64,000 bases of DNA. It comes from Flavobacterium sp. 5. Lineage in GTDB: Bacteria > Bacteroidota > Bacteroidia > Flavobacteriales > Flavobacteriaceae. Numbering within the stretch: position 1 is the stretch's first letter; each line of letters starts with the position of its first letter. The stretch spans positions 1,860,001-1,924,000 of the forward strand of contig NZ_PHUE01000001.1 of assembly GCF_002813295.1 (NCBI RefSeq), written 5' to 3'. Below are positions 1 through 64,000 of this stretch, piece after piece. The position numbers and the translations under genes were made by a program. The notes under the pieces were generated by a model. The model ran no database searches and was not told where the DNA came from. It worked only from the letters and a program-made list of their open reading frames with translations.

Positions 1-634
1 CCTGATCTTTCACATCCGATAAATGACCGTTCAAATTAAAATAACTATGATGAGTTAAATTCACTATTGTATCTTCGGTAGTCTTGGCACTGTATTGAAT
101 AATCAACTCATTTTCTTCGGATAATGTATAAGTAAGCTCTACCACTAAATTCCCTGGATAATTTTCTTCATTTGATGGACTAGAATAACTCAACGTTATT
201 GCTGATTTTTCATCTTGTATTACTTTTTCAACTGACCATATTTTTTGACTAAACCCAATGATACCACCATGTAAGGAATTATCATTGTTGTTCTTATTCA
301 AAAGTATTTTTTGTTCATTCAAATTAAAAGTACTATTTGCAATCCTCCCGGCATATCTTCCTACTGTTGTCCCCATATAAGGTGGACTTACTAGTTGAAA
401 TGATTGTAAATACCCCTCTAAAGAATCAAAACCCAAAACAACATCAACAATATCACCGTTTTCCAATGGTACTTTTAATTCTGAAATTGTAGCTCCGTAA
501 GTAATTACCTTTAAGCTCATTCCATTTTTATTGGATAATTCATAAGAGTATACAGCATCTCCATTAGGCATTAAACCGAACAATTCCTCTACAGAAGTAT
601 TTTTAATTTGTGAATTGTGTTTTATTTCCATCAT
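1..634 (-). CDS. galM: Aldose 1-epimerase (mutarotase), 3' end cut by window edge
   Basis: Reading leftward from ATG at 634 gives 211 codons without a stop before base 1. The protein begins MMEIKHNSQ and carries mutarotase landmarks: VITYGATISEL near the N-terminus, GRYAGRI in the substrate loop, NSLHGG, and VNLTHHSYFNLNG close to the edge. The last contains a His that is usually part of the active site. Aldose 1-epimerases interconvert alpha and beta anomers of galactose, glucose or arabinose before phosphorylation. There is no signal peptide, so it should be cytoplasmic, unlike the lipoprotein mutarotase at 43480. A second ATG lies one codon downstream and could be the start. The gene has its own promoter and an operator shared with the two SusC units to its right, so it belongs to the GntR circuit. 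Downstream genes are outside the window. Confidence 0.93.
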   Translation of the reverse strand, partial: MMEIKHNSQIKNTSVEELFGLMPNGDAVYSYELSNKNGMSLKVITYGATISELKVPLENGDIVDVVLGFDSLEGYLQSFQLVSPPYMGTTVGRYAGRIANSTFNLNEQKILLNKNNNDNSLHGGIIGFSQKIWSVEKVIQDEKSAITLSYSSPSNEENYPGNLVVELTYTLSEENELIIQYSAKTTEDTIVNLTHHSYFNLNGHLSDVKDQ

Positions 635-655
635 TTTATTGTGAAATTTGAAATT

Positions 656-705
656 CAAATATATATAAAATATCGAGTCAGACATACCAGTACCTACCAG
701 TTTTT
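656..705 (-). promoter_or_regulatory. galM promoter with putative GntR operator
   Basis: On the minus strand a -7 box TATATTTG lies at 663-656, about 22 bases before the galM ATG, which gives a very short leader. The direct repeat TACCAG-TACC-TACCAG (685-700, plus-strand reading) sits 22 bases upstream of that box. The same motif at the same distance precedes the leftward SusC genes at 6556 and 18605. The box matches the known Bacteroidetes consensus; assigning the repeat to the GntR regulator at 19164 is inference. Confidence 0.72.
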
Positions 706-707
706 GA

Positions 708-746
708 ATCTTTAAAAAAAACCTCGGATGCATATCATCCGAGGTC
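708..746 (-). terminator. Rho-independent terminator of the SusCDE operon
   Basis: A perfect 10-base stem ACCTCGGATG/CATCCGAGGT (721-730 and 736-745) with a 5-base loop is followed, reading leftward, by seven T. It lies 60 bases past the stop of the SusE gene and before the galM promoter, separating the two units. Confidence 0.9.
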
Positions 747-804
747 TAATCATTATTTCAATATACTTTTTGTTTATAGTAAAAAACTTGTAATCAAATA
801 CGTA

Positions 805-1878
805 TTATAGTGCTGGAATTAACATATATCTACCATCGATATCATCAAACCAGATATCGTATTTTCCTGTAGTTTCTACCCAAATATTAGCTCCGGAGCT
901 ATCTCCCCAACTTACATCCCAGCTATTATTAGCTTTAAATTTCATTTTTCCTTGCACTAACTCTTGAGTAACTTTCCAAATATGAGAATCGAATGTTGAA
1001 CGAACCATAGGAACATCCACACTCCAGTTATTATCATCGCCTGTTAATACAGAACCTGTTACAGAAATTGCATTATAATCAGTCTTCGTCCCTGTATAAG
1101 AAGAAATAGTATAAGTCAATGCTTTAATATCAATTGCAAAAGTATAATAACCATCAGCATTAGTAGGGAAAAGTCCTGGATCTGCATCACCTTCTGTAGC
1201 TCTGTATTGTACTTTGTCGCCATTTGCACCATACATTGGAGCCCAAAAACCAGTTTGCTCAAGCAATTTAAATCCACCAGCTGTAAAGTAACCTGTATAA
1301 TATTGTTTAGCTGGATCAAGTGGATCTCTAAAAATTGGCACAACAGCCATATTTGCATCCCATAACGCTGAAGTTCCCGGACCAATTAAATACAAATCTT
1401 TTGAAGGGAAAACTCCTGCATAAGGTGTTACGATAATTGTTATTGGAGTAGAAAGTTTAGGCTCTGATCCTGTAGTCCCAACAGTTGATTTAATTCTAAT
1501 ATCAATAGTTCCCTGTTCGTCTGCCTTTAATCCAAGATCTAAAGCTTTTGTATTCAATTCAGCAACAGTCATAGTTGCATGAGTTGTCGTTACTGAAGAA
1601 ACATCTACTGGAGCAGCAAAATCAGTATTACTAGCTGCTAATTGGATAGTATAAGTTACAACTGTTGGCGTTCCATAATCTACTGCTTCCCAAGTTAGAG
1701 TCAAAGCAGTATTATCTGGTGTGTCCTCGTTTAACACAACCGAAGAACCATTATCTGGAGTAATGATAGAAAAACTACCAGCTTGAGGTTCTAAAAGCAT
1801 GAAATTCTCTTCGTTTTCACATGACGACATTCCTAAGATAAGTGCCAGTGCAATAAAATGTTTGAATATATTTTTCAT
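805..1878 (-). CDS. SusE/SusF-family outer-membrane glycan-binding lipoprotein
   Basis: 357 residues. The N-terminus MKNIFKHFIALALILGMSSC is a lipoprotein signal with the acylated Cys at residue 20, followed by acidic residues that favour surface export in Bacteroidetes. Residues about 30-130 look like the SusE N-terminal Ig-like domain (FSIITPDNGSSVVL, LTWEAVDY). Two beta-rich starch-binding-like modules follow and end in WFDDIDGRYMLIPAL. SusE/SusF proteins are non-enzymatic surface binders that help hold oligosaccharides near SusC/SusD. It is the last gene of the leftward SusC-SusD-SusE operon, 105 bases after susD. The ligand cannot be read from sequence. Only this one of the three SusC/SusD pairs in the window has such a partner. 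Confidence 0.83.
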   Translation of the reverse strand: MKNIFKHFIALALILGMSSCENEENFMLLEPQAGSFSIITPDNGSSVVLNEDTPDNTALTLTWEAVDYGTPTVVTYTIQLAASNTDFAAPVDVSSVTTTHATMTVAELNTKALDLGLKADEQGTIDIRIKSTVGTTGSEPKLSTPITIIVTPYAGVFPSKDLYLIGPGTSALWDANMAVVPIFRDPLDPAKQYYTGYFTAGGFKLLEQTGFWAPMYGANGDKVQYRATEGDADPGLFPTNADGYYTFAIDIKALTYTISSYTGTKTDYNAISVTGSVLTGDDNNWSVDVPMVRSTFDSHIWKVTQELVQGKMKFKANNSWDVSWGDSSGANIWVETTGKYDIWFDDIDGRYMLIPAL

Positions 1879-1983
1879 ATGTTAATATTTTATAGTTTTT
1901 TTTAAATTTGCATGTTTTTTTTGGCTTTAACTACCAATTGTCAAACCATGCACATGAGTTTTGTTCAATTTATTTATAACAGA

Positions 1984-3591
1984 TTAATAACCTGTATTTT
2001 GATGTAAATTATGGTTAGCTCCCAATGAACCAACAGGAATTGGGAAAACACTCATAAACGATGGAATTGAAACTCCAGTTGAAGCATTTCCTTTCCAAGC
2101 CCAATTGTAAGAACCACCAGTATATTTACCAAAACGAATTAAATCTTGTCTTCTATGAGCTTCCCAGTGTAATTCACGTGCTCTTTCATCAATTATAAAA
2201 TCAAGAGTTAAATCACTTGCGGTAATATTTCCAACAGTCGAATTTTTATTGGCTCTCAATCTCAAAGCGTTTACATAAGTTAAAGCTTGAGTTGCATTTC
2301 CGTTACCACCTCTAAGTGTAGCTTCGGCATACATTAAATAAACATCTGCTAATCTAAATAGTGGAAAATCAGTATCAGCATAAGTAGAGCTACTACCATT
2401 TGCACCTGTAGAAGTTTTATTTGAATATTTAGATAAAATATAGCCTTGCGTTTTTACTCCAAGATCAGCAATATCTATAGGTCTTTGCTTTGAAGGATCA
2501 CCTTGTACACCAGTTCCAATAGTTTTTCTAGTATCTTGATTAAATTTTCCTCCATCAAATTTTTGCGCAAATTGCTTTCTGATTCGAAGTGCACCACTCC
2601 ATCCACCAATTCCAAAATCGGCAGCATTATTTTCCCATACCCCAATTTCACCATTAATCAAAACTGTAGTTGCTCCCCAGTTTTGAGAAACCACTCCATC
2701 AGATTGAATACCAAAAATGATTTCTTCAGAAGTATTGTTATCAGCTTTAAAGTTATCTAGGTAATTCGGTTTCAAAGTATAGCCTCCTGCAATTATTTCT
2801 TCACACTTGGTCACACAATCATCATAACGATCTTCCTGAACATATACTTGAGCATTCAAATAAATTTTGGCTAAAATCATTCTTGCCATACCTTGATCTA
2901 CTCTACCATAAACATTGGTACGTGCTGGTTTCAAATCTGGAATAACTGCTAATAATTCAGTTTCAACAAAATCAAATAACTGTTTTCTGCTAAATTCAGG
3001 TCCAGCGTAATTGATAGGATCATCCTCTGTGTACATTGGAGCTTTACCAAACAAGTCCATCATATTATAATAAGCATAAGCTCTTAATACTTTAACTTCT
3101 TTTCTGTAAAGTGCAATATCTGCAAGTTTTGCAGCATCAGTAATTCCTCTTGATTGCAATTTTTCAGGAGTACTTTGACGCAAAAACTCATTGGCATAAG
3201 CCACAGAAGCCATTGTTCTACTGTACATACCTAAAATTACAGGATTGGCAGCTGTCCAAATATTTCTTTGCAATTCGGCAGTACCGCTATCGGCTTCATA
3301 ACTCCAAACTAATTCGTCTGTAGTTAAATCCTGCAAATACAATAAACATCTGGTAAACTGGCTTGTTCCAGCATCAACACCTTCCAGCGAAGAGTCATTT
3401 GGACCAATAACCCCTGTCAAAGTAAGATTACCATATACTCCTGCAAATGCTTTTTCGTATCCTCCTGGAGAAGCATACAATGCATCAGAAGACAAAACAT
3501 CATCATCTTCAGACACAACATTTAAGTCATTGGTACATGATTGAAGTACCGTTGTGAGTACTAAAATGGATATATATATATATTTTTTCAT
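1984..3591 (-). CDS. SusD/RagB-family nutrient-binding outer-membrane lipoprotein
   Basis: 535 residues from ATG at 3591. This start is chosen because MKKYIYISILVLTTVLQSC is a clean lipoprotein signal (Cys 19); the longer reading from 3624 would overlap the end of the upstream susC. SusD proteins are helical TPR-like lids on the SusC barrel that capture oligosaccharides at the cell surface. Family landmarks include the N-terminal SusD_like helices (YEKAFAGVYGNLT) and the C-terminal segment FRLADVYLMYAEATLRGG followed by DERARELHWEAHRRQDLIRFGKY, which is diagnostic of RagB/SusD. The gene follows susC by 10 bases and precedes susE. Specificity is unknown; the operator shared with the beta-/alpha-galactosidase operon suggests a related galactose-containing glycan. 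Confidence 0.95.
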   Translation of the reverse strand: MKKYIYISILVLTTVLQSCTNDLNVVSEDDDVLSSDALYASPGGYEKAFAGVYGNLTLTGVIGPNDSSLEGVDAGTSQFTRCLLYLQDLTTDELVWSYEADSGTAELQRNIWTAANPVILGMYSRTMASVAYANEFLRQSTPEKLQSRGITDAAKLADIALYRKEVKVLRAYAYYNMMDLFGKAPMYTEDDPINYAGPEFSRKQLFDFVETELLAVIPDLKPARTNVYGRVDQGMARMILAKIYLNAQVYVQEDRYDDCVTKCEEIIAGGYTLKPNYLDNFKADNNTSEEIIFGIQSDGVVSQNWGATTVLINGEIGVWENNAADFGIGGWSGALRIRKQFAQKFDGGKFNQDTRKTIGTGVQGDPSKQRPIDIADLGVKTQGYILSKYSNKTSTGANGSSSTYADTDFPLFRLADVYLMYAEATLRGGNGNATQALTYVNALRLRANKNSTVGNITASDLTLDFIIDERARELHWEAHRRQDLIRFGKYTGGSYNWAWKGNASTGVSIPSFMSVFPIPVGSLGANHNLHQNTGY

Positions 3592-3601
3592 GATTTTATT
3601 T

Positions 3602-6556
3602 TTAAAATTTGATGTTAAGACCAAACAAAATAGATCGTTGTCTTGGATAAATGGTTTTATCTACACCATTGTTTGTAATTTCAGGATCCAATCCACTGTA
3701 TTTAGTAATTACAAATGCATTTTGAACTCCAGTTGAAACTCTTAATGTAGCCTTATCATTTAACCAATTTGTAAAAGTATAACCCAATGAGATATTATCC
3801 ATTTTTAAGAAAGAAGCATCTTCTATATAAATATCAGACAATACCACATTTGAAGTAGTTTGAAAACCAGTTTGTAATATTGAAGACGGAACATTACTTA
3901 ACACTCCTCCATTTTCTAAGTTATCAAACTGTGCTCTAGAAGCATCAATTGCATTAAAAATTCGATTCCCAATACTTGCTCTCAAATTGAATGAAAAATC
4001 AATATGCTTGTAATTCATACTAGAAGAAAAACCAAATACAGCATCTGGATCGGGATTATGATAAATATATTTATCAGCATCATTTTTCACACCATCACCA
4101 TTAATATCAGCAAAAGCACCATCAATAGGTTTCCCTGCTGTATCATATAATTGTTTGAAAACATAATAAGAGTAAGGTGCATAGCCTTCGCTAAAAACTT
4201 GCCCAGGAGTCCCTGTACCAGCAATATTATCTCCCAAAAGAATATCGGTATTATTAACCAAATCTTTAATTCTTCTTTCAAATTTAGTAGCTGTCAAGTT
4301 TACATTCCAATTAAAACTATCCGATTGCAATACAATAGCATTAATACTTAGCTCTACCCCTTTAGTTGTAAACGAGCCTACGTTTTGATACACTCGATTC
4401 GAGAAGTTACTACCGTCAGAAATTGCCGCATTTACCAACAAATCTTTAGATTCTTTAGCAAATACATCTACAGCTGTTGTTAGACGATTATTAAAAAGTC
4501 CAAAATCTACACCTATGTTAAAAACTGAAGTTTCCTCCCATTTCAAATCTTTAGTTCTTTTGCTTGGCAATGCAACTGGCATTGAAACATCTCCAAAATA
4601 ATACTGTGAGTTACCACCACCAAGGTTATATTTTTGTAAATAACCATTTGGCTCTGGTATGTCTTGTTGTCCTGTAATACCATAACTCACTCTAAATTTA
4701 AAGTCGGATATCGTTTTACTGTCTTTAAAAAAGTCTTCTTTCATTTTCCATGCAAAAGCTGCTGCTGGAAAATTACCCCAACGATTTTCTTCTTCAAAAC
4801 GAGAAGATCCGTCTCTTCTATAAGACAAAGTCAATAAATATTTGTCTTGAAAATTAATATTGGCTCTACCAAACAAACCTATTAAAACCACATCAGTATC
4901 GATAGTTGTTTCAGGAAAAGTTGACGCCAGATCAGGATTCAAAATATTACCTGTTTCAAATTTAGTGCTTTCAAATCTTTGATACGAATATCCAGCTGTA
5001 GCATCAATATTAAATTCGTTAACTTTCTTGTTATATGCAAAATAGGTATCTAATAATTTATTTCTTTTGGTTGCTTCTGTATATTCGTTAGTACCATAAG
5101 GAACATTATTATTAGCTGCTGCAGAACCAGCATCGTCTCCTACTAATCTTTTTCTTTCTCCATTCGATTGGTCAAACCCAACATTGACAACTGCTCTTAA
5201 ATCAGGAAAGAAATGTAATTTATAATCCACTTCGAAATTACCAAAAACTCTATTACTAGTACCTCTATCATTGACCATCAATAATTGAGAAACAGGATTT
5301 CTAGCCGAATTAGGATCCAAAGTATATTTTCCATCACTATTAATTCCTGTAGTATATTCAAAAAATCCTCCATAAGGTGCTCCGTCTACACGAACAGGTT
5401 GTGTAGGATCGAACCCAATAGCTGCTCCTTCTACTCCGTCTGTAAATCTGTTTTTCTCATTAGCATAATTAGCTGCCAATTTTAATTTCAAATGATTATC
5501 AAAAAAAGCAGGATTCATAACCAATCCAACAGTATTTCTCTCGAACTCATTAGTTAATCTTAATCCTTGTTGATTAGTATTCCCTAAAGTCAAACTTGTT
5601 GGAATAACATTTAAAAGATTTCCTCTTACTGACAAATTTTGGTCTAAATACCCAGTGCTTCTATAGATCTCTTTTTGCCAATCTGTGTTAGCAGTACCCA
5701 ATTTACTACTATAATTTGTCCCTCTATTTTTATCACTTTCTGCAATTAACGCACGATAATCATCAGCACTAAAAACATCTACTGTTTTTACAAGCTTACC
5801 AAATCCATACATTACATTATAATCTACCGCCAAAGTTTTACTTCCTTTTTTGGTTGTTATAATAATTACACCATTAGAAGCTCTAGAACCATAAATAGCA
5901 GTTGCAGAAGCGTCTTTCAAAACAGCAATCGACTCTACTGTACTAGGGTTTAGTGATGCTAAAAATGAAGAAGATCCAATATTTGTATTATTATCCAATG
6001 GCAATCCATCGATAACGATAAGTGGATCATTACTTGCAAACAGGGAACTTCCTCCTCTAATTCTCATTTCGGATTTAGCACCTGGAGCTCCAGTAGAGTT
6101 CACAGTTAAACCTGCTACTTTTCCTTTGAATAAATCTTCAGTAGTAACATTTGCCCCTTTATTGAAGTCTTTAGCTCCTAAAGCGACAACAGCACCTGTT
6201 GCGTCTTTCTTTTTCACTGAACCGTACCCAACTTGGATTTTCACTTCAACCAGTTGATTAGCTTCTGATTCAAGGCTTACGGTAAGAGTTTTTTGATTAG
6301 TAAAGGTTATAATTTCATTTTTATACCCCATAAATGTAAAAACGATTTTATCGCCTTGCTTTGCATTTGGAATCTGAAATTTTCCATCAAAATCAGTTGA
6401 GACACCATTTGGAGTCCCTTGTACTTTTACATTTACTCCGGGTATGGGTTGTCCTGAACCACTGTCCAGAACAGTCCCTTTTACTACATTCTGCGAAAAG
6501 GCGCAAAATGGAAGTAGGAGAAATAAAAATAACAACTTCTTGTAAATTTTTTTCAT
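3602..6556 (-). CDS. SusC/RagA-family TonB-dependent outer-membrane transporter
   Basis: 984 residues, normal for SusC. A signal peptide ending in FCAFSQ (about 22 residues) is followed by a CarboxypepD_reg-like domain (VKGTVLDSGSGQPIPGVNVK, about 25-100). The plug domain has the conserved AIYGSRASNGVIIITT segment near residue 220. The beta-barrel ends in the usual aromatic strand (GLNIKF). SusC forms the TonB-driven import channel closed by SusD. It heads the leftward operon with susD and susE. The predicted transcript starts near 6833, giving a leader of roughly 275 bases. The promoter shares its operator and spacing with the other galactose-side units. No glycoside hydrolase is encoded within this operon, so its enzymes may be those of the neighbouring operon or lie elsewhere. 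Confidence 0.96.
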   Translation of the reverse strand: MKKIYKKLLFLFLLLPFCAFSQNVVKGTVLDSGSGQPIPGVNVKVQGTPNGVSTDFDGKFQIPNAKQGDKIVFTFMGYKNEIITFTNQKTLTVSLESEANQLVEVKIQVGYGSVKKKDATGAVVALGAKDFNKGANVTTEDLFKGKVAGLTVNSTGAPGAKSEMRIRGGSSLFASNDPLIVIDGLPLDNNTNIGSSSFLASLNPSTVESIAVLKDASATAIYGSRASNGVIIITTKKGSKTLAVDYNVMYGFGKLVKTVDVFSADDYRALIAESDKNRGTNYSSKLGTANTDWQKEIYRSTGYLDQNLSVRGNLLNVIPTSLTLGNTNQQGLRLTNEFERNTVGLVMNPAFFDNHLKLKLAANYANEKNRFTDGVEGAAIGFDPTQPVRVDGAPYGGFFEYTTGINSDGKYTLDPNSARNPVSQLLMVNDRGTSNRVFGNFEVDYKLHFFPDLRAVVNVGFDQSNGERKRLVGDDAGSAAANNNVPYGTNEYTEATKRNKLLDTYFAYNKKVNEFNIDATAGYSYQRFESTKFETGNILNPDLASTFPETTIDTDVVLIGLFGRANINFQDKYLLTLSYRRDGSSRFEEENRWGNFPAAAFAWKMKEDFFKDSKTISDFKFRVSYGITGQQDIPEPNGYLQKYNLGGGNSQYYFGDVSMPVALPSKRTKDLKWEETSVFNIGVDFGLFNNRLTTAVDVFAKESKDLLVNAAISDGSNFSNRVYQNVGSFTTKGVELSINAIVLQSDSFNWNVNLTATKFERRIKDLVNNTDILLGDNIAGTGTPGQVFSEGYAPYSYYVFKQLYDTAGKPIDGAFADINGDGVKNDADKYIYHNPDPDAVFGFSSSMNYKHIDFSFNLRASIGNRIFNAIDASRAQFDNLENGGVLSNVPSSILQTGFQTTSNVVLSDIYIEDASFLKMDNISLGYTFTNWLNDKATLRVSTGVQNAFVITKYSGLDPEITNNGVDKTIYPRQRSILFGLNIKF

Positions 6557-6839
6557 ACTTTTTTTAAATTAAATTGATTGTGGTTTAGTTATTGGTTCAT
6601 GCATTGGGTATTCTCTTTAATAAACTTGGGTAATTTTATATTTGAACTACCTGTTCAGGTATAAATCTTAATCGAAACAAAAAAACATATTTATATAAAT
6701 AGAATTCAAGCGATTAGCATTATTAGCCAAAAAGAATCCTAGATCATATTATCGGATTTAATGAAAAATCGATATATAATTCGTTTAAAAACAATATTAA
6801 TTGTTTTTTTTGCTTTATTTTTTATGAAATATGAAATTT
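6557..6839 (-). promoter_or_regulatory. Long susC leader with an inverted repeat
   Basis: This non-coding stretch of about 280 bases lies between the predicted transcription start and the susC ATG. Its only clear structure is the inverted repeat TACCTG-TT-CAGGTA at 6648-6661, which resembles a dimeric protein-binding site more than an RNA hairpin. It contains ACCTG/CAGGT rather than the TACCAG repeat used upstream, so it may be a second operator (for example carbon control). Function is unproven. Confidence 0.4.
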
Positions 6840-6890
6840 CAAAATTATGTGTTAATTTTACATTTAAATACCAGTACCTACCAGTTTTTT
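6840..6890 (-). promoter_or_regulatory. SusCDE promoter with putative GntR operator
   Basis: The minus-strand -7 box TAATTTTG is at 6847-6840. TACCAG-TACC-TACCAG is at 6869-6884, again 22 bases upstream of the box. The flanking AT-rich sequence, including AAATTTCA just past the -7 box, also matches the promoter at 19084-19134. The operator is intact although the regulator copy beside it is dead, which suggests control in trans by the product of the gene at 19164. Confidence 0.75.
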
Positions 6891-6918
6891 GAGTATTAGT
6901 AAAAATATTATTAGTACG

Positions 6919-7820
6919 GTAAAAATTATTTCTAATCCAAAGAAACTTATTGATCTGAAATACAGATAAATTATTAATTCATTTGAAAAAGTAATTGAAA
7001 AGGAAAAACTTACTAAATATGTTTTTTCCCTATCAGTAAACAAAGTGTGTTTGGTCATTTTTATATCTCAACAACCGTCTTAATAAAAATAATAATATCA
7101 AAAAACAGGAAGTGCGCATGACATTCTTAAGAAGAATACTCATAATAAGATACTGATTATCAATGTTAAATAAAAATATTTTACTTTTTAACGGACTAAA
7201 TATTTTCAAGGAATACTTCTACAACTCGTTTTTAAAAGGCATATATAAAAATATTGAAGAGGAGATTTTTTTTATAACTTTAATGTTAAGCTTTTCTAAA
7301 AATTGATAAATTATTGTTACCGTAATTACATCAAATACATCATCACACCAATCACTTAATCGATGTAATTTTTTTTATAAAAACCCTACCAGTAAACGAT
7401 GTAATCATATTGCATCAAACCAATGAAGAGCTAAAATTCTTCCCAATGATTTATCAAAATAAAAAAAATATCCTCAAAAAACTGAATAAAATAAAAACAG
7501 AACTTAAAAAACAAAAAACATTATAGTTTTCGTCTGTTTCTAAAGGTTTTTAGTGATTAAATCAGTCTTAAAACAATTATATTGAGCACATACTTACTAA
7601 TGAAATCATTCACGAATTCATAGTAAACAATAGAACATCAGGAAGCGTTTATATCTTCCCAAGTGATAGTAATCTCGTTCGGGAAATTGAGAAGACCCGA
7701 GAACAAAATCGAAAACTAGGAACTGATTTTGGTATCATTTCCTAAAACCAAACTCCATTAAAAAAAGAAGTACATAATGGAATCATTATTATTTTCAAAC
7801 AAATTTACCTCTATAGGCAA
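6919..7820 (+). pseudogene. Decayed copy of the GntR/LacI-type regulator
   Basis: This stretch aligns by eye along its length with the intact regulator gene at 19164-20162. Examples are CTAAATATTTTCAA near 7196, AAAACCCTACCAGTAAA near 7380 and GGAACTGATTTTGGTATCAT near 7718. It cannot be translated: the start ATG corresponds to GTA at 6919-6921, a CAA codon has become TAA at 6967-6969, a TAT has become TAA at 7743-7745, and there are small indels. About 250 bases covering the gene's 3' end and the following spacer are missing after about 7815. It is oriented divergently from the SusC gene at 6556, as the intact gene is from the SusC at 18605, so the arrangement is a duplicated regulator-SusC unit. 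Confidence 0.88.
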
Positions 7821-7850
7821 AACCTCATTCTATTTAATTTTTTTTTAATT

Positions 7851-8075
7851 ATTTATACCCAAAGCAACTACTTCAGGTATAAATAAATGAACCAAAAATT
7901 TATATTTTTTTTCTTAGTAAATTTTACAAATTCACATAAACAAAAACAATAATAAATTTACTAAACCAATAACGACAAACCACTGTATTATTGAATTTAC
8001 ATCTACAAAGTAAAACTTATTTAGAAAGTAATATGAGGGGTAAATTGGAAAAAAATAAAGGTCAAAATCGCAATT
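7851..8075. repeat. Copy 1 of a 225-base block found downstream of both regulator copies
   Basis: This block is collinear with 20361-20583 with few indels (225 versus 223 bases). Shared stretches include AACAAACCACTGTATTATTGAA-like sequence near 7980 and AGGGGTAAATT near 8037, and both copies end in AAAGGTCAAAATCGCAATT. It holds no convincing gene. It shows that the duplication extended beyond the regulator reading frame. Confidence 0.85.
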
Positions 8076-8123
8076 TCATTGCTTATTACACTAATAAACA
8101 ATGAAATTGCGATTTTGACCTTT
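8057..8123. repeat. Perfect 25-base inverted repeat, 17-base loop
   Basis: Arms at 8057-8081 and 8099-8123 are exact reverse complements. The left arm begins with the 19-base motif AAAGGTCAAAATCGCAATT, which also occurs once (single arm) at 20565-20583. It lies between the duplicated block and the terminator of the GH36 operon and has no T tract of its own on the plus strand. It could be an RNA hairpin, a palindromic protein site, or the footprint of a rearrangement. Confidence 0.9.
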
Positions 8124-8126
8124 TAC

Positions 8127-8183
8127 AAAAAAATAATTAATACAACCCCGTACATTAAAAATAAACAGAGCGTTTGGGGTTGT
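8127..8183 (-). terminator. Terminator of the SusCD-GH2-GH36 operon
   Basis: The stem ACAACCCC/GGGGTTGT (8142-8149 and 8176-8183) has a 26-base loop. Reading leftward it is followed by TTAATTATTTTTTT. It lies 35 bases past the GH36 stop codon. The long loop makes it a weaker terminator than others in the window. Confidence 0.65.
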
Positions 8184-8217
8184 TTTTATTTTTCTAATCT
8201 GAGCTGATTAACTCCAA

Positions 8218-10440
8218 TTATTTTACTTCGTTTATTTCGAGAACAACACTTGTTCTTTGTAAAGTAACATTCGGATTAATTCCTGTTTTCATAAGAAAAT
8301 CTCCAGAAAAAATAGCATCTGCTGCAATTGACGAACTTGTTTCTGGATATAAATTAATTTCCTTTACAGTATATTTTTTATTTGGATTAAGTCCTTTAAG
8401 AACGACTGGAAGTTGTGTTGCCGTCATTTTTAAACGATTGTTCACTAAATAATTAAAAACAATAGCTCTGCTCTGATCTTTAGCAACATACATTAAAGCT
8501 GAAATATCATTTTCATGTGGATTTACCAAACGAAATAAATCGCCATGCCATACAACATCCTTAAAAGAATGATAGTTAGAAATGGCTTGTTTACAGAATA
8601 TCTTATCCTTATCGTTAAGATGACTCGCAACAATATCGAAACCTAATTTACCCATACTTGCCACATCGACTCTAAATTTTAAGGGTTGTTTACCCCAATC
8701 TGTCACATGATTACAAGAAGAGATTGATGGGAAGAAATAGGAGTAATCCCATTGCATAAATATTCTCTCTATAGGTTCTGTATCGTCACTTGGCCAAAAT
8801 TCGGTAAAGTATTTAAGGAATTCATAATCAGCTCTGCCACCACCACCAGAACATAACATCATTGGTACTTTAGGATATTTAGCACGTATTCTTTCCAATA
8901 CTTTGTACAACCCTTTTATGTAATCTATGTACAAATTAGATTGAGGAATTCCTTTTTTGTTAAGATATGCTGAATACGCATTATAAATAACGGCATTACA
9001 ATCCCATTTTATAAATGCCAACTCCGGATTTTTTACAAAAAGATTATCTACGATTCCAAACACGAAATCCTGTACTTCTGGATTAGACAAATCCAGCACT
9101 AATTGATTACGATAATAAATCTCTGGTCTTTCTGGCTGACGAATTACCCAATCCAAATGTTTTTCATACAGCTCACTTTTTGGATTTACCATCTCAGGTT
9201 CTATCCAAATACCAAATTTAATTTGTTCTTTTTTAGCTTCTTTTACTAAATATCCTAAACCATGAGGTAGCTTTTTTACATTTTCCTGCCAGTCACCAAG
9301 ACCTGCTTTATCATCGTTTCTTGGGTATTTATTTCCAAACCATCCATCATCTAGCAAAAACATATCAACTCCAAGATCTTTAGCATCCTTAAACAAGGAA
9401 GCGATTTTGTTTTCATCAAAATCAAAATATGTCGCCTCCCAGTTATTCAGCAAAGTAAGTCTTTCGCCTTGACCGTCTAGCAATCTATATTTTCTTGCCC
9501 AATCATGAAGATTACGACTCGCTTCACCAGTACCGTTGTTAGACAATGCATAAACCAAAGAAGGTGTTTTGAAAACTTCATTTGGTTGTAAAAGATATTC
9601 TGAAGCGTATGGATTAATACCTGCAATCAAGCGAAGATTTTTATAAGAATCAATCTCAAAATCAAGTTTAAAATTACTACTCCAGGCTAATTGACCTAAC
9701 ATAACAGTTCCTTCAGTTTCTGATGCTGGTTTTCCAAAAGACAGCATAAAATTAGGACTTTGCAACAACATACTTCTTGTTCCCAATTTTGAATCCACAG
9801 TTCTAATTCCTTGTTGAAGCTTTGTTTCAATAGGCTGCATTTCCTTCAAGTACTCCCCTTGAAAAGTTGTTAGATAAAAATCTTTATTGGTAAAATATAA
9901 ATTAGCCGAAGCAAATTTTTGCAACAAAACCGCTTTTTTCTCTTTGTGCTTTATTTCAGACCATTGCTCAATTACGTTTTCTTTTGGCCAGACTTTATAA
10001 AACAAAGTAACCTCGAACGGATAAACAGGATCTTTTAAGACAATACTTGTAAGTGATGAATTACTATCTATTTTTTCTGTTTTATGACTAACGTATTTTA
10101 GTTCTAATGAAGGATTCCCATCGGCATGTTTTACTTGTATTGCAGCTTCGGATAAGTTCCAAGTACCTGCTGGTGTATATACCGAATTATAGATTCCAGC
10201 GTTATCATCATTAAAGTTATACGCATTGGCAACCAATGAATATTCACTTGCGTTTTGAAGTGGTTTTCCAAAATAAACTGTTTTAAGCTTATTATCCTTA
10301 TCCGTTTGCAACAGCAGCAAATTACTGTCTGTTGCTATTGGAATAATCACTTTTTGAGCTGATAAGCTAATGACACTTAATACAAAACACAAAGTGAATA
10401 TTGCTTTTCTCTTAAAATTGGTTCTCAAATTTTCTTCCAT
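8218..10440 (-). CDS. GH36 alpha-galactosidase, exported
   Basis: 740 residues, typical for bacterial GH36 of the AgaA/RafA type. It hydrolyses terminal alpha-1,6-galactose from raffinose-type oligosaccharides, galactomannan or similar glycans. The N-terminal beta-sandwich is followed by a catalytic barrel with LNNWEATYFDF (about 331), LLDDGWFG (about 362), the nucleophile Asp480 in IKWDCN and the acid/base Asp552 in WPSDDTEP. The GGGGRADYE segment (533-540) also fits the family. A signal sequence (LCFVLSVISLSAQ, cleavage near residue 29) implies a periplasmic enzyme. It is the last gene of the leftward operon, 43 bases after the beta-galactosidase. Having alpha- and beta-galactosidases together indicates a galactose-rich substrate under GntR control. 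Confidence 0.95.
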   Translation of the reverse strand: MEENLRTNFKRKAIFTLCFVLSVISLSAQKVIIPIATDSNLLLLQTDKDNKLKTVYFGKPLQNASEYSLVANAYNFNDDNAGIYNSVYTPAGTWNLSEAAIQVKHADGNPSLELKYVSHKTEKIDSNSSLTSIVLKDPVYPFEVTLFYKVWPKENVIEQWSEIKHKEKKAVLLQKFASANLYFTNKDFYLTTFQGEYLKEMQPIETKLQQGIRTVDSKLGTRSMLLQSPNFMLSFGKPASETEGTVMLGQLAWSSNFKLDFEIDSYKNLRLIAGINPYASEYLLQPNEVFKTPSLVYALSNNGTGEASRNLHDWARKYRLLDGQGERLTLLNNWEATYFDFDENKIASLFKDAKDLGVDMFLLDDGWFGNKYPRNDDKAGLGDWQENVKKLPHGLGYLVKEAKKEQIKFGIWIEPEMVNPKSELYEKHLDWVIRQPERPEIYYRNQLVLDLSNPEVQDFVFGIVDNLFVKNPELAFIKWDCNAVIYNAYSAYLNKKGIPQSNLYIDYIKGLYKVLERIRAKYPKVPMMLCSGGGGRADYEFLKYFTEFWPSDDTEPIERIFMQWDYSYFFPSISSCNHVTDWGKQPLKFRVDVASMGKLGFDIVASHLNDKDKIFCKQAISNYHSFKDVVWHGDLFRLVNPHENDISALMYVAKDQSRAIVFNYLVNNRLKMTATQLPVVLKGLNPNKKYTVKEINLYPETSSSIAADAIFSGDFLMKTGINPNVTLQRTSVVLEINEVK

Positions 10441-10483
10441 AATTTTATTTTTAGTGTCCTCAATTCTTTCAATAACACTGCTT

Positions 10484-14002
<3,519 letters not shown>

Positions 14003-15520
14003 TTACCAAGGTGCATTTGGAGTCATTTTAGGATTATTATTCAACTCACTTGATGGAATTGGATAGTAATTATATTTAGCAGAAAAATTGTTATATCCTT
14101 CTCTTAAACTTCCTTTAATAACAGTTTCTAATGTACCCCATCTTCTTAAATCATACCAATGAAGTCCTTCACGCGCAAACTCCACATTTCTTTGGTGCAT
14201 AATTTCATCCATCATTTGTGTTTGATTCCATCCCACCATTGATATGTCAGCCAATTTTGCTCTATCTCTGATTCTTTTTACTAATGGAGCCGCTTCTGCT
14301 ACATTTCCTTGCATTGTTTTAGCTTCAGCAAGCATCAAAAGAACATCCGCATAACGCATTGCATATTCATTTAATTCAGATTTCCAGTCACCTTCATCAT
14401 TATTCCACCAATTTTGATTTTTTCTGATCCATATGGCATTAGCTCCAAATTTTGTTGCAAAATCAGCTTTATAATAAACACAACCAGGATAATTCCAAGC
14501 TAAAGTAGCTGTAGCTCTAGGGTCAAATTCACCATCAGCAGTTTTTTCTTGAAGCATTGCATCCAATAACGTTTTTGAAGGTAATAATTCAAACCAGCCA
14601 CCTACTTCACCAGGAGCACATTCCTGAGCCATTGTTGTAGCTCTTGTTCGTTGAGAAGGTTCTCCTCCCCAAATAATTGTTCCTCCTACTTTACTAAATT
14701 GGATTTCAAAAACAGATTCTTTACTATTTTCATGTTTTCCATCAAAAAGTTGTGCATAATCATCTAAAAGACCATAACCATTAGTCCCTTCATTATTAAC
14801 TAATTTAGTAAATTGTTCTTCAGCTTTTACCCAATTTTTCATGTACAAATAGGTTTTTCCTAAATAAGCAATAGCAGCATTCTTAGTCGCTCTTCCTTTA
14901 TAAGCAGCTGGATAATTTTCAGGAAGCGAACTTGTTGCTGCAAGCTCAAAATCTGCAATTACTTGATTCCAAACTTCCGCTTCGGTTGATTTAGCTTTAA
15001 AATAATCCTCTTGATTAGTAACGATGTCTGTAAAAATAGGCACACTACCATACTCTGTTACTAAGCAGAAATAGTTTAACCCTCTTAAGAAACTAGCTTC
15101 GGCAACTAACTGCTCTCTCTTTGTTTCATCAATACCCTGAATTTGTGGAGCATAATGAATTACCTGATTAGCACGAAATATACCTATATACAAAGTCTTG
15201 TATATAGCTGTTGTTTCTGCTGTACTTGGGCTGTTCTTATATGTAGCAACTGCATAGCGACCAGGTACATCATTACGAGCAATAAAGTTTTCAGTTCTGT
15301 TTTCTTTTAATTGCATTGACTGTATTTCCCAATAACCAGCGTTATTATTGTCAACTAAGGCATTGTATATCGTACCTACACCGGATTCTAAATCTGCTGA
15401 AGTTTTCCAGAAAGATTCATTTGTCAATTTATTTGGATTACCTAAATCTAGGTCTTCACTGCAAGAACTAATAGATAAAAGTCCTCCTATAAAAAATAGT
15501 ATAATTAATTTCTTTTTCAT
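14003..15520 (-). CDS. SusD/RagB-family nutrient-binding outer-membrane lipoprotein
   Basis: 505 residues from ATG at 15520. That start gives the lipoprotein signal MKKKLIILFFIGGLLSISSC (Cys 20); the upstream in-frame start at 15553 would overlap the susC stop. Family signs are the N-terminal NESFWKTSADLESGVGTIYNAL region, the RGLNYFCLVTEYGSVPIF helix and the C-terminal RYADVLLMLAEAKTM plus HQRNVEFAREGLHWYDLRRWG segments. It is the surface lid and capture protein for the SusC encoded 10 bases upstream. Its downstream neighbours are beta- and alpha-galactosidases, so the ligand is likely a galactose-containing oligosaccharide. It is only distantly similar to the SusD at 1984. Confidence 0.95.
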   Translation of the reverse strand: MKKKLIILFFIGGLLSISSCSEDLDLGNPNKLTNESFWKTSADLESGVGTIYNALVDNNNAGYWEIQSMQLKENRTENFIARNDVPGRYAVATYKNSPSTAETTAIYKTLYIGIFRANQVIHYAPQIQGIDETKREQLVAEASFLRGLNYFCLVTEYGSVPIFTDIVTNQEDYFKAKSTEAEVWNQVIADFELAATSSLPENYPAAYKGRATKNAAIAYLGKTYLYMKNWVKAEEQFTKLVNNEGTNGYGLLDDYAQLFDGKHENSKESVFEIQFSKVGGTIIWGGEPSQRTRATTMAQECAPGEVGGWFELLPSKTLLDAMLQEKTADGEFDPRATATLAWNYPGCVYYKADFATKFGANAIWIRKNQNWWNNDEGDWKSELNEYAMRYADVLLMLAEAKTMQGNVAEAAPLVKRIRDRAKLADISMVGWNQTQMMDEIMHQRNVEFAREGLHWYDLRRWGTLETVIKGSLREGYNNFSAKYNYYPIPSSELNNNPKMTPNAPW

Positions 15521-15530
15521 TTTAGTCGAT

Positions 15531-18500
15531 TTAAAAGTTAAGTTGCATTCCAAAAGTGATAGTTTTACTTAGAGGGTATGATTTGTAATCTATTCCTCTA
15601 CCACCTAATCCGTCTCTTGAAACATCTGGATTATAACCTGTATAATTTGTATGAGTAAAAAGGTTGTCTCCTGCCAAATAGAATCGAAGTTTGTCAATTT
15701 TAATTTTATCAGTTAAACTAGAAGGAAGTGCATATCCAACTTGAATCGTTTTGATTCTAAGATATGATCCGTCTTCCAAGAAACGATCAGAATAATCAGC
15801 TCCATTATCATTTAAATCTTCAATATCCAATCTTGGGAAATTTGAATTTGGATTAAACGTATAAGAATCTAAAGTTGCAGCCGAATAATTGATATTAGAT
15901 CTAACAGTAGCTATATCGGTATTGTTACCATTGTATATTTTATTCCCTTGAGTTCCTTGAGCAACAATAGTGAAATCAAGTCCTTTCCAATCAGCTTGAA
16001 TTCTGAATCCGTATTCATAGTCTGGGAAAGCACTTCCTCTGTATTGTCTATCATTTCCGTCAATTTGACCGTCACCGTTGTAATCGACGTATCTTATATC
16101 TCCAACTTTAGCTCTAGGCTGAATAAGAACTCCGTTTATACTATGCTCATCTATCTCTGCTTGTGATCTAAATAATCCATCTGTTTTAACTAAAAAGAAA
16201 GAATAAATCGGAGATCCTACTTTACTATATGTTACTGGAGCACCATGAAAGGAACCAGCAGACCCTTCTAATACTTGACTTCCTGTACTAAGTTCATCAA
16301 CACGATTATTTACACTTGAAATATTGGCGCTAACCGAAAAATTAACAGCTCCTACATGCTCGTTATAAGTAAGCCCCATTTCAAATCCTTTATTAGAAAC
16401 TTTACCCGCATTTGTATATGGGTCATTTGCTGATCCAACAGACAATGGAACTGGTACTCTTAAAAGCAAATCACTTGTCTCTTTTTGGAAGTAATCAAAA
16501 GTATAATCAACTTTACCATTCCATAAACTAACATCTAGACCAACGTTTGCTGTTGCAGTAGATTCCCATTTCAAACCAAGGGCTGGGTAATCCTGTTGAA
16601 TATTACCAATCCACAATGTATTTGGTTCTCCAACTGCATAACTAATTCCAGATGTTATAGATCCAAGGTATTGGTAATCTCCAATTTCTTGATTTCCTAA
16701 TACACCATAACTAGCACGTAACTTTAAATCAGATATTGGTGTATTTAACTTTGTAAAAAAGTCTTCTTTACCAATTCCCCAAGCCGCAGAGATAGAAGGG
16801 AAATTACCCCATTTATTCTCTGGGCTAAAACGAGACGATCCATCACGTCTGAAAGTCGCTGTTAAGATATATTTGTTATCATAAGAATAGATAGCACGAC
16901 CTAAGTATGACACTAAATTATTTTCGCTGGCATAACCAACTGATGAAGGCTCTTCTCCACCTGCCATAACATGTATTCCATCTGGCAATCCAGTTACAGA
17001 ACCTACATTAGATCTATAGTTATTGTTATAAACCGTGTATCCTGCTAAAATATTCACAGAGTGTTTACCGAAGGTTTTTGCATAATTTAAAGTATTTTCT
17101 ACTTGATAATACTGAGTCATATCACTTCCTTCTGCCAAAGTATTTTTCAAGTTTTTGAAAAATCCGCCTACTTCATAACGAGGAGTGTACGTATAACTTT
17201 TATGTTCAGAAATAGTTGCACCTACATTTAATTTATATTTAAAACCATCTAAAAAACTTGCTTCAACATAGGTATTGATAAGCGCTTGGTAGTAATCATT
17301 TTTAACATCAAAAAGATTTAGTGCAGCAACCGGATTAAATATATCAGTTACAGCACCTGATGCTCCACCATATCCTCCAACCGCATTTTCATCATAAATA
17401 GCAAAACCAGGAATCATAGAAATAGCAGACCCAACAACATTGCTACCTTGTCCGGGAACACCAGGCAAGTCTTTCTTTTTTTCTTTGGTTAACATTACAG
17501 TTTCTCCAATCTTGAAAATCCCTTTTTTATAATCAGATTTAACTCTAAAGTTAAGACGATCATAATTAGTTTCTTTAACTACTCCCTCTTGATCAAAGTA
17601 ACTTAAAGACATACTATATTTTGTATTATCAGTTCCTCCAGATAAACCTAAAGAATAATTTTGAGTAGCCGCAGATCTAAATATTTGATCTTGCCAATCC
17701 ACTCCTGCACCACCCACTTCAGGGTTTAATGCAATAGCAAGTGGTGCTTTTCCAGCAGCAGCATAAGCAGCTGTACTTACTTTAGCCCATTCTTCTTGAT
17801 TTAACAAATCTAACGTATTGGTTACGCTAGACACCCCAATTGAAGAGTTAAAAGAAACTTTTAAATCCCCTTTTTTACCGCTTTTAGTTGTAACTAAAAT
17901 TACACCGTTTGCAGCTCTAGATCCATAAATTGCAGCAGCAGAAGCATCTTTTAATACCTGAATAGACTCGATGTCACTAGGGTTAAGATTATTCATAGAA
18001 GAAACAGCAATATCATCAACTAAAATAAGAGGGTTATTATTATTTAATGATCCAGCACCTCTAATTTGAATTCTGGTACCTGACCCAGGAGCTCCTCCAG
18101 CAGATTCAACAGTTACACCTGCAATTTTCCCTTGAATTGCACTACCTACATTTGTGTTACTTTGAGAATCTAACTGAGATGATTTTAAGCCTCCTACTGC
18201 ACCTGTCATGTCACTTTTCTTAATAGTACCATAACCAATTACAATAACCTCATTTAAGGCATTGTTTTCCTCTTTTAAAGCCACTTTAATTTGAGTTCTT
18301 CCATTTAATGCCTCTTCCACTTTTTCATATCCTACATATGAAAAAACTAATATTGCATTAGGATCAGATACATCTAAAGTAAAACTTCCATCATAATCAG
18401 TAGTTGCAGAATTAGTGGTCCCTTTAACTAATATAGAAGCTCCAATAATAGTCTGAGACGTTTTTTGATCAATTACTGATCCTGATATTTTATTCTGAGC

Positions 18501-18605
18501 TTGCAAACTGATACAGCACGTCATAATAAAAATCAACAAGGTAAATTTAGACAACAAGGAATCTTTTATCCATGTTAGCTGATTTAAGTTCTTTGCATTT
18601 TTCAT
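15531..18605 (-). CDS. SusC/RagA-family TonB-dependent outer-membrane transporter
   Basis: 1024 residues. The N-terminus is long for a signal: MKNAKNLNQLTWIKDSLLSKFTLLIFIMTCCISLQAQ, with cleavage after about residue 37. Then come a CarboxypepD_reg-like domain (ISGSVIDQKTSQTIIGASIL), the TonB-box region and plug with AAAIYGSRAANGVILVTT near residue 230, and the beta-barrel ending in FGMQLNF. It imports the glycan fragments later cut by the GH2 and GH36 enzymes of the same leftward operon. The promoter lies about 480 bases upstream and carries the GntR operator. The regulator gene is divergent on the other side of that operator. Confidence 0.96.
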   Translation of the reverse strand: MKNAKNLNQLTWIKDSLLSKFTLLIFIMTCCISLQAQNKISGSVIDQKTSQTIIGASILVKGTTNSATTDYDGSFTLDVSDPNAILVFSYVGYEKVEEALNGRTQIKVALKEENNALNEVIVIGYGTIKKSDMTGAVGGLKSSQLDSQSNTNVGSAIQGKIAGVTVESAGGAPGSGTRIQIRGAGSLNNNNPLILVDDIAVSSMNNLNPSDIESIQVLKDASAAAIYGSRAANGVILVTTKSGKKGDLKVSFNSSIGVSSVTNTLDLLNQEEWAKVSTAAYAAAGKAPLAIALNPEVGGAGVDWQDQIFRSAATQNYSLGLSGGTDNTKYSMSLSYFDQEGVVKETNYDRLNFRVKSDYKKGIFKIGETVMLTKEKKKDLPGVPGQGSNVVGSAISMIPGFAIYDENAVGGYGGASGAVTDIFNPVAALNLFDVKNDYYQALINTYVEASFLDGFKYKLNVGATISEHKSYTYTPRYEVGGFFKNLKNTLAEGSDMTQYYQVENTLNYAKTFGKHSVNILAGYTVYNNNYRSNVGSVTGLPDGIHVMAGGEEPSSVGYASENNLVSYLGRAIYSYDNKYILTATFRRDGSSRFSPENKWGNFPSISAAWGIGKEDFFTKLNTPISDLKLRASYGVLGNQEIGDYQYLGSITSGISYAVGEPNTLWIGNIQQDYPALGLKWESTATANVGLDVSLWNGKVDYTFDYFQKETSDLLLRVPVPLSVGSANDPYTNAGKVSNKGFEMGLTYNEHVGAVNFSVSANISSVNNRVDELSTGSQVLEGSAGSFHGAPVTYSKVGSPIYSFFLVKTDGLFRSQAEIDEHSINGVLIQPRAKVGDIRYVDYNGDGQIDGNDRQYRGSAFPDYEYGFRIQADWKGLDFTIVAQGTQGNKIYNGNNTDIATVRSNINYSAATLDSYTFNPNSNFPRLDIEDLNDNGADYSDRFLEDGSYLRIKTIQVGYALPSSLTDKIKIDKLRFYLAGDNLFTHTNYTGYNPDVSRDGLGGRGIDYKSYPLSKTITFGMQLNF

Positions 18606-19083
18606 AAAATCATAATTTTTAAAAATTGGTTAGTTAATGGTTTTTTGGTATTCAATCAATTCTGACCATAATGAGCTTAAAAAGTGATTAATTTTTTTCT
18701 CGGTCAGTATTCAAGTTTGAAAAAAATGCTTTCAAACTGATTATTGATTTTATTTTAAATATCTAATTATTATAAATCAAAATGTTTATAATGTTAACCA
18801 GATAAATTTCTCAACATTTTTTTAGACTTTTCTCAGGTATACTATCTCTTTCTATTCCTCCAATCATTTAATATCACGAGTAATGTTATTATTACAAGTT
18901 AGATAAGTCAATATCTTACAAATACTAGAAATAATTTACTTTAAACTCATTCTATTCTACCTACAACCTGTACGGATATATCTCTACTTATCTGAGATCA
19001 AAATAAACAAATCACCTATAAATTTAGTTTAAATTTATGAATTGTGTTTTTTTTAGATTAATTTATTATGAATTGTGAAATTT
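18606..19083 (-). other. Long AT-rich susC leader, no gene
   Basis: About 480 bases separate the predicted leftward transcription start from the susC ATG. I see no ORF, tRNA or known riboswitch. Short imperfect repeats such as TTCAAGTTTGAA near 18711 occur. The length is unusual for a plain 5' leader and may carry post-transcriptional control, or a second promoter. Confidence 0.45.
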
Positions 19084-19143
19084 CAAAATTATAAGTTAAA
19101 TATATATTTCAATACCAGTACCTACCAGTTTTTTGTATATTTG
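19084..19143. promoter_or_regulatory. Divergent promoter region with GntR operator
   Basis: Leftward: -7 box TAATTTTG at 19091-19084 for susC, with TACCAG-TACC-TACCAG at 19113-19128, 22 bases upstream. Rightward: -7 box TATATTTG at 19136-19143, only 7 bases past the operator, driving the regulator gene with a leader of about 14-20 bases. One operator therefore sits between two promoters. That fits autoregulation together with control of the SusCD-galactosidase operon. Confidence 0.75.
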
Positions 19144-19163
19144 TGAAAAAATCGCAATCTGCT

Positions 19164-20162
19164 ATGAAAATCATATCAATCCAAAACAACCTTGGTGTCC
19201 CTAAATACAGACAAATCATCAATTCAATTGAAAAAGCAATTAACGAGGAAAAACTCATAAAAGGAGATCGCCTACCTTCTGTAAATAAAGTCTGTTTAGC
19301 CTTTAATTTATCACGAGATACGGTCTTATTAGGATACGATGACCTGAAAAAAAGAGGAATCATTTATGCCATCCCTGGCAAAGGATATTATGTCAAAAGT
19401 GTTGAAATTACTATAAAACAAAAAATATTTTTACTCTTTGACGAGCTAAATATTTTCAAAGAAGACATCTATAATTCATTTTTAAAAAACATTGGTAAGA
19501 ATGTTCAAGTCGATATTTTTTTTCACCATTTTAATGTACAGGTTTTTCAAAAATTGATAAATGACTGTAACGGAAATTATACTAAATACATCATCATGCC
19601 AACCAACTTAATCGATGTAGTTGCTTTTATAAAAACCCTACCAGTAAATGACGTAATTATCCTGGATCAAACAAATGAAGAGTTGAAATCTTTTCCTGCG
19701 ATTTATCAAAATCACAAAAAAGATATCTTTGAAGGGCTGAATAAAGGAAAAACAAAACTAAGTAAATACAAAAAATTCATAATGATTTTCCCTGGTTTCA
19801 GAGAGCCACCAGGAATGAAAATTGGATTTGAAAACTACTGTTTGGAAAACGGCATAGATTATGAAGTTATTCAGGAATTTACTGATAGAGAGATAACAAC
19901 TGGAAGTGTTTATATCATCCCAATTGACAGGGATCTGGTCCAGGTAATTGAGAAAGCTCGAGAACAAAATCTAAAATTAGGAACTGATTTTGGTATCATT
20001 TCCTATAATGAAACTCCACTAAAAAAAGTAGTATCTAATGGAATTACAACTATTTCAACCGATTTTACAACCATGGGGAAAATATTAGCCCAAATGGTTC
20101 TTACTGGAAAAAAAGAACAAATTGAAAACAAAAGTGCATTGATTATTAGAAATTCATTATAG
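19164..20162 (+). CDS. GntR-type winged-helix regulator with LacI-like sugar-binding domain
   Basis: 332 residues from ATG at 19164. The in-frame GTG at 19143 is rejected because its G is the last base of the -7 box TATATTTG. Residues about 1-70 form a GntR helix-turn-helix (PKYRQIINSIEKAI, GDRLPSVNKVCLAFNLSRDTVLLGYDDLKKRGII, PGKGYYV). The rest resembles a LacI-type periplasmic-binding fold that normally binds a sugar effector, ending in GKILAQMVLTGKKEQIENK and a short tail. This domain pairing is common in Bacteroidetes sugar regulators. It is divergent from the SusCD-GH2-GH36 operon, and I infer it binds the TACCAG repeats here, at 6868 and at 684. The effector is unknown; galactose or a derivative is plausible from the target genes. 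A dead paralogue lies at 6919. Confidence 0.9.
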   Translation: MKIISIQNNLGVPKYRQIINSIEKAINEEKLIKGDRLPSVNKVCLAFNLSRDTVLLGYDDLKKRGIIYAIPGKGYYVKSVEITIKQKIFLLFDELNIFKEDIYNSFLKNIGKNVQVDIFFHHFNVQVFQKLINDCNGNYTKYIIMPTNLIDVVAFIKTLPVNDVIILDQTNEELKSFPAIYQNHKKDIFEGLNKGKTKLSKYKKFIMIFPGFREPPGMKIGFENYCLENGIDYEVIQEFTDREITTGSVYIIPIDRDLVQVIEKAREQNLKLGTDFGIISYNETPLKKVVSNGITTISTDFTTMGKILAQMVLTGKKEQIENKSALIIRNSL

Positions 20163-20249
20163 AATAAGTACAAAGACTTTCAAAAATCAAATTATCACGA
20201 AATTTACACTTAGCCTCACACTTCCCCTAAATGTTGGAATAAAAAAAAG

Positions 20250-20288
20250 AAAAAGAGACTGTTTTTCCAGTGACACAGCCTCTTTTTA
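20250..20288 (+). terminator. Terminator of the regulator gene
   Basis: The imperfect stem AAAAGAGaCTGT/ACAGcCTCTTTT is flanked by A-rich and T-rich tracts on its two sides. It lies about 90 bases past the regulator stop. The symmetric flanks would let it work in both directions. Confidence 0.75.
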
Positions 20289-20360
20289 ACCTAACTAAAA
20301 CCAAATTTAAATAATTATTATTTACTTTTTTATCATAAACTCTCTAATTGATTTTTTATT

Positions 20361-20583
20361 ATTTACGCCCAAAGCATAAGCTTCAGGCATAAATAAATTA
20401 ACCAAATTTTTAAACTTTTCACTAACTGAGTATGTAAAATTCACTTAATCAAAGCTAACTACAAATTTATTAAGCCAATAACAACAAACCACTGTATTAT
20501 TGAATCTATATCGCAAAGTAACGCTTATTTAAAACGTACTATAAGGGGTAAATTTGAAAAAAACAAAGGTCAAAATCGCAATT
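20361..20583. repeat. Copy 2 of the block found downstream of both regulator copies
   Basis: Collinear with 7851-8075 and ending in the same 19 bases AAAGGTCAAAATCGCAATT (20565-20583). Here the last motif is single; in copy 1 it is extended into a perfect inverted repeat. No convincing gene is present. A 40-codon leftward reading frame ending at 20322 starts in this block but is not kept open in copy 1. Confidence 0.85.
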
Positions 20584-20593
20584 CTATATTTTT

Positions 20594-20645
20594 TTGTTTT
20601 TATAAAACAAATTTAGTTATATTTGCAAATGTATTTTTTACACTT
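20594..20645 (+). promoter_or_regulatory. tkt-tal promoter with AraR operator
   Basis: A TTG at 20594-20596 (-33) and TATATTTG at 20618-20625 (-7) are separated by 21 bases, matching the Bacteroidetes promoter pattern. AAATGT-N7-ACACTT at 20627-20645 covers the expected transcription start, a classic place for a repressor. The tkt ATG is about 260 bases downstream; the leader between has no gene that I can see. Confidence 0.78.
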
Positions 20646-20892
20646 ATTATTTTATTCATCGTTAGCCTCTCAAATATAGTTAGTTGCCAATAGATAAAAT
20701 TATCATCAAAAAAACAAAAAGCTACATATTCAATTTAAAACAAGAGAAGATTACAGTTATCTCAAGTTTAAAATTCAAAAAATATTTCTACACTTAATAA
20801 AAATGATTATTCTTTCCAAAGCAAAATCTAATCATTAGTAACTAAAAATAGAAAACATTAAATCACTATTAAAAAAACAAATACAATAGATT

Positions 20893-22941
20893 ATGAACCA
20901 AAAAATCGACCAATTAGCCGCAGATAACATAAGAGCACTGGCTATTTCTATGGTAGAAAAAGCAAATTCAGGACACCCAGGAGGTGCAATGGGAGGTGCT
21001 GATTTTATGCATATTTTATACACTGAATATTTAAATTTTGATCCTACTCAAATGGATTGGCCTTTTAGAGATCGCTTCTTTATGGATGCTGGACATTTAT
21101 CGGCCTTAATGTATGCTCAATACAATTTATTAGGAAACTACAAAAAAGAAGACCTTCAACAATTCAGACAATGGGGCTCGGTGACACCTGGTCATCCTGA
21201 GGTCGATGTTTTGAGAGGAATCGAGAACACATCTGGACCACTTGGACAAGGACACGCTATGGGAGTTGGAGCTGCTATCGCAGCAAAATTTCTAGACGCT
21301 CGTTTCAAAGGCCTTTTTGATCATAAAATATATGGTTTTATAACCGATGGTGGTGTTCAAGAAGAAATTTCACAAGGAGCTGGAAGAATCGCAGGACATT
21401 TGGGGTTGAACAATTTTATTATGTTCTATGATTCGAATGATGTACAACTTTCTTCAATGACCGATGAAGTTACATCTGAAAATACTGCCATGAAATATGA
21501 ATCATGGGGATGGAACGTAATCACCATCAACGGTCATGATCATTCCGAAATTAGAAAAGCATTAGATACAGCCAACAATGAAACTGAAAGACCCACTTTA
21601 ATTATTGGGAAAACTATCATGGGAAAAGGCTGTGTTACGGCTGATGGAACTATGTATGAAGGCGAATGTGAATTGCACGGTAAACCAATTGGAGACACCA
21701 AAGCAGATTACACAAAAACGCTTTTAAACCTTAAAGCAAATCCAGAAGATCCTTTTGCCATTTTTGAAGAAGTTAGTATACATTACAAAGAAGTTTTAGC
21801 TAATAAGACTCAAAAAGCAACCTCAAGAAAACAAAAAATTAGTCAATGGGAAAGTGAAAATCCAGCATTGGCACAAAAAATGCACTTGTTTTTATCTGGT
21901 GAGTTTCCAGAATTGGATTTAAGTGAAGTAGTTCAAAAACCAAATGCTGCTACTAGAGATGCATCCTCAGCAGTACTGGCTTATTTAGCTGAAAAAGTAG
22001 AAAACGTAATCGTTTCTTCTGCAGATTTATCTAATAGTGACAAAACTGATGGGTTCTTAAAAAAATCATCTGTACTGCAAAAAAATAATTTCAATGGTGC
22101 CTTTTTACAAGCAGGTGTTGCCGAATTGACAATGACTTCAATAGCCAACGGAATTGCATTACACGGTGGTGTGCTTCCTGTAGTAGCAACATTTTTCGTA
22201 TTCTCAGATTATATGAAACCTGCTATTCGATTGGCTGCAATCCAAGAACTTCCAGTTAAATATGTACTAACACATGACTCTTTCAGAGTTGGGGAAGATG
22301 GACCAACACACCAACCTATCGAACAGGAAGCGCAAATGCGTTTATTAGAAAAAGTAAAAAACCATAAAGGACACAACAGCTTACTAGCCTTGCGCCCAGC
22401 CGATGCAATCGAGACTTCAGTTGCTTGGGATATTGCTTTGAAAAACACCAAAACACCAACCACATTAATTCTTTCGAGACAGAATATTAAAGATATTCCA
22501 GCTCATAATTCTTCCAGATATGAAGAAGCTACAGAAGCAAAAAAAGGTGGTTATTTAGTAAAAGAAACTTCGAATCCAGACATCACCTTAATCGCAAATG
22601 GATCAGAAGTATCTACACTTATTGATGCTGCAGTAATTTTGGAAAAAGAGCATAATTTAAAAATAAATATTGCTTCCATTATATCCGAAGGTTTATTCAA
22701 ATCACAACCCAAATCGTATCAAGAAAGTATTATTCCAAAAGGAAAACCAGTTTTTGGACTTACTGCCGGTCTTCCTGTAAATCTCGAAGGATTAATTGGT
22801 GACAGTGGAAAAGTTATAGGCCTAGATCACTTTGGTTATTCAGCACCTGCAACTGTTTTGGACGAAAAATTCGGATTTACCAGCAAACAAGTAAGTGAGG
22901 AAATTAGTAAATATTTAGTTGAGAATTCTATAAACATATAA
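20893..22941 (+). CDS. tkt: Transketolase
   Basis: 682 residues, full length for a transketolase. The thiamine-diphosphate domain comes first ([28 protein letters not shown], and [10 protein letters not shown] in place of the usual GDGE). The pyrimidine-binding domain has [21 protein letters not shown], and a C-terminal domain follows. The enzyme moves two-carbon units between xylulose 5-phosphate and ribose 5-phosphate or erythrose 4-phosphate in the cytoplasm. That makes it the step after the araBDA products enter the pentose phosphate pathway. It is followed after 11 bases by transaldolase in a two-gene operon with an AraR operator, so this is probably the arabinose-induced copy. A housekeeping paralogue may exist outside the window. 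Confidence 0.97.
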
Positions 22942-22952
22942 ACACAAAAGAC

Positions 22953-23609
22953 ATGAAATTTTTTATCGATACAGCAAATTTAAAAGACATTAAAGAAGCT
23001 AATGACCTGGGAATATTAGATGGAGTTACCACTAACCCATCATTAATGGCGAAAGAAGGAATTACAGGAGCAGACAATATTATTGCACATTATGTGAAAA
23101 TATGTGAATTAGTAGATGGTGACGTAAGCGCCGAAGTAATTTCTACAGATTTTGATGGAATGGTTGCCGAAGGAGAAAAATTGGCAGCATTACATCCACA
23201 AATTGTAGTGAAAATACCAATGATCAAAGACGGAATAAAAGCAATAAAATACTTTTCGAATAAAGGAATCAGAACCAATTGCACCTTAGTATTCTCTTCT
23301 GGTCAAGCATTGCTTGCGGCCAAAGCTGGGGCAACTTATGTTTCGCCTTTTATTGGAAGACTTGATGATATTTCTACAGATGGATTGCAACTAATTGAAG
23401 ACATCAGATTAATTTATGATAACTACGGTTATAAAACACAAATACTAGCAGCTTCTGTGCGTCACGTCATGCATATTATGAATTGTGCCAAAATAGGTGC
23501 CGATGTAATAACCGGACCATTAAGCGCCATTGAAGGTTTATTAAAACACCCTCTTACTGATAGCGGATTAGCTACTTTCTTAGCTGATTACCAAAAAGGA
23601 AATAGTTGA
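22953..23609 (+). CDS. tal: Transaldolase (small TalC/fructose-6-phosphate aldolase-like type)
   Basis: 218 residues, the short decameric class rather than the TalB class of about 315 residues. Landmarks are [27 protein letters not shown] and the Schiff-base lysine in [11 protein letters not shown], followed by [35 protein letters not shown] (shown in parts in the family profile) and the C-terminal GADVITGP. It exchanges dihydroxyacetone units between sedoheptulose 7-phosphate and glyceraldehyde 3-phosphate. It lies 11 bases after tkt and shares its AraR-controlled promoter, completing the non-oxidative pentose phosphate steps. Short members of this family can be either transaldolases or fructose-6-phosphate aldolases; pairing with tkt favours transaldolase. 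Confidence 0.94.
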
Positions 23610-23627
23610 AAACAAATTTAATACCAC

Positions 23628-23666
23628 AAAAAAAGGAAGTTTCTATTGCAGAAACTTCCTTTTTTA
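23628..23666. terminator. Bidirectional terminator between tal and araR
   Basis: A perfect 10-base stem GGAAGTTTCT/AGAAACTTCC (23635-23644 and 23650-23659) is preceded by an A tract and followed by a T tract. It can therefore end both the rightward tkt-tal and the leftward araR transcripts. Confidence 0.92.
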
Positions 23667-23699
23667 TTTACTTTAAAAACTAAATCTAATTTTCTGTTC

Positions 23700-24389
23700 T
23701 TAAAAATTTATAGCAAAATCATTCAAGAGTTTCGCATCATATTTTTCTTTATCAAAAGTATACAGATACGAACCTTTTCTTGATGAAGTCATATCTTTCT
23801 CATCTAATTTTATCAAGATATCCAAAGAATTTATTTTGCTGATGAAATTTCTTTTATCAATTTCTTTATCCAAAATCGATTCATACAACTTCAACAACTG
23901 ACTCATTTTAAATTTTTCAGGCAAAAGTTCAAAACCAACAGGACGCATAGATGTTCTGTAACGCAATCTTCTAATGGCATGTGATAACATATTATCGTGG
24001 TCAAAAATCAATTTTGGAACTTCAGAAACACTAAACCATTTGGCATGGTAATTCTGAATCAATTCGGCATTATGATTTTCAATATTAATCAAAGCATAGT
24101 AAGCTACAGATATAGTTCTTTCCACCGGATCACGATCAATCTCACTATACGTATACAGTTGCTCCATATAAATATCATTAAATCCTGTATAGGTATTTAA
24201 AACCCTAATAGCAGCATCGTCTAGTACCTCTTCTTTTTTAAGGAATCCTCCCATCAATGACCATTTTCCTTTTTCTGGTTCAAAATCTCTTTTAATCAAG
24301 AGAATTTTCAATCCTCCTTCATCAAAACCGAAAATGATACAATCTACCGCTAGTAGAACTTTGTCCTCAGTACTATAACTATTTAGCAT
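23700..24389 (-). CDS. araR: Nudix-family arabinose-responsive regulator AraR
   Basis: 229 residues from ATG at 24389; the longer in-frame reading to 24440 would run back toward the operator. Residues about 10-140 are a Nudix fold (VLLAVDCIIFGFDEGGLKILLIKR, GKWSLMGGFLKKEE). The Nudix box is degenerate: after GGF the expected REUxEExG is replaced by VLNTYTG, so hydrolase activity is unlikely. Residues about 150-229 form a winged helix (ELLPEKFKMSQLLKLYESIL, FISKINSLDIL, KGSYLYTFDKEKY). This is the build of AraR of Bacteroides thetaiotaomicron, a Nudix-derived repressor that senses L-arabinose. The gene is surrounded by arabinose genes and has a TTAGTGT-N7-ACACTAA palindrome just upstream, consistent with autoregulation. 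Confidence 0.9.
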   Translation of the reverse strand: MLNSYSTEDKVLLAVDCIIFGFDEGGLKILLIKRDFEPEKGKWSLMGGFLKKEEVLDDAAIRVLNTYTGFNDIYMEQLYTYSEIDRDPVERTISVAYYALINIENHNAELIQNYHAKWFSVSEVPKLIFDHDNMLSHAIRRLRYRTSMRPVGFELLPEKFKMSQLLKLYESILDKEIDKRNFISKINSLDILIKLDEKDMTSSRKGSYLYTFDKEKYDAKLLNDFAINF

Positions 24390-24446
24390 CTCTATATTTA
24401 TATTTTGTCGTAAATATAAGAACTTCCTCAAAACTACCAAATTAAT

Positions 24447-24467
24447 TTAGTGTAGCTTTTACACTAA
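24447..24467 (-). promoter_or_regulatory. AraR operator before araR
   Basis: Perfect 7-base arms TTAGTGT and ACACTAA are separated by 7 bases. It lies 58 bases upstream of the araR ATG and just upstream of a minus-strand TATATTTA that could be the -7 box. This suggests autoregulation. Confidence 0.75.
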
Positions 24468-24627
24468 TAACACTAAAATGAGTAATAAACCATTTCAAAC
24501 ACCTGATTATCTATTTTTTAATACCATTTTACCGTCACTTTTACATTCATAACAAACTTTATTGGACCCTAGTAATTTGAATAAAAAACACTTTTTAATA
24601 TACTTTTTCAATACAAACAACATAATT

Positions 24628-24646
24628 AAGTGTTAAAACTACATTT
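24628..24646. promoter_or_regulatory. Extra AraR operator in the araR-susC intergenic region
   Basis: AAGTGT-N7-ACATTT is the reverse complement form of the AAATGT-N7-ACACTT sites at 20627, 24952 and 35031. It lies in mid-intergenic DNA, 160 bases from the araR site and 305 bases from the susC site, with no promoter beside it that I can see. The rest of 24468-24918 is AT-rich and holds no gene. Confidence 0.6.
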
Positions 24647-24918
24647 AAACTTGTTGTTTTTGGTCTTTTAAGGCAAAAAAAGGTTGAGAATTTATCAAAT
24701 TTTACAAGTAAAATATTACTTTTTATAACGAATATTTAAAAACAGCAAAAAAAATTAAAAATTATTTTCAAAACAAACAAAACAATCAACTTATTGATTA
24801 TTAACAACTTACATATAACGAAAACGTTCTTTGAAATTAAAAATTACATATATTCTTTCATTTTTCAACATATTTTATGATATCCATTTTTTTTAAAGAC
24901 TTTTTTTATCAGATTAAT

Positions 24919-24970
24919 TTGTTTTTATGCTTTTTTTTTATTTAAATTTACAAATGTAAAAACTACACTT
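24919..24970 (+). promoter_or_regulatory. Arabinan PUL promoter with AraR operator
   Basis: TTG at 24919-24921 and TAAATTTA at 24943-24950 with a 21-base spacer fit a Bacteroidetes promoter. AAATGT-N7-ACACTT at 24952-24970 begins one base after the -7 box and would block the start site when occupied. The susC ATG is 24 bases further on. Confidence 0.78.
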
Positions 24971-24994
24971 ATAATTAACCAAAATGCAATCAGT

Positions 24995-27900
24995 ATGACA
25001 ACAAACCACAGATTATTTTTTTATTGCAATTTTTTATTGCCTAAAAAAGAATGGCTAATAGCATTATTACTTATGCTCATTAGTGCTTATACTGTATCGG
25101 CTCAACAGAGCAATACAGTATCAGGAAAAATTACATCAGAAAAAGACGGCTTACCACTACCAGGAGTTAATATTTTGGTAAAAGGATCAACTTCAGGATC
25201 TTCAACAGATTTTGACGGAAACTATTCTATCAATGCCAAACCTACAGATGTACTTGTATTATCTTATGTAGGATATGACAATCAAGAAATTACTATTTCT
25301 AATCGTACAAAAATTAATTTCGCAATGAAAGACAGTTCTAATAAGCTGAATGAAATTGTAGTAATTGGATATGGATCACAAAAGAAAGCTGATATTACTG
25401 GAGCAGTTGGTATAGTAAACATGGAAAGTGCTAAAAAAGTGATCGCCTATGACGCTGCCAAAGTTCTACAAGGTCAAGTAGCTGGTGTAACAGTGCAATC
25501 TTCAGGAGAACCGGGAGGATTCGTAAATATTAAAATTAGAGGAATTGGATCGTTTACAAACAACAACCCTCTTTGGGTTATTGATGGAGTAATTCTAGAT
25601 AGTCCTTATGACTTTGCAACAGGTGATATTGAATCTATGCAAGTATTAAAAGATGCGGCAACAGCTGCTATTTATGGAGTTCGTGGTGCAAATGGAGTAG
25701 TTATTATTACTACCAAAAAAGGAAAAGCGGGATCAATGATCATCAAATACAAATCTACATTGAGTATGCAAAATGTAGCTAAAAGATGGTCACTAACCGA
25801 CAGAGTTGGATATCAAACTATTGCAAATGAAGCTGAAAAAAATAAAAATCTTCAAAATAACGAGGCAATAGACATCGCACCAGGTAATAACCCAAATAGT
25901 CCATATTACATTTCCAATGTAAATACAGACTGGCAAAAAGAAGCTTACGACACAGGCGTTATTCAAAACCATTCGCTAGGTATTTCAGGAGGATCAGAAT
26001 CACTTTCATACAATATGAATTTAGATTATTTCAACAACGACAGCTATCTTAAGACACCTCAACAATATGAGAGATACGCCTATAATTTGAATTTAACAGG
26101 TACTAAAGGAAAATTTAAATACGGAACAAAAATAAGCTACACACAATCAGACAAAGAAAATTTCAACACTTATTTTGGTACAGCAATATCTGGTTTACTA
26201 ACAGCTATCCCAACTATTCCAGTATATGACGCTAATAGACTTGGAGGTTATGGAGGTGCAGACGCTGTTACGCAAAGAGCTATATCTTTAAATGTAATAG
26301 GTTTTAATAATCTAGTACAAAATGAAACTAGAAGAAATCGTTTTGTTGGGAATGTATGGGCACAACTAGAAATTGTTAAAGGCTTAAAATACAAAATAAA
26401 TGTTAGTGCAGATCGATTAGATTTCAAAAACAGATATTATAATCCGCCAAGTGATTTAGGCTGGTATTTTGTTGTAAACGAAGAAAAATCAACTCTTGAC
26501 GCTAGTAATGGAAGTGAAACTAGAACATTCTTGGACAATACATTAACATATGATCTAAATGTTGATAAACATAAAATTGAAATTTTAGCGGGTACCACTA
26601 ATGAAAATTTTAATCATTATAATCATATGTCAAATGGCTTAGGTTTTCAAACTGGAGAAATTATCCATATAGAAAATGCTGATAAAATAACTACACGTGA
26701 ATATCAGTCAAGAGTAACAGCAAAATCATTCATCAGTAGAATAAACTATAACTACGATGATCGTTACTTTGTTCAAGGTAATTTTAGACAAGATAAATCG
26801 TCTCTTTTTACTGAAAAAAACAATACCTCTAATGCATATTCATTCTCAGCAGGTTGGAAGCTAAGTAATGAGAAATTCCTAACACTTCCTACTTGGGTAA
26901 ATTTAATTAAGTTTAGAGGAGGCTATGGAATATTAGGAAACAATACACTACAGCCATATAGCTATGCCGAAACTGTAAATCCTTATATTAACTATAGTTT
27001 CACAAATAATGAAGGGGTTTCTACTACAGCTCCAGGAACAGCTGTTGTATCAGCAAAGGATCCAAATCTAAAATGGGAAACTTCCAAATCTAGTTCAGTA
27101 GCTTTAGAATTAGGATTGTTTGATAATAAATTACAATTCACAGGAGAATATTATGAAAAGATAACATCTGATCTTTTAGCAGATGGACCAACACCTTTAT
27201 CATCAGGATCTTTTCCAGCTTTTATTACAACTAACGTTGCAAAAGTCAAAAATTCTGGATTAGAATTCACTTTGTCTTATGGAAATAATGACCATGCATT
27301 CAAGTATAATATTTCTGGTAATTTATCTACACTTAAAAATGAAGTCCTAGAATTAAACCGAAATAACGACCCTATTTATGGAGCTGCATCAAAAACAGTA
27401 GTAGGTAGATCAATCGGAGAATTATATGCGTTTGAAACTATTGGTATTTTTCAGAGTGATGCAGAAGTTGCCTCCTCTCCTGCACAAAGCAATGCTAGGG
27501 CTGGAGATATTAAATTTAGAGATGTAGATGGAGATGGAAAAATAACAAATGAAGATAGAACTTTTCAAGGATCGGCTATTCCAAAATACAATTACGGTTT
27601 GAACTTAAGTTGTTCTTATAAAAATTTCGATTTTTCAATATTTTTCCAAGGTAACGCAGGTAATAAAATATTTAATTCAACTTATCGCGACTTAATGGCA
27701 GGACAATACTCTAATGCTAGTACTGATATGCTAAATTTTTGGACACCAACAAACACAAATACCAATGTTCCTAGACCTATAATTGGTGATCCAAATTCTA
27801 ATGGTAGAGATTCAGACCGATTTATTGAAAGTGGTGATTATATAAAATTGCAAAACTCTCAAATAGGCTATAATATTCCTGTGACAAATACTAAATTTAT

Positions 27901-28066
27901 TAACAAAGCTAGACTTTTCCTTAGCGGGCAAAATCTATTAACCTTTACAAAATATACTGGTAATGATCCAGATTTTATAAGTGATGGGCTATTTTCTAGA
28001 GCCTACGAAGGAGGCTCATTCCCTAACCCTAGAACGATTACAATGGGTGTAGAGATTGAATTTTAA
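24995..28066 (+). CDS. SusC-family TonB-dependent transporter for arabino-oligosaccharides
   Basis: 1023 residues. A long signal region (hydrophobic WLIALLLMLISAYTVSAQ, cleavage near residue 37) is followed by a CarboxypepD_reg-like domain (VSGKITSEKDGLPLPGVNIL), a plug with AAIYGVRGANGVVIITT near residue 230, and a barrel ending in MGVEIEF. It heads the operon susC-susD-GH51-GH43-GH43-GH43. It is expressed from a promoter with an AraR operator. That placement, and five arabinan enzymes following, indicate arabino-oligosaccharide import. Most Bacteroidetes arabinan loci are driven by a hybrid two-component sensor; none is seen here, so AraR appears to be the direct switch. Confidence 0.95.
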   Translation: MTTNHRLFFYCNFLLPKKEWLIALLLMLISAYTVSAQQSNTVSGKITSEKDGLPLPGVNILVKGSTSGSSTDFDGNYSINAKPTDVLVLSYVGYDNQEITISNRTKINFAMKDSSNKLNEIVVIGYGSQKKADITGAVGIVNMESAKKVIAYDAAKVLQGQVAGVTVQSSGEPGGFVNIKIRGIGSFTNNNPLWVIDGVILDSPYDFATGDIESMQVLKDAATAAIYGVRGANGVVIITTKKGKAGSMIIKYKSTLSMQNVAKRWSLTDRVGYQTIANEAEKNKNLQNNEAIDIAPGNNPNSPYYISNVNTDWQKEAYDTGVIQNHSLGISGGSESLSYNMNLDYFNNDSYLKTPQQYERYAYNLNLTGTKGKFKYGTKISYTQSDKENFNTYFGTAISGLLTAIPTIPVYDANRLGGYGGADAVTQRAISLNVIGFNNLVQNETRRNRFVGNVWAQLEIVKGLKYKINVSADRLDFKNRYYNPPSDLGWYFVVNEEKSTLDASNGSETRTFLDNTLTYDLNVDKHKIEILAGTTNENFNHYNHMSNGLGFQTGEIIHIENADKITTREYQSRVTAKSFISRINYNYDDRYFVQGNFRQDKSSLFTEKNNTSNAYSFSAGWKLSNEKFLTLPTWVNLIKFRGGYGILGNNTLQPYSYAETVNPYINYSFTNNEGVSTTAPGTAVVSAKDPNLKWETSKSSSVALELGLFDNKLQFTGEYYEKITSDLLADGPTPLSSGSFPAFITTNVAKVKNSGLEFTLSYGNNDHAFKYNISGNLSTLKNEVLELNRNNDPIYGAASKTVVGRSIGELYAFETIGIFQSDAEVASSPAQSNARAGDIKFRDVDGDGKITNEDRTFQGSAIPKYNYGLNLSCSYKNFDFSIFFQGNAGNKIFNSTYRDLMAGQYSNASTDMLNFWTPTNTNTNVPRPIIGDPNSNGRDSDRFIESGDYIKLQNSQIGYNIPVTNTKFINKARLFLSGQNLLTFTKYTGNDPDFISDGLFSRAYEGGSFPNPRTITMGVEIEF

Positions 28067-28093
28067 TACATTTAATAAATAAAAGATAACAAG

Positions 28094-29656
28094 ATGAAAT
28101 ATAATATATTAAGCTACACTGCTCTGTTCTTTTCACTTTCTGTGTTGACTACGAGTTGTGTACAAGATGAAGATTTAGTACAAACCGACCCTAATTTAGA
28201 AACTACGGGTTCATTTTGGAAAACAGATGACGACGCAATGCAAGGGTTAAATGCAACCTATGCTGCCTTGGTTACAGATGGTGCATACCAACGAAGTACA
28301 CCATTATGTTTAGATCTTAAAGCAGATGATTCACACAGTAATAGCCCTTGGGGCGCTATGTTAAATGTAGGTAAATTTAATAGTGACGTTTACAATTTTG
28401 ATATTTACGGATGGGCTTATGAAACCTATTTTATAGGTATTAATCGTGCGAATCAAGTGCTTTCCAGAGTCCCTAACATCGACATGGCTGACTCACAACT
28501 TAAAAATAGAATACTAGGACAAGCTTATTTTTTGAGAGGATTATATCTATTTCATGCAGTAAATATGTTCAAAAACGTCCCTGTTCCCACAGAACCTGCC
28601 GCTTTTTATGCACAAAAATCAAATGCTGAAGGCTGGGCACAAGTAATTGCTGATTTTACAGCAGCGGCTGAATTACTACCAGTTTCATACGACGGAGTAA
28701 CAGGGTTAGATGCGGGAGTAAAAGGTCGTGCAACAAAAGGAGCCGCTCTTGGGTACCTTGGCAAGGCTTATTTGTTTACCAAAGATTTTGAAAATGCTAA
28801 AGTAGCATTCAAAAAGGTAATCGATTTAGGACACTACTCACTAATGCCAAACTACCGTGATAATTTCACTGAGGCAAAAGAAAACAATGATGAATCATTA
28901 TTTGAAGTTCAATTTGATTCCTCTTTGGGCGGAACATGGATTTATCCTCAAGGAGGAGTTCCAAATACTACTTGGAATCAAGCAACTGCAAGAGCAGTTA
29001 CTTATGGCCCTAGAGGCTTTGGCTGGAGAGATGTACAACCTACTCGTACTTTATTCGATGATTTCCACATTGAAAAAACAGTTTCAAACGAAGTGGATCC
29101 ACGTCTTATTGCTACAGTAATGTACAACAAACCTGGAGGTGTTACTTTGTACGGCCACGACTTTGCAACTTATTACGCAGCCAGTCCTGGTGATTTAAAT
29201 GATATTTATTGTAATAAATATGAAAACTCGGAAACCAAATCAGATGAATTTGGATGGAAATCTGGAATTAACGAAAGGTTATTGCGCTATTCAGACATTT
29301 TACTTATGTACGCAGAGTGTTTAAACGAAACTGGCAATACATCCGGCGCTTACTCTTACATTCAGATGGTAAGAGATCGTGCACAATTACCAGACCTGAG
29401 CATTGCAAAACCAGGAATGACGCAAGATCAAATGAGAGACCAAATAGCTCACGAACGTTTCTTAGAATTTGCTCTTGAAGGCCACCGTTTTGATGATATT
29501 CGCCGTTGGGGCTGGCTTGAAAACCCTACAAAATTAGCATGGTTGAAGTCTAGAGATGATGAGTTCAATTCATATATAAAAGGTAGAGAGTATTTTCCAA
29601 TTCCACAAAAAGAAAAAGATTACAATATAGGTACCATCCAAAATGAAGGGTACTAA
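28094..29656 (+). CDS. SusD-family arabino-oligosaccharide-binding lipoprotein
   Basis: 520 residues. The lipoprotein signal MKYNILSYTALFFSLSVLTTSC has its Cys at 22. SusD features are FWKTDDDAMQGLNATYAAL, the helix AYFLRGLYLFHAVNMFKNVPV, the C-terminal LLRYSDILLMYAECLNETG and HERFLEFALEGHRFDDIRRWGW. It follows susC by 27 bases. It is more like the SusD at 14003 than the one at 1984 in motif detail. It is predicted to hold arabinan fragments over the SusC pore; ligand identity rests on neighbours only. A strong hairpin follows its stop codon before the GH51 gene. Confidence 0.95.
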   Translation: MKYNILSYTALFFSLSVLTTSCVQDEDLVQTDPNLETTGSFWKTDDDAMQGLNATYAALVTDGAYQRSTPLCLDLKADDSHSNSPWGAMLNVGKFNSDVYNFDIYGWAYETYFIGINRANQVLSRVPNIDMADSQLKNRILGQAYFLRGLYLFHAVNMFKNVPVPTEPAAFYAQKSNAEGWAQVIADFTAAAELLPVSYDGVTGLDAGVKGRATKGAALGYLGKAYLFTKDFENAKVAFKKVIDLGHYSLMPNYRDNFTEAKENNDESLFEVQFDSSLGGTWIYPQGGVPNTTWNQATARAVTYGPRGFGWRDVQPTRTLFDDFHIEKTVSNEVDPRLIATVMYNKPGGVTLYGHDFATYYAASPGDLNDIYCNKYENSETKSDEFGWKSGINERLLRYSDILLMYAECLNETGNTSGAYSYIQMVRDRAQLPDLSIAKPGMTQDQMRDQIAHERFLEFALEGHRFDDIRRWGWLENPTKLAWLKSRDDEFNSYIKGREYFPIPQKEKDYNIGTIQNEGY

Positions 29657-29689
29657 AAATATTTATTTGAGTTAGTTTAGTTAAGTCTT

Positions 29690-29730
29690 AAAATCATATG
29701 GTAACCTCCAAAAGGATGCCATATGATTTT
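29690..29730 (+). terminator. Hairpin between susD and the GH51 gene
   Basis: Perfect 12-base arms AAAATCATATGG/CCATATGATTTT (29690-29701, 29719-29730) have a 17-base loop and are followed by ATAAAATAAAA. It may be an attenuator or an mRNA 3'-end stabiliser that sets susCD expression above the downstream enzymes. The next ATG is 16 bases away, so it could also affect translation. Confidence 0.6.
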
Positions 29731-29746
29731 ATAAAATAAAATCACC

Positions 29747-31294
29747 ATGAAAAAGACAATCCTATTATTATTGGTTTTAGCTTTTTGCAGTCAAACCAGT
29801 TTTGCACAAAAAGAAACTACAATACTTACATTAAAAAATACAGCAAATGCTCCAACTATCAACAAAAACATATATGGTCACTTTGCTGAACATTTAGGAA
29901 GATGCATATATGGAGGTTTTTTTGTGGGCGATACTTCTAAAATACCAAATACGGCTGGAGTTCGTAACGACATTATTGATGCTCTAAAAAAATTAAAAAT
30001 CCCAAATCTACGTTGGCCAGGAGGATGTTTTGCAGACACATACCACTGGAAAGATGGTATTGGTCCAAAAGAAAACAGACCAACAATTGTAAATCAATGG
30101 TGGGGAGGAACTACTGAAGACAATAGTTTTGGAACTCATGACTTTTTAAACTTATGTCAAGAACTTGGTGCAGAGCCTTATCTTTCTGGAAATGTAGGAA
30201 GTGGAACTGTACAAGAACTGGCAGATTGGGTTCAATATACCAATTTTGGAGGTAAAAGTCCAATGAGTGATTTGCGTAAGAAAAATGGAAAAGCCGAACC
30301 TTGGAAAGTAAAATTTTGGGGAGTAGGAAACGAAGCTTGGGGATGTGGAGGAAATATGACTGCAGAATATTACGCTGATCAATATCGTAAATATGCAACA
30401 TTTATGTCAGATTGGGGAAATACAGGTGGAATTACCCGTATTGCATCAGGTTCAAATAGTGACGATTACCATTGGACAGAAGTCTTAATGAAAAATATAC
30501 CGCTAAATATGTTAGGTGGCGTTGGAGTTCATCATTACGCCGTAATTGATTGGGCGAAAAAAGGTGATGCAACTGAATTTTCAGAAGATGGTTATTTTCA
30601 TACCATGAAATCGGCTTTAAAAATGGAAGAATTAGTTACCAAACATTCTGCTATCATGGACAAATATGATCCTGAGAAAAAAGTAGCTATGATTGTTGAT
30701 GAATGGGGAGCATGGTACGAAGTAGAAAAAGGTACAAATCCAGGGTTTTTATACCAACAAAATACTATCAGAGATGCTGTTTTGGCTGGAGCAACTTTAA
30801 ACATATTCAATAACCATGCTGAAAGAGTTCGTATGGCAAACCTAGCACAATGCGTAAATGTTTTACAGTCAGTGATTCTTACTGATAAAGCTAAAATGAT
30901 TTTGACACCAACTTACTATGTAATGCAAATGTATGCTGTACATCAAGATGCCAAATTATTACCAATAAGTTTTAATTCACCTCTATATAGTTTTAATGGA
31001 GAATCACTTCCCGCTATTTCCGCATCAGCTTCAAAAGATACAAACGGAGCTATTCATATTTCATTAGTTAATATTGATGCAAAAAAAACAAACAAAATAG
31101 AAATTGACGTAAAAGATCTTGGAGTTAAAAATTTCACTGGAATGATTATTTCATCTTCAAAATTACAAGATTATAATTCATTTGATAATCCAGACAAAAT
31201 AAAACCTGTAGCTTTTAAAGGGTTTGAAAACAAAGCAGGTAAATTAGAAATCACACTTCCTCCTTACTCCGTAGTGGTCTTAGAAGGAAAATAA
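29747..31294 (+). CDS. GH51 alpha-L-arabinofuranosidase, short form
   Basis: 515 residues, the usual size of bacterial AbfA. It removes alpha-1,2/1,3/1,5-linked L-arabinofuranose from arabinan or arabinoxylan oligosaccharides. IYGHFAEHLGRCIYGG and NLRWPGGCFADTYHW are GH51 signatures. The acid/base is Glu196 (GVGNEAWGCGG) and the nucleophile Glu319 (IVDEWGAWYEVE). A C-terminal beta domain ends in LPPYSVVVLEG. MKKTILLLLVLAFCSQTSFAQ is a signal peptide, so this copy is exported, probably periplasmic, whereas many GH51 enzymes of this size are cytoplasmic. It is the third gene of the arabinan operon, after the susD hairpin. A second, longer GH51 of a different subfamily lies at 37148. Confidence 0.96.
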   Translation: MKKTILLLLVLAFCSQTSFAQKETTILTLKNTANAPTINKNIYGHFAEHLGRCIYGGFFVGDTSKIPNTAGVRNDIIDALKKLKIPNLRWPGGCFADTYHWKDGIGPKENRPTIVNQWWGGTTEDNSFGTHDFLNLCQELGAEPYLSGNVGSGTVQELADWVQYTNFGGKSPMSDLRKKNGKAEPWKVKFWGVGNEAWGCGGNMTAEYYADQYRKYATFMSDWGNTGGITRIASGSNSDDYHWTEVLMKNIPLNMLGGVGVHHYAVIDWAKKGDATEFSEDGYFHTMKSALKMEELVTKHSAIMDKYDPEKKVAMIVDEWGAWYEVEKGTNPGFLYQQNTIRDAVLAGATLNIFNNHAERVRMANLAQCVNVLQSVILTDKAKMILTPTYYVMQMYAVHQDAKLLPISFNSPLYSFNGESLPAISASASKDTNGAIHISLVNIDAKKTNKIEIDVKDLGVKNFTGMIISSSKLQDYNSFDNPDKIKPVAFKGFENKAGKLEITLPPYSVVVLEGK

Positions 31295-31301
31295 AACATA
31301 A

Positions 31302-32924
31302 ATGATTATGAAGAAGTCGAATTTTATTGTAAAAAAACTCTTCTGCTTAGGATTATTTGCAGTTGTTTTGTTTACAACAAGTTGCTCAAGCGATGACCCA
31401 ACGAAAGAAACAACTCCGCCAGTAGTTGTTGTACCACCAGTTGTAGTACCACCTGCTTTTCCAGGACCTACTTATGCAGACAACTATTCCTCGATTTCTT
31501 CATGGAATGATAGGTCGAAATGGAATTTAGCCAACGTACACGATCCATCAGTTACAAAATGTGGAGAATACTATTACATGTACCAAACTGATGCTTCGTA
31601 TGGAAATGCACATGACGGTCACGGGCACTACCCATACAGACGTTCTAAAGACCTTGTAACTTGGGAATATATGGGGTCGGCTATGGCAACCGTTCCTGCT
31701 TGGGTAAAAGATTCATTGAACAATAAAAGAGGCCGAATGTCTCCTGCATTACCAGCAATTGAAAATCCTAACTACGGATTTTGGGCACCTTATATTACTA
31801 AAGTGGGTAATAAATACCGCATGTATTACAGTATTGTTGTTAATAATCCAATAGCTGGCACTTTTGACAATGCTTGGGCTGAAAGAGCTTTTATTGGACT
31901 GGCTGAATCAGATGATTTGGCAACAAATGCTTGGATAGATAAAGGAATGGTAGTTTGCTCTGAACCAGATGGATTAAAGCCTTATTCTTTTACAGGTTCT
32001 AGAAACTGGGAAGATGCCTATTTCAAATTCAATGCTATTGACCCAACAATGGTTATTACTCCCGAAGGTGAACATTATTTAATTTATGGCTCTTGGCATT
32101 CAGGAATAGCAGCTTTAAAATTGAATGCAACAACTGGAAAACCAGATCAATTGAAAACATTAAGCGACTATGGAACTCGCATAGCATCAAGACATCCTTC
32201 TAGTCGTTGGCAAGCTTCTGAAGGACCAGAAATCATATACAATCCAGATACTCAATACTATTACCTATTTATGGCTTATGATGGTTTAGAAGTGCCTTAC
32301 AATACTAGGGTTTGTCGTTCCAAAAGTATTACAGGACCTTTTATGGGAATCGATGGAGCTAATATAACCAATGGAGCTGATTGTTGGCCAATGCTTACAC
32401 ATCCTTATGGTTTTAATGGTCACACTGGTTGGGTAGGGTTTTCACACTGTTCCGTTTTTCAAAATCCTGAAACAAAAGAGTGGTTTTATGCTTCGCAAGC
32501 ACGTTTACCAAAAGATGTAGCTGGTATTAATGCATCAAATGCTATTATGATGGGACATGTTCGCGCTATAAAGTGGAACGAAGACGGCTGGCCAGTTGTT
32601 GATCCTGAAAGATATGCTGGTGTGCCAACCACAACCATTACAGCGGCTTCTTTTATTGGAAGTTGGGAACAAATTACAATGAATTACCAATATGGTGTTA
32701 TTCAAAAATCTACAACTATACTCTTAACTGCAGATAACAAAGTAAGTGGAGGTGCTTCTGGCACTTGGTCATATGACAGTACCAATAAAACATTAACCGT
32801 AAATGGTGTAAAATGCAAAGTAAGCGATGCTTGGGACTGGGAAAAAGCAACTCGTAAAGTAACCATAACTTATTCTGGGCTTACCGCAGCAGGAATACCA
32901 GTATGGGGCAAAAAAACAAATTAA
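31302..32924 (+). CDS. GH43 arabinan-active lipoprotein, probably surface endo-arabinanase
   Basis: 540 residues; ATG at 31302 or 31308 (MKKSNF) are both possible. Cys28 in LFTTSC is a lipobox Cys followed by SSDD and a Pro/Val-rich linker, so the enzyme is likely anchored at the cell surface. The GH43 five-blade propeller shows the base Asp81 (VHDPS), Asp247 (AIDPTM) and the acid Glu307 (ASEGPEI). HDGHGHYPYRRS and GFWAPYI fit arabinan endo-1,5-alpha-L-arabinosidases. Residues about 445-540 form a separate beta module (SFIGSWEQITMNYQYG, GGASGTWSYD) seen in long endo-arabinanases. It probably makes the first cuts in the backbone before SusC/SusD import. It is 7 bases after the GH51 gene and is followed by a hairpin. 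Confidence 0.9.
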   Translation: MIMKKSNFIVKKLFCLGLFAVVLFTTSCSSDDPTKETTPPVVVVPPVVVPPAFPGPTYADNYSSISSWNDRSKWNLANVHDPSVTKCGEYYYMYQTDASYGNAHDGHGHYPYRRSKDLVTWEYMGSAMATVPAWVKDSLNNKRGRMSPALPAIENPNYGFWAPYITKVGNKYRMYYSIVVNNPIAGTFDNAWAERAFIGLAESDDLATNAWIDKGMVVCSEPDGLKPYSFTGSRNWEDAYFKFNAIDPTMVITPEGEHYLIYGSWHSGIAALKLNATTGKPDQLKTLSDYGTRIASRHPSSRWQASEGPEIIYNPDTQYYYLFMAYDGLEVPYNTRVCRSKSITGPFMGIDGANITNGADCWPMLTHPYGFNGHTGWVGFSHCSVFQNPETKEWFYASQARLPKDVAGINASNAIMMGHVRAIKWNEDGWPVVDPERYAGVPTTTITAASFIGSWEQITMNYQYGVIQKSTTILLTADNKVSGGASGTWSYDSTNKTLTVNGVKCKVSDAWDWEKATRKVTITYSGLTAAGIPVWGKKTN

Positions 32925-32937
32925 AATTTTAATACTC

Positions 32938-32972
32938 AAACCCTTTTTTAAATTTTAGAAAAGGGTTTTGTG
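32938..32972 (+). terminator. Hairpin after the first GH43 gene
   Basis: AAACCCTTTT/AAAAGGGTTT (32938-32947, 32959-32968) with an 11-base loop is followed by TTGTGTTT. It is a weak intrinsic terminator inside the operon and may allow partial read-through to the two smaller GH43 genes. Confidence 0.6.
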
Positions 32973-33008
32973 TTTCAACAAATTAAGACTTCATAAAATC
33001 AAACGATA

Positions 33009-33989
33009 ATGAAAAACCTTTTTATACCATTTATTGCTCTTGTTCTAATGACTACCACCAAAACATTGGCACAAGATAATACACAGAAAAAAACAACTAC
33101 AACACCTGTTGTCAATAATCCGATTATAAAAGACAAATACACTGGAGATCCCGCTGCATTGGTTTACAAAGACAAAGTATATCTCTATGCGGGTCATGAT
33201 GAAGCCCCAAATGATTTTAACTTTTATAAGATGAACGAATGGTTGGTCTATTCTACCTCTGACATGATTCATTGGCAAGAACACCCTGTACCTTTAAAAG
33301 CATCTGATTTTGCATGGGCAAAAGGCGATGCTTGGGCTTCGCAGGTTATTGAAAGAAATGGAAAGTTTTTTTGGTATGTGGCCGTAGAACATGGAACTGT
33401 CAATGGAAAAGCAATAGGAGTAGCGGTTTCTGATAGTCCTACAGGACCTTTTAAAGATGCTTTAGGAAAGGCATTAATTACTAATGATATGACTACTAAA
33501 ACCAGTATCACTTGGGATGATATCGATCCATCAGTAATCATTGACAATGATGGACAAGCCTACCTCTTTTGGGGAAATACCGTATGTCACTATGCTAAAT
33601 TAAAAGCAAACATGACCGAACTTGACGGACCAATCCAAACTATAGATTTACCAAACTTTACTGAAGCCCCTTGGATTCACAAACACAACAATTGGTATTA
33701 CTTATCTTATGCTTATCAGTTTCCTGAAAAAATTGCCTACGCTATGAGTAAATCAATCAATGGTCCTTGGGAATACAAAGGAATTTTGAATGAACTGGCA
33801 GGAAATTCAAATACCAATCATCAGTCTATAATTGAGTTCAAAGGAAAATCATATTTTATTTATCATAATGGAGCAACTCAACCTAATGGAGGTAGTTTTA
33901 GAAGATCTGTTTGTGTAGATCGCTTGTATTACAATAAAGATGGCTCTATGAAAAGGGTAATTATGACAACAGAAGGAATAACTGAATAG
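33009..33989 (+). CDS. GH43 glycoside hydrolase (arabinofuranosidase/exo-arabinanase type), exported
   Basis: 326 residues with a signal peptide (ALVLMTTTKTLAQ, cut near 22). The catalytic triad of the GH43 propeller is Asp47 (YTGDPAA), Asp173 (DIDPSVI) and Glu219 (FTEAPWI). YLYAGHDEAP and DGQAYLFWGN are typical of the small single-domain exo-acting arabinofuranosidases and xylosidases of the family. It has no lipobox and no accessory module, so it is probably a periplasmic enzyme trimming imported arabino-oligosaccharides. It lies between two other GH43 genes and is only distantly related to either, suggesting complementary linkage preferences. Exact activity (alpha-arabinofuranosidase versus beta-xylosidase) cannot be decided; the arabinose context favours the first. 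Confidence 0.87.
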   Translation: MKNLFIPFIALVLMTTTKTLAQDNTQKKTTTTPVVNNPIIKDKYTGDPAALVYKDKVYLYAGHDEAPNDFNFYKMNEWLVYSTSDMIHWQEHPVPLKASDFAWAKGDAWASQVIERNGKFFWYVAVEHGTVNGKAIGVAVSDSPTGPFKDALGKALITNDMTTKTSITWDDIDPSVIIDNDGQAYLFWGNTVCHYAKLKANMTELDGPIQTIDLPNFTEAPWIHKHNNWYYLSYAYQFPEKIAYAMSKSINGPWEYKGILNELAGNSNTNHQSIIEFKGKSYFIYHNGATQPNGGSFRRSVCVDRLYYNKDGSMKRVIMTTEGITE

Positions 33990-34029
33990 CCACAGATTTC
34001 AGAAAGTTCAAAGAATAAAAAAACATACC

Positions 34030-35010
34030 ATGAAATCATATACCAAAATAAAACCGCTTTTCTTTTTCTTAATTGCCTTAATTGGTTCATCAGCATTGGC
34101 TCAGGATATTACTGTTCATGATCCGGTAATGATAAAACAAAAAGATACATACTATTTATATTGCACAGGCGAAGGCATAAGTGTTTTTAGTTCTAAAGAT
34201 TTAAAAATCTGGAAAAATGAACCTGCTATATTCAAAGAAAAACCGGTTTGGGTTGATACTGTAGTGCCCGATTTTAAAAATCATATTTGGGCACCAGACA
34301 TTTCATTTCACAATAACGTCTACTATTTGTACTATTCGGTTTCGGCTTTCGCCAAAAACACTTCGGCAATTGGAGTTACCACCAATACAACTTTAGACCC
34401 AAAAGACCCTGCTTACAAATGGGTAGATCAGGGAATCGTTATTCAATCCATTCCCAACAGAGATCTTTGGAATGCTATCGATCCTAATTTAACTTTTGAC
34501 GAAAACAATACACCTTGGCTATCTTTTGGTTCTTTTTGGGAAGGACTAAAAATGGTCAAATTAAATCCTGATTTAAAATCAATTGCACAACCTCAAGAAT
34601 GGCACACTATTGCTAAACGCAAAAGAACTTTTGAATTAGCAGATGCTGACCCTGGTGATGGTGCACTTGAAGCTCCTTTTATATTCAAAAAAAATGGATA
34701 TTACTATCAATTCCTTTCTTGGGATTTGTGTTGCCGAGGAAAAGATAGTACCTATAAAGTAGTCGTTGGAAGATCAAAAACCATTACTGGTCCATATGTA
34801 GACAAAGAAGGAAAATTACTGACCGAAGGTGGAGGAACTTTATTAATTCAAGGTGACCAAGATTGGTTTGGAGCGGGGCACAACAGCACTTATACCTTTG
34901 ACGGCAAAGACTATATCATTTATCATGCCTATAGCGCCAAACAAAATGGCAGACCAATATTACAGATAAAGCAATTACAATGGGATAGTGATTTATGGCC
35001 AAAATTGTAA
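34030..35010 (+). CDS. GH43 endo-1,5-alpha-L-arabinanase, exported
   Basis: 326 residues with signal peptide FFFLIALIGSSALAQ. The triad is Asp31 (VHDPVM), Asp151 (NAIDPNL) and Glu214 (ALEAPFI). IWAPDISFHNNVYYLYYSVSAF and LSFGSFWEGL match the classical single-domain arabinanases (AbnA/ArbA type), as does SWDLCCRGKDSTYKVVVGRS. It cleaves internal alpha-1,5 arabinofuranosyl bonds of the arabinan backbone. It lacks a lipoprotein Cys, so it should act in the periplasm on imported fragments, complementing the lipoprotein endo-acting GH43 at 31302. It is the last gene before a new AraR-controlled promoter at 35031. Confidence 0.92.
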   Translation: MKSYTKIKPLFFFLIALIGSSALAQDITVHDPVMIKQKDTYYLYCTGEGISVFSSKDLKIWKNEPAIFKEKPVWVDTVVPDFKNHIWAPDISFHNNVYYLYYSVSAFAKNTSAIGVTTNTTLDPKDPAYKWVDQGIVIQSIPNRDLWNAIDPNLTFDENNTPWLSFGSFWEGLKMVKLNPDLKSIAQPQEWHTIAKRKRTFELADADPGDGALEAPFIFKKNGYYYQFLSWDLCCRGKDSTYKVVVGRSKTITGPYVDKEGKLLTEGGGTLLIQGDQDWFGAGHNSTYTFDGKDYIIYHAYSAKQNGRPILQIKQLQWDSDLWPKL

Positions 35011-35030
35011 AAAAAATAGAATTATTTTAA

Positions 35031-35066
35031 AAATGTATTTTTTACACTTATTTTTTTTATATTGCA
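35031..35066 (+). promoter_or_regulatory. Promoter and AraR operator before the GH127 gene
   Basis: AAATGT-N7-ACACTT at 35031-35049 has the same 19 bases as the site at 20627. A possible -7 box TATATTGC follows at 35059-35066, 24 bases before the ATG. The operator sits 21 bases after the previous stop codon, so GH127-GH51 can be transcribed separately under AraR. Confidence 0.72.
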
Positions 35067-35089
35067 CCTTGTAAAGTTAAAACCGAATT

Positions 35090-37051
35090 ATGAAGATTTT
35101 TAATTTAAGAAACAAAGCTCTTTCTCTGATTGCCATTTTAAGCATTTCAGCCACAGCAAATGCGCAGAAAAGTGCTAACAAAAACTTGGGATATAACATC
35201 TCCCCTGTCAACATTCAGGATGTCAAAATAACTGACGCCTTTTGGTTACCTATCATCAAAAAAGTTCAGGAAAAAACCATCGAATATGCTATTCACAAAT
35301 GTGAAGAAGAAGGTCGTATGGACAATTTTTTGATTGCCGGTGGAAAAATGAAAGGAGAAGTAAAAGGTCAAATGCCTTTTGATGATACTGATGTTTATAA
35401 AATCATTGAAGGCGCTTCTAATACATTGATAAGTGAACCTAACCCAAAATTGGAACAATTGTTAGACAAACTAATTGATATTATAAAAGTGGGACAGGAA
35501 AAAGATGGATATTTAACTACTTGGCGTACTATTAATCCAGCAAAACCACCATGTACTTGGGTTCCTGTTATTGAAGGAAAACGTTGGGAATCTTTACAAA
35601 TTAGTCACGAACTATACAATTCAGGTCACTTGATTGAAGCTGCAGTTGTTCATTATAAAGCTACTGGAAAGAAAAACTTCTTAGATATTGCTATCAAAAA
35701 TGCTAATTTACTGATATTTACTTTTGGTGATAAACCAAACCAAGTCCATGGTGTTCCAGGTCATCAAATAGTAGAAACTGGACTCGTACAACTATATCAA
35801 ATTACGGGTGATAAACAATACTTAACTCTTGCCAAATACTTTTTAGATAACCGAGGAAATCCAAAAAACCATAAATTATACGGAACTTATGCTCAAGACG
35901 ACATTCCGATTATTCAACAAAAAGAAGCTGTAGGTCATGCAGTGAGAGCTGTTTACATGTATGCAGGAATGACGGATATTGCTGCTATTTATAATGACAA
36001 AGACTACCTAAATGCTGTGAATAATTTGTGGTCCAATATGGCCAACAAAAAAATGTACATCACGGGCGGTATTGGTGCAAGACATGACGGAGAGGCTTTT
36101 GGTGACAATTATGAATTACCAAATCTTACAGCTTACAATGAAACTTGTGCTGCTATTGGCGATGTGTATTGGAATCACCGCTTATTTAATTTATCAGGAG
36201 ATGTAAAATATTTTGATGTTATCGAACGTAGCATGTACAATGGATTAATTTCTGGTTTATCATTGGACGGAGAAAAATTCTTCTATCCAAATGCTTTAGA
36301 GTCAGATGGTGTATTCCAATCCAATCGTGGCTCTTGTACTCGCCAATCGTGGTTTGATTGCTCTTGTTGTCCAACAAATCTAATTCGATTTATACCATCT
36401 ATTCCTGGGTTGATTTATTCTACCAGCAAAAATGTTCTTTATGTAAACTTATATGCATCAAACAATGCAAAAGTCTCTTTAGATAAAACAGAACTTGAAA
36501 TTGCTCAACAAACCAATTATCCTTGGGATGGTAAAGTAGCTGTAACAGTTTCTCCTAAAAAAGAAGCCGAATTCACTATCAAATTAAGAATTCCAGGTTG
36601 GGCTAGAAATGAAGTTTTGCCAGGAGATTTATACAGTTATAAAACTACTTCAACTTCAAAAGTTACCGTAACTATTGATGGAAAACCTTTTGAAGAAAAA
36701 CAAGACAACGGCTATATCACCATTACTAAAAAATGGAAAAAAGGCGAAACTATCAAACTAGATTTCCCAATGGAAGTAAAAGAAGTAGTGACAAATGCTA
36801 AAGTAGAAGGAAACAATGGAAAAGTAGCTTTAGAATACGGACCAATTGTATACGCCATTGAAGGAATTGACAATCCAACCGACTTTGACAAAATCACCAT
36901 TAATGCTAATGACAAATTCAAAGTTACTAAAGAAGCAAACCTTTTAGAAGGCGTAAATACTATTCAAACAGAGAAATTTAAAGCGATTCCATATTACTCA
37001 TGGTCTAACAGAGGCGTTGGAAAAATGAAAGTTTGGATAGATTTAAAGTAG
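35090..37051 (+). CDS. GH127 beta-L-arabinofuranosidase (DUF1680), exported
   Basis: 653 residues, family length. The signal peptide ends ATANAQ (residue 26). GH127 is an (alpha/alpha)6 barrel using a zinc-bound cysteine nucleophile. By comparison with HypBA1, the visible residues are Glu335 (HDGEAF, acid/base), Glu351 and Cys353 (YNETCAA, zinc), and Cys426-Cys427 (CSCCPTN; nucleophile and zinc). It removes beta-L-arabinofuranose, found in hydroxyproline-rich glycoproteins (extensins) and capping some pectic side chains. It has its own AraR operator and is followed after a hairpin by the long GH51 gene. It widens the locus from alpha-arabinan to beta-linked arabinose. B. thetaiotaomicron also has a GH127 beside its AraR-controlled arabinose genes. 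Confidence 0.94.
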   Translation: MKIFNLRNKALSLIAILSISATANAQKSANKNLGYNISPVNIQDVKITDAFWLPIIKKVQEKTIEYAIHKCEEEGRMDNFLIAGGKMKGEVKGQMPFDDTDVYKIIEGASNTLISEPNPKLEQLLDKLIDIIKVGQEKDGYLTTWRTINPAKPPCTWVPVIEGKRWESLQISHELYNSGHLIEAAVVHYKATGKKNFLDIAIKNANLLIFTFGDKPNQVHGVPGHQIVETGLVQLYQITGDKQYLTLAKYFLDNRGNPKNHKLYGTYAQDDIPIIQQKEAVGHAVRAVYMYAGMTDIAAIYNDKDYLNAVNNLWSNMANKKMYITGGIGARHDGEAFGDNYELPNLTAYNETCAAIGDVYWNHRLFNLSGDVKYFDVIERSMYNGLISGLSLDGEKFFYPNALESDGVFQSNRGSCTRQSWFDCSCCPTNLIRFIPSIPGLIYSTSKNVLYVNLYASNNAKVSLDKTELEIAQQTNYPWDGKVAVTVSPKKEAEFTIKLRIPGWARNEVLPGDLYSYKTTSTSKVTVTIDGKPFEEKQDNGYITITKKWKKGETIKLDFPMEVKEVVTNAKVEGNNGKVALEYGPIVYAIEGIDNPTDFDKITINANDKFKVTKEANLLEGVNTIQTEKFKAIPYYSWSNRGVGKMKVWIDLK

Positions 37052-37093
37052 TTACTGAGAAGCTAAATTTCTTAGCAGATATAAAATAAAATT

Positions 37094-37124
37094 AGTTTAA
37101 AGTTCATCACAACAACTTTAAACT
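37094..37124 (+). other. Hairpin between the GH127 and GH51 genes
   Basis: Perfect 11-base arms AGTTTAAAGTT/AACTTTAAACT with a 9-base loop are followed by TTAAACCTTAAACTAA, which partly repeats the arm. There is no clean T tract, so it is more likely an mRNA structure than a strong terminator. Confidence 0.5.
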
Positions 37125-37147
37125 TTAAACCTTAAACTAATACAAAA

Positions 37148-39130
37148 ATGAAACCGAATTTAATCACCAAAATTACCCTTTGCGGTTTTTTGCTAAACGG
37201 ATTATACAGTCAAGCACAATCCAAACTAGAAGTAAATACTAGCAAAACAATTACTAAAATTGAGCCTACAATGTACGGTGTGTTTTTTGAAGACATCAAC
37301 TTTGCTGCCGATGGTGGTTTATATGCTGAAATGGTAAAAAACCGTTCTTTCGAATTCGATGATCGTTTAATGGGCTGGAAACAACCAAAAAGTGACAAAC
37401 ATAATTACAATACTGAATCCGGAATAGCAGTTCCTGTTCAATTTTCTCAAAAAGGAACCAACCATAACTACTGTCGAGTAACCGTTAAAGATGCTAAAGG
37501 TTATGAAATCATCAATGAAGGTTTCAGAGGAATGGGGGTTAAAAGTGGCGCAAAATACAATTTGACTTTAAAAGCTGCCAATCAATCAGGAACTATTTCT
37601 AAAATTATTGTTCAATTAATAGATAAAGACAATAAAGTTCTGGGCGAAAGTAGTATTGCTGTTTCAGGAAATAGTTGGAAAGAATACACTACTCAATTAA
37701 CTTCAAATGCTACTGAAGCGAAAGCAAAATTGCGTTTTACTTTTGAAGGAACTGGGGTAATTGATTTAGATATGATTTCTATGTTTCCAGAAGACACTTG
37801 GAAAGGCAGAAAAAATGGTATGCGTAAAGATTTAGTTCAGTTATTATACGATATGCAGCCTGGTTTTTTACGTTTCCCTGGCGGATGTATTGTTGAAGGA
37901 AGAACTTTGGCACAACGCTATCAATGGAAAAAATCAGTTGGTGCAGTAGAAGACAGAGAAATCTTAATCAACCGTTGGAATACTGAGTTTGAACACAAAC
38001 CAACTCCTGATTATTTTCAATCTTTTGGTTTAGGATTTTTTGAATACTTCCAATTATCTGAAGACATTGGAGCTTCTCCCCTTCCTATCTTAAGTTGTGG
38101 TATGGCTTGTCAATTCAATACAGGTGAATTAGTTCCGATGGACAAATTAGATCCTTATGTACAAGATGCTATCGATTTGATTGAATTTGCAAACGGAGGC
38201 ACTGATACTCCTTGGGGGAAAGTACGTTCTGATATGGGACACCCAAAACCATTCAACCTGAAATTTATTGGAGTGGGTAACGAACAATGGGGACCAGATT
38301 ATATTGAGCGTTTCAAAGTTTTTGAAAAAGCAATCAAGTCGAAATATCCAAACATCACAATCGTTTCAGGCAGCGGGCCATTTCCAGAAGGAGATTATTT
38401 TGAGTATGCTCAAACCGAATTAAAAAAATTAAATGCCGAAATTGTTGATGAACACTATTACAAATCACCTGAATGGTTCCGTAAAAATGTTACTCGTTAT
38501 GACAACTACGATCGTAAAGGACCTAAAATTTTCGCTGGTGAATATGCAGCACAAAGTGTAGCTATAGCAAGCCCAGAGAACAAAAACAATTGGGAATGTG
38601 CTTTCTCTGAAGCGGCTTTTATGACAGGTATGGAACGTAATGCCGAAGTAGTACATCTTACTTCGTATGCGCCTTTATTTGCTCACGAAGAAGGATGGCA
38701 ATGGACACCCGATATGATTTGGTTTAACAATTTGGAATCGTTCGGAACGCCAAACTATTATGTTCAAAAAATGTTTGCCAATAATAAGGGAACCGATTTA
38801 TTAGCCATTACTCAAGATGGAAAAGCACTTATTGGACAAAACGATTTATTTGCATCTGCAGTAAAAGACACTAATACTAAAGAAGTAATCGTAAAACTGG
38901 TTAACACTTCTGCGAAAGCACAAGATATTAGTATTGATTTAAAAGGAACAAAATTAGAATCAAAAGGTAAAATTATTACTCTCGCGAGCTCTGATTTAAA
39001 TGATGAAAACTCATTCTCTAATCCTAAAAAATTAAGTCCAAAAGAAAGCGAATACACTTTGAAAGGGGAAAAAGCAGCTTTGAATCTTCCTGCCTATTCA
39101 GTGACTATTTTAAAGTTAAAAATTAAATAA
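37148..39130 (+). CDS. GH51 alpha-L-arabinofuranosidase, long form with CBM-like domain
   Basis: 660 residues. A signal peptide (LCGFLLNGLYSQAQ, about 24) is followed by GH51 sequence interrupted by a CBM4/9-like beta-sandwich at about 85-215 (NYCRVTVKDAKGYE to DLDMISMFPEDTW), a layout seen in the long GH51 subfamily. Then comes the catalytic barrel with FLRFPGGCIVEG, acid/base Glu379 (GVGNEQWG) and nucleophile Glu465 (FAGEYAAQ), and a C-terminal beta domain ending in LPAYSVTILKL. It releases alpha-arabinofuranose side chains from polymeric or oligomeric arabinan or arabinoxylan. The second GH51 in the window, it differs clearly from the 515-residue form at 29747. It is co-transcribed with GH127 and ends 15 bases before the araB operator. 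Confidence 0.94.
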   Translation: MKPNLITKITLCGFLLNGLYSQAQSKLEVNTSKTITKIEPTMYGVFFEDINFAADGGLYAEMVKNRSFEFDDRLMGWKQPKSDKHNYNTESGIAVPVQFSQKGTNHNYCRVTVKDAKGYEIINEGFRGMGVKSGAKYNLTLKAANQSGTISKIIVQLIDKDNKVLGESSIAVSGNSWKEYTTQLTSNATEAKAKLRFTFEGTGVIDLDMISMFPEDTWKGRKNGMRKDLVQLLYDMQPGFLRFPGGCIVEGRTLAQRYQWKKSVGAVEDREILINRWNTEFEHKPTPDYFQSFGLGFFEYFQLSEDIGASPLPILSCGMACQFNTGELVPMDKLDPYVQDAIDLIEFANGGTDTPWGKVRSDMGHPKPFNLKFIGVGNEQWGPDYIERFKVFEKAIKSKYPNITIVSGSGPFPEGDYFEYAQTELKKLNAEIVDEHYYKSPEWFRKNVTRYDNYDRKGPKIFAGEYAAQSVAIASPENKNNWECAFSEAAFMTGMERNAEVVHLTSYAPLFAHEEGWQWTPDMIWFNNLESFGTPNYYVQKMFANNKGTDLLAITQDGKALIGQNDLFASAVKDTNTKEVIVKLVNTSAKAQDISIDLKGTKLESKGKIITLASSDLNDENSFSNPKKLSPKESEYTLKGEKAALNLPAYSVTILKLKIK

Positions 39131-39145
39131 TTGCAACTTTAAAAA

Positions 39146-39190
39146 AATAAGTGTTTTTTACACACTTATTAAATAATAATATTATATTTG
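39146..39190 (+). promoter_or_regulatory. araBDA promoter with strongest AraR operator
   Basis: AATAAGTGT-N7-ACACTTATT at 39146-39170 has perfect 9-base arms, the longest of the six sites. TATATTTG at 39183-39190 is a perfect -7 box, 22 bases before the araB ATG. The operator covers the region between the -33 and -7 elements. Confidence 0.82.
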
Positions 39191-39212
39191 TACTTATATA
39201 AAAAGAATTGCG

Positions 39213-40901
39213 ATGAAAAATTATGTAATTGGATTAGATTATGGCTCAGATTCTGTTCGTGCCGTATTGATAGACACTGAGAATGGACAGGAATTATCAT
39301 CTAGCGTTTGTAACTACAAGCGATGGGCGAATAAAGAATATTGTAATGCATCAATAAATCAGTTTCGTCAACATCCATTGGATCATATCGAAGGATTGGA
39401 AACTACTATAAAATATGTTGTAGAAAACAGTAAAATAGATCCTTCTCTTATCAGAAGTATTTGTATCGACACTACAGGTTCATCTCCAATACCAGTTGCT
39501 GCAGATGGAACTCCATTGGCATTGGTAAAAGGTTTTGAGCATAATCCAAATGCCATGATGGTTTTATGGAAAGATCATACTGCCATAAATGAAGCGAACG
39601 AAATCAACGAACTGGCAGCCAACTGGGGTGGAGAAGATTTTACAAAATATGAAGGAGGAATCTATTCATCAGAATGGTTTTGGGCAAAAATATTACATGT
39701 TGCCAGAGAAGATGAAGCTGTCAAAAATGCAGCTCATACTTGGATGGAACATTGCGATTTAATGACATATTTATTAATCGATAATAAAGATTTAAAAACT
39801 TTCAAAAGAAGCCGTTGTGCAGCGGGTCACAAAGCAATGTGGCACGAAGACTGGAACGGATTACCTCCAGTAGAATTTTTAGAAAAATTAGATCCGTATC
39901 TAGCTGCATTACGTGGCAACTTATATGAAGAAACCTATACTTCTGATTTAGTAGCAGGTAATTTAAACCAAGAATGGGCTACTCGATTAGGTCTTACTAC
40001 AGATACCGTTATCGCAGTAGGAACTTTTGATGCACATTCAGGAGCAGTTGGTGCAAAAATAGACGAACATACTTTGGTTCGTGTTATGGGAACCTCAACT
40101 TGTGATATTATTGTTGATACTAAAGAATCTATTGGAACAAAAACAGTTCGTGGAATTTGCGGACAAGTTGATGGTTCAGTAATTCCAGGCTATATCGGGT
40201 TAGAAGCTGGACAATCTGCTTTTGGCGATTTATTAGCTTGGTACAAAGAATTATTATTATGGCCAACTGAAAATTTAGTAACCAGTTCTACCCTATTGAC
40301 AGACGAACAAAAAGAACAGTTGAAAGCAGAAATCAGTGATAAATTAATCAAAGAATTAACTATTGAAGCAGAGAAAATTCCATTATCTGAAAGTATTCCA
40401 ATCGCTTTAGACTGGATTAACGGGCGACGAACTCCAGATGCTAATCAAGAACTTAAAAGTGCAATTTCAAACTTATCATTAGGAACAAAAGCACCTCATG
40501 TTTTCAAATCATTGGTAAATGCGATTTGTTTTGGTTCTAAAAAAATAGTAGATCGTTTTGAAGAAGAAGGAGTACGTATTGATACCGTAATTGGAATTGG
40601 TGGTGTAGCTCGTAAATCTCCATTCATCATGCAAACTTTGGCTAATGTATTGAACAAACCTATCAAAGTAGCTTTATCAGATCAAGCACCTGCTTTGGGA
40701 GCTGCTATATATGCAGCGGTTGCTGCTGGAATTTATCCAAATGTAATAGAAGCGAGTCAAAAAATGGGAAGCCCTTTTGAAAGTGAATATACACCACAAC
40801 TTGACAAAGTTGCCGCATACAACAAATTACTTTTAGCCTACGATCGATTAAGTGCTTATGCCGATCCATCAATAAAAAAACAACAACATGTCACAGTATA
40901 A
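39213..40901 (+). CDS. araB: L-ribulokinase
   Basis: 562 residues, normal for AraB. The FGGY-kinase N-terminal phosphate-binding motif is GLDYGSDSVRAVLID. CIDTTGSSPIPVAADGTPL is the ribulokinase-specific segment, GTFDAHSGAVGAK and VMGTSTCDIIV belong to the ATP-binding half, and GIGGVARKSPFIMQTLANVL is the C-terminal FGGY signature. It phosphorylates L-ribulose to L-ribulose 5-phosphate with ATP in the cytoplasm. It is the first gene of araB-araD-araA, directly behind the best AraR operator of the window, and its last 14 bases overlap the start of araD. Confidence 0.97.
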   Translation: MKNYVIGLDYGSDSVRAVLIDTENGQELSSSVCNYKRWANKEYCNASINQFRQHPLDHIEGLETTIKYVVENSKIDPSLIRSICIDTTGSSPIPVAADGTPLALVKGFEHNPNAMMVLWKDHTAINEANEINELAANWGGEDFTKYEGGIYSSEWFWAKILHVAREDEAVKNAAHTWMEHCDLMTYLLIDNKDLKTFKRSRCAAGHKAMWHEDWNGLPPVEFLEKLDPYLAALRGNLYEETYTSDLVAGNLNQEWATRLGLTTDTVIAVGTFDAHSGAVGAKIDEHTLVRVMGTSTCDIIVDTKESIGTKTVRGICGQVDGSVIPGYIGLEAGQSAFGDLLAWYKELLLWPTENLVTSSTLLTDEQKEQLKAEISDKLIKELTIEAEKIPLSESIPIALDWINGRRTPDANQELKSAISNLSLGTKAPHVFKSLVNAICFGSKKIVDRFEEEGVRIDTVIGIGGVARKSPFIMQTLANVLNKPIKVALSDQAPALGAAIYAAVAAGIYPNVIEASQKMGSPFESEYTPQLDKVAAYNKLLLAYDRLSAYADPSIKKQQHVTV

Positions 40902-41586
40902 AGATTTAAAACAGGAATGCTACGAAGCTAACATGCAATTGAACGCATTGAATTTGGTAGTGTATACTTTTGGAAACGTTAGTGCCGTTGATCGCGAAAA
41001 AGGAGTTTTCGCCATCAAACCAAGTGGTGTTCCATATGAAGACCTAAAACCTGAGGATATCGTAATTGTTGATTTTGATAACAACGTTATTGAAGGAAGC
41101 CTACGCCCTTCTTCAGATACAAAAACACATGCTTATTTATACAAAAACTGGCCAAATATTGGCGGTGTTGCACATACTCATGCCACTTATTCTGTGGCTT
41201 GGTCACAATCACAAAGAGACATTCCGATTTTTGGCACCACCCATGCCGACCACTTAACCTCAGATATCCCCTGCGCTGCCCCAATGGATGACAGCTTAAT
41301 CGAAGGAAACTACGAGCATAATACGGGTATCCAAATTTTGGATTGTTTCAATGAAAAAAAACTTTCTTATGAAGAAACAGAAATGATTTTGATTGGAAAT
41401 CACGGACCATTTGTCTGGGGAAAAAATGCAGCCAAAGCCGTTTACAACTCTAAAGTTCTTGAAGTTGTTGCTGAAATGGCCTATTTGACTTTGCAAATCA
41501 ATCCTAATGCTCCAAGATTGAAAGATTCTTTAATCAAAAAGCATTACCTACGCAAACACGGAAAAGATTCGTATTACGGACAGTAA
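40888..41586 (+). CDS. araD: L-ribulose-5-phosphate 4-epimerase
   Basis: 232 residues. It is a class II aldolase/epimerase fold with zinc-binding histidines in VAHTHATYSVAW and GNHGPFVWG. FAIKPSGVPYEDLKPEDIVIV, GSLRPSSDTKTH and FGTTHADH are AraD landmarks that separate it from fuculose aldolases. It converts L-ribulose 5-phosphate to D-xylulose 5-phosphate, the substrate of the transketolase at 20893. The ATG lies inside araB (14-base overlap), which points to translational coupling. araA follows after 48 bases. Confidence 0.96.
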   Translation: MSQYKDLKQECYEANMQLNALNLVVYTFGNVSAVDREKGVFAIKPSGVPYEDLKPEDIVIVDFDNNVIEGSLRPSSDTKTHAYLYKNWPNIGGVAHTHATYSVAWSQSQRDIPIFGTTHADHLTSDIPCAAPMDDSLIEGNYEHNTGIQILDCFNEKKLSYEETEMILIGNHGPFVWGKNAAKAVYNSKVLEVVAEMAYLTLQINPNAPRLKDSLIKKHYLRKHGKDSYYGQ

Positions 41587-41634
41587 TTTTAGAAAGCAGA
41601 AAAAAATTAAAAAAACATATAAACGATATAAACA

Positions 41635-43143
41635 ATGATAGATATATCTCAAAAAGAAGTTTGGTTTGTAGTAGGAAGCCAAGAATTATACGGACCAGAA
41701 ACATTATTAAAAGTAGCAGAACACGCTCAAATTATGGGAAAAGGATTTGATGAAGCTTCTCAAATTCCAGTAAAAGTGGTTACTAAAGACACTTTGAAAT
41801 CTCCTAAACAAGTATTGGATTTGTGCTTAGAAGCCAATTCAAACAAAAACTGTATTGGAATCATCACTTGGATGCACACTTTCTCTCCAGCGAAAATGTG
41901 GATTGGTGGTTTGAGTATTTTAAACAAACCATTATGTCACTTGCATACACAATACAATGCTGAAATTCCATGGGCAACTATTGATATGGATTTCATGAAC
42001 CTGAATCAATCTGCTCACGGAGACAGAGAATTTGGTTTTATGATGTCAAGAATGCGTAAAAAACGTAAAGTAATTGTTGGACACTGGCAAGAAGACCGCG
42101 TTTTAACTAAACTAGGAAACTGGACAAGAGTTGCTCTTGGTTGGAATGAATTGCAAAACTTAAAAGTAGCTCGTATTGGAGACAATATGCGTGAAGTAGC
42201 GGTTACTGAAGGAGATAAAGTAGAAGCGCAATTGCGTTTCGGAATGTCTGTCAATGGATATGATTCATCTGATGTAACTAAACATATTGAAAAAGTTACT
42301 GATAAACAATTGGCTGATTTATTAGCTGTTTATGAGTCAACTTATACTTTAACTCCATCACTTTTAGAAGGTGGTGCACAAAGATCTTCTTTGGTTGAGG
42401 CAGCAAAAATCGAATTAGGTTTGAGAGCTTTCATGGAAGAAGGTGGTTTTGGAGCATTCACAGATACTTTCGAAAATCTTGGTGCTTGGAAACAGCTTCC
42501 TGGAATCGCAACTCAACGTTTAATGGCTGACGGTTACGGTTTTGGTGGTGAAGGTGACTGGAAAACTGCTGCAATGGTTCGTGCTTTGAAAGTAATGAAT
42601 GTTGGTCTTGAAGGAGGAACTTCTTTCATGGAAGATTACACATATCACTTTACTCCACAAAAATCTTATGTTTTAGGATCACACATGTTGGAAATTTGTC
42701 CTTCTATTGCTGATGGAAAAGCTTCTTGTGAAGTACACCCATTAGGAATCGGTGGTAAAGAAGATCCAGCTCGTTTGGTATTTAATTCTCCTGCTGGTGA
42801 TGCTATTAATGTTTCATTAGTAGACATGGGAACTCGTTTTAGATTAATCGTAAACGAAGTGACTGCTGTAAAACCAATGGCTGATTTGCCAAAATTACCT
42901 GTTGCTCGCGTGCTGTGGGATTGTAAACCAAACTTAGATATCGCAGCTACGGCATGGATTCTTGCTGGTGGTGCTCATCATACTGTTTACAGTCAAGCGG
43001 TAACTACTGAATTTATGGAAGATTTTGCTGATATTGCTGGAATTGAATTATTAGTAATTGATACAAATACAACTATCCGTAACTTCAAAGATACTATCAA
43101 TGCAAATGAAGCTTATTTCCATTTGTTTCAAACTAGGCTTTAA
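41635..43143 (+). CDS. araA: L-arabinose isomerase
   Basis: 502 residues, standard AraA length. [16 protein letters not shown] at the N-terminus is diagnostic. The manganese and active-site residues expected in AraA are visible in [45 protein letters not shown] and [12 protein letters not shown]. It interconverts L-arabinose and L-ribulose in the cytoplasm, the first catabolic step. It is third in the araB-araD-araA order. A hairpin-rich spacer of about 336 bases separates it from the lipoprotein mutarotase, which may be only partly co-transcribed. Confidence 0.97.
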
Positions 43144-43479
43144 TTAGCGTTGGCTAACTAAAAATCAATTTCACGCAGATTCTGTTGATTTGGCAGATTA
43201 AATAAAAAAATCTACAGTATTTGCGTGAAAATATAAATTTGTAAATTAGTACGCGTCCGAGTGGGGGATTACTTCACTATAATAATATTTTCATAGGAGT
43301 ACAGTGAAATTAGTCTATAGTTGAGCTTTTTTTATTTGTTTCGTTGGCAAATCGAGAACAAATAAAAAAGTGTAAACAAAAAGCCCCACCCATAGGTGAA
43401 CACCCAAAATAGTTTTGGCAGATTGATGCAGTAAATTGAAATGTTTTTTGTTTAAGAGATTAACCCAAAAAAAAGATAT
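43144..43479 (+). other. araA-galM spacer with several hairpins
   Basis: No gene. Structures seen are a long imperfect hairpin with TTTCACGCA/TGCGTGAAA at its base (43169-43230), and a perfect 13-base inverted repeat TTTTTTATTTGTT/AACAAATAAAAAA (43328-43340, 43357-43369) that would act as a terminator in either direction. No AraR-type palindrome or perfect TAnnTTTG box was found, so the next gene may rely on read-through or an atypical promoter. Confidence 0.6.
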
Positions 43480-44667
43480 ATGAATTTAGTAAAACGTTGT
43501 ATTTATGGAGTATCCATTTTAAGTTTAGCAAGTATGAATGTACAGTGCAAAGGAGAGAAAAAAGAGGAAGCAGCTGGAACTGTTTTAGAAGCTAATGCTA
43601 CAGACTCTGTATCGATAGCAAAAAAAGAATATGGTAAAACCGAAAAAGGGGACCAAATTGACCAATATACCTTGAAAAATCATAAAGGTATGGAAGTAAA
43701 CATTATCACTTATGGTGGTATTATTTCTTCTCTTAAAGTGCCTAATAAAGCTGGTAAATCGGAAGAAGTGGTTATTGGTTTTAATTCATTGGAACAATAT
43801 GAAAAGCCTAATCCCTATTTTGGTGCATTGATTGGAAGATATGGTAACCGTATTGCTAAGGGTAAATTTACTTTGGACGGAAAACAATACACGTTAGCTA
43901 TCAACAATGATCCGAATGCTTTGCATGGAGGACCAGAAGGATTCCATAGAGTAATTTGGACTGCGGAAGAAGTAAAAGGTGGTGACACCGCTACATTGAA
44001 ACTGAAATACGTAGCCAAAGACATGGAAGAAGGATATCCTGGAAACCTGACCGTTTTTGTTACATATACTTTAAACAAAGACAATGCATTAGATGTGACT
44101 TATGAAGCTACTACGGATAAGAAAACAGTTGTGAACTTAACTCAACATTCGTATTTCAATTTATCATCTGATTTTACAAAACCAATTTTAGATGATGAAA
44201 TCACTATTGATGCTGATAAATTGGTTCCTGTAGATGCTACGCTTATTCCAACTGGAGAATTGACAGATGTAACCAATACACCATTTGATTTTAGAAAACC
44301 TAAAGTAGTTGGAAAAGAAATTAATGCTAATGACGACCAATTGAAAAAAGGATTGGGTTACGACCATTGCTGGGTTTTGAACAATCAAAACAAAGGAATG
44401 CGTTTTGCTGCTTCAGCGTACAATCCAACAAGCGGAAGATTATTGGAAGTATATACCGATCAACCTGGTATTCAATTTTATTCAGGTAACTTCCTTGATG
44501 GAACTTTACCAATGAGAAATGGCGGAACATACGCTCACAGAACTGGTCTTTGTCTTGAAACACAACATTACCCAGATTCACCAAATCAAAAAGATTTCCC
44601 TACGACTGTTTTAAGTCCAGGAGAAAATTATAAAACAAAAACTACTTTTAAATTTTCAGTTAAGTAG
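43480..44667 (+). CDS. galM: Aldose 1-epimerase, exported lipoprotein
   Basis: 395 residues. The N-terminus ends in a lipobox-like MNVQC (Cys 23) followed by KGEKKEE and a low-complexity linker to about residue 50, so it is membrane-anchored outside the cytoplasm. The mutarotase fold follows: NIITYGGIISSLKVP, GRYGNRIAKGKFTL, NALHGGPEGFH, VVNLTQHSYFNLS, the catalytic-type region CWVLN, YTDQPGIQFYSGNFLDG and the C-terminal GLCLETQHYPDSPN. It speeds anomer interconversion of sugars released in the periplasm, likely arabinose or galactose. It differs from the cytoplasmic mutarotase at the left edge. It is last in the araBDA cluster and ends in a strong terminator. Confidence 0.94.
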   Translation: MNLVKRCIYGVSILSLASMNVQCKGEKKEEAAGTVLEANATDSVSIAKKEYGKTEKGDQIDQYTLKNHKGMEVNIITYGGIISSLKVPNKAGKSEEVVIGFNSLEQYEKPNPYFGALIGRYGNRIAKGKFTLDGKQYTLAINNDPNALHGGPEGFHRVIWTAEEVKGGDTATLKLKYVAKDMEEGYPGNLTVFVTYTLNKDNALDVTYEATTDKKTVVNLTQHSYFNLSSDFTKPILDDEITIDADKLVPVDATLIPTGELTDVTNTPFDFRKPKVVGKEINANDDQLKKGLGYDHCWVLNNQNKGMRFAASAYNPTSGRLLEVYTDQPGIQFYSGNFLDGTLPMRNGGTYAHRTGLCLETQHYPDSPNQKDFPTTVLSPGENYKTKTTFKFSVK

Positions 44668-44754
44668 TTTAAAAAATATACTAGTTATTTATATAAAATT
44701 TGGTTATTAGTTAGGATATCTAGTTTAAAGACTGACTTATGTTGGTTTTAAGTT

Positions 44755-44787
44755 CCTCGGGAGGTTTGTACTTCTCGAGGTTTTTTT
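44755..44787 (+). terminator. Terminator ending the arabinose cluster
   Basis: The 10-pair stem CCTCGGGAGG/CTTCTCGAGG includes two G-U pairs, has a 6-base loop, and is followed by seven T. Confidence 0.9.
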
Positions 44788-44961
44788 GTTTTTAAACTAT
44801 GTAACAAAACCGTTCACCAACTGCAATAATTTTATTAACTCTTAAAAAAAGCATTATTGATAAAATGGAACTATCATTATTTTTATTAACTATTTGTTAA
44901 TTTTTAAGAACATTTATAATAAATAGTTATTTATATTAGCCTTTAAATAAAAATCTAAAAA

Positions 44962-46551
44962 ATGGGTGCTGAGCAAATTAAATTAGAAGTATTATCTAAT
45001 GACGGAGAATCAAAAGGAAAAACAACTAGAGAGAAAGTAAAAAATACTTGTACTGAAGAATTATTTTTAGGAATTTGTTCACCAATAGGCTCCATGAAAG
45101 ATGAGGTTATCAAATCATTAACTAAAATTCTTAAAGATACGTATGGCTATAAAGTTGAAATTTTAAAATTGAGTGATCATATAGATACCTATAAAATAAA
45201 CAATTATCAATCAATTGAAGAGAAAACAAAACAATTCTCTGATTTAATGTATAAAATAAACGAAGGCAATGCTATTAGAAAGCGTTATAATAATAATTCA
45301 GTTTTGGTAGAACTTGCCATTAGGGACATTTATAACAGTCGTGCTGATGAAGTAACCAACATAGCTGATGATCCCACATTTTTACCAAAAGCTGAGGATT
45401 TTAAAAGTAGAAGAACATGTTTTATATTTAATTCAATAAAAAACAAAGAAGAATTATTACTACTTCGACAAATTTATACTGATAATTTTTACCAATTTAG
45501 TGTATTTTCTCCTCAAAAAGAACGTGAAGATAATCTAGCAAATAAAAATTTAGCAAAAGATGAAATCAAAAACATAATTGACATTGATGAATATGATAAT
45601 AATATTAACGGGCAAAATGTAAGAGGCACATTTACTGATGGTGATTTTTTCTTAAGAGTTTCTGAGAAAAATATCGATAAGTTAGATGATAAAATTAAAA
45701 GATATTTACATTTAATTTTTGAAAGTTCTATAGTTACTCCCACTGCTGAAGAAACGGCAATGTATGCCGCTAAATCTGCTTCAGGTAATTCAGCATGTTT
45801 ATCAAGACAGGTAGGCGCTGCGATAACAAGTAAAAAAGGTAATCTCTTATCAACAGGATGGAATGATGTTCCTAAATTTGGAGGCAACCTATACCGTGAA
45901 GGAGACAAATTTGATTTTAGATGTAACAAAACTGGCAATTGTAGTAATGATGAACAAAAAGATTTATTAGTGCAAAGTATAATAGAAACACTACAGGAAG
46001 ATTCTGAATTAAAAACAATTTTTTTTAATGACGAAGGTTACACAGATATGAAAAAAATTAGTACTTTTAATTCAAAATTAAGAAATTCAAAGATTAAAGA
46101 CCTAATTGAGTTTTCTAGGTCAGTCCATGCTGAAATGCATGCAATTATATCAGGAAGTCAGATTTCAGGAGAAAAAATGATTAATGGTAAGTTATTTAGC
46201 ACGACATATCCTTGTCATAATTGCGCTAGGCATATTATTGTTGCAGGTATTAAGGAAGTTTATTACATTGAACCTTATAAAAAGAGTTTAGGAATAACTT
46301 TACATGATGATGCAATCACAGAAGATGAAACTAGTACAGACAAAGTTAGGATATTAATTTTTGATGGAGTTGCTCCTCGTAAGTATTTGACTTTTTTCAC
46401 TAACTTTGCGGAGAGAAAACAGAATGGTAAAATTATTCTTAAAGATTTTAAGAACATCAAACCAAAGATAGCAAAATCCTTACAGGCTTTGTCAACACTA
46501 GAAACCCAAGCAATACATTCTCTAAAAGAGTGCGGATTATTAAACGAATAA
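44962..46551 (+). CDS. Two-domain deoxycytidylate-deaminase-family protein, antiphage dCTP-deaminase-like
   Basis: 529 residues. The C-terminal half is a zinc cytidine/deoxycytidylate deaminase: catalytic HAE at 389-391 (SVHAEMHAI) and zinc cysteines 418 and 421 (YPCHNCARH). About 250 residues precede it and resemble a nucleotide-kinase/P-loop-like fold (LFLGICSPIGSMKDEVIKSL, then ELAIRDIYNSRAD and FIFNSIKNKEELLLLRQIY). The loop at 37-45 lacks the canonical GKS/T Lys. This layout matches the antiphage dCTP deaminases (including AvcD) that deplete dCTP during infection. Plain ComEB-type dCMP deaminases are about 150 residues, so a salvage role is less likely. It is not related to the arabinose genes and sits beside tRNA-Leu. 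Defence function is inference from family. Confidence 0.82.
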   Translation: MGAEQIKLEVLSNDGESKGKTTREKVKNTCTEELFLGICSPIGSMKDEVIKSLTKILKDTYGYKVEILKLSDHIDTYKINNYQSIEEKTKQFSDLMYKINEGNAIRKRYNNNSVLVELAIRDIYNSRADEVTNIADDPTFLPKAEDFKSRRTCFIFNSIKNKEELLLLRQIYTDNFYQFSVFSPQKEREDNLANKNLAKDEIKNIIDIDEYDNNINGQNVRGTFTDGDFFLRVSEKNIDKLDDKIKRYLHLIFESSIVTPTAEETAMYAAKSASGNSACLSRQVGAAITSKKGNLLSTGWNDVPKFGGNLYREGDKFDFRCNKTGNCSNDEQKDLLVQSIIETLQEDSELKTIFFNDEGYTDMKKISTFNSKLRNSKIKDLIEFSRSVHAEMHAIISGSQISGEKMINGKLFSTTYPCHNCARHIIVAGIKEVYYIEPYKKSLGITLHDDAITEDETSTDKVRILIFDGVAPRKYLTFFTNFAERKQNGKIILKDFKNIKPKIAKSLQALSTLETQAIHSLKECGLLNE

Positions 46552-46553
46552 AT

Positions 46554-46754
46554 ATGGAAAAAGACAAAAAAACCCAAATTTCAGAAACCATTCAAATGTC
46601 TTTAGAATTTTCGAATAAGCCAATAATAAAACAAAATCCTAGCCAAACTTCACCAGAAAATTCTAAAATTATCTCTTTGTCTGATTATAAGATTCAGGAC
46701 AAAGGAAAAACAGATTATACTAATTTAGTTTTAAAATTTACTAAATCATTCTAA
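46554..46754 (+). CDS. Small uncharacterised protein behind the deaminase
   Basis: 66 residues from ATG at 46554, two bases after the deaminase stop; a longer in-frame reading from 46530 would overlap that gene and is not preferred. The protein is polar and Lys/Ser-rich (MEKDKKTQISETIQMSLEF to DYTNLVLKFTKSF) with no transmembrane segment or motif that I know. The tight spacing and the terminator just after it make it a likely co-transcribed partner. Its role is unknown; it could be an accessory or immunity-type factor, or a non-functional reading frame. Confidence 0.6.
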   Translation: MEKDKKTQISETIQMSLEFSNKPIIKQNPSQTSPENSKIISLSDYKIQDKGKTDYTNLVLKFTKSF

Positions 46755-46758
46755 CAGA

Positions 46759-46787
46759 AACACCTCAAAAGAGGTGTTTTTTTTTAT
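46759..46787 (+). terminator. Terminator of the deaminase unit
   Basis: AACACCTC/GAGGTGTT (46759-46766, 46771-46778) has a 4-A loop, followed by a run of T. It begins 4 bases after the small ORF's stop codon. Confidence 0.93.
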
Positions 46788-47022
46788 CTGATTAGCAATC
46801 TTTTTCGTTTGTTTGCAATCTTTGCACTTAGCAAAAAAGAGCCTGAAATCGAAAAGTAATCTACACTAACAGAGCGAGTTTACAATACGTTCCTTCAACA
46901 ATATAATAAAATGTAAATTATAGCCCTAAAAAATAGCTTCCAATGAAATTTTTTGTTTGCCAAGAAAATCTAAGTTATCTCCTTTAGACTTGTTTTTTTA
47001 TGAAAATCCATTTAAAACCAAA
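46788..47022. other. Intergenic stretch, nothing recognised
   Basis: It lies between the deaminase-unit terminator and the tRNA-Leu terminator. It is AT-rich, with no ORF, repeat or RNA that I can support. Confidence 0.6.
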
Positions 47023-47048
47023 AAAACCTCTTCTTTCGAAGAGGTTTT
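47023..47048 (-). terminator. Terminator of the tRNA-Leu transcript
   Basis: AACCTCTTC/GAAGAGGTT (47025-47033, 47038-47046) has a 4-base loop. On the minus strand it begins a few bases past the tRNA 3' end and is followed by a T run. Confidence 0.88.
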
Positions 47049-47050
47049 TG

Positions 47051-47130
47051 TACCCGGAGCCGGAGTCGAACCGGCACGGTTTCCCACAGGTGTTTGAGAC
47101 CAGCGCGTCTACCAATTCCGCCATCCGGGC
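47051..47130 (-). tRNA. tRNA-Leu (anticodon CAA)
   Basis: The reverse complement begins GCCCGGATGGCGGAATTGG and ends CCGGCTCCGGGTA, forming a 7-pair acceptor stem (first pair G-U). A D-arm with GGTAGACGC and a T-arm GCCGG-TTCGACT-CCGGC are present. The anticodon loop is CTCAAAC, giving CAA, which reads the Leu codon UUG. CCA is not encoded. The anticodon stem CTGGT/ACCTG contains a T-T mismatch at the second pair, which is unusual. Variable arm is short for Leu but present. Confidence 0.93.
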
Positions 47131-47289
47131 TTAGCAGACATGAAATGACGACAGTCATTCCAACGCAATAAAGAGATAAAATGTATTAACAATTATCTTT
47201 TCCTTTAACACGGTGCAAATGTAAAAAATTTTTTTAAACATTCTAATAAAAATACTTAAATTTTTCCTTTCAGAGTTGAATTAATTTTA

Positions 47290-47297
47290 TAAATTTG
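47290..47297 (+). promoter_or_regulatory. Probable -7 box of prs
   Basis: TAAATTTG matches TAnnTTTG and is followed by a leader of about 45 bases to the prs ATG. The -33 element is not clear. Confidence 0.6.
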
Positions 47298-47346
47298 CAC
47301 CTCGTTAAAAACGATATACACAACTAACTACAAAACAACAAATTAA

Positions 47347-48288
47347 ATGTCACACCTAGAACCAGAAGCTAAAATTTTTGCTTGTTCAAAAAGTGAATAT
47401 CTTGCAGAGAAAATTGCAAAAGAATACGGTATACCATTGGGTAAAGTAACAATGTCTACTTATAGTGACGGCGAATTTCAGCCATCTTACGAGGAGTCTA
47501 TCAGAGGGTTACGCGTATTTATAGTATGCTCTACTTTTCCAACTGCAGATAATTTAATGGAATTATTATTAATGATTGATGCAGCAAAACGTGCATCAGC
47601 AAGACATATTACTGCTGTAATACCTTACTTTGGTTGGGCAAGACAAGACAGAAAAGACAAACCAAGAGTTCCGATTGGAGCCAAACTTGTAGCTAATTTA
47701 TTAGATGCAGCTGGGGCAACTCGAATCATGACAATGGATTTACACGCAGATCAAATACAAGGATTCTTCGAGAAACCAGTAGATCATCTTTTTGCATCGA
47801 CTATCTTTTTACCATATGTAGAAAGCCTTGCTCTAGATAATTTAATGATTGCGTCACCAGATATGGGAGGATCGAAAAGAGCTTATGCTTATTCAAAATT
47901 CTTAAATTCTGAAGTAGTTATCTGTTACAAACAAAGAAAAGCGGCCAATGTTATCGAAACTATGGAGCTTATCGGAGAAGTTAAAGGTAAAAATGTAATC
48001 TTAGTAGATGACATGATTGACACAGGAGGAACTTTAGCGAAAGCTGCCGATTTAATGATCGAAAAAGGAGCCTTAAGCGTAAGAGCAATTTGTACACACG
48101 CCATTTTATCTGGTGGCGCTTACGAAAAAATAGAAAATTCAAAATTGTTGGAACTAATCGTAACCGATTCTATTCCGTTAAAAAAACAATCAAATAAAAT
48201 AAGAGTAGTGAGTTGTGCACCTCTTTTTGCTGAAGTAATGCACATGGTACACCACAACAATTCAATTAGCGGAAAGTTTTTAATGTAG
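47347..48288 (+). CDS. prs: Ribose-phosphate pyrophosphokinase (PRPP synthetase)
   Basis: 313 residues, standard length. TYSDGEFQPSYEESIRG near the N-terminus binds ATP. MTMDLHADQIQGFF and ASPDMGGSKRAYAYSKFL follow, and ILVDDMIDTGGTLAKAADLM is the PRPP-binding loop near residue 220. It makes PRPP from ribose 5-phosphate and ATP for purine, pyrimidine, NAD and histidine synthesis in the cytoplasm. It is followed after 65 bases by rplY, a pairing common in Bacteroidetes, so the two may form an operon. Confidence 0.97.
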   Translation: MSHLEPEAKIFACSKSEYLAEKIAKEYGIPLGKVTMSTYSDGEFQPSYEESIRGLRVFIVCSTFPTADNLMELLLMIDAAKRASARHITAVIPYFGWARQDRKDKPRVPIGAKLVANLLDAAGATRIMTMDLHADQIQGFFEKPVDHLFASTIFLPYVESLALDNLMIASPDMGGSKRAYAYSKFLNSEVVICYKQRKAANVIETMELIGEVKGKNVILVDDMIDTGGTLAKAADLMIEKGALSVRAICTHAILSGGAYEKIENSKLLELIVTDSIPLKKQSNKIRVVSCAPLFAEVMHMVHHNNSISGKFLM

Positions 48289-48353
48289 TTCATACTTAAA
48301 AACAAAAGCTAATTTAAACAAGAGTTTAATTAATAACTATATAAATTTTTACA

Positions 48354-48962
48354 ATGAAATCGATTACAATTAAAGGATCAGAAAGAGAAAGCGTGGGCAA
48401 AGTAGCTACTAAAGCCTTACGTAATGCTGGATTGGTTCCTTGCGTATTATACGGAGGAAGTCAAGCAGTTCATTTTTCAGCGGAAGTTATAGCTTTCAAG
48501 AACTTGGTTTACACTCCAAACGCGCACACAGTTGTGATTGAGCTTGCGAATGGTAAATCATTCAACGCTGTTTTACAAGATATCCAGGTTCACCCGGTAT
48601 CTGACAAAATTTTACATATTGACTTCTTTCAAATCCATGATGACAAAGAGATCACTATTGAAGTTCCAGTAAAAATCGTTGGTAACTCTAAAGGAGTTAT
48701 GGCAGGTGGAGATTTACGTCTTAACAACCGTAAATTAAAAGTAAGAGCTTTACCAAAAAATCTTCCAGATTTCGTTGAAGCTGACATTACTCCATTAGAC
48801 ATGGGTAACAAATTATACGTTACTAAAGTACCTGCTGAAAACTTCAAAATCATGCACCCAGACAATACAGTAATTTGTCAAGTGAAGATTTCTCGTGCTG
48901 CTATGAAAGCGGCTCAAGAAGCAGCAAAAGCAGCAAAAGCTCCTGCAAAAAAGAAAAAATAA
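48354..48962 (+). CDS. rplY: 50S ribosomal protein L25 / Ctc family
   Basis: 202 residues, the long two-domain TL5/Ctc form. The N-terminal L25 beta-barrel binds 5S rRNA ([25 protein letters not shown] with [18 protein letters not shown]-like [15 protein letters not shown]). The C-terminal TL5 domain spans about 95-185 ([35 protein letters not shown]). It ends in an Ala/Lys tail [13 protein letters not shown]. It stabilises the central protuberance of the large ribosomal subunit. It lies downstream of prs and ends in a strong terminator. Confidence 0.96.
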
Positions 48963-48984
48963 TACTTTTTCAATCTATATCAAA

Positions 48985-49017
48985 AGCATCAGTTTCACAA
49001 CTGGTGCTTTTTTTTTT
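48985..49017 (+). terminator. Terminator after rplY
   Basis: The 10-pair stem AGCATCAGTT/AACTGGTGCT (one T-G pair) has loop TCAC and is followed by a run of about ten T. Confidence 0.93.
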
Positions 49018-49096
49018 GACATGAAGCGAAAAAATTAGATTTTAGCGCTTTAAAAACATTTAAAACTTATTTACACAATCCACTTCACGCATTCTC

Positions 49097-49216
49097 TGTC
49101 ATATCGACGAAGGAGATATCTCCACATGTAACTCCACAATCAAATTCAAAATACCTGTTATATAACAAAACGCTCTAAATCTAATATTGAGAAGATCCCT
49201 CATTCCTCGGGATGAC
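49097..49216. repeat. Degenerate intergenic inverted-repeat element
   Basis: The left end TGTCATATCGACGAAGGAGA and the right end AGATCCCTCATTCCTCGGGA-TGACA are imperfect reverse complements spanning about 120 bases, with CTCCACA-type sequence inside. This resembles the palindromic intergenic elements (TGTCAT..CGACGAAGGAG..) that I know from many Flavobacteria. Here the arms have diverged. The remainder of 49018-49333 holds nothing else recognisable. Confidence 0.65.
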
Positions 49217-49333
49217 AATATTGTGATTATACTTTACACTGATTCCAATTTGTTCTGTTCTCTATATTCTTTGTTCTACCCCTTAATTCACAAATTTTCT
49301 AATTATCTAATTGACTAATTATCTAATTAAGTC

Positions 49334-49341
49334 TACTTTTG
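49334..49341 (+). promoter_or_regulatory. -7 box of pth
   Basis: TACTTTTG matches TAnnTTTG. It ends only 4 bases before the first in-frame ATG at 49346, so transcription may begin at or just after that ATG. The second ATG at 49406 is therefore an alternative translation start. Confidence 0.65.
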
Positions 49342-49345
49342 CAAC

Positions 49346-49972
49346 ATGATAAAATGGATACAAAACCTGTTTTCATCACCAAAAACAGAAGAGAACATAG
49401 ACAATATGAAGAAATTTTTAATCGTTGGCCTTGGTAATATCGGCTCCGAATACGTAAACACCCGTCACAATATTGGTTTTAAAGTAGTCGATTTTTTAGC
49501 TAAAAAAGAAGGACTCTCTTTCGAAACCGTAAAACTAGGCGCTCTAGCCGAATACAAATTCAAAGGCAGAACTTTTTTATTACTCAAACCCAATACCTAC
49601 ATGAATTTAAGCGGTAAAGCCGTGAAATATTGGATGGACAAAGAAAACATTCCAGTAGAAAATATTTTTATCATCACTGATGATTTGAATCTTTCGTTCG
49701 GAACTGTTCGCATCCGTAAAAAAGGCAGTGACGGAGGTCATAACGGACTTAAAAACATCAATCTTGTATTGAACACACAAGAATATACCCGTTTCCGATT
49801 TGGTATCAGCGACGAATTCAAAAAAGGACAACAAGTCGATTATGTATTAGGAGATTGGGACGATAATGAGAAAGCAAAACTCCCAGAAAGACTGGAAGTC
49901 GCTTCCGAAATTATAAAATCTTTTGGAACAGCCGGATTAGAAAACACCATGACAACCTTCAATGGAAAATAA
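49346..49972 (+). CDS. pth: Peptidyl-tRNA hydrolase
   Basis: 208 residues from ATG 49346, or 188 from ATG 49406 (MKKFLIVGLGNIG), which is the usual family start. The first 20 residues (MIKWIQNLFSSPKTEENIDN) are extra; the overlapping promoter box makes the shorter form plausible, although I recall similar extensions in other Flavobacteria. Catalytic His is in VNTRHNIGFK, substrate Asn in LLKPNTYMNLSGK, and GSDGGHNGLKNI and RFRFGISDE complete the family motifs. It frees peptides from peptidyl-tRNAs dropped by ribosomes and is essential in most bacteria. It ends in a bidirectional terminator. Confidence 0.95.
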   Translation: MIKWIQNLFSSPKTEENIDNMKKFLIVGLGNIGSEYVNTRHNIGFKVVDFLAKKEGLSFETVKLGALAEYKFKGRTFLLLKPNTYMNLSGKAVKYWMDKENIPVENIFIITDDLNLSFGTVRIRKKGSDGGHNGLKNINLVLNTQEYTRFRFGISDEFKKGQQVDYVLGDWDDNEKAKLPERLEVASEIIKSFGTAGLENTMTTFNGK

Positions 49973-50006
49973 AAAACGAGAGACAATGTCTCTCGTTTTT
50001 TATTTA
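49971..50006. terminator. Bidirectional terminator between pth and the metalloprotease gene
   Basis: ACGAGAGAC/GTCTCTCGT with a 3-base loop is flanked by an A run on the left and a T run on the right. It serves converging transcripts. Confidence 0.92.
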
Positions 50007-50020
50007 TACCCAAAATCGAT

Positions 50021-52693
50021 TTAATTCACTATAATCTTCGAAACCCCTTTTCGATCACCATCCACAACGTTAACAATATAAGTTCCATTCTTTACATTAG
50101 GAAGCTGAATAATCATATTGACATCACCCGTATTCTTAAATTTTTCATCATACACTATTTTACCCATCATATCACTAACAAAAACACGAATATCAGCCTT
50201 ATCAGTACTAGTAAATAAAACAGTAAATTTTCCCTTATTAGGATTAGGATACAACATAAAATCATTGATTTCGTAACTAGGAATACCTAAAGTAGCATAA
50301 GCACTAGAACAAATCTGAATTGACGCCGTGTTTATTGTTCCTGTATCTCCAGCACCTGTATCTCTAAATCTCAACTTCCAAGTTCCTTGCGGATTCTCTC
50401 CATTAAAAGCTGATAAAAAATTAATCGGAACAATTGTTTGACTGGTAGTTTTACCACAACTTAAAGCTCCTCCCAAATCATCAAATGCTAAAGCCAAACT
50501 ACTATTTACCGCTTTACATTGACTATTAAATAATTTTACAGTAGTTCCTTTTGGACTTACCACTTCAATTTGAACATCCGATATATACTCATGCGTAAAA
50601 CTAACATTAAAATTAACATCACTAACCAGCGAAGTAGTTGCAGGAACTACAATTGTTTTCTCTGCATACGTTAATGATTCTGGTATAGCATAGGGCGCAG
50701 AATAAGTATAGGTATTACAAGTAGTCTCCACACTATATCCTAAAGCAAAAGAAACACTATTCACTGCATAAAAAACATTCCCCACTGGCTCAATTAAAAT
50801 TCTACAGTTTTTAGCCGCAGTCGAAGGTGAAGTGATAATTTCAGAACCATCATTCGGTGTATTGGCTGCCAAAACTATTGGAAAAGTCAACCCACCATCA
50901 GTAGATAATTTAATATTTACATTACTTGCCCCAGACAATAAATTAGTATTATTCACACTCCAGGTAATCTCTTGCGAAGATCCTAAAATCCAACCTGTAT
51001 CTGAAGTATTTTGTGATGTTACAGCAAAAGGCCCTTTATTACCATCAACAGTTACAACCATAGCATCCGAATTAGTCTGTGCTACACCCGAAGCAGCATT
51101 GTCTCTAGCAGTAAATACAAAATTCAAATTCCTTCCAATAGTAGAAACCGACTCCCAAGTAGTGCTCAATTGCCCAACTAACACTTTATTCAACTCAGGA
51201 AAATACCGTTTATTTACACTACTAGGCAAAAAAGATCTAAAATTAGGACCATTAGCCTTATCACTATAGGTAATACTTTTAGCTCCAGTTTCACTACTAG
51301 TAGCAGAGTCATTTTGTTCCCAACAATATGTCATGGCATTTCCATTAGGATCTGAAGCCGTTCCATCCAAAACAAAAGGTGTTCCTTTTGGAATAGTATA
51401 ATCCAATCCAGCACTTACTGTAGGTGTTTGATTGCTTATTGTAGTACTGACAGGACAACTTTTAGTTGCCAAATTATCTTGAATTTGTTTAATACTGGCA
51501 TAAGCAAAATAATCATCCGAAAGATTTTGAACATCATAATCAGTGATTCCTGCATATCCCATAATAGTAGAACCACTTCCTGGCTCTACGCTCACTCCTT
51601 CTCCTTCAAAATCTTCGCTCGAAAAAGTGTGATTTGCTCCTAATTGATGCCCCATTTCATGAGCCACATAGTCTATATCGAAAGCATCCCCTTGAGGTTT
51701 TTCATTTGATGGCGAAGTAAAACCACTACCCTTACCATAATCATCTACGGAAGCTGGATTTACACAAACACAACCAATACAACCTGCATCACCACCACCT
51801 CCTGAAGCACCGAACAAATGCCCAATATCATAATTTGCATTTCCTATAATTGAAGTTAAATTTTTTTGCAACTCCAAATTCCAAGCTCCATCAACCCCTG
51901 CATCAGCATCCGAATAAGGATCTGTAGCAGCGTCGGTATAAATTATACTGGATTCATTGACAATAAGCAACAACTTTAACGCAAGGTCTTTATTAAATAC
52001 ACCATTAACTCTGGTCATTGTAGCATTCATTCCTGCCAAGGCCTTAGCAACTGTTCCACCAAAATATTGGGTATATTCTCCTGTACAAGACAAAGCCAAT
52101 CGCATGGTTTTAAAAACCCCATTATTTGATTTTAATTGACCTGCTTTTTTAGTCAACTCTTTATTTAAAGCAACATCTACCGTTTTACACGTTAAAGGCA
52201 AATCTCCTTTATTTCTACTTTTGGAAGTCGAAACTGCATAAATAGATTTGTTATCCGGTAAAGGATCAATAAATTCAGAGCCACTATCACCTCTTAAAAC
52301 CATCGTTTGAACTCCATCTGGAGAAATACTTAAATTAATAGAGGCGTTAGAGTCTGTAATCCCAGTCCCAGAATACGAACGAATATCAGGAAATTGTGCC
52401 TGCAATTCTGGTACAAAATTAGAAGATTCCACCACTAGAAACTGCTCAATTTTACCATCGCTATTGGGAATTGCAACAGAAACTCCTTTAGAATCTGAAA
52501 TTCTTGAATCTAGACTCACAAGAGATTGCTTGAATTCGGCTATATCTAAAGTATATAAACGGGCTTCACTATTATTCCCTTTTTGAGTAGCTGCTTTTTG
52601 TGAATTATTCACTTCTTTCCAAGATGATTTGGTTTGTGAAAATCCAGCAAAACTAATGGCAAAAAAACCTATACAAAAAAATAATCTATTCAT
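50021..52693 (-). CDS. Secreted M12B (reprolysin-like) zinc metalloprotease with P-domain and T9SS sorting signal
   Basis: 890 residues. A signal peptide (FFCIGFFAISFAGFSQ, cut near 20) is followed by a propeptide-like region to about 190 and a metzincin catalytic domain about 195-420. The zinc motif is HEMGHQLGANH (His345, Glu346, His349, His355) with Met-turn TIMGYAG (Met378). Ig/fibronectin-like repeats follow (about 425-660), then a proprotein-convertase P-domain (about 665-800, ISDVQIEVVSPKGT, ENPQGTWKLRFRD). The C-terminal sorting domain YPNPNKGKFTVLF to KIIVN is T9SS type A. It should be secreted across the outer membrane as an extracellular protease. It stands alone between pth and ribF. 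Confidence 0.93.
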   Translation of the reverse strand: MNRLFFCIGFFAISFAGFSQTKSSWKEVNNSQKAATQKGNNSEARLYTLDIAEFKQSLVSLDSRISDSKGVSVAIPNSDGKIEQFLVVESSNFVPELQAQFPDIRSYSGTGITDSNASINLSISPDGVQTMVLRGDSGSEFIDPLPDNKSIYAVSTSKSRNKGDLPLTCKTVDVALNKELTKKAGQLKSNNGVFKTMRLALSCTGEYTQYFGGTVAKALAGMNATMTRVNGVFNKDLALKLLLIVNESSIIYTDAATDPYSDADAGVDGAWNLELQKNLTSIIGNANYDIGHLFGASGGGGDAGCIGCVCVNPASVDDYGKGSGFTSPSNEKPQGDAFDIDYVAHEMGHQLGANHTFSSEDFEGEGVSVEPGSGSTIMGYAGITDYDVQNLSDDYFAYASIKQIQDNLATKSCPVSTTISNQTPTVSAGLDYTIPKGTPFVLDGTASDPNGNAMTYCWEQNDSATSSETGAKSITYSDKANGPNFRSFLPSSVNKRYFPELNKVLVGQLSTTWESVSTIGRNLNFVFTARDNAASGVAQTNSDAMVVTVDGNKGPFAVTSQNTSDTGWILGSSQEITWSVNNTNLLSGASNVNIKLSTDGGLTFPIVLAANTPNDGSEIITSPSTAAKNCRILIEPVGNVFYAVNSVSFALGYSVETTCNTYTYSAPYAIPESLTYAEKTIVVPATTSLVSDVNFNVSFTHEYISDVQIEVVSPKGTTVKLFNSQCKAVNSSLALAFDDLGGALSCGKTTSQTIVPINFLSAFNGENPQGTWKLRFRDTGAGDTGTINTASIQICSSAYATLGIPSYEINDFMLYPNPNKGKFTVLFTSTDKADIRVFVSDMMGKIVYDEKFKNTGDVNMIIQLPNVKNGTYIVNVVDGDRKGVSKIIVN

Positions 52694-52924
52694 ATGTAGC
52701 AGCTATATTAAATGTAATATCCAATTGATATTTGTTTATTTATATGTGTAAATTGACAAACAAAATTAATTCATTTGCAATGGAATATACAATGATTTAA
52801 AACAATTTCGAAAAAAAATTAAATAATTAATAAAATACAAACATTCCTTTAAGAAGTGTATCGCCTTAAATAATTCCTTTTAATAAAATAAAAACTTCTT
52901 AGTCTAGTTTTAAAATAGATAGTA

Positions 52925-52932
52925 TAAATTTG
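52925..52932 (+). promoter_or_regulatory. -7 box of ribF
   Basis: TAAATTTG fits TAnnTTTG and lies 24 bases before the TTG start codon of ribF. The rest of the 262-base gap back to the protease gene shows nothing else recognised, and no FMN riboswitch. Confidence 0.6.
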
Positions 52933-52955
52933 CAAAAAATTTAAAATTAGTCACT

Positions 52956-53900
52956 TTGAAAATTTTTCATTCTATAAATGATTTCCATGTTGCGACAGGA
53001 ACCACTATAAAAAAAACGATCCTTACACTAGGAACCTTTGATGGGGTTCACTTTGGCCATAAAAAAATACTGGAAAAAGTGACTCAAAATACTGAAAATG
53101 AAAAATATGAAAGCTTAGTTCTTACTTTTTTTCCACATCCTAGAATGGTCTTACAGGAGGATTCGGACATAAAAATGCTCAATACTATTGATGAAAAAAT
53201 AGCCTTATTAGATCAAATTGGGATCCAAAATTTAGTAATTCACCCTTTTGATGAAAGTTTTTCGAGATTAACTGCCGAAGAATTTGTAAAAAATATATTA
53301 GTCGATAAATTCCATATTCACAAAATAATTATCGGTCATGATCATCGTTTTGGCCGCAATCGTACTGCTAATATTGACGATCTAAAAAGATTTGGAGAGG
53401 AATATGATTTTGAAGTCGAAGAAATTTCGGCTCAGGAAATTAAAGAAGTATCGGTAAGTTCGACAAAAATCAGACATGCCTTAGATGAAGGAAATGTATT
53501 TTTGGCGAATGAATACTTGGGTTACAACTATTCATTGACTGGTATTGTTACCAAAGGCAGACAACTGGGAAGAACTATAGGATTCCCAACTGCTAATTTA
53601 AAAGTAGCAGAAAACTTTAAGCTAATTCCAAAAAATGGCGTTTACATTGTTAAGAGTATTATTGGTTCTAAAACGATTTTAGGTATGATGAATATTGGTT
53701 TTAACCCAACTGTTGAGGGCAAAAATCAAACTATAGAAATTAACTATTTTAATTTTGAAGAAGATTTATATGATCAAAAAATTACGGTTTCTATATTAAA
53801 AAGGATCCGTGATGAGGAAAAATTTGAATCTGTTAGGCATTTAAAAGCACAATTGGAAAAAGACAGAAATACAGCTTTGGCCTATTTTGAAAATTTATAG
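52956..53900 (+). CDS. ribF: Bifunctional riboflavin kinase / FAD synthetase
   Basis: 314 residues starting at TTG 52956. The TTG is needed because the nucleotidyltransferase motif LGTFDGVHFGH begins at residue 25 and the next in-frame ATG is far inside the domain. The N-terminal FAD synthetase domain (about 20-170) has TFFPHPRMVL, IIGHDHRFGRNR and VSSTKIRHALDEG. The C-terminal riboflavin kinase domain (about 185-310) has GRQLGRTIGFPTANL, NGVYIV and MMNIGFNPTV. It makes FMN then FAD from riboflavin with ATP. It is monocistronic, followed by a weak hairpin. Confidence 0.96.
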   Translation: MKIFHSINDFHVATGTTIKKTILTLGTFDGVHFGHKKILEKVTQNTENEKYESLVLTFFPHPRMVLQEDSDIKMLNTIDEKIALLDQIGIQNLVIHPFDESFSRLTAEEFVKNILVDKFHIHKIIIGHDHRFGRNRTANIDDLKRFGEEYDFEVEEISAQEIKEVSVSSTKIRHALDEGNVFLANEYLGYNYSLTGIVTKGRQLGRTIGFPTANLKVAENFKLIPKNGVYIVKSIIGSKTILGMMNIGFNPTVEGKNQTIEINYFNFEEDLYDQKITVSILKRIRDEEKFESVRHLKAQLEKDRNTALAYFENL

Positions 53901-54255
53901 AAACAACTCTCATTTTTCAAAAAAATATTGAATAAATAATACCCATGAGCTTTAGTCTGTACTTTTTTTCATTAATCCATTCAAAAGGCTGCTTCGTTAG
54001 CCTTTTATTATAGCCTTAGAAAGTAAATTCTTTGACTTAATAATCTTTATCGGTTAATTACATATCCAAATGAGAAAATCACTATTATCTTGTACTAATC
54101 ACAATTGATAAAATCACATTTTATTCCCCACATAATACAATTAGTTTTTACTTTTTAACAGTTTTGATTTTATATCAATATTTTTTTGTAAATTTATGTC
54201 AACCTACATAATTACCAAAAGATACTGCATTTCTAACTTTTAAAAACTGTTTATC
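53901..54255 (+). other. Spacer after ribF with a weak terminator
   Basis: AAAAGGCT/AGCCTTTT (53983-53990, 53999-54006) with an 8-base loop is a probable ribF terminator. The rest is AT-rich; TAAATTTA near 54190 could be a -7 box for the next gene. No other gene or RNA is seen. Confidence 0.55.
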
Positions 54256-54693
54256 ATGAAAGTAAAAAAAGAAATTAAAAATGGGTACTTCATTTTTATA
54301 TCTATAGGAACTTATTTCCTATTAATGGAATTTTTAGGATTATCCAATCTTTTCTATTTGAGGCTATTAAATATCGTATTCATTGTTTATGCCGTAAATG
54401 ATACCATACAGTCGAGAATTGCTAACGGCAAGAAAAAATTTGTTCCAAATGCTCTTGCCGCACTAACAACTTCATTAGTCGGTGTTACTTTATCTATCCT
54501 TGGCTTATTGATTTATAGTTACATGCGAGGCGGTGATGCCTACATACAAGGTTTGTCCGAAACCTTTTTATTTGGTGGCCATCCTTCTATTAACATGTAT
54601 TGTTTGACTTTGTTTTTTGAAGGTATAGCTTCATCGGTAATTGTTACTATGTTGCTGATGTTGTATTATAACGACAAATTTGTCGCTGATTAA
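54256..54693 (+). CDS. Uncharacterised four-helix membrane protein
   Basis: 145 residues with about four hydrophobic segments: YFIFISIGTYFLLMEFLGL (11-29), LNIVFIVYAVNDTI (39-52), ALTTSLVGVTLSILGLLIYSY (70-90) and LFFEGIASSVIVTMLLMLYY (119-138). Lysine-rich ends and the loop QSRIANGKKKFVP suggest a cytoplasmic N-terminus. The layout is like the small DUF4199-type inner-membrane proteins common in Bacteroidetes, but I cannot assign it to a named family with certainty. It stands alone between ribF and bioB with no operon partner, and its function is unknown. Confidence 0.75.
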   Translation: MKVKKEIKNGYFIFISIGTYFLLMEFLGLSNLFYLRLLNIVFIVYAVNDTIQSRIANGKKKFVPNALAALTTSLVGVTLSILGLLIYSYMRGGDAYIQGLSETFLFGGHPSINMYCLTLFFEGIASSVIVTMLLMLYYNDKFVAD

Positions 54694-54737
54694 ACCATTT
54701 TAAACAATTCAAACTAAGTCTTTTTAAGCTTTGTTCG

Positions 54738-54768
54738 TTGCTTGTTTATAACAATTTGATTACTTTTG
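54738..54768 (+). promoter_or_regulatory. bioB promoter
   Basis: TTG at 54738-54740 and TACTTTTG at 54761-54768 are 20 bases apart, a good Bacteroidetes -33/-7 pair. The box overlaps the TTG codon at 54766 that would otherwise be read as a start, so translation starts at 54790. Confidence 0.75.
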
Positions 54769-54789
54769 AGCCATCAAAATAAAGGATCG

Positions 54790-55875
54790 ATGAGTATCAC
54801 AAAACACAATTGGACGAAAGAAGAAATTATTGCTATTTATAATAAACCCATGATGGATCTGCTTTTTGAAGCAGCTAGTATCCATAGGGAGCACCATGAT
54901 CCCAATGTAGTTCAAGTTTCTACTTTGGTTTCTATCAAAACGGGTGGATGTTCAGAAGATTGTGGGTATTGTCCACAAGCTGCCAGATACAACACTGGTG
55001 TTGAAGGAAACGATTTAATGTCGGTAAATCAAGTAAAAGCTCAAGCTCTTAGAGCTAAATCGGGAGGTTCCTCACGCGTATGCATGGGAGCTGCCTGGAG
55101 GAATGTAAAGGATGGTGCAGAGTTTGATCAGGTTTTGGAAATGGTTCGTACTATTAACAAAATGGACATGGAGGTATGTTGTACTTTGGGTATGATAACC
55201 GAAAATCAAGCCCAACGATTGGCCGAGGCAGGTCTTTATGCTTACAATCATAACTTAGACACATCTGAAGATTATTATAAAGAGGTTATATCTACCCGCG
55301 GATTTGAAGACCGTTTACAAACTATAGAAAACGTTCGTAAAACCAGTGTTACAGTATGTAGTGGTGGAATTATTGGAATGGGAGAAAGTGTTGATGACAG
55401 AGCTGGAATGCTTGTAGCTTTATCTACTTTGAACCCTCAACCAGAATCTGTGCCTATCAATGCATTGGTTGCCGTAGAAGGAACTCCAATGCAAGACGAA
55501 AAGCCAGTAGAAATTTGGGAAATGATTCGAATGGTTGCAACGACTAGAATCGTAATGCCACATACTCAAGTACGTTTATCTGCTGGAAGAATGAATATGA
55601 GTCGTGAAGGACAAGCTATGTGTTTCTTTGCTGGAGCCAATTCTATTTTTGCCGGAGACAAATTACTTACAACACCGAATCCAGATGTAAACGAAGACAT
55701 GAAAATGTTTGATTTACTAGGTTTAAAACCGCAAAAACCATTTAAAAAGGCAGCACAAAGACCAACTGTTGAAGCAGTTGATTCTCAATTTGAATCTTTA
55801 GGCGAAAAACCTAAATGGACTCGTCCTAGCCATACTATTGAGAAAAACTTAGAAGTTTCTATAAAAGGAAAATAA
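54790..55875 (+). CDS. bioB: Biotin synthase
   Basis: 361 residues from ATG 54790, preceded by AAAGGA as a possible ribosome-binding site; the in-frame TTG at 54766 lies inside the -7 box. It is a radical-SAM enzyme: the 4Fe-4S cysteines 54, 58 and 61 are in GGCSEDCGYCPQA. Residues of the 2Fe-2S site are in RVCMGAAWR, EVCCTLGM and TVCSGGIIGMGE, and the conserved Arg is in VRLSAGR. It inserts sulfur into dethiobiotin to make biotin. No other biotin genes are adjacent. The tail PKWTRPSHTIEKNLEVSIKGK is longer than in E. coli BioB. A strong terminator follows. Confidence 0.96.
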   Translation: MSITKHNWTKEEIIAIYNKPMMDLLFEAASIHREHHDPNVVQVSTLVSIKTGGCSEDCGYCPQAARYNTGVEGNDLMSVNQVKAQALRAKSGGSSRVCMGAAWRNVKDGAEFDQVLEMVRTINKMDMEVCCTLGMITENQAQRLAEAGLYAYNHNLDTSEDYYKEVISTRGFEDRLQTIENVRKTSVTVCSGGIIGMGESVDDRAGMLVALSTLNPQPESVPINALVAVEGTPMQDEKPVEIWEMIRMVATTRIVMPHTQVRLSAGRMNMSREGQAMCFFAGANSIFAGDKLLTTPNPDVNEDMKMFDLLGLKPQKPFKKAAQRPTVEAVDSQFESLGEKPKWTRPSHTIEKNLEVSIKGK

Positions 55876-55893
55876 ACCTTTTAAAATACTATA

Positions 55894-55928
55894 AAAGCCC
55901 AATTTTATCATGAAATTGGGCTTTTGCT
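55894..55928. terminator. Terminator after bioB
   Basis: The perfect 12-base stem AAAGCCCAATTT/AAATTGGGCTTT has a 7-base loop and flanking A and T tracts. It may also serve the leftward gene ending at 55969. Confidence 0.92.
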
Positions 55929-55968
55929 TTAATAAAAAATTGCTAGGTTATATGACTCCGATTCAAAA

Positions 55969-58941
55969 TTAATTTTGAAAGATAATTTTTTCGCTGACCC
56001 ACTTCCCTTCTTCCAATTGCGTCTTAACAATCAAAACCTGATCACTTGATGCTAATTCAGCTATAACAAATTTATTATTATTTACTTTGTTTTTCTCGTA
56101 TAGCAAACTTCCTTTCAAATCAAACACCTTTATAGAGGATATAATTTGTTTAAAAGAATTGATTTTTATTTGACTATTTTTCACCAATACAACAACATCT
56201 TTTTCTTTGATTTCAAAATCTACTGTACTCAATTTAGTATCTGTAAACCGCAGTACAAAACGATCATTAAACGTTCCAATTTCTGTTAAAAATGAATATG
56301 CTCCACTCTTTAGATCATGAATACTATTGTTGCTTTTATCTTCCAAATAAACTGCTTGATTGGTCATGGCACCATCAACATCATCAATACTAATCTGAAA
56401 GGTTCCAGCTATTGTAGTTTTATACCCTAATGGTACTTCATCGGTAGCTTCAAAAGGTAACCCACGCCCCTGAATACTATAATTTTCCAAATTATTAACA
56501 CTATAAAAATCAATATAGCTGTTTCCATTAAAACTTATACCATCGTACAATTTATCGAACTCATTAGTAGCTCCTGTTATATAGCCCACTAATAATTGTT
56601 TGAAAGCTCCTTCGGTATTTGTCAAATTCAGCCATACCCTGTCCTTCTCTATCGCTGCAATTTGCTTTGAATCTGCTTGCTTAAAGAATTGACTATTCCT
56701 TCCTGAATCAGTAATTCGCATCGAATTTGTAAATTCAAAATTACCATTTGCCTTGCTCATTACAAAAAAGGACTGACCTGCAGCAATAGCTCGATCTGAT
56801 CGAATTCCAGAGGATGACGATGCACCCGTCCATACACCTGTAGCTCCCGTTAAAGTATAGGTCGCATAATCATTAGAAACATACACATATTGAGAACCTA
56901 TTAGTGTTCTGGGAGTATTATGAGTCCAGAAATATAATGCCCCATCAATTATTGAGGCATTATGAGTAATAAACGAATCGGCATCAATTGCTGAGGGATA
57001 AGGATTGCCTATAAAATTTTCATTAGACCCTACTTCTGTTGCTATCGAAACTACTCCATTATGTGGTTTTCCAATAAATTGAACCAATTGAGAATACGTT
57101 TTATTTAATTTAGGTACTCGAATAATAAATCCACTTCCAGCAGGGTTCATTTTATTGCCTCCATCTTGTGTAACCCAATTCCCAGCTGCATGGCTATAAT
57201 ATCTATCACTAGTTGGAGACAATACATTTAGCACTTGATCTTCTACAGGTGAACACCAATACACGTAATCAAAATTCTTTACCAATGAGGTGTTCCGCTT
57301 GTAAATAATATTTCCTGTATTTACAGCATTATCATTTATCTGAACCAAACTCGCATTGTTCTCGAATCTTAATGCACCTTGTACATTCAAACCGCTTCGA
57401 ATCGTTAATATAGCATTATCATTTGTAGTTTCTACAATGTCATTGTTTGCTCGTGCGACTCCAACAACAACTGTAGCCGTTGCATTAATTTGACATGAAC
57501 AAACATTTAATGGCGAAACTATAGTAGCATTTCCTGTAAAAATAACAGCATCATTCAGTGAAGGCGTGCCAGCAGGTGACCATGAAGAACCGTTCCATGT
57601 TTTAGTCACAGGTGTAGTAATTACGACACTTCCAGTAGAGGATGAAAGACAAGTTACATTTGATACCGAAAAACTATAGGACCCTACAGCCAAACCAGTA
57701 ATATTCATTGTTCCTGTTGCATTTGTAATTGTATAATTATTATTTACAAATCCTACTTGATATACTATTCCCGAAGAAGGTAATCCATTTAATACTATAC
57801 TTCCTGTTGAAGTAACACAATTAGTTTGCGTTAGTGTACCTAGCATTGGAATCGCTGGCAAAGCAATTACAGAAACATTAACTACATTATTAATACTAAT
57901 AGTACTTATACAATCCACAGATTTTAATTTTGTTATTGTTATCGCACTTGAACCAATAGTCGTTAGTCCATCAGCAGTAAAAGTTCCACTTCCTGCAGTT
58001 TGAACCACCATCGAAGCTTCAAGACTTGTTCCAAGCGGAACGCTTCTATTATAAATTACTGTATATGTCCCAATAGGCAATCCTGTAGGAGTCGAGCTCA
58101 ATGTAACTATTGCTGTTCCTGAGCTAACACAAGCGTTTGTTGCTGTGACATTATTTGAAATACTATAAGTAGGACAAGTATAGTTTACTGTAATTTGACC
58201 ATTTCCTCCTTTTCCTCCTGTACTATTAGCCAAACTTAACAATGTAAGACCACCGCCACCGCCACCGCCAAAATCAACTCCGTTACCTCCAGGTCCAAGT
58301 AATGCCTTTCCAGATCCTCCAGATCCTCCGCCACCTGTACCACCTGCACCCGCTGTAACTCCATTCCCTGCTAAACCTACCGAACCTGAACCTGCGCCGC
58401 CGCCGCCGCCGCCGCTAGACAAACCAACTATAATAACATTGGCAGCACTAGCACCTGTACCTCCTGAAAAACTACCTGCTCCTCCTGCTCCTCCTGCTCC
58501 ATAACTACCAATGGCAGTAGCTCCATATCCTCCAAATCCACCATTAGCCGTGACTGTAGAAAAAATTGTAGATCCCCCAGTCGCACCATTCATTGTCGTA
58601 GATGAACCACCTATTCCTCCTTGACCAATAGTGTAACTAATTTGAGTATTTGCTGGAACTGGCGAAACAGTAACTGTTCCCGTTCTAAAACCGCCACCGC
58701 CTCCGCCACCGCCAGCTGCGCTTAAAAAATTAGAACCACCACCACCACCACCTGCTCCCCAACAATTGGCTGTCAAATTACCAACTCCTGCAGGTATTAC
58801 AAGAGGGCTTTCTATAAGAACTAACGTTTTAGTAATAGTTTGACTATAAGAAGAGAATGAAGCTGAGAAACACAACAATAAAAGACAAGTGGTATTAGTC
58901 ATTTTCATTGATGCAACCAAAGAAAAATAATTTTTATCCAT
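55969..58941 (-). CDS. Large secreted glycine-rich protein with T9SS type C sorting domain
   Basis: 990 residues; the start could instead be ATG 58908 (MKMTNTT), which puts the signal peptide (CLLLLCFSASFSSYSQ) at the very N-terminus. Residues about 50-250 are extremely Gly-rich (runs of six to eight Gly), typical of the bacterial glycine-rich adhesin-like domain. Two Ig-like repeats follow (about 260-450), then a region of about 450 residues shared with the two proteins encoded to the right (FDYVYWCSPVEDQVLN, NPAGSGFIIRVPKL, GNPYPSAIDADSF). It ends in a C-terminal domain with NSQIKINSFKQIISSIKVF and VSEKIIFQN that fits T9SS sorting type C. It is probably surface-bound or released; I see no enzyme motif. 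Confidence 0.82.
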   Translation of the reverse strand: MDKNYFSLVASMKMTNTTCLLLLCFSASFSSYSQTITKTLVLIESPLVIPAGVGNLTANCWGAGGGGGGSNFLSAAGGGGGGGGFRTGTVTVSPVPANTQISYTIGQGGIGGSSTTMNGATGGSTIFSTVTANGGFGGYGATAIGSYGAGGAGGAGSFSGGTGASAANVIIVGLSSGGGGGGAGSGSVGLAGNGVTAGAGGTGGGGSGGSGKALLGPGGNGVDFGGGGGGGLTLLSLANSTGGKGGNGQITVNYTCPTYSISNNVTATNACVSSGTAIVTLSSTPTGLPIGTYTVIYNRSVPLGTSLEASMVVQTAGSGTFTADGLTTIGSSAITITKLKSVDCISTISINNVVNVSVIALPAIPMLGTLTQTNCVTSTGSIVLNGLPSSGIVYQVGFVNNNYTITNATGTMNITGLAVGSYSFSVSNVTCLSSSTGSVVITTPVTKTWNGSSWSPAGTPSLNDAVIFTGNATIVSPLNVCSCQINATATVVVGVARANNDIVETTNDNAILTIRSGLNVQGALRFENNASLVQINDNAVNTGNIIYKRNTSLVKNFDYVYWCSPVEDQVLNVLSPTSDRYYSHAAGNWVTQDGGNKMNPAGSGFIIRVPKLNKTYSQLVQFIGKPHNGVVSIATEVGSNENFIGNPYPSAIDADSFITHNASIIDGALYFWTHNTPRTLIGSQYVYVSNDYATYTLTGATGVWTGASSSSGIRSDRAIAAGQSFFVMSKANGNFEFTNSMRITDSGRNSQFFKQADSKQIAAIEKDRVWLNLTNTEGAFKQLLVGYITGATNEFDKLYDGISFNGNSYIDFYSVNNLENYSIQGRGLPFEATDEVPLGYKTTIAGTFQISIDDVDGAMTNQAVYLEDKSNNSIHDLKSGAYSFLTEIGTFNDRFVLRFTDTKLSTVDFEIKEKDVVVLVKNSQIKINSFKQIISSIKVFDLKGSLLYEKNKVNNNKFVIAELASSDQVLIVKTQLEEGKWVSEKIIFQN

Positions 58942-59371
58942 AACCCTTTAATTAATGATTAAAAAAAATCAGTAAAATTATTTATCATTGACACCGTTCA
59001 CGTAAGCTCATGAAATCACTAAATGAAACATTTTACTCAAAGTGACTATTTAATACTTTTACAAAGTATCATTTCGCAATTTTTGTAAATTAAACAACAA
59101 AAAAAGTTTATAAATTAATCTACAATATTACAGACAAAGCTTATAAATATTTTATTTATAGCATTTAAACTACTACATAAAGCTAAGCAATGAAATGCAA
59201 TAAAGCCGAATAAAGACATATTTTATCGATTAAATACTATTTTTTTAAAAATATTAAAATAATTAACTTACAAAATATTAAATTTTGCAAAATACATTAA
59301 ATTATATAACATCACCTTGCTGTTTAATTTAAACTTAGCTTGTTTATTTTCCTTTAATCCTAAATTAATAG
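58942..59371. other. AT-rich intergenic stretch, nothing recognised
   Basis: This non-coding region is upstream of the glycine-rich protein gene (leftward). No clear TAnnTTTG box on the minus strand, repeat or RNA could be supported. Confidence 0.55.
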
Positions 59372-59410
59372 AACAAAAAAATCCCATTCTGTTTATTCAG
59401 AATGGGATAA
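59372..59410 (-). terminator. Terminator of the secreted-protein gene at 59434
   Basis: The perfect 11-base stem ATCCCATTCTG/CAGAATGGGAT (59381-59391, 59398-59408) has loop TTTATT and is followed leftward by a T run. The identical stem and loop recur at 62009-62036. Confidence 0.92.
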
Positions 59411-59433
59411 AAAACATGAATAATAATTATTTC

Positions 59434-61860
59434 TTAATCATGAAAAATGATTTTTTCACTAACCCTTTTTTCATTTTCCAATTGAATAGTTACAATTAAT
59501 AATTGATCATTCGAAGTCAAATGCTCAACTATAAATTCATATTTATTAACTTTATTTTTATTATAAAGTAAGCCACCTTTCAAATCATATACTCTTATGG
59601 ATGATATGACTTCATCGAAAGAGTTAATTTTAATTTGGCTATTTTTCACTGATATTACTACTTTCCTTTCTTTGACAAAATTATCATCGACACCTAATTT
59701 AGAAATATCACTATATCGCAAAACAAAACGATCATTAAACGTACCAATTTCAGTAGTAAAAGAATAGGCACCCCTTTTTAAATCATGAATACTATTCGCT
59801 GTTTTATCTTCTAAATAGACCGACTGATTCATTAAAATACCATCACTATTATCAATACTAATTTGAAAAGTTCCCGCTATAGTGGTTTTATAGCCTAACG
59901 GAACTTCATCAGTAGGATCAAATGGCAATTTACGTCCTTGGATAGTAAAATTCTTTAAATTGCTTACACTATAAAAATCTATATATGTATTCCCATTAAA
60001 ACTTACTCCATCATACAATCGATCAAAATCATTGGTTGCACCTGTTATATACCCTACTAACAATTGCTTAAAAGCTCCTCCATCATTAGTCAAATTCAGC
60101 CAAATCCTATTCTTTTCTATCTCGGTCGATTTCTTAGTATTAGATGGTTTAAAAAATTGTGTATTCGATCCAGAATCCGAAATTCGCATAGCATTATTAA
60201 AATAAAACTGACTAGATTCAGAACTGGCAACAAAAAAGGCTTGACCAGCAGCTATTTCACCAGAAGGAGTTACTCCCAAACCATTTGTACTTGGAGCGGG
60301 ACCAGCTCCACCTGTTAAATTATAAAGAGTATAATCACTTGAAGTATACACATATTGTGAACCCTCTAATTTTCTTTTAGTATTATGCGTCCAAAAATAT
60401 AACCCTCCAGAAATTTTGGAATTATGGGGATCCATCATAAACACTTTAGCATTTATTGCAGAAGGATACGGATTACCAATTAAATTACTTTTAACTACTC
60501 CAACATCAACCCAAACTTCTCCATTATTTGGAACTCCAGAAAACTCAAATGTTTGAACTGCGCTGGTATATGCTTTGGGTACTCGAATAATAAATCCTTT
60601 CCCCACTGGATTCATTCTATTTGTGCCATTCTGCATAACCCAAGCCCCAGTTTCATAACTATAATATCTATCACTATTTGGAGAAAACAAGTTTAACATC
60701 TGATTTTCAACAGGCGAACACCAATATACATAATCAAAATTCTCTACTGTAGAAGTATTACGGACATAATTAATTTTACCTGTATTTACAGCTTTATCAT
60801 TTACCTGAATCAAAGTGGCATTGTTCTCGAATTTTAAACTACCATCTCCAATAATATCTAAATCATTTTGAAGTTTTACAATCGCATCCGAATCAACATG
60901 AACAGCAACACCATCATCAATTTGACAAGAGCAAGCTTCAAGCAAATTATCCACATTGAAATCTTTCAAAAAACGTACATTTTTATTTGCATCTGGAGTT
61001 CCATTAGACCAAACACCATCATATACTGTTACAGGAGGAGCTACTTCAATCACATTTGAATAAACACTTATTCCACAATTATTCATTGAGTGCATTCGAA
61101 CATAATAAGTCTTTCCTGCCGATAAACCCGAAATAGTTTCGGATAAAACGTTACCTAATGCCTTGTCTTTATATCCTAGCAGATAATTCAGAAAACCAGC
61201 ATCAGTAGCTACATCAATAAAATAATTTTCAGAAAATAATAAAGCTTCCCAATGCAAATTAAAAGAAGTAGCCGAACAACTAAGACTTGTTTCGGTCAGA
61301 ACTGGTGCTTTTGGCAATGAACAAGAAATAATTCCATTAAATTTAAAATTATTTATACTAAAAGTTCCTGTCCCTGCTGTGGTGTTCCAACCATATATTC
61401 GAAAACTAATGGAAGAAGTAATATTTTGAAAAGGTACTGCAGATAAAGAAACAGTAGCACCATTGGCAGTGATAATACCAATATCTGAAGTAAAATTATC
61501 TACACTAGAGCGAAACGCAAAACGGATGGGTCCGTTAGGAGAAATTTGACCTGTATATACAAAACTAACAAAATCAATTTCCTTTCCAGTGTTGGGAATT
61601 ATAGTAAATTCAAAATAAGCATTAGAGTCCAACGTGGCAAAACCCCAACTTTTTGCATCATACCGATCATTGGCATTCACTTCATATAATGCAGTTCCTC
61701 TTCCAATTCCAGTAACTGAAATATTGGGATCAACATACTGACCAAAGGTATAAGGATTCGAATCATTAGGATTAACTCCGTCTATTGAATTACTAAATAT
61801 TGATTGCCCAAAAGATAAAAAAGGTAAACTGTATATTAAAATCTGTAAAAATATTTTCAT
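59434..61860 (-). CDS. Secreted protein with fibronectin-like repeat and T9SS type C sorting domain
   Basis: 808 residues from ATG 61860, which begins a signal peptide (MKIFLQILIYSLPFLSFGQ); upstream in-frame codons to 61911 look like leader. Residues about 20-185 form a beta-sandwich (SIFSNSIDGVNPND to SINNFKFNG) of the kind found in nuclease-associated or choice-of-anchor domains. A fibronectin-III-like repeat follows (about 190-275). The block shared with its neighbours begins near 300 (ACSCQIDDGVAV, FDYVYWCSPVENQMLN, GNPYPSAINAKVF). The T9SS type C domain (ISVKNSQIKINSFDEVISS, VSEKIIFHD) closes the protein. It has no enzyme motif that I recognise. Its terminator is the same as that of the next gene. 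Confidence 0.83.
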   Translation of the reverse strand: MKIFLQILIYSLPFLSFGQSIFSNSIDGVNPNDSNPYTFGQYVDPNISVTGIGRGTALYEVNANDRYDAKSWGFATLDSNAYFEFTIIPNTGKEIDFVSFVYTGQISPNGPIRFAFRSSVDNFTSDIGIITANGATVSLSAVPFQNITSSISFRIYGWNTTAGTGTFSINNFKFNGIISCSLPKAPVLTETSLSCSATSFNLHWEALLFSENYFIDVATDAGFLNYLLGYKDKALGNVLSETISGLSAGKTYYVRMHSMNNCGISVYSNVIEVAPPVTVYDGVWSNGTPDANKNVRFLKDFNVDNLLEACSCQIDDGVAVHVDSDAIVKLQNDLDIIGDGSLKFENNATLIQVNDKAVNTGKINYVRNTSTVENFDYVYWCSPVENQMLNLFSPNSDRYYSYETGAWVMQNGTNRMNPVGKGFIIRVPKAYTSAVQTFEFSGVPNNGEVWVDVGVVKSNLIGNPYPSAINAKVFMMDPHNSKISGGLYFWTHNTKRKLEGSQYVYTSSDYTLYNLTGGAGPAPSTNGLGVTPSGEIAAGQAFFVASSESSQFYFNNAMRISDSGSNTQFFKPSNTKKSTEIEKNRIWLNLTNDGGAFKQLLVGYITGATNDFDRLYDGVSFNGNTYIDFYSVSNLKNFTIQGRKLPFDPTDEVPLGYKTTIAGTFQISIDNSDGILMNQSVYLEDKTANSIHDLKRGAYSFTTEIGTFNDRFVLRYSDISKLGVDDNFVKERKVVISVKNSQIKINSFDEVISSIRVYDLKGGLLYNKNKVNKYEFIVEHLTSNDQLLIVTIQLENEKRVSEKIIFHD

Positions 61861-61999
61861 GAAATTGTTTTGTATTTTAATACTGAGTAAGCATATTTTT
61901 GAAAAATACAAAATAAATATAAGAATTGTATTAAAAAATAAATAATTATAATGAAATAAATTCTTACTAAATAAAAATAAAACAAATATTGTTTTTACA

Positions 62000-62037
62000 A
62001 CAAAAAAAATCCCATTCTGTTTATTCAGAATGGGATT
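62000..62037 (-). terminator. Terminator of the secreted-protein gene at 62065
   Basis: It has the same 11-base stem and 6-base loop as at 59372 (arms 62009-62019, 62026-62036), followed leftward by a T run. The duplicated 3' end supports tandem duplication of the two genes. Confidence 0.92.
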
Positions 62038-62064
62038 TTAAAATATTATTATTGTTTTTATCGG

Positions 62065-64000
62065 TTAATCGTGAAAAATAATTTCCTCACTTACCCATTT
62101 GCCGTTTTCCAATTGAGTCATAACAATCATGAATTGACTACTCGCTGCCAAATGGTCTACAATCAATTCATTTATTCCTACTTTATTTTTCTCATAAAGC
62201 AAGCTTCCCTTTAAATCATAGATTTTTACAGCCGATATAGTTTGATCAAAAGAGTTAATTTTTATTTGACTATTTTTTACTGATACAATTAAACCTTTCC
62301 CTTTAGTATCAAAATCGCCTGTACCTAATTTAGAACCGTCTGTATAACGCAATACAAAACGATCATTAAACGTTCCAATTTCAGTAGTAAAAGAATAAGC
62401 ACCGCTTTTTAAATCATAAATACTATTCGCAATTTTATCTTCTAAATAAACCGCTTGATTAGTCATTGCTCCATCAACATTATCGATACTAATTTGGAAC
62501 GTTCCTGCAATTGTAGTTTTGTATCCTAATGGAACAACATCTGCTGAATCAAATGGTAATCCACGTCCCTGAATAGCATAATTCTTAGAATCGATTACAC
62601 TATAAAAATCTATATATGTATTTCCATTAAGACTAAGACCATCGTACAATCTATCAACTTCATTGCTAGCTCCTGCAATATAACCAACCAATAATTGTTT
62701 GAAAGCTCCTCCATCATTGGTCAAATTCAACCAAATTCTATTCTTTGTTTTAGCTGCAGCTTTCTTAGTATTTGATGGTCTAAAAAATTGACCATTGGAT
62801 CCAGAACTTGAAAGGCGCATTGAATTATCAAAGTAAAATTTACCCGCTACATTACTCGCTACAAAAAACGCCTGACCAGCAGCTATTTCACCTGAAGGCA
62901 TCACTCCATCGGGTATTCCATCCCCATCGTCGTCTGTACTTGGCGCAGCTCCTGTTCCTCCTGTCATGTTATAAAGTGCATAATCATCAGAAGTATAAAC
63001 ATATTTAGAACCTGTTAATGTTCTTTTAGTATTATGCGTCCAAAAGTACAAAGCACTATTAATAAAATCTTTATTTCTAACATCGTCCATAAACTCATCT
63101 GCATCTAAGGCTGAAGCATACGGATTACCTATCAAATTACTTTTTACAGTCTCGACATCAATACCTACTATTCCATTATTTGGCACTCCTTTAAATTCAA
63201 ATGTTTGAGGTGTAGTAGTGTATAATTTAGGAACTCGAATTATAAATCCTTTCCCTGCTGGATTCATCATGTTAGAACCACTCTGTGCTACCCAAGCCCC
63301 TGTAGCATAACTATAATATCTGTCACTGGCTGGTGAAAACTTATTCAAAACCTGATCCGCAACTGGTGAAGACCAATACACATAATCAAAATTCACTACT
63401 GGTGAAGTAGTACGGATATAATTAATCTTTCCAGTATTTACTGCATCATCATTCACTTGAATCAAACTTGCAGTGTTCTCGAATGTTAAAGTTCCTGCAT
63501 CTACTCCTTCAACACCTTGTATCTCTAAAGCGTTTTGCAGTTTTAAAACTGCATCTTTTTTAACAAGAACATTTACACCAGCATTTACTTGACAAGAACA
63601 ACCATCCATCGATGATGTTACAGCAAAATCATAAGGTCCTGCAAAAACAATCTTTCTAGTACTATCTGGTCCAATACCTCCAACCCAAGCACTTCCTGTC
63701 CATGTTGCGGTAGGTACATCCAAAATAGTAACACTAAGTCCAGGTGATGATATACAACCCAGATCATTACGAACCTTAAAGGTATATGTCCCAGCTGCTA
63801 AGTTGGTAACAGTAGCTGAAAGCCCAGTGCCAGAAGTTGTAGTTGTAACGCCTCCTAATATACTTTCTAAAGTTCGATTTCCACTAGGTAGATTATTTAA
63901 AACAACACTTCCCTTAGCTGCACAAGTCACATCGGTTTTTGTCCCTTGAGTTGGATCAGTTACAATTGTAGTTGGTGTAACTCTTAGATAACTTGGACAA
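62065..64000 (-). CDS. Secreted repeat protein with T9SS type C sorting domain, 5' end beyond window
   Basis: The frame stays open from the stop at 62065 to the right edge (645 codons; the first residues seen are CPSYLRVTPTT), so the true N-terminus lies outside. The visible part starts with an Ig-like repeat (KGSVVLNNLPSGNRT, LAAGTYTFKVRNDLGCIS) matching those of the 55969 protein. It continues with the shared block (CSCQVNAGVNVLV, FDYVYWSSPVADQVLN, NPYASALDADEF) and ends in the type C sorting domain (VSVKNSQIKINSFDQTISA, VSEEIIFHD). A calcium-binding-like acidic stretch DDDGDGIPDG sits in the shared block and is absent from the paralogues. Probably a surface or secreted adhesin-like protein; function unknown. 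Confidence 0.82.
   Translation of the reverse strand, partial: CPSYLRVTPTTIVTDPTQGTKTDVTCAAKGSVVLNNLPSGNRTLESILGGVTTTTSGTGLSATVTNLAAGTYTFKVRNDLGCISSPGLSVTILDVPTATWTGSAWVGGIGPDSTRKIVFAGPYDFAVTSSMDGCSCQVNAGVNVLVKKDAVLKLQNALEIQGVEGVDAGTLTFENTASLIQVNDDAVNTGKINYIRTTSPVVNFDYVYWSSPVADQVLNKFSPASDRYYSYATGAWVAQSGSNMMNPAGKGFIIRVPKLYTTTPQTFEFKGVPNNGIVGIDVETVKSNLIGNPYASALDADEFMDDVRNKDFINSALYFWTHNTKRTLTGSKYVYTSDDYALYNMTGGTGAAPSTDDDGDGIPDGVMPSGEIAAGQAFFVASNVAGKFYFDNSMRLSSSGSNGQFFRPSNTKKAAAKTKNRIWLNLTNDGGAFKQLLVGYIAGASNEVDRLYDGLSLNGNTYIDFYSVIDSKNYAIQGRGLPFDSADVVPLGYKTTIAGTFQISIDNVDGAMTNQAVYLEDKIANSIYDLKSGAYSFTTEIGTFNDRFVLRYTDGSKLGTGDFDTKGKGLIVSVKNSQIKINSFDQTISAVKIYDLKGSLLYEKNKVGINELIVDHLAASSQFMIVMTQLENGKWVSEEIIFHD

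Follow-up and report, generated by a model that had tools for sequence, protein, structure and literature searches.

A conserved galactose and galactan regulon of Flavobacterium with a direct-repeat operator, very probably served by one GntR-LacI regulator

The same 16-mer, TACCAGTACCTACCAG, lies in front of galM and of two SusC/SusD loci in a 64,000-nt stretch of the Flavobacterium sp. 5 genome (the window). Do its copies serve one regulator, and would that regulator switch the promoters on or off? A pattern search of the window located exact copies at 685-700, 6869-6884 and 19113-19128 and no further copy at up to three mismatches (mean in 100 shuffles, 0.20). The three TACCAG-TACC-TACCAG copies that a sequence-only reading had placed at 685, 6869 and 19113 are all exact, and a motif search of the whole genome found no fourth exact copy (one contig, 4.97 Mb), only two further places with two mismatches, one of them with a phased box. 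Very probably the three sites are docking sites of one sugar-sensing protein for galactose/galactan use, and the same site, equally distant from the promoter, recurs widely in the genus. The regulon is real and conserved, its direct-repeat operator is unusual, and the interpretation of the sites as its parts is well supported. The features concerned are the following.

685..700, minus strand: operator 1, exact copy, reading CTGGTAGGTACTGGTA towards galM; box at 21 nt
6869..6884, minus strand: operator 2, exact copy, reading towards SusCDE; box at 21 nt
19113..19128, minus strand: operator 3, exact copy, between SusC and the divergent regulator gene; box at 21 nt
656..663, minus strand: -7 box TATATTTG of the galM promoter, 21 nt from operator 1
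6840..6847, minus strand: -7 box TAATTTTG of the SusCDE promoter, 21 nt from operator 2
19084..19091, minus strand: -7 box TAATTTTG of the SusCD-GH2-GH36 promoter, 21 nt from operator 3
19136..19143, plus strand: TATATTTG, likely -7 box of the regulator's own promoter, 7 nt right of operator 3
2..634, minus strand: galM (aldose 1-epimerase), predicted start at 634; Pfam Aldose_epim
805..6556, minus strand: block behind operator 2, with SusC (3602-6556), SusD (1984-3624) and SusE (805-1878)
8218..18605, minus strand: block behind operator 3, with SusC (15531-18605), SusD (14003-15553), GH2 (10484-13618) and GH36 (8218-10440)
19164..20162, plus strand: GntR-LacI regulator, the proposed binding protein, from Pfam (GntR and Peripla_BP_3) and co-occurrence

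The regulator carries a GntR winged helix at its N-terminus (PF00392, E 2.2e-08, above cut-off) and a LacI/GalR-type sugar domain at its C-terminus (PF13377, residues 211-326 of the 339-aa ORF). The Pfam search found no domains beyond these two, and no aminotransferase-like C-terminal domain. Read towards the gene, the operator (CTGGTAGGTACTGGTA) consists of two ACTGGTA repeats with a 10-bp offset if the flanking base is included, i.e., a tandem direct repeat of the form ACTGGTA-GGT-ACTGGTA with a period of one helical turn. Across Flavobacterium, the lag-10 identity is 0.69 and the best inverted reading matches 6/11 pairs, so the operator is a direct repeat, as had been claimed, and not a palindrome of the AraR type. 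The same reading had called direct repeats unlike the palindromes usual for GntR proteins. The form is indeed unusual, but direct repeats are known for NanR, NagQ, FarR and MocR, as described in PMC4494728 and PMC5320631.

At all three own sites the leftward boxes, TATATTTG at site 1 and TAATTTTG at sites 2 and 3, fit TAnnTTTG and start 21 nt from the operator edge. The constant spacing therefore holds, the earlier value of 22 being a count from the edge to the first base. In the genus, the box lies at 21 or 22 nt on the same side in 187/205 distinct sites with up to two mismatches, a set confined to sites more than 60 nt from the start of their locus, and at those distances on the opposite side in 0/205. 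The gap is 21 nt at 161 sites and 22 nt at 26; the other 18 sites, two of them exact, have no box. Exact sites (n = 125) have the box at 21 nt in 109 cases, at 22 nt in 14 and not at all in 2, with corresponding counts of 43, 10 and 12 for one-mismatch sites (n = 65) and 9, 2 and 4 for two-mismatch sites (n = 15). At other left-flank offsets, TAnnTTTG occurred at 3/10,070 positions around the 190 sites with at most one mismatch. The boxed sites are related by descent: clustering their flanks at 70% identity sorts the 187 into 54 groups, of which the largest has 113 members. Within one genome, promoters with different flanks also share the spacing, in 57/61 sites of the 25 genomes tabulated; the table omits the boxless one-mismatch sites L086, L095 and L100 of tabulated genomes, as well as genomes G049 and G129, in which the second site (L102 and L077, respectively) is boxless. 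The one-mismatch sites L046, L052, L077, L086, L095, L100, L102 and L108 have neither a box nor a galactose gene behind them and were taken as chance occurrences. A shared stretch after the box was considered as a second element and dropped, as TANNTTTGRWTTTCA occurs 13 times in the own genome vs. 9 times for the backward control. An Rfam search of window positions 1-25000 returned nothing at gathering score.

Class II activators are centred at position -41.5. Start-site mapping in F. psychrophilum, as given in PMC9723704, puts TAnnTTTG at -12 to -5. With the box in that position, a 21-nt gap places the operator at -49 to -34 with its centre at -41.5, and a 22-nt gap moves the centre to -42.5. 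The gaps found in the genus thus give the fixed centre near -41.5 that characterizes a class II activator.

Which protein occupies the sites is best judged from co-occurrence. Among 199 Flavobacterium genomes, the orthologue is present in 107 and the motif, at up to one mismatch, in 100; 95 genomes have both, 12 the regulator only, 5 the motif only and 87 neither (Fisher p 2.7e-36, with kinship uncorrected). G031 and G078, with weak paralogue hits only, were scored as without orthologue. Of the 12 regulator-only genomes, the ten whose upstream regions were inspected carry a site with 2-3 mismatches before the gene; the remaining two contain one partial gene and one with stops. Three of the five motif-only genomes have a single one-mismatch, boxless site, and the other two (G031 and G048) have phased sites. 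A site at up to three mismatches lies upstream of 106/108 orthologue loci (60 exact, 33 with one mismatch, 11 with two and 2 with three), at a median of 32 nt from the start codon and with a box at 21 or 22 nt in 99 of the 106. The two exceptions are an additional regulator copy of G150, with 6 mismatches, and a locus of G180, with 4. At five paralogue loci of 35-38% identity the best site has 4-7 mismatches.

These counts, together with the phasing, support well beyond the three sites the proposal of one regulator at a fixed position near -33, and they give the GntR regulator, which had been named as the binding protein from its position, a firmer claim to that role. Binding by some other protein is very improbable. 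Position and co-occurrence are the only ties between regulator and sites, which leaves room for it, but motif and orthologue occur together across the 199 genomes and at 61/62 loci of other genera, and the paralogue loci are without the site.

The presence of a second, damaged regulator gene bears on how independent the three sites are.

6913..7822, plus strand: decayed copy of the regulator gene with many stops (tblastn pieces 59% and 41% identical, blastn 72%)

This copy and the duplicated block around site 2 were absent from the sequence-only reading. The blocks around sites 2 and 3 are 72% identical over 1043 bp in blastn, operator included. Because these blocks, with the decayed regulator copy, can be aligned, sites 2 and 3 are related by duplication and not fully independent. 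Could the three copies then be functionless leftovers of duplication? Duplication does account for the blocks around sites 2 and 3, decayed regulator copy included. A 25-base stretch including the operator is unchanged between the blocks, but this is weak evidence by itself because identical stretches of 28 and 24 bases are present at other points of the alignment. Site 1, however, has different flanks, and both site and spacing are conserved in the genus. We reject pure duplication because the site is conserved in relatives, and find it scarcely credible that the copies have no function. In close relatives (L018 and L020) the regulator promoter stands next to galM, and the sequence to the right of site 1 resembles that promoter. 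An ancestral galM-operator-regulator pair was likely split later by inserted SusCD loci that brought operator copies with them. A plasmid search with the decayed regulator copy gave no match.

The genes behind the three operators are those claimed before, i.e., galM, SusC-SusD-SusE and SusC-SusD-GH2-GH36; SusC, SusD, galK, galT and galE were named from sequence, with no family search. Beyond the window, galM is followed by GH53, GH53, GH2, galK, galT, galE and a sodium:solute symporter. For 95 distinct sites of the genus, the first ORF downstream matches galM in 54 cases, SusC in 21, GH2 in 3, galK in 2, and GH36 and SusE in 1 each; the remaining 13 had no match among the reference proteins used. 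The predicted targets of the regulon are galactose genes (galM, galK, SusC/D, GH2, GH36 and GH53). Of the two-mismatch places in the own genome, that at position 2800944 has TACATTTG at 21 nt; the genes behind it encode a BNR_4 protein and, below its cut-off, a GH88-like one, and a GH28 gene is nearby. Such a pectin locus would fit a galactan regulon because pectic rhamnogalacturonan carries galactan side chains. The other, at 496319, was rejected as a target since it has no box. The regulon had been described as one of three promoters. The three sites are real, but three is probably too few, because the site at 2800944 is phased and operator 3 overlaps the regulator's own promoter.

How would the bound protein act? 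The sequence-only reading had left activation and repression open. The rigid, one-sided phasing centred at -41.5 favours activation of the leftward promoters. On the right, operator 3 overlies the -33 to spacer region of the regulator's own putative promoter. The regulator's own box stands at a loose 5-9 nt, as TAnnTTGY in 64 and as TAnnTTTG in 13 of 106 loci, and a rightward box of either form was not found at 29/106. TAnnTTGY is the SM5 motif of PMC9723704. Rigid and directional, the left side thus agrees with activation, and the right side, through its overlap, with blocking. We take site, phasing, direction, co-occurrence and target genes from the sequence, and from them infer binding, activation, autorepression and effector as follows. 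The regulator would sit at -49 to -34 with its two DNA-binding domains head to tail and touch RNA polymerase, which would give class II activation of the leftward galM and SusCD promoters. The same bound protein would lie over the core of the rightward promoter from which its own gene is read, and so repress that gene. The LacI-type domain probably takes galactose or a galacto-oligosaccharide as inducer. Taken whole, this combination of tandem-repeat class II activation, autorepression and a galactose-type inducer is likely to be correct.

The same regulator and sites could instead work by repression everywhere, with the operator overlapping the -33 region and blocking polymerase until the sugar releases the protein. 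LacI-type and most GntR regulators are repressors, which counts for this reading, and B. subtilis AraR is a precedent. E. coli NanR is another (PMC8012715). The operator ends at -34, and the T and G directly after it, conserved at 156 and 138 of the 161 sites with a 21-nt gap, fall at the -33 position, so that a shared -33 element would tie operator to -7 box; own sites 2 and 3 have the T but no G, unlike the TG of most sites. Operator 3 also overlaps the regulator promoter. A repressor, however, has no need of one exact offset and orientation where the promoters differ in their flanks, and loose spacing is seen at the promoter that is likely to be blocked, the regulator's own. We consider repression throughout unlikely, though a contender to be taken seriously. 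As for the activation scheme, it leaves 18/205 sites boxless, and a repressor over -33 would also produce a fairly fixed position.

Other genera of the family provide a comparison. An orthologue (E <= 1e-70) was found in 64/299 family genomes, two of which belong to the same genus, and outside the family relatives reach about 40% identity (296 phylum genomes). Upstream sequence sufficed at 62 loci of other genera and was lacking at one more. Of the 62, 61 have CTRGTAGGKWCTRGTA at up to three mismatches (31 exact), and the reversed pattern was never better than 4 mismatches. Some loci show nine bases repeated without a change (CTGGTAGGT, two copies at a distance of 10 bp). A TAnnTTWG box lies at 19-23 nt in only 32/61. 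The recognised neighbours are galK, galT, a sodium:solute symporter, GH53, GH2, galE, galM and SusC. The operator points away from the regulator gene in 41/61 loci and towards it in 20/61, which does not fit simple autorepression at the latter. There the regulator precedes galK in 19/20 cases, and for this reason it may activate its own operon. The towards-pointing variant is closer to a palindrome, with 8/11 inverted pairs.

The best Foldseek matches of the regulator model are LacI-family structures (model quality moderate, pLDDT 73.6), and its poor DNA-binding part was left uninterpreted. The AraR DNA-binding domain 4egy was second among the PDB matches, which also include GabR and the PLP-dependent MocR-like chain 7pq9. 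AraR of B. subtilis has the same domains, a GntR winged helix and a LacI/GalR-type domain, but it is a repressor with a palindromic operator, whereas the protein considered here is predicted to use a direct repeat at an activator position in front of galactose genes. This joining of domains defines the AraR subfamily (PMC4494728). MocR regulators such as PdxR have a GntR-type domain that binds direct repeats, and they activate a divergent operon and repress their own gene (PMC5320631). The GabR repeat ATACCA (PMC4494728) resembles the half-site of the present operator. Like these proteins, the regulator has a direct-repeat operator between divergent genes, and by analogy we propose a MocR-like working for it, with the divergent operon activated and the own gene repressed. 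It differs in having no aminotransferase domain and in repeats one turn apart, vs. two or three turns in the MocR systems described. E. coli NanR is likewise a GntR sugar-use regulator on close direct repeats (GGTATA), but is a FadR-type protein that represses as three dimers on three repeats (PMC8012715). In the Bacteroidota, B. thetaiotaomicron FucR and ManR are GntR-family sugar regulators, and the ManR regulon includes a SusC/SusD operon (PMC3878776). They respond to fucose and mannose, and the likeness drawn here is one of family. In that Bacteroides regulon study, SusR-like and hybrid two-component regulators account for most motifs, and the part of its table covered here contains no GntR galactose regulator.

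Word searches of open-access papers, with RegPrecise outside their scope, did not turn up a recognisable description of this regulon. If the scheme is true, Flavobacterium and its family gain a defined galactose/galactan regulon with a precise operator code, and the spacing rule could be used for finding targets in other genomes. A structural question follows, namely what arrangement lets a LacI-type dimer put its two GntR domains on a one-turn direct repeat and whether this asymmetry makes a directional activator. It is conceivable, although we hold the idea only tentatively, that Flavobacteriaceae GntR-LacI hybrids in general bind head to tail on one-turn tandem operators rather than on palindromes, so that a classical sugar-repressor architecture becomes a class II activator with a direction. 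Tandem repeats of a related half-site also lie near the start codon of paralogues at about 35% identity, with shared words in 11 of the 12 loci counted out of 20 in the group. If the head-to-tail reading is true, these similar repeats would make it a habit of a larger subfamily.

The intact gene of the GntR-LacI regulator, the proposed binder of the operator, is present in a single copy in the genome; window 6913-7822 holds a second, decayed copy of this gene with many stops. Upstream of the regulator gene in many relatives (loci L021-L031 are examples), the -7 box of its promoter frequently reads TAnnTTGY, the SM5 form in F. psychrophilum (PMC9723704), in place of TAnnTTTG.

GntR-LacI genes about 35% identical to the regulator are also preceded by tandem repeats, e.g., ACCAGAACAGAACAG or AACAGAACGG twice, and a TAnnTTAGC-like box stands before these repeats. 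These repeats may form a second class of direct-repeat operator.

Loci with the paralogue tandem repeats
L170, L171, L319-L338 and several of L350-L357: repeats directly 5′ of the start codon

A phased site with two mismatches to the 16-mer, i.e., an operator with its -7 box at 21 or 22 nt, lies upstream of BNR_4 and GH88-like genes at genome C1:2799500-2806500 (L358), with a GH28 gene nearby. This locus is a possible pectin member of the regulon. In genome G017, a phased one-mismatch site at 15583 (L079) is followed by a short ORF resembling a sigma factor.

Between the proposed transcription start and SusC, both SusC genes have long leaders, neither of which (window 18606-19079, 6557-6835) has any match in Rfam at gathering score.

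Leaders of the SusC genes
Window 18606-19079: long leader, ~470 nt, from proposed start to SusC
Window 6557-6835: long leader, ~280 nt, from proposed start to SusC

An additional (T/C)ACCAG occurs to the right of the operator in L054, L144, L154, L155 and similar loci. This extra copy is located ~21-22 bp from the second repeat, equal to two helical turns.
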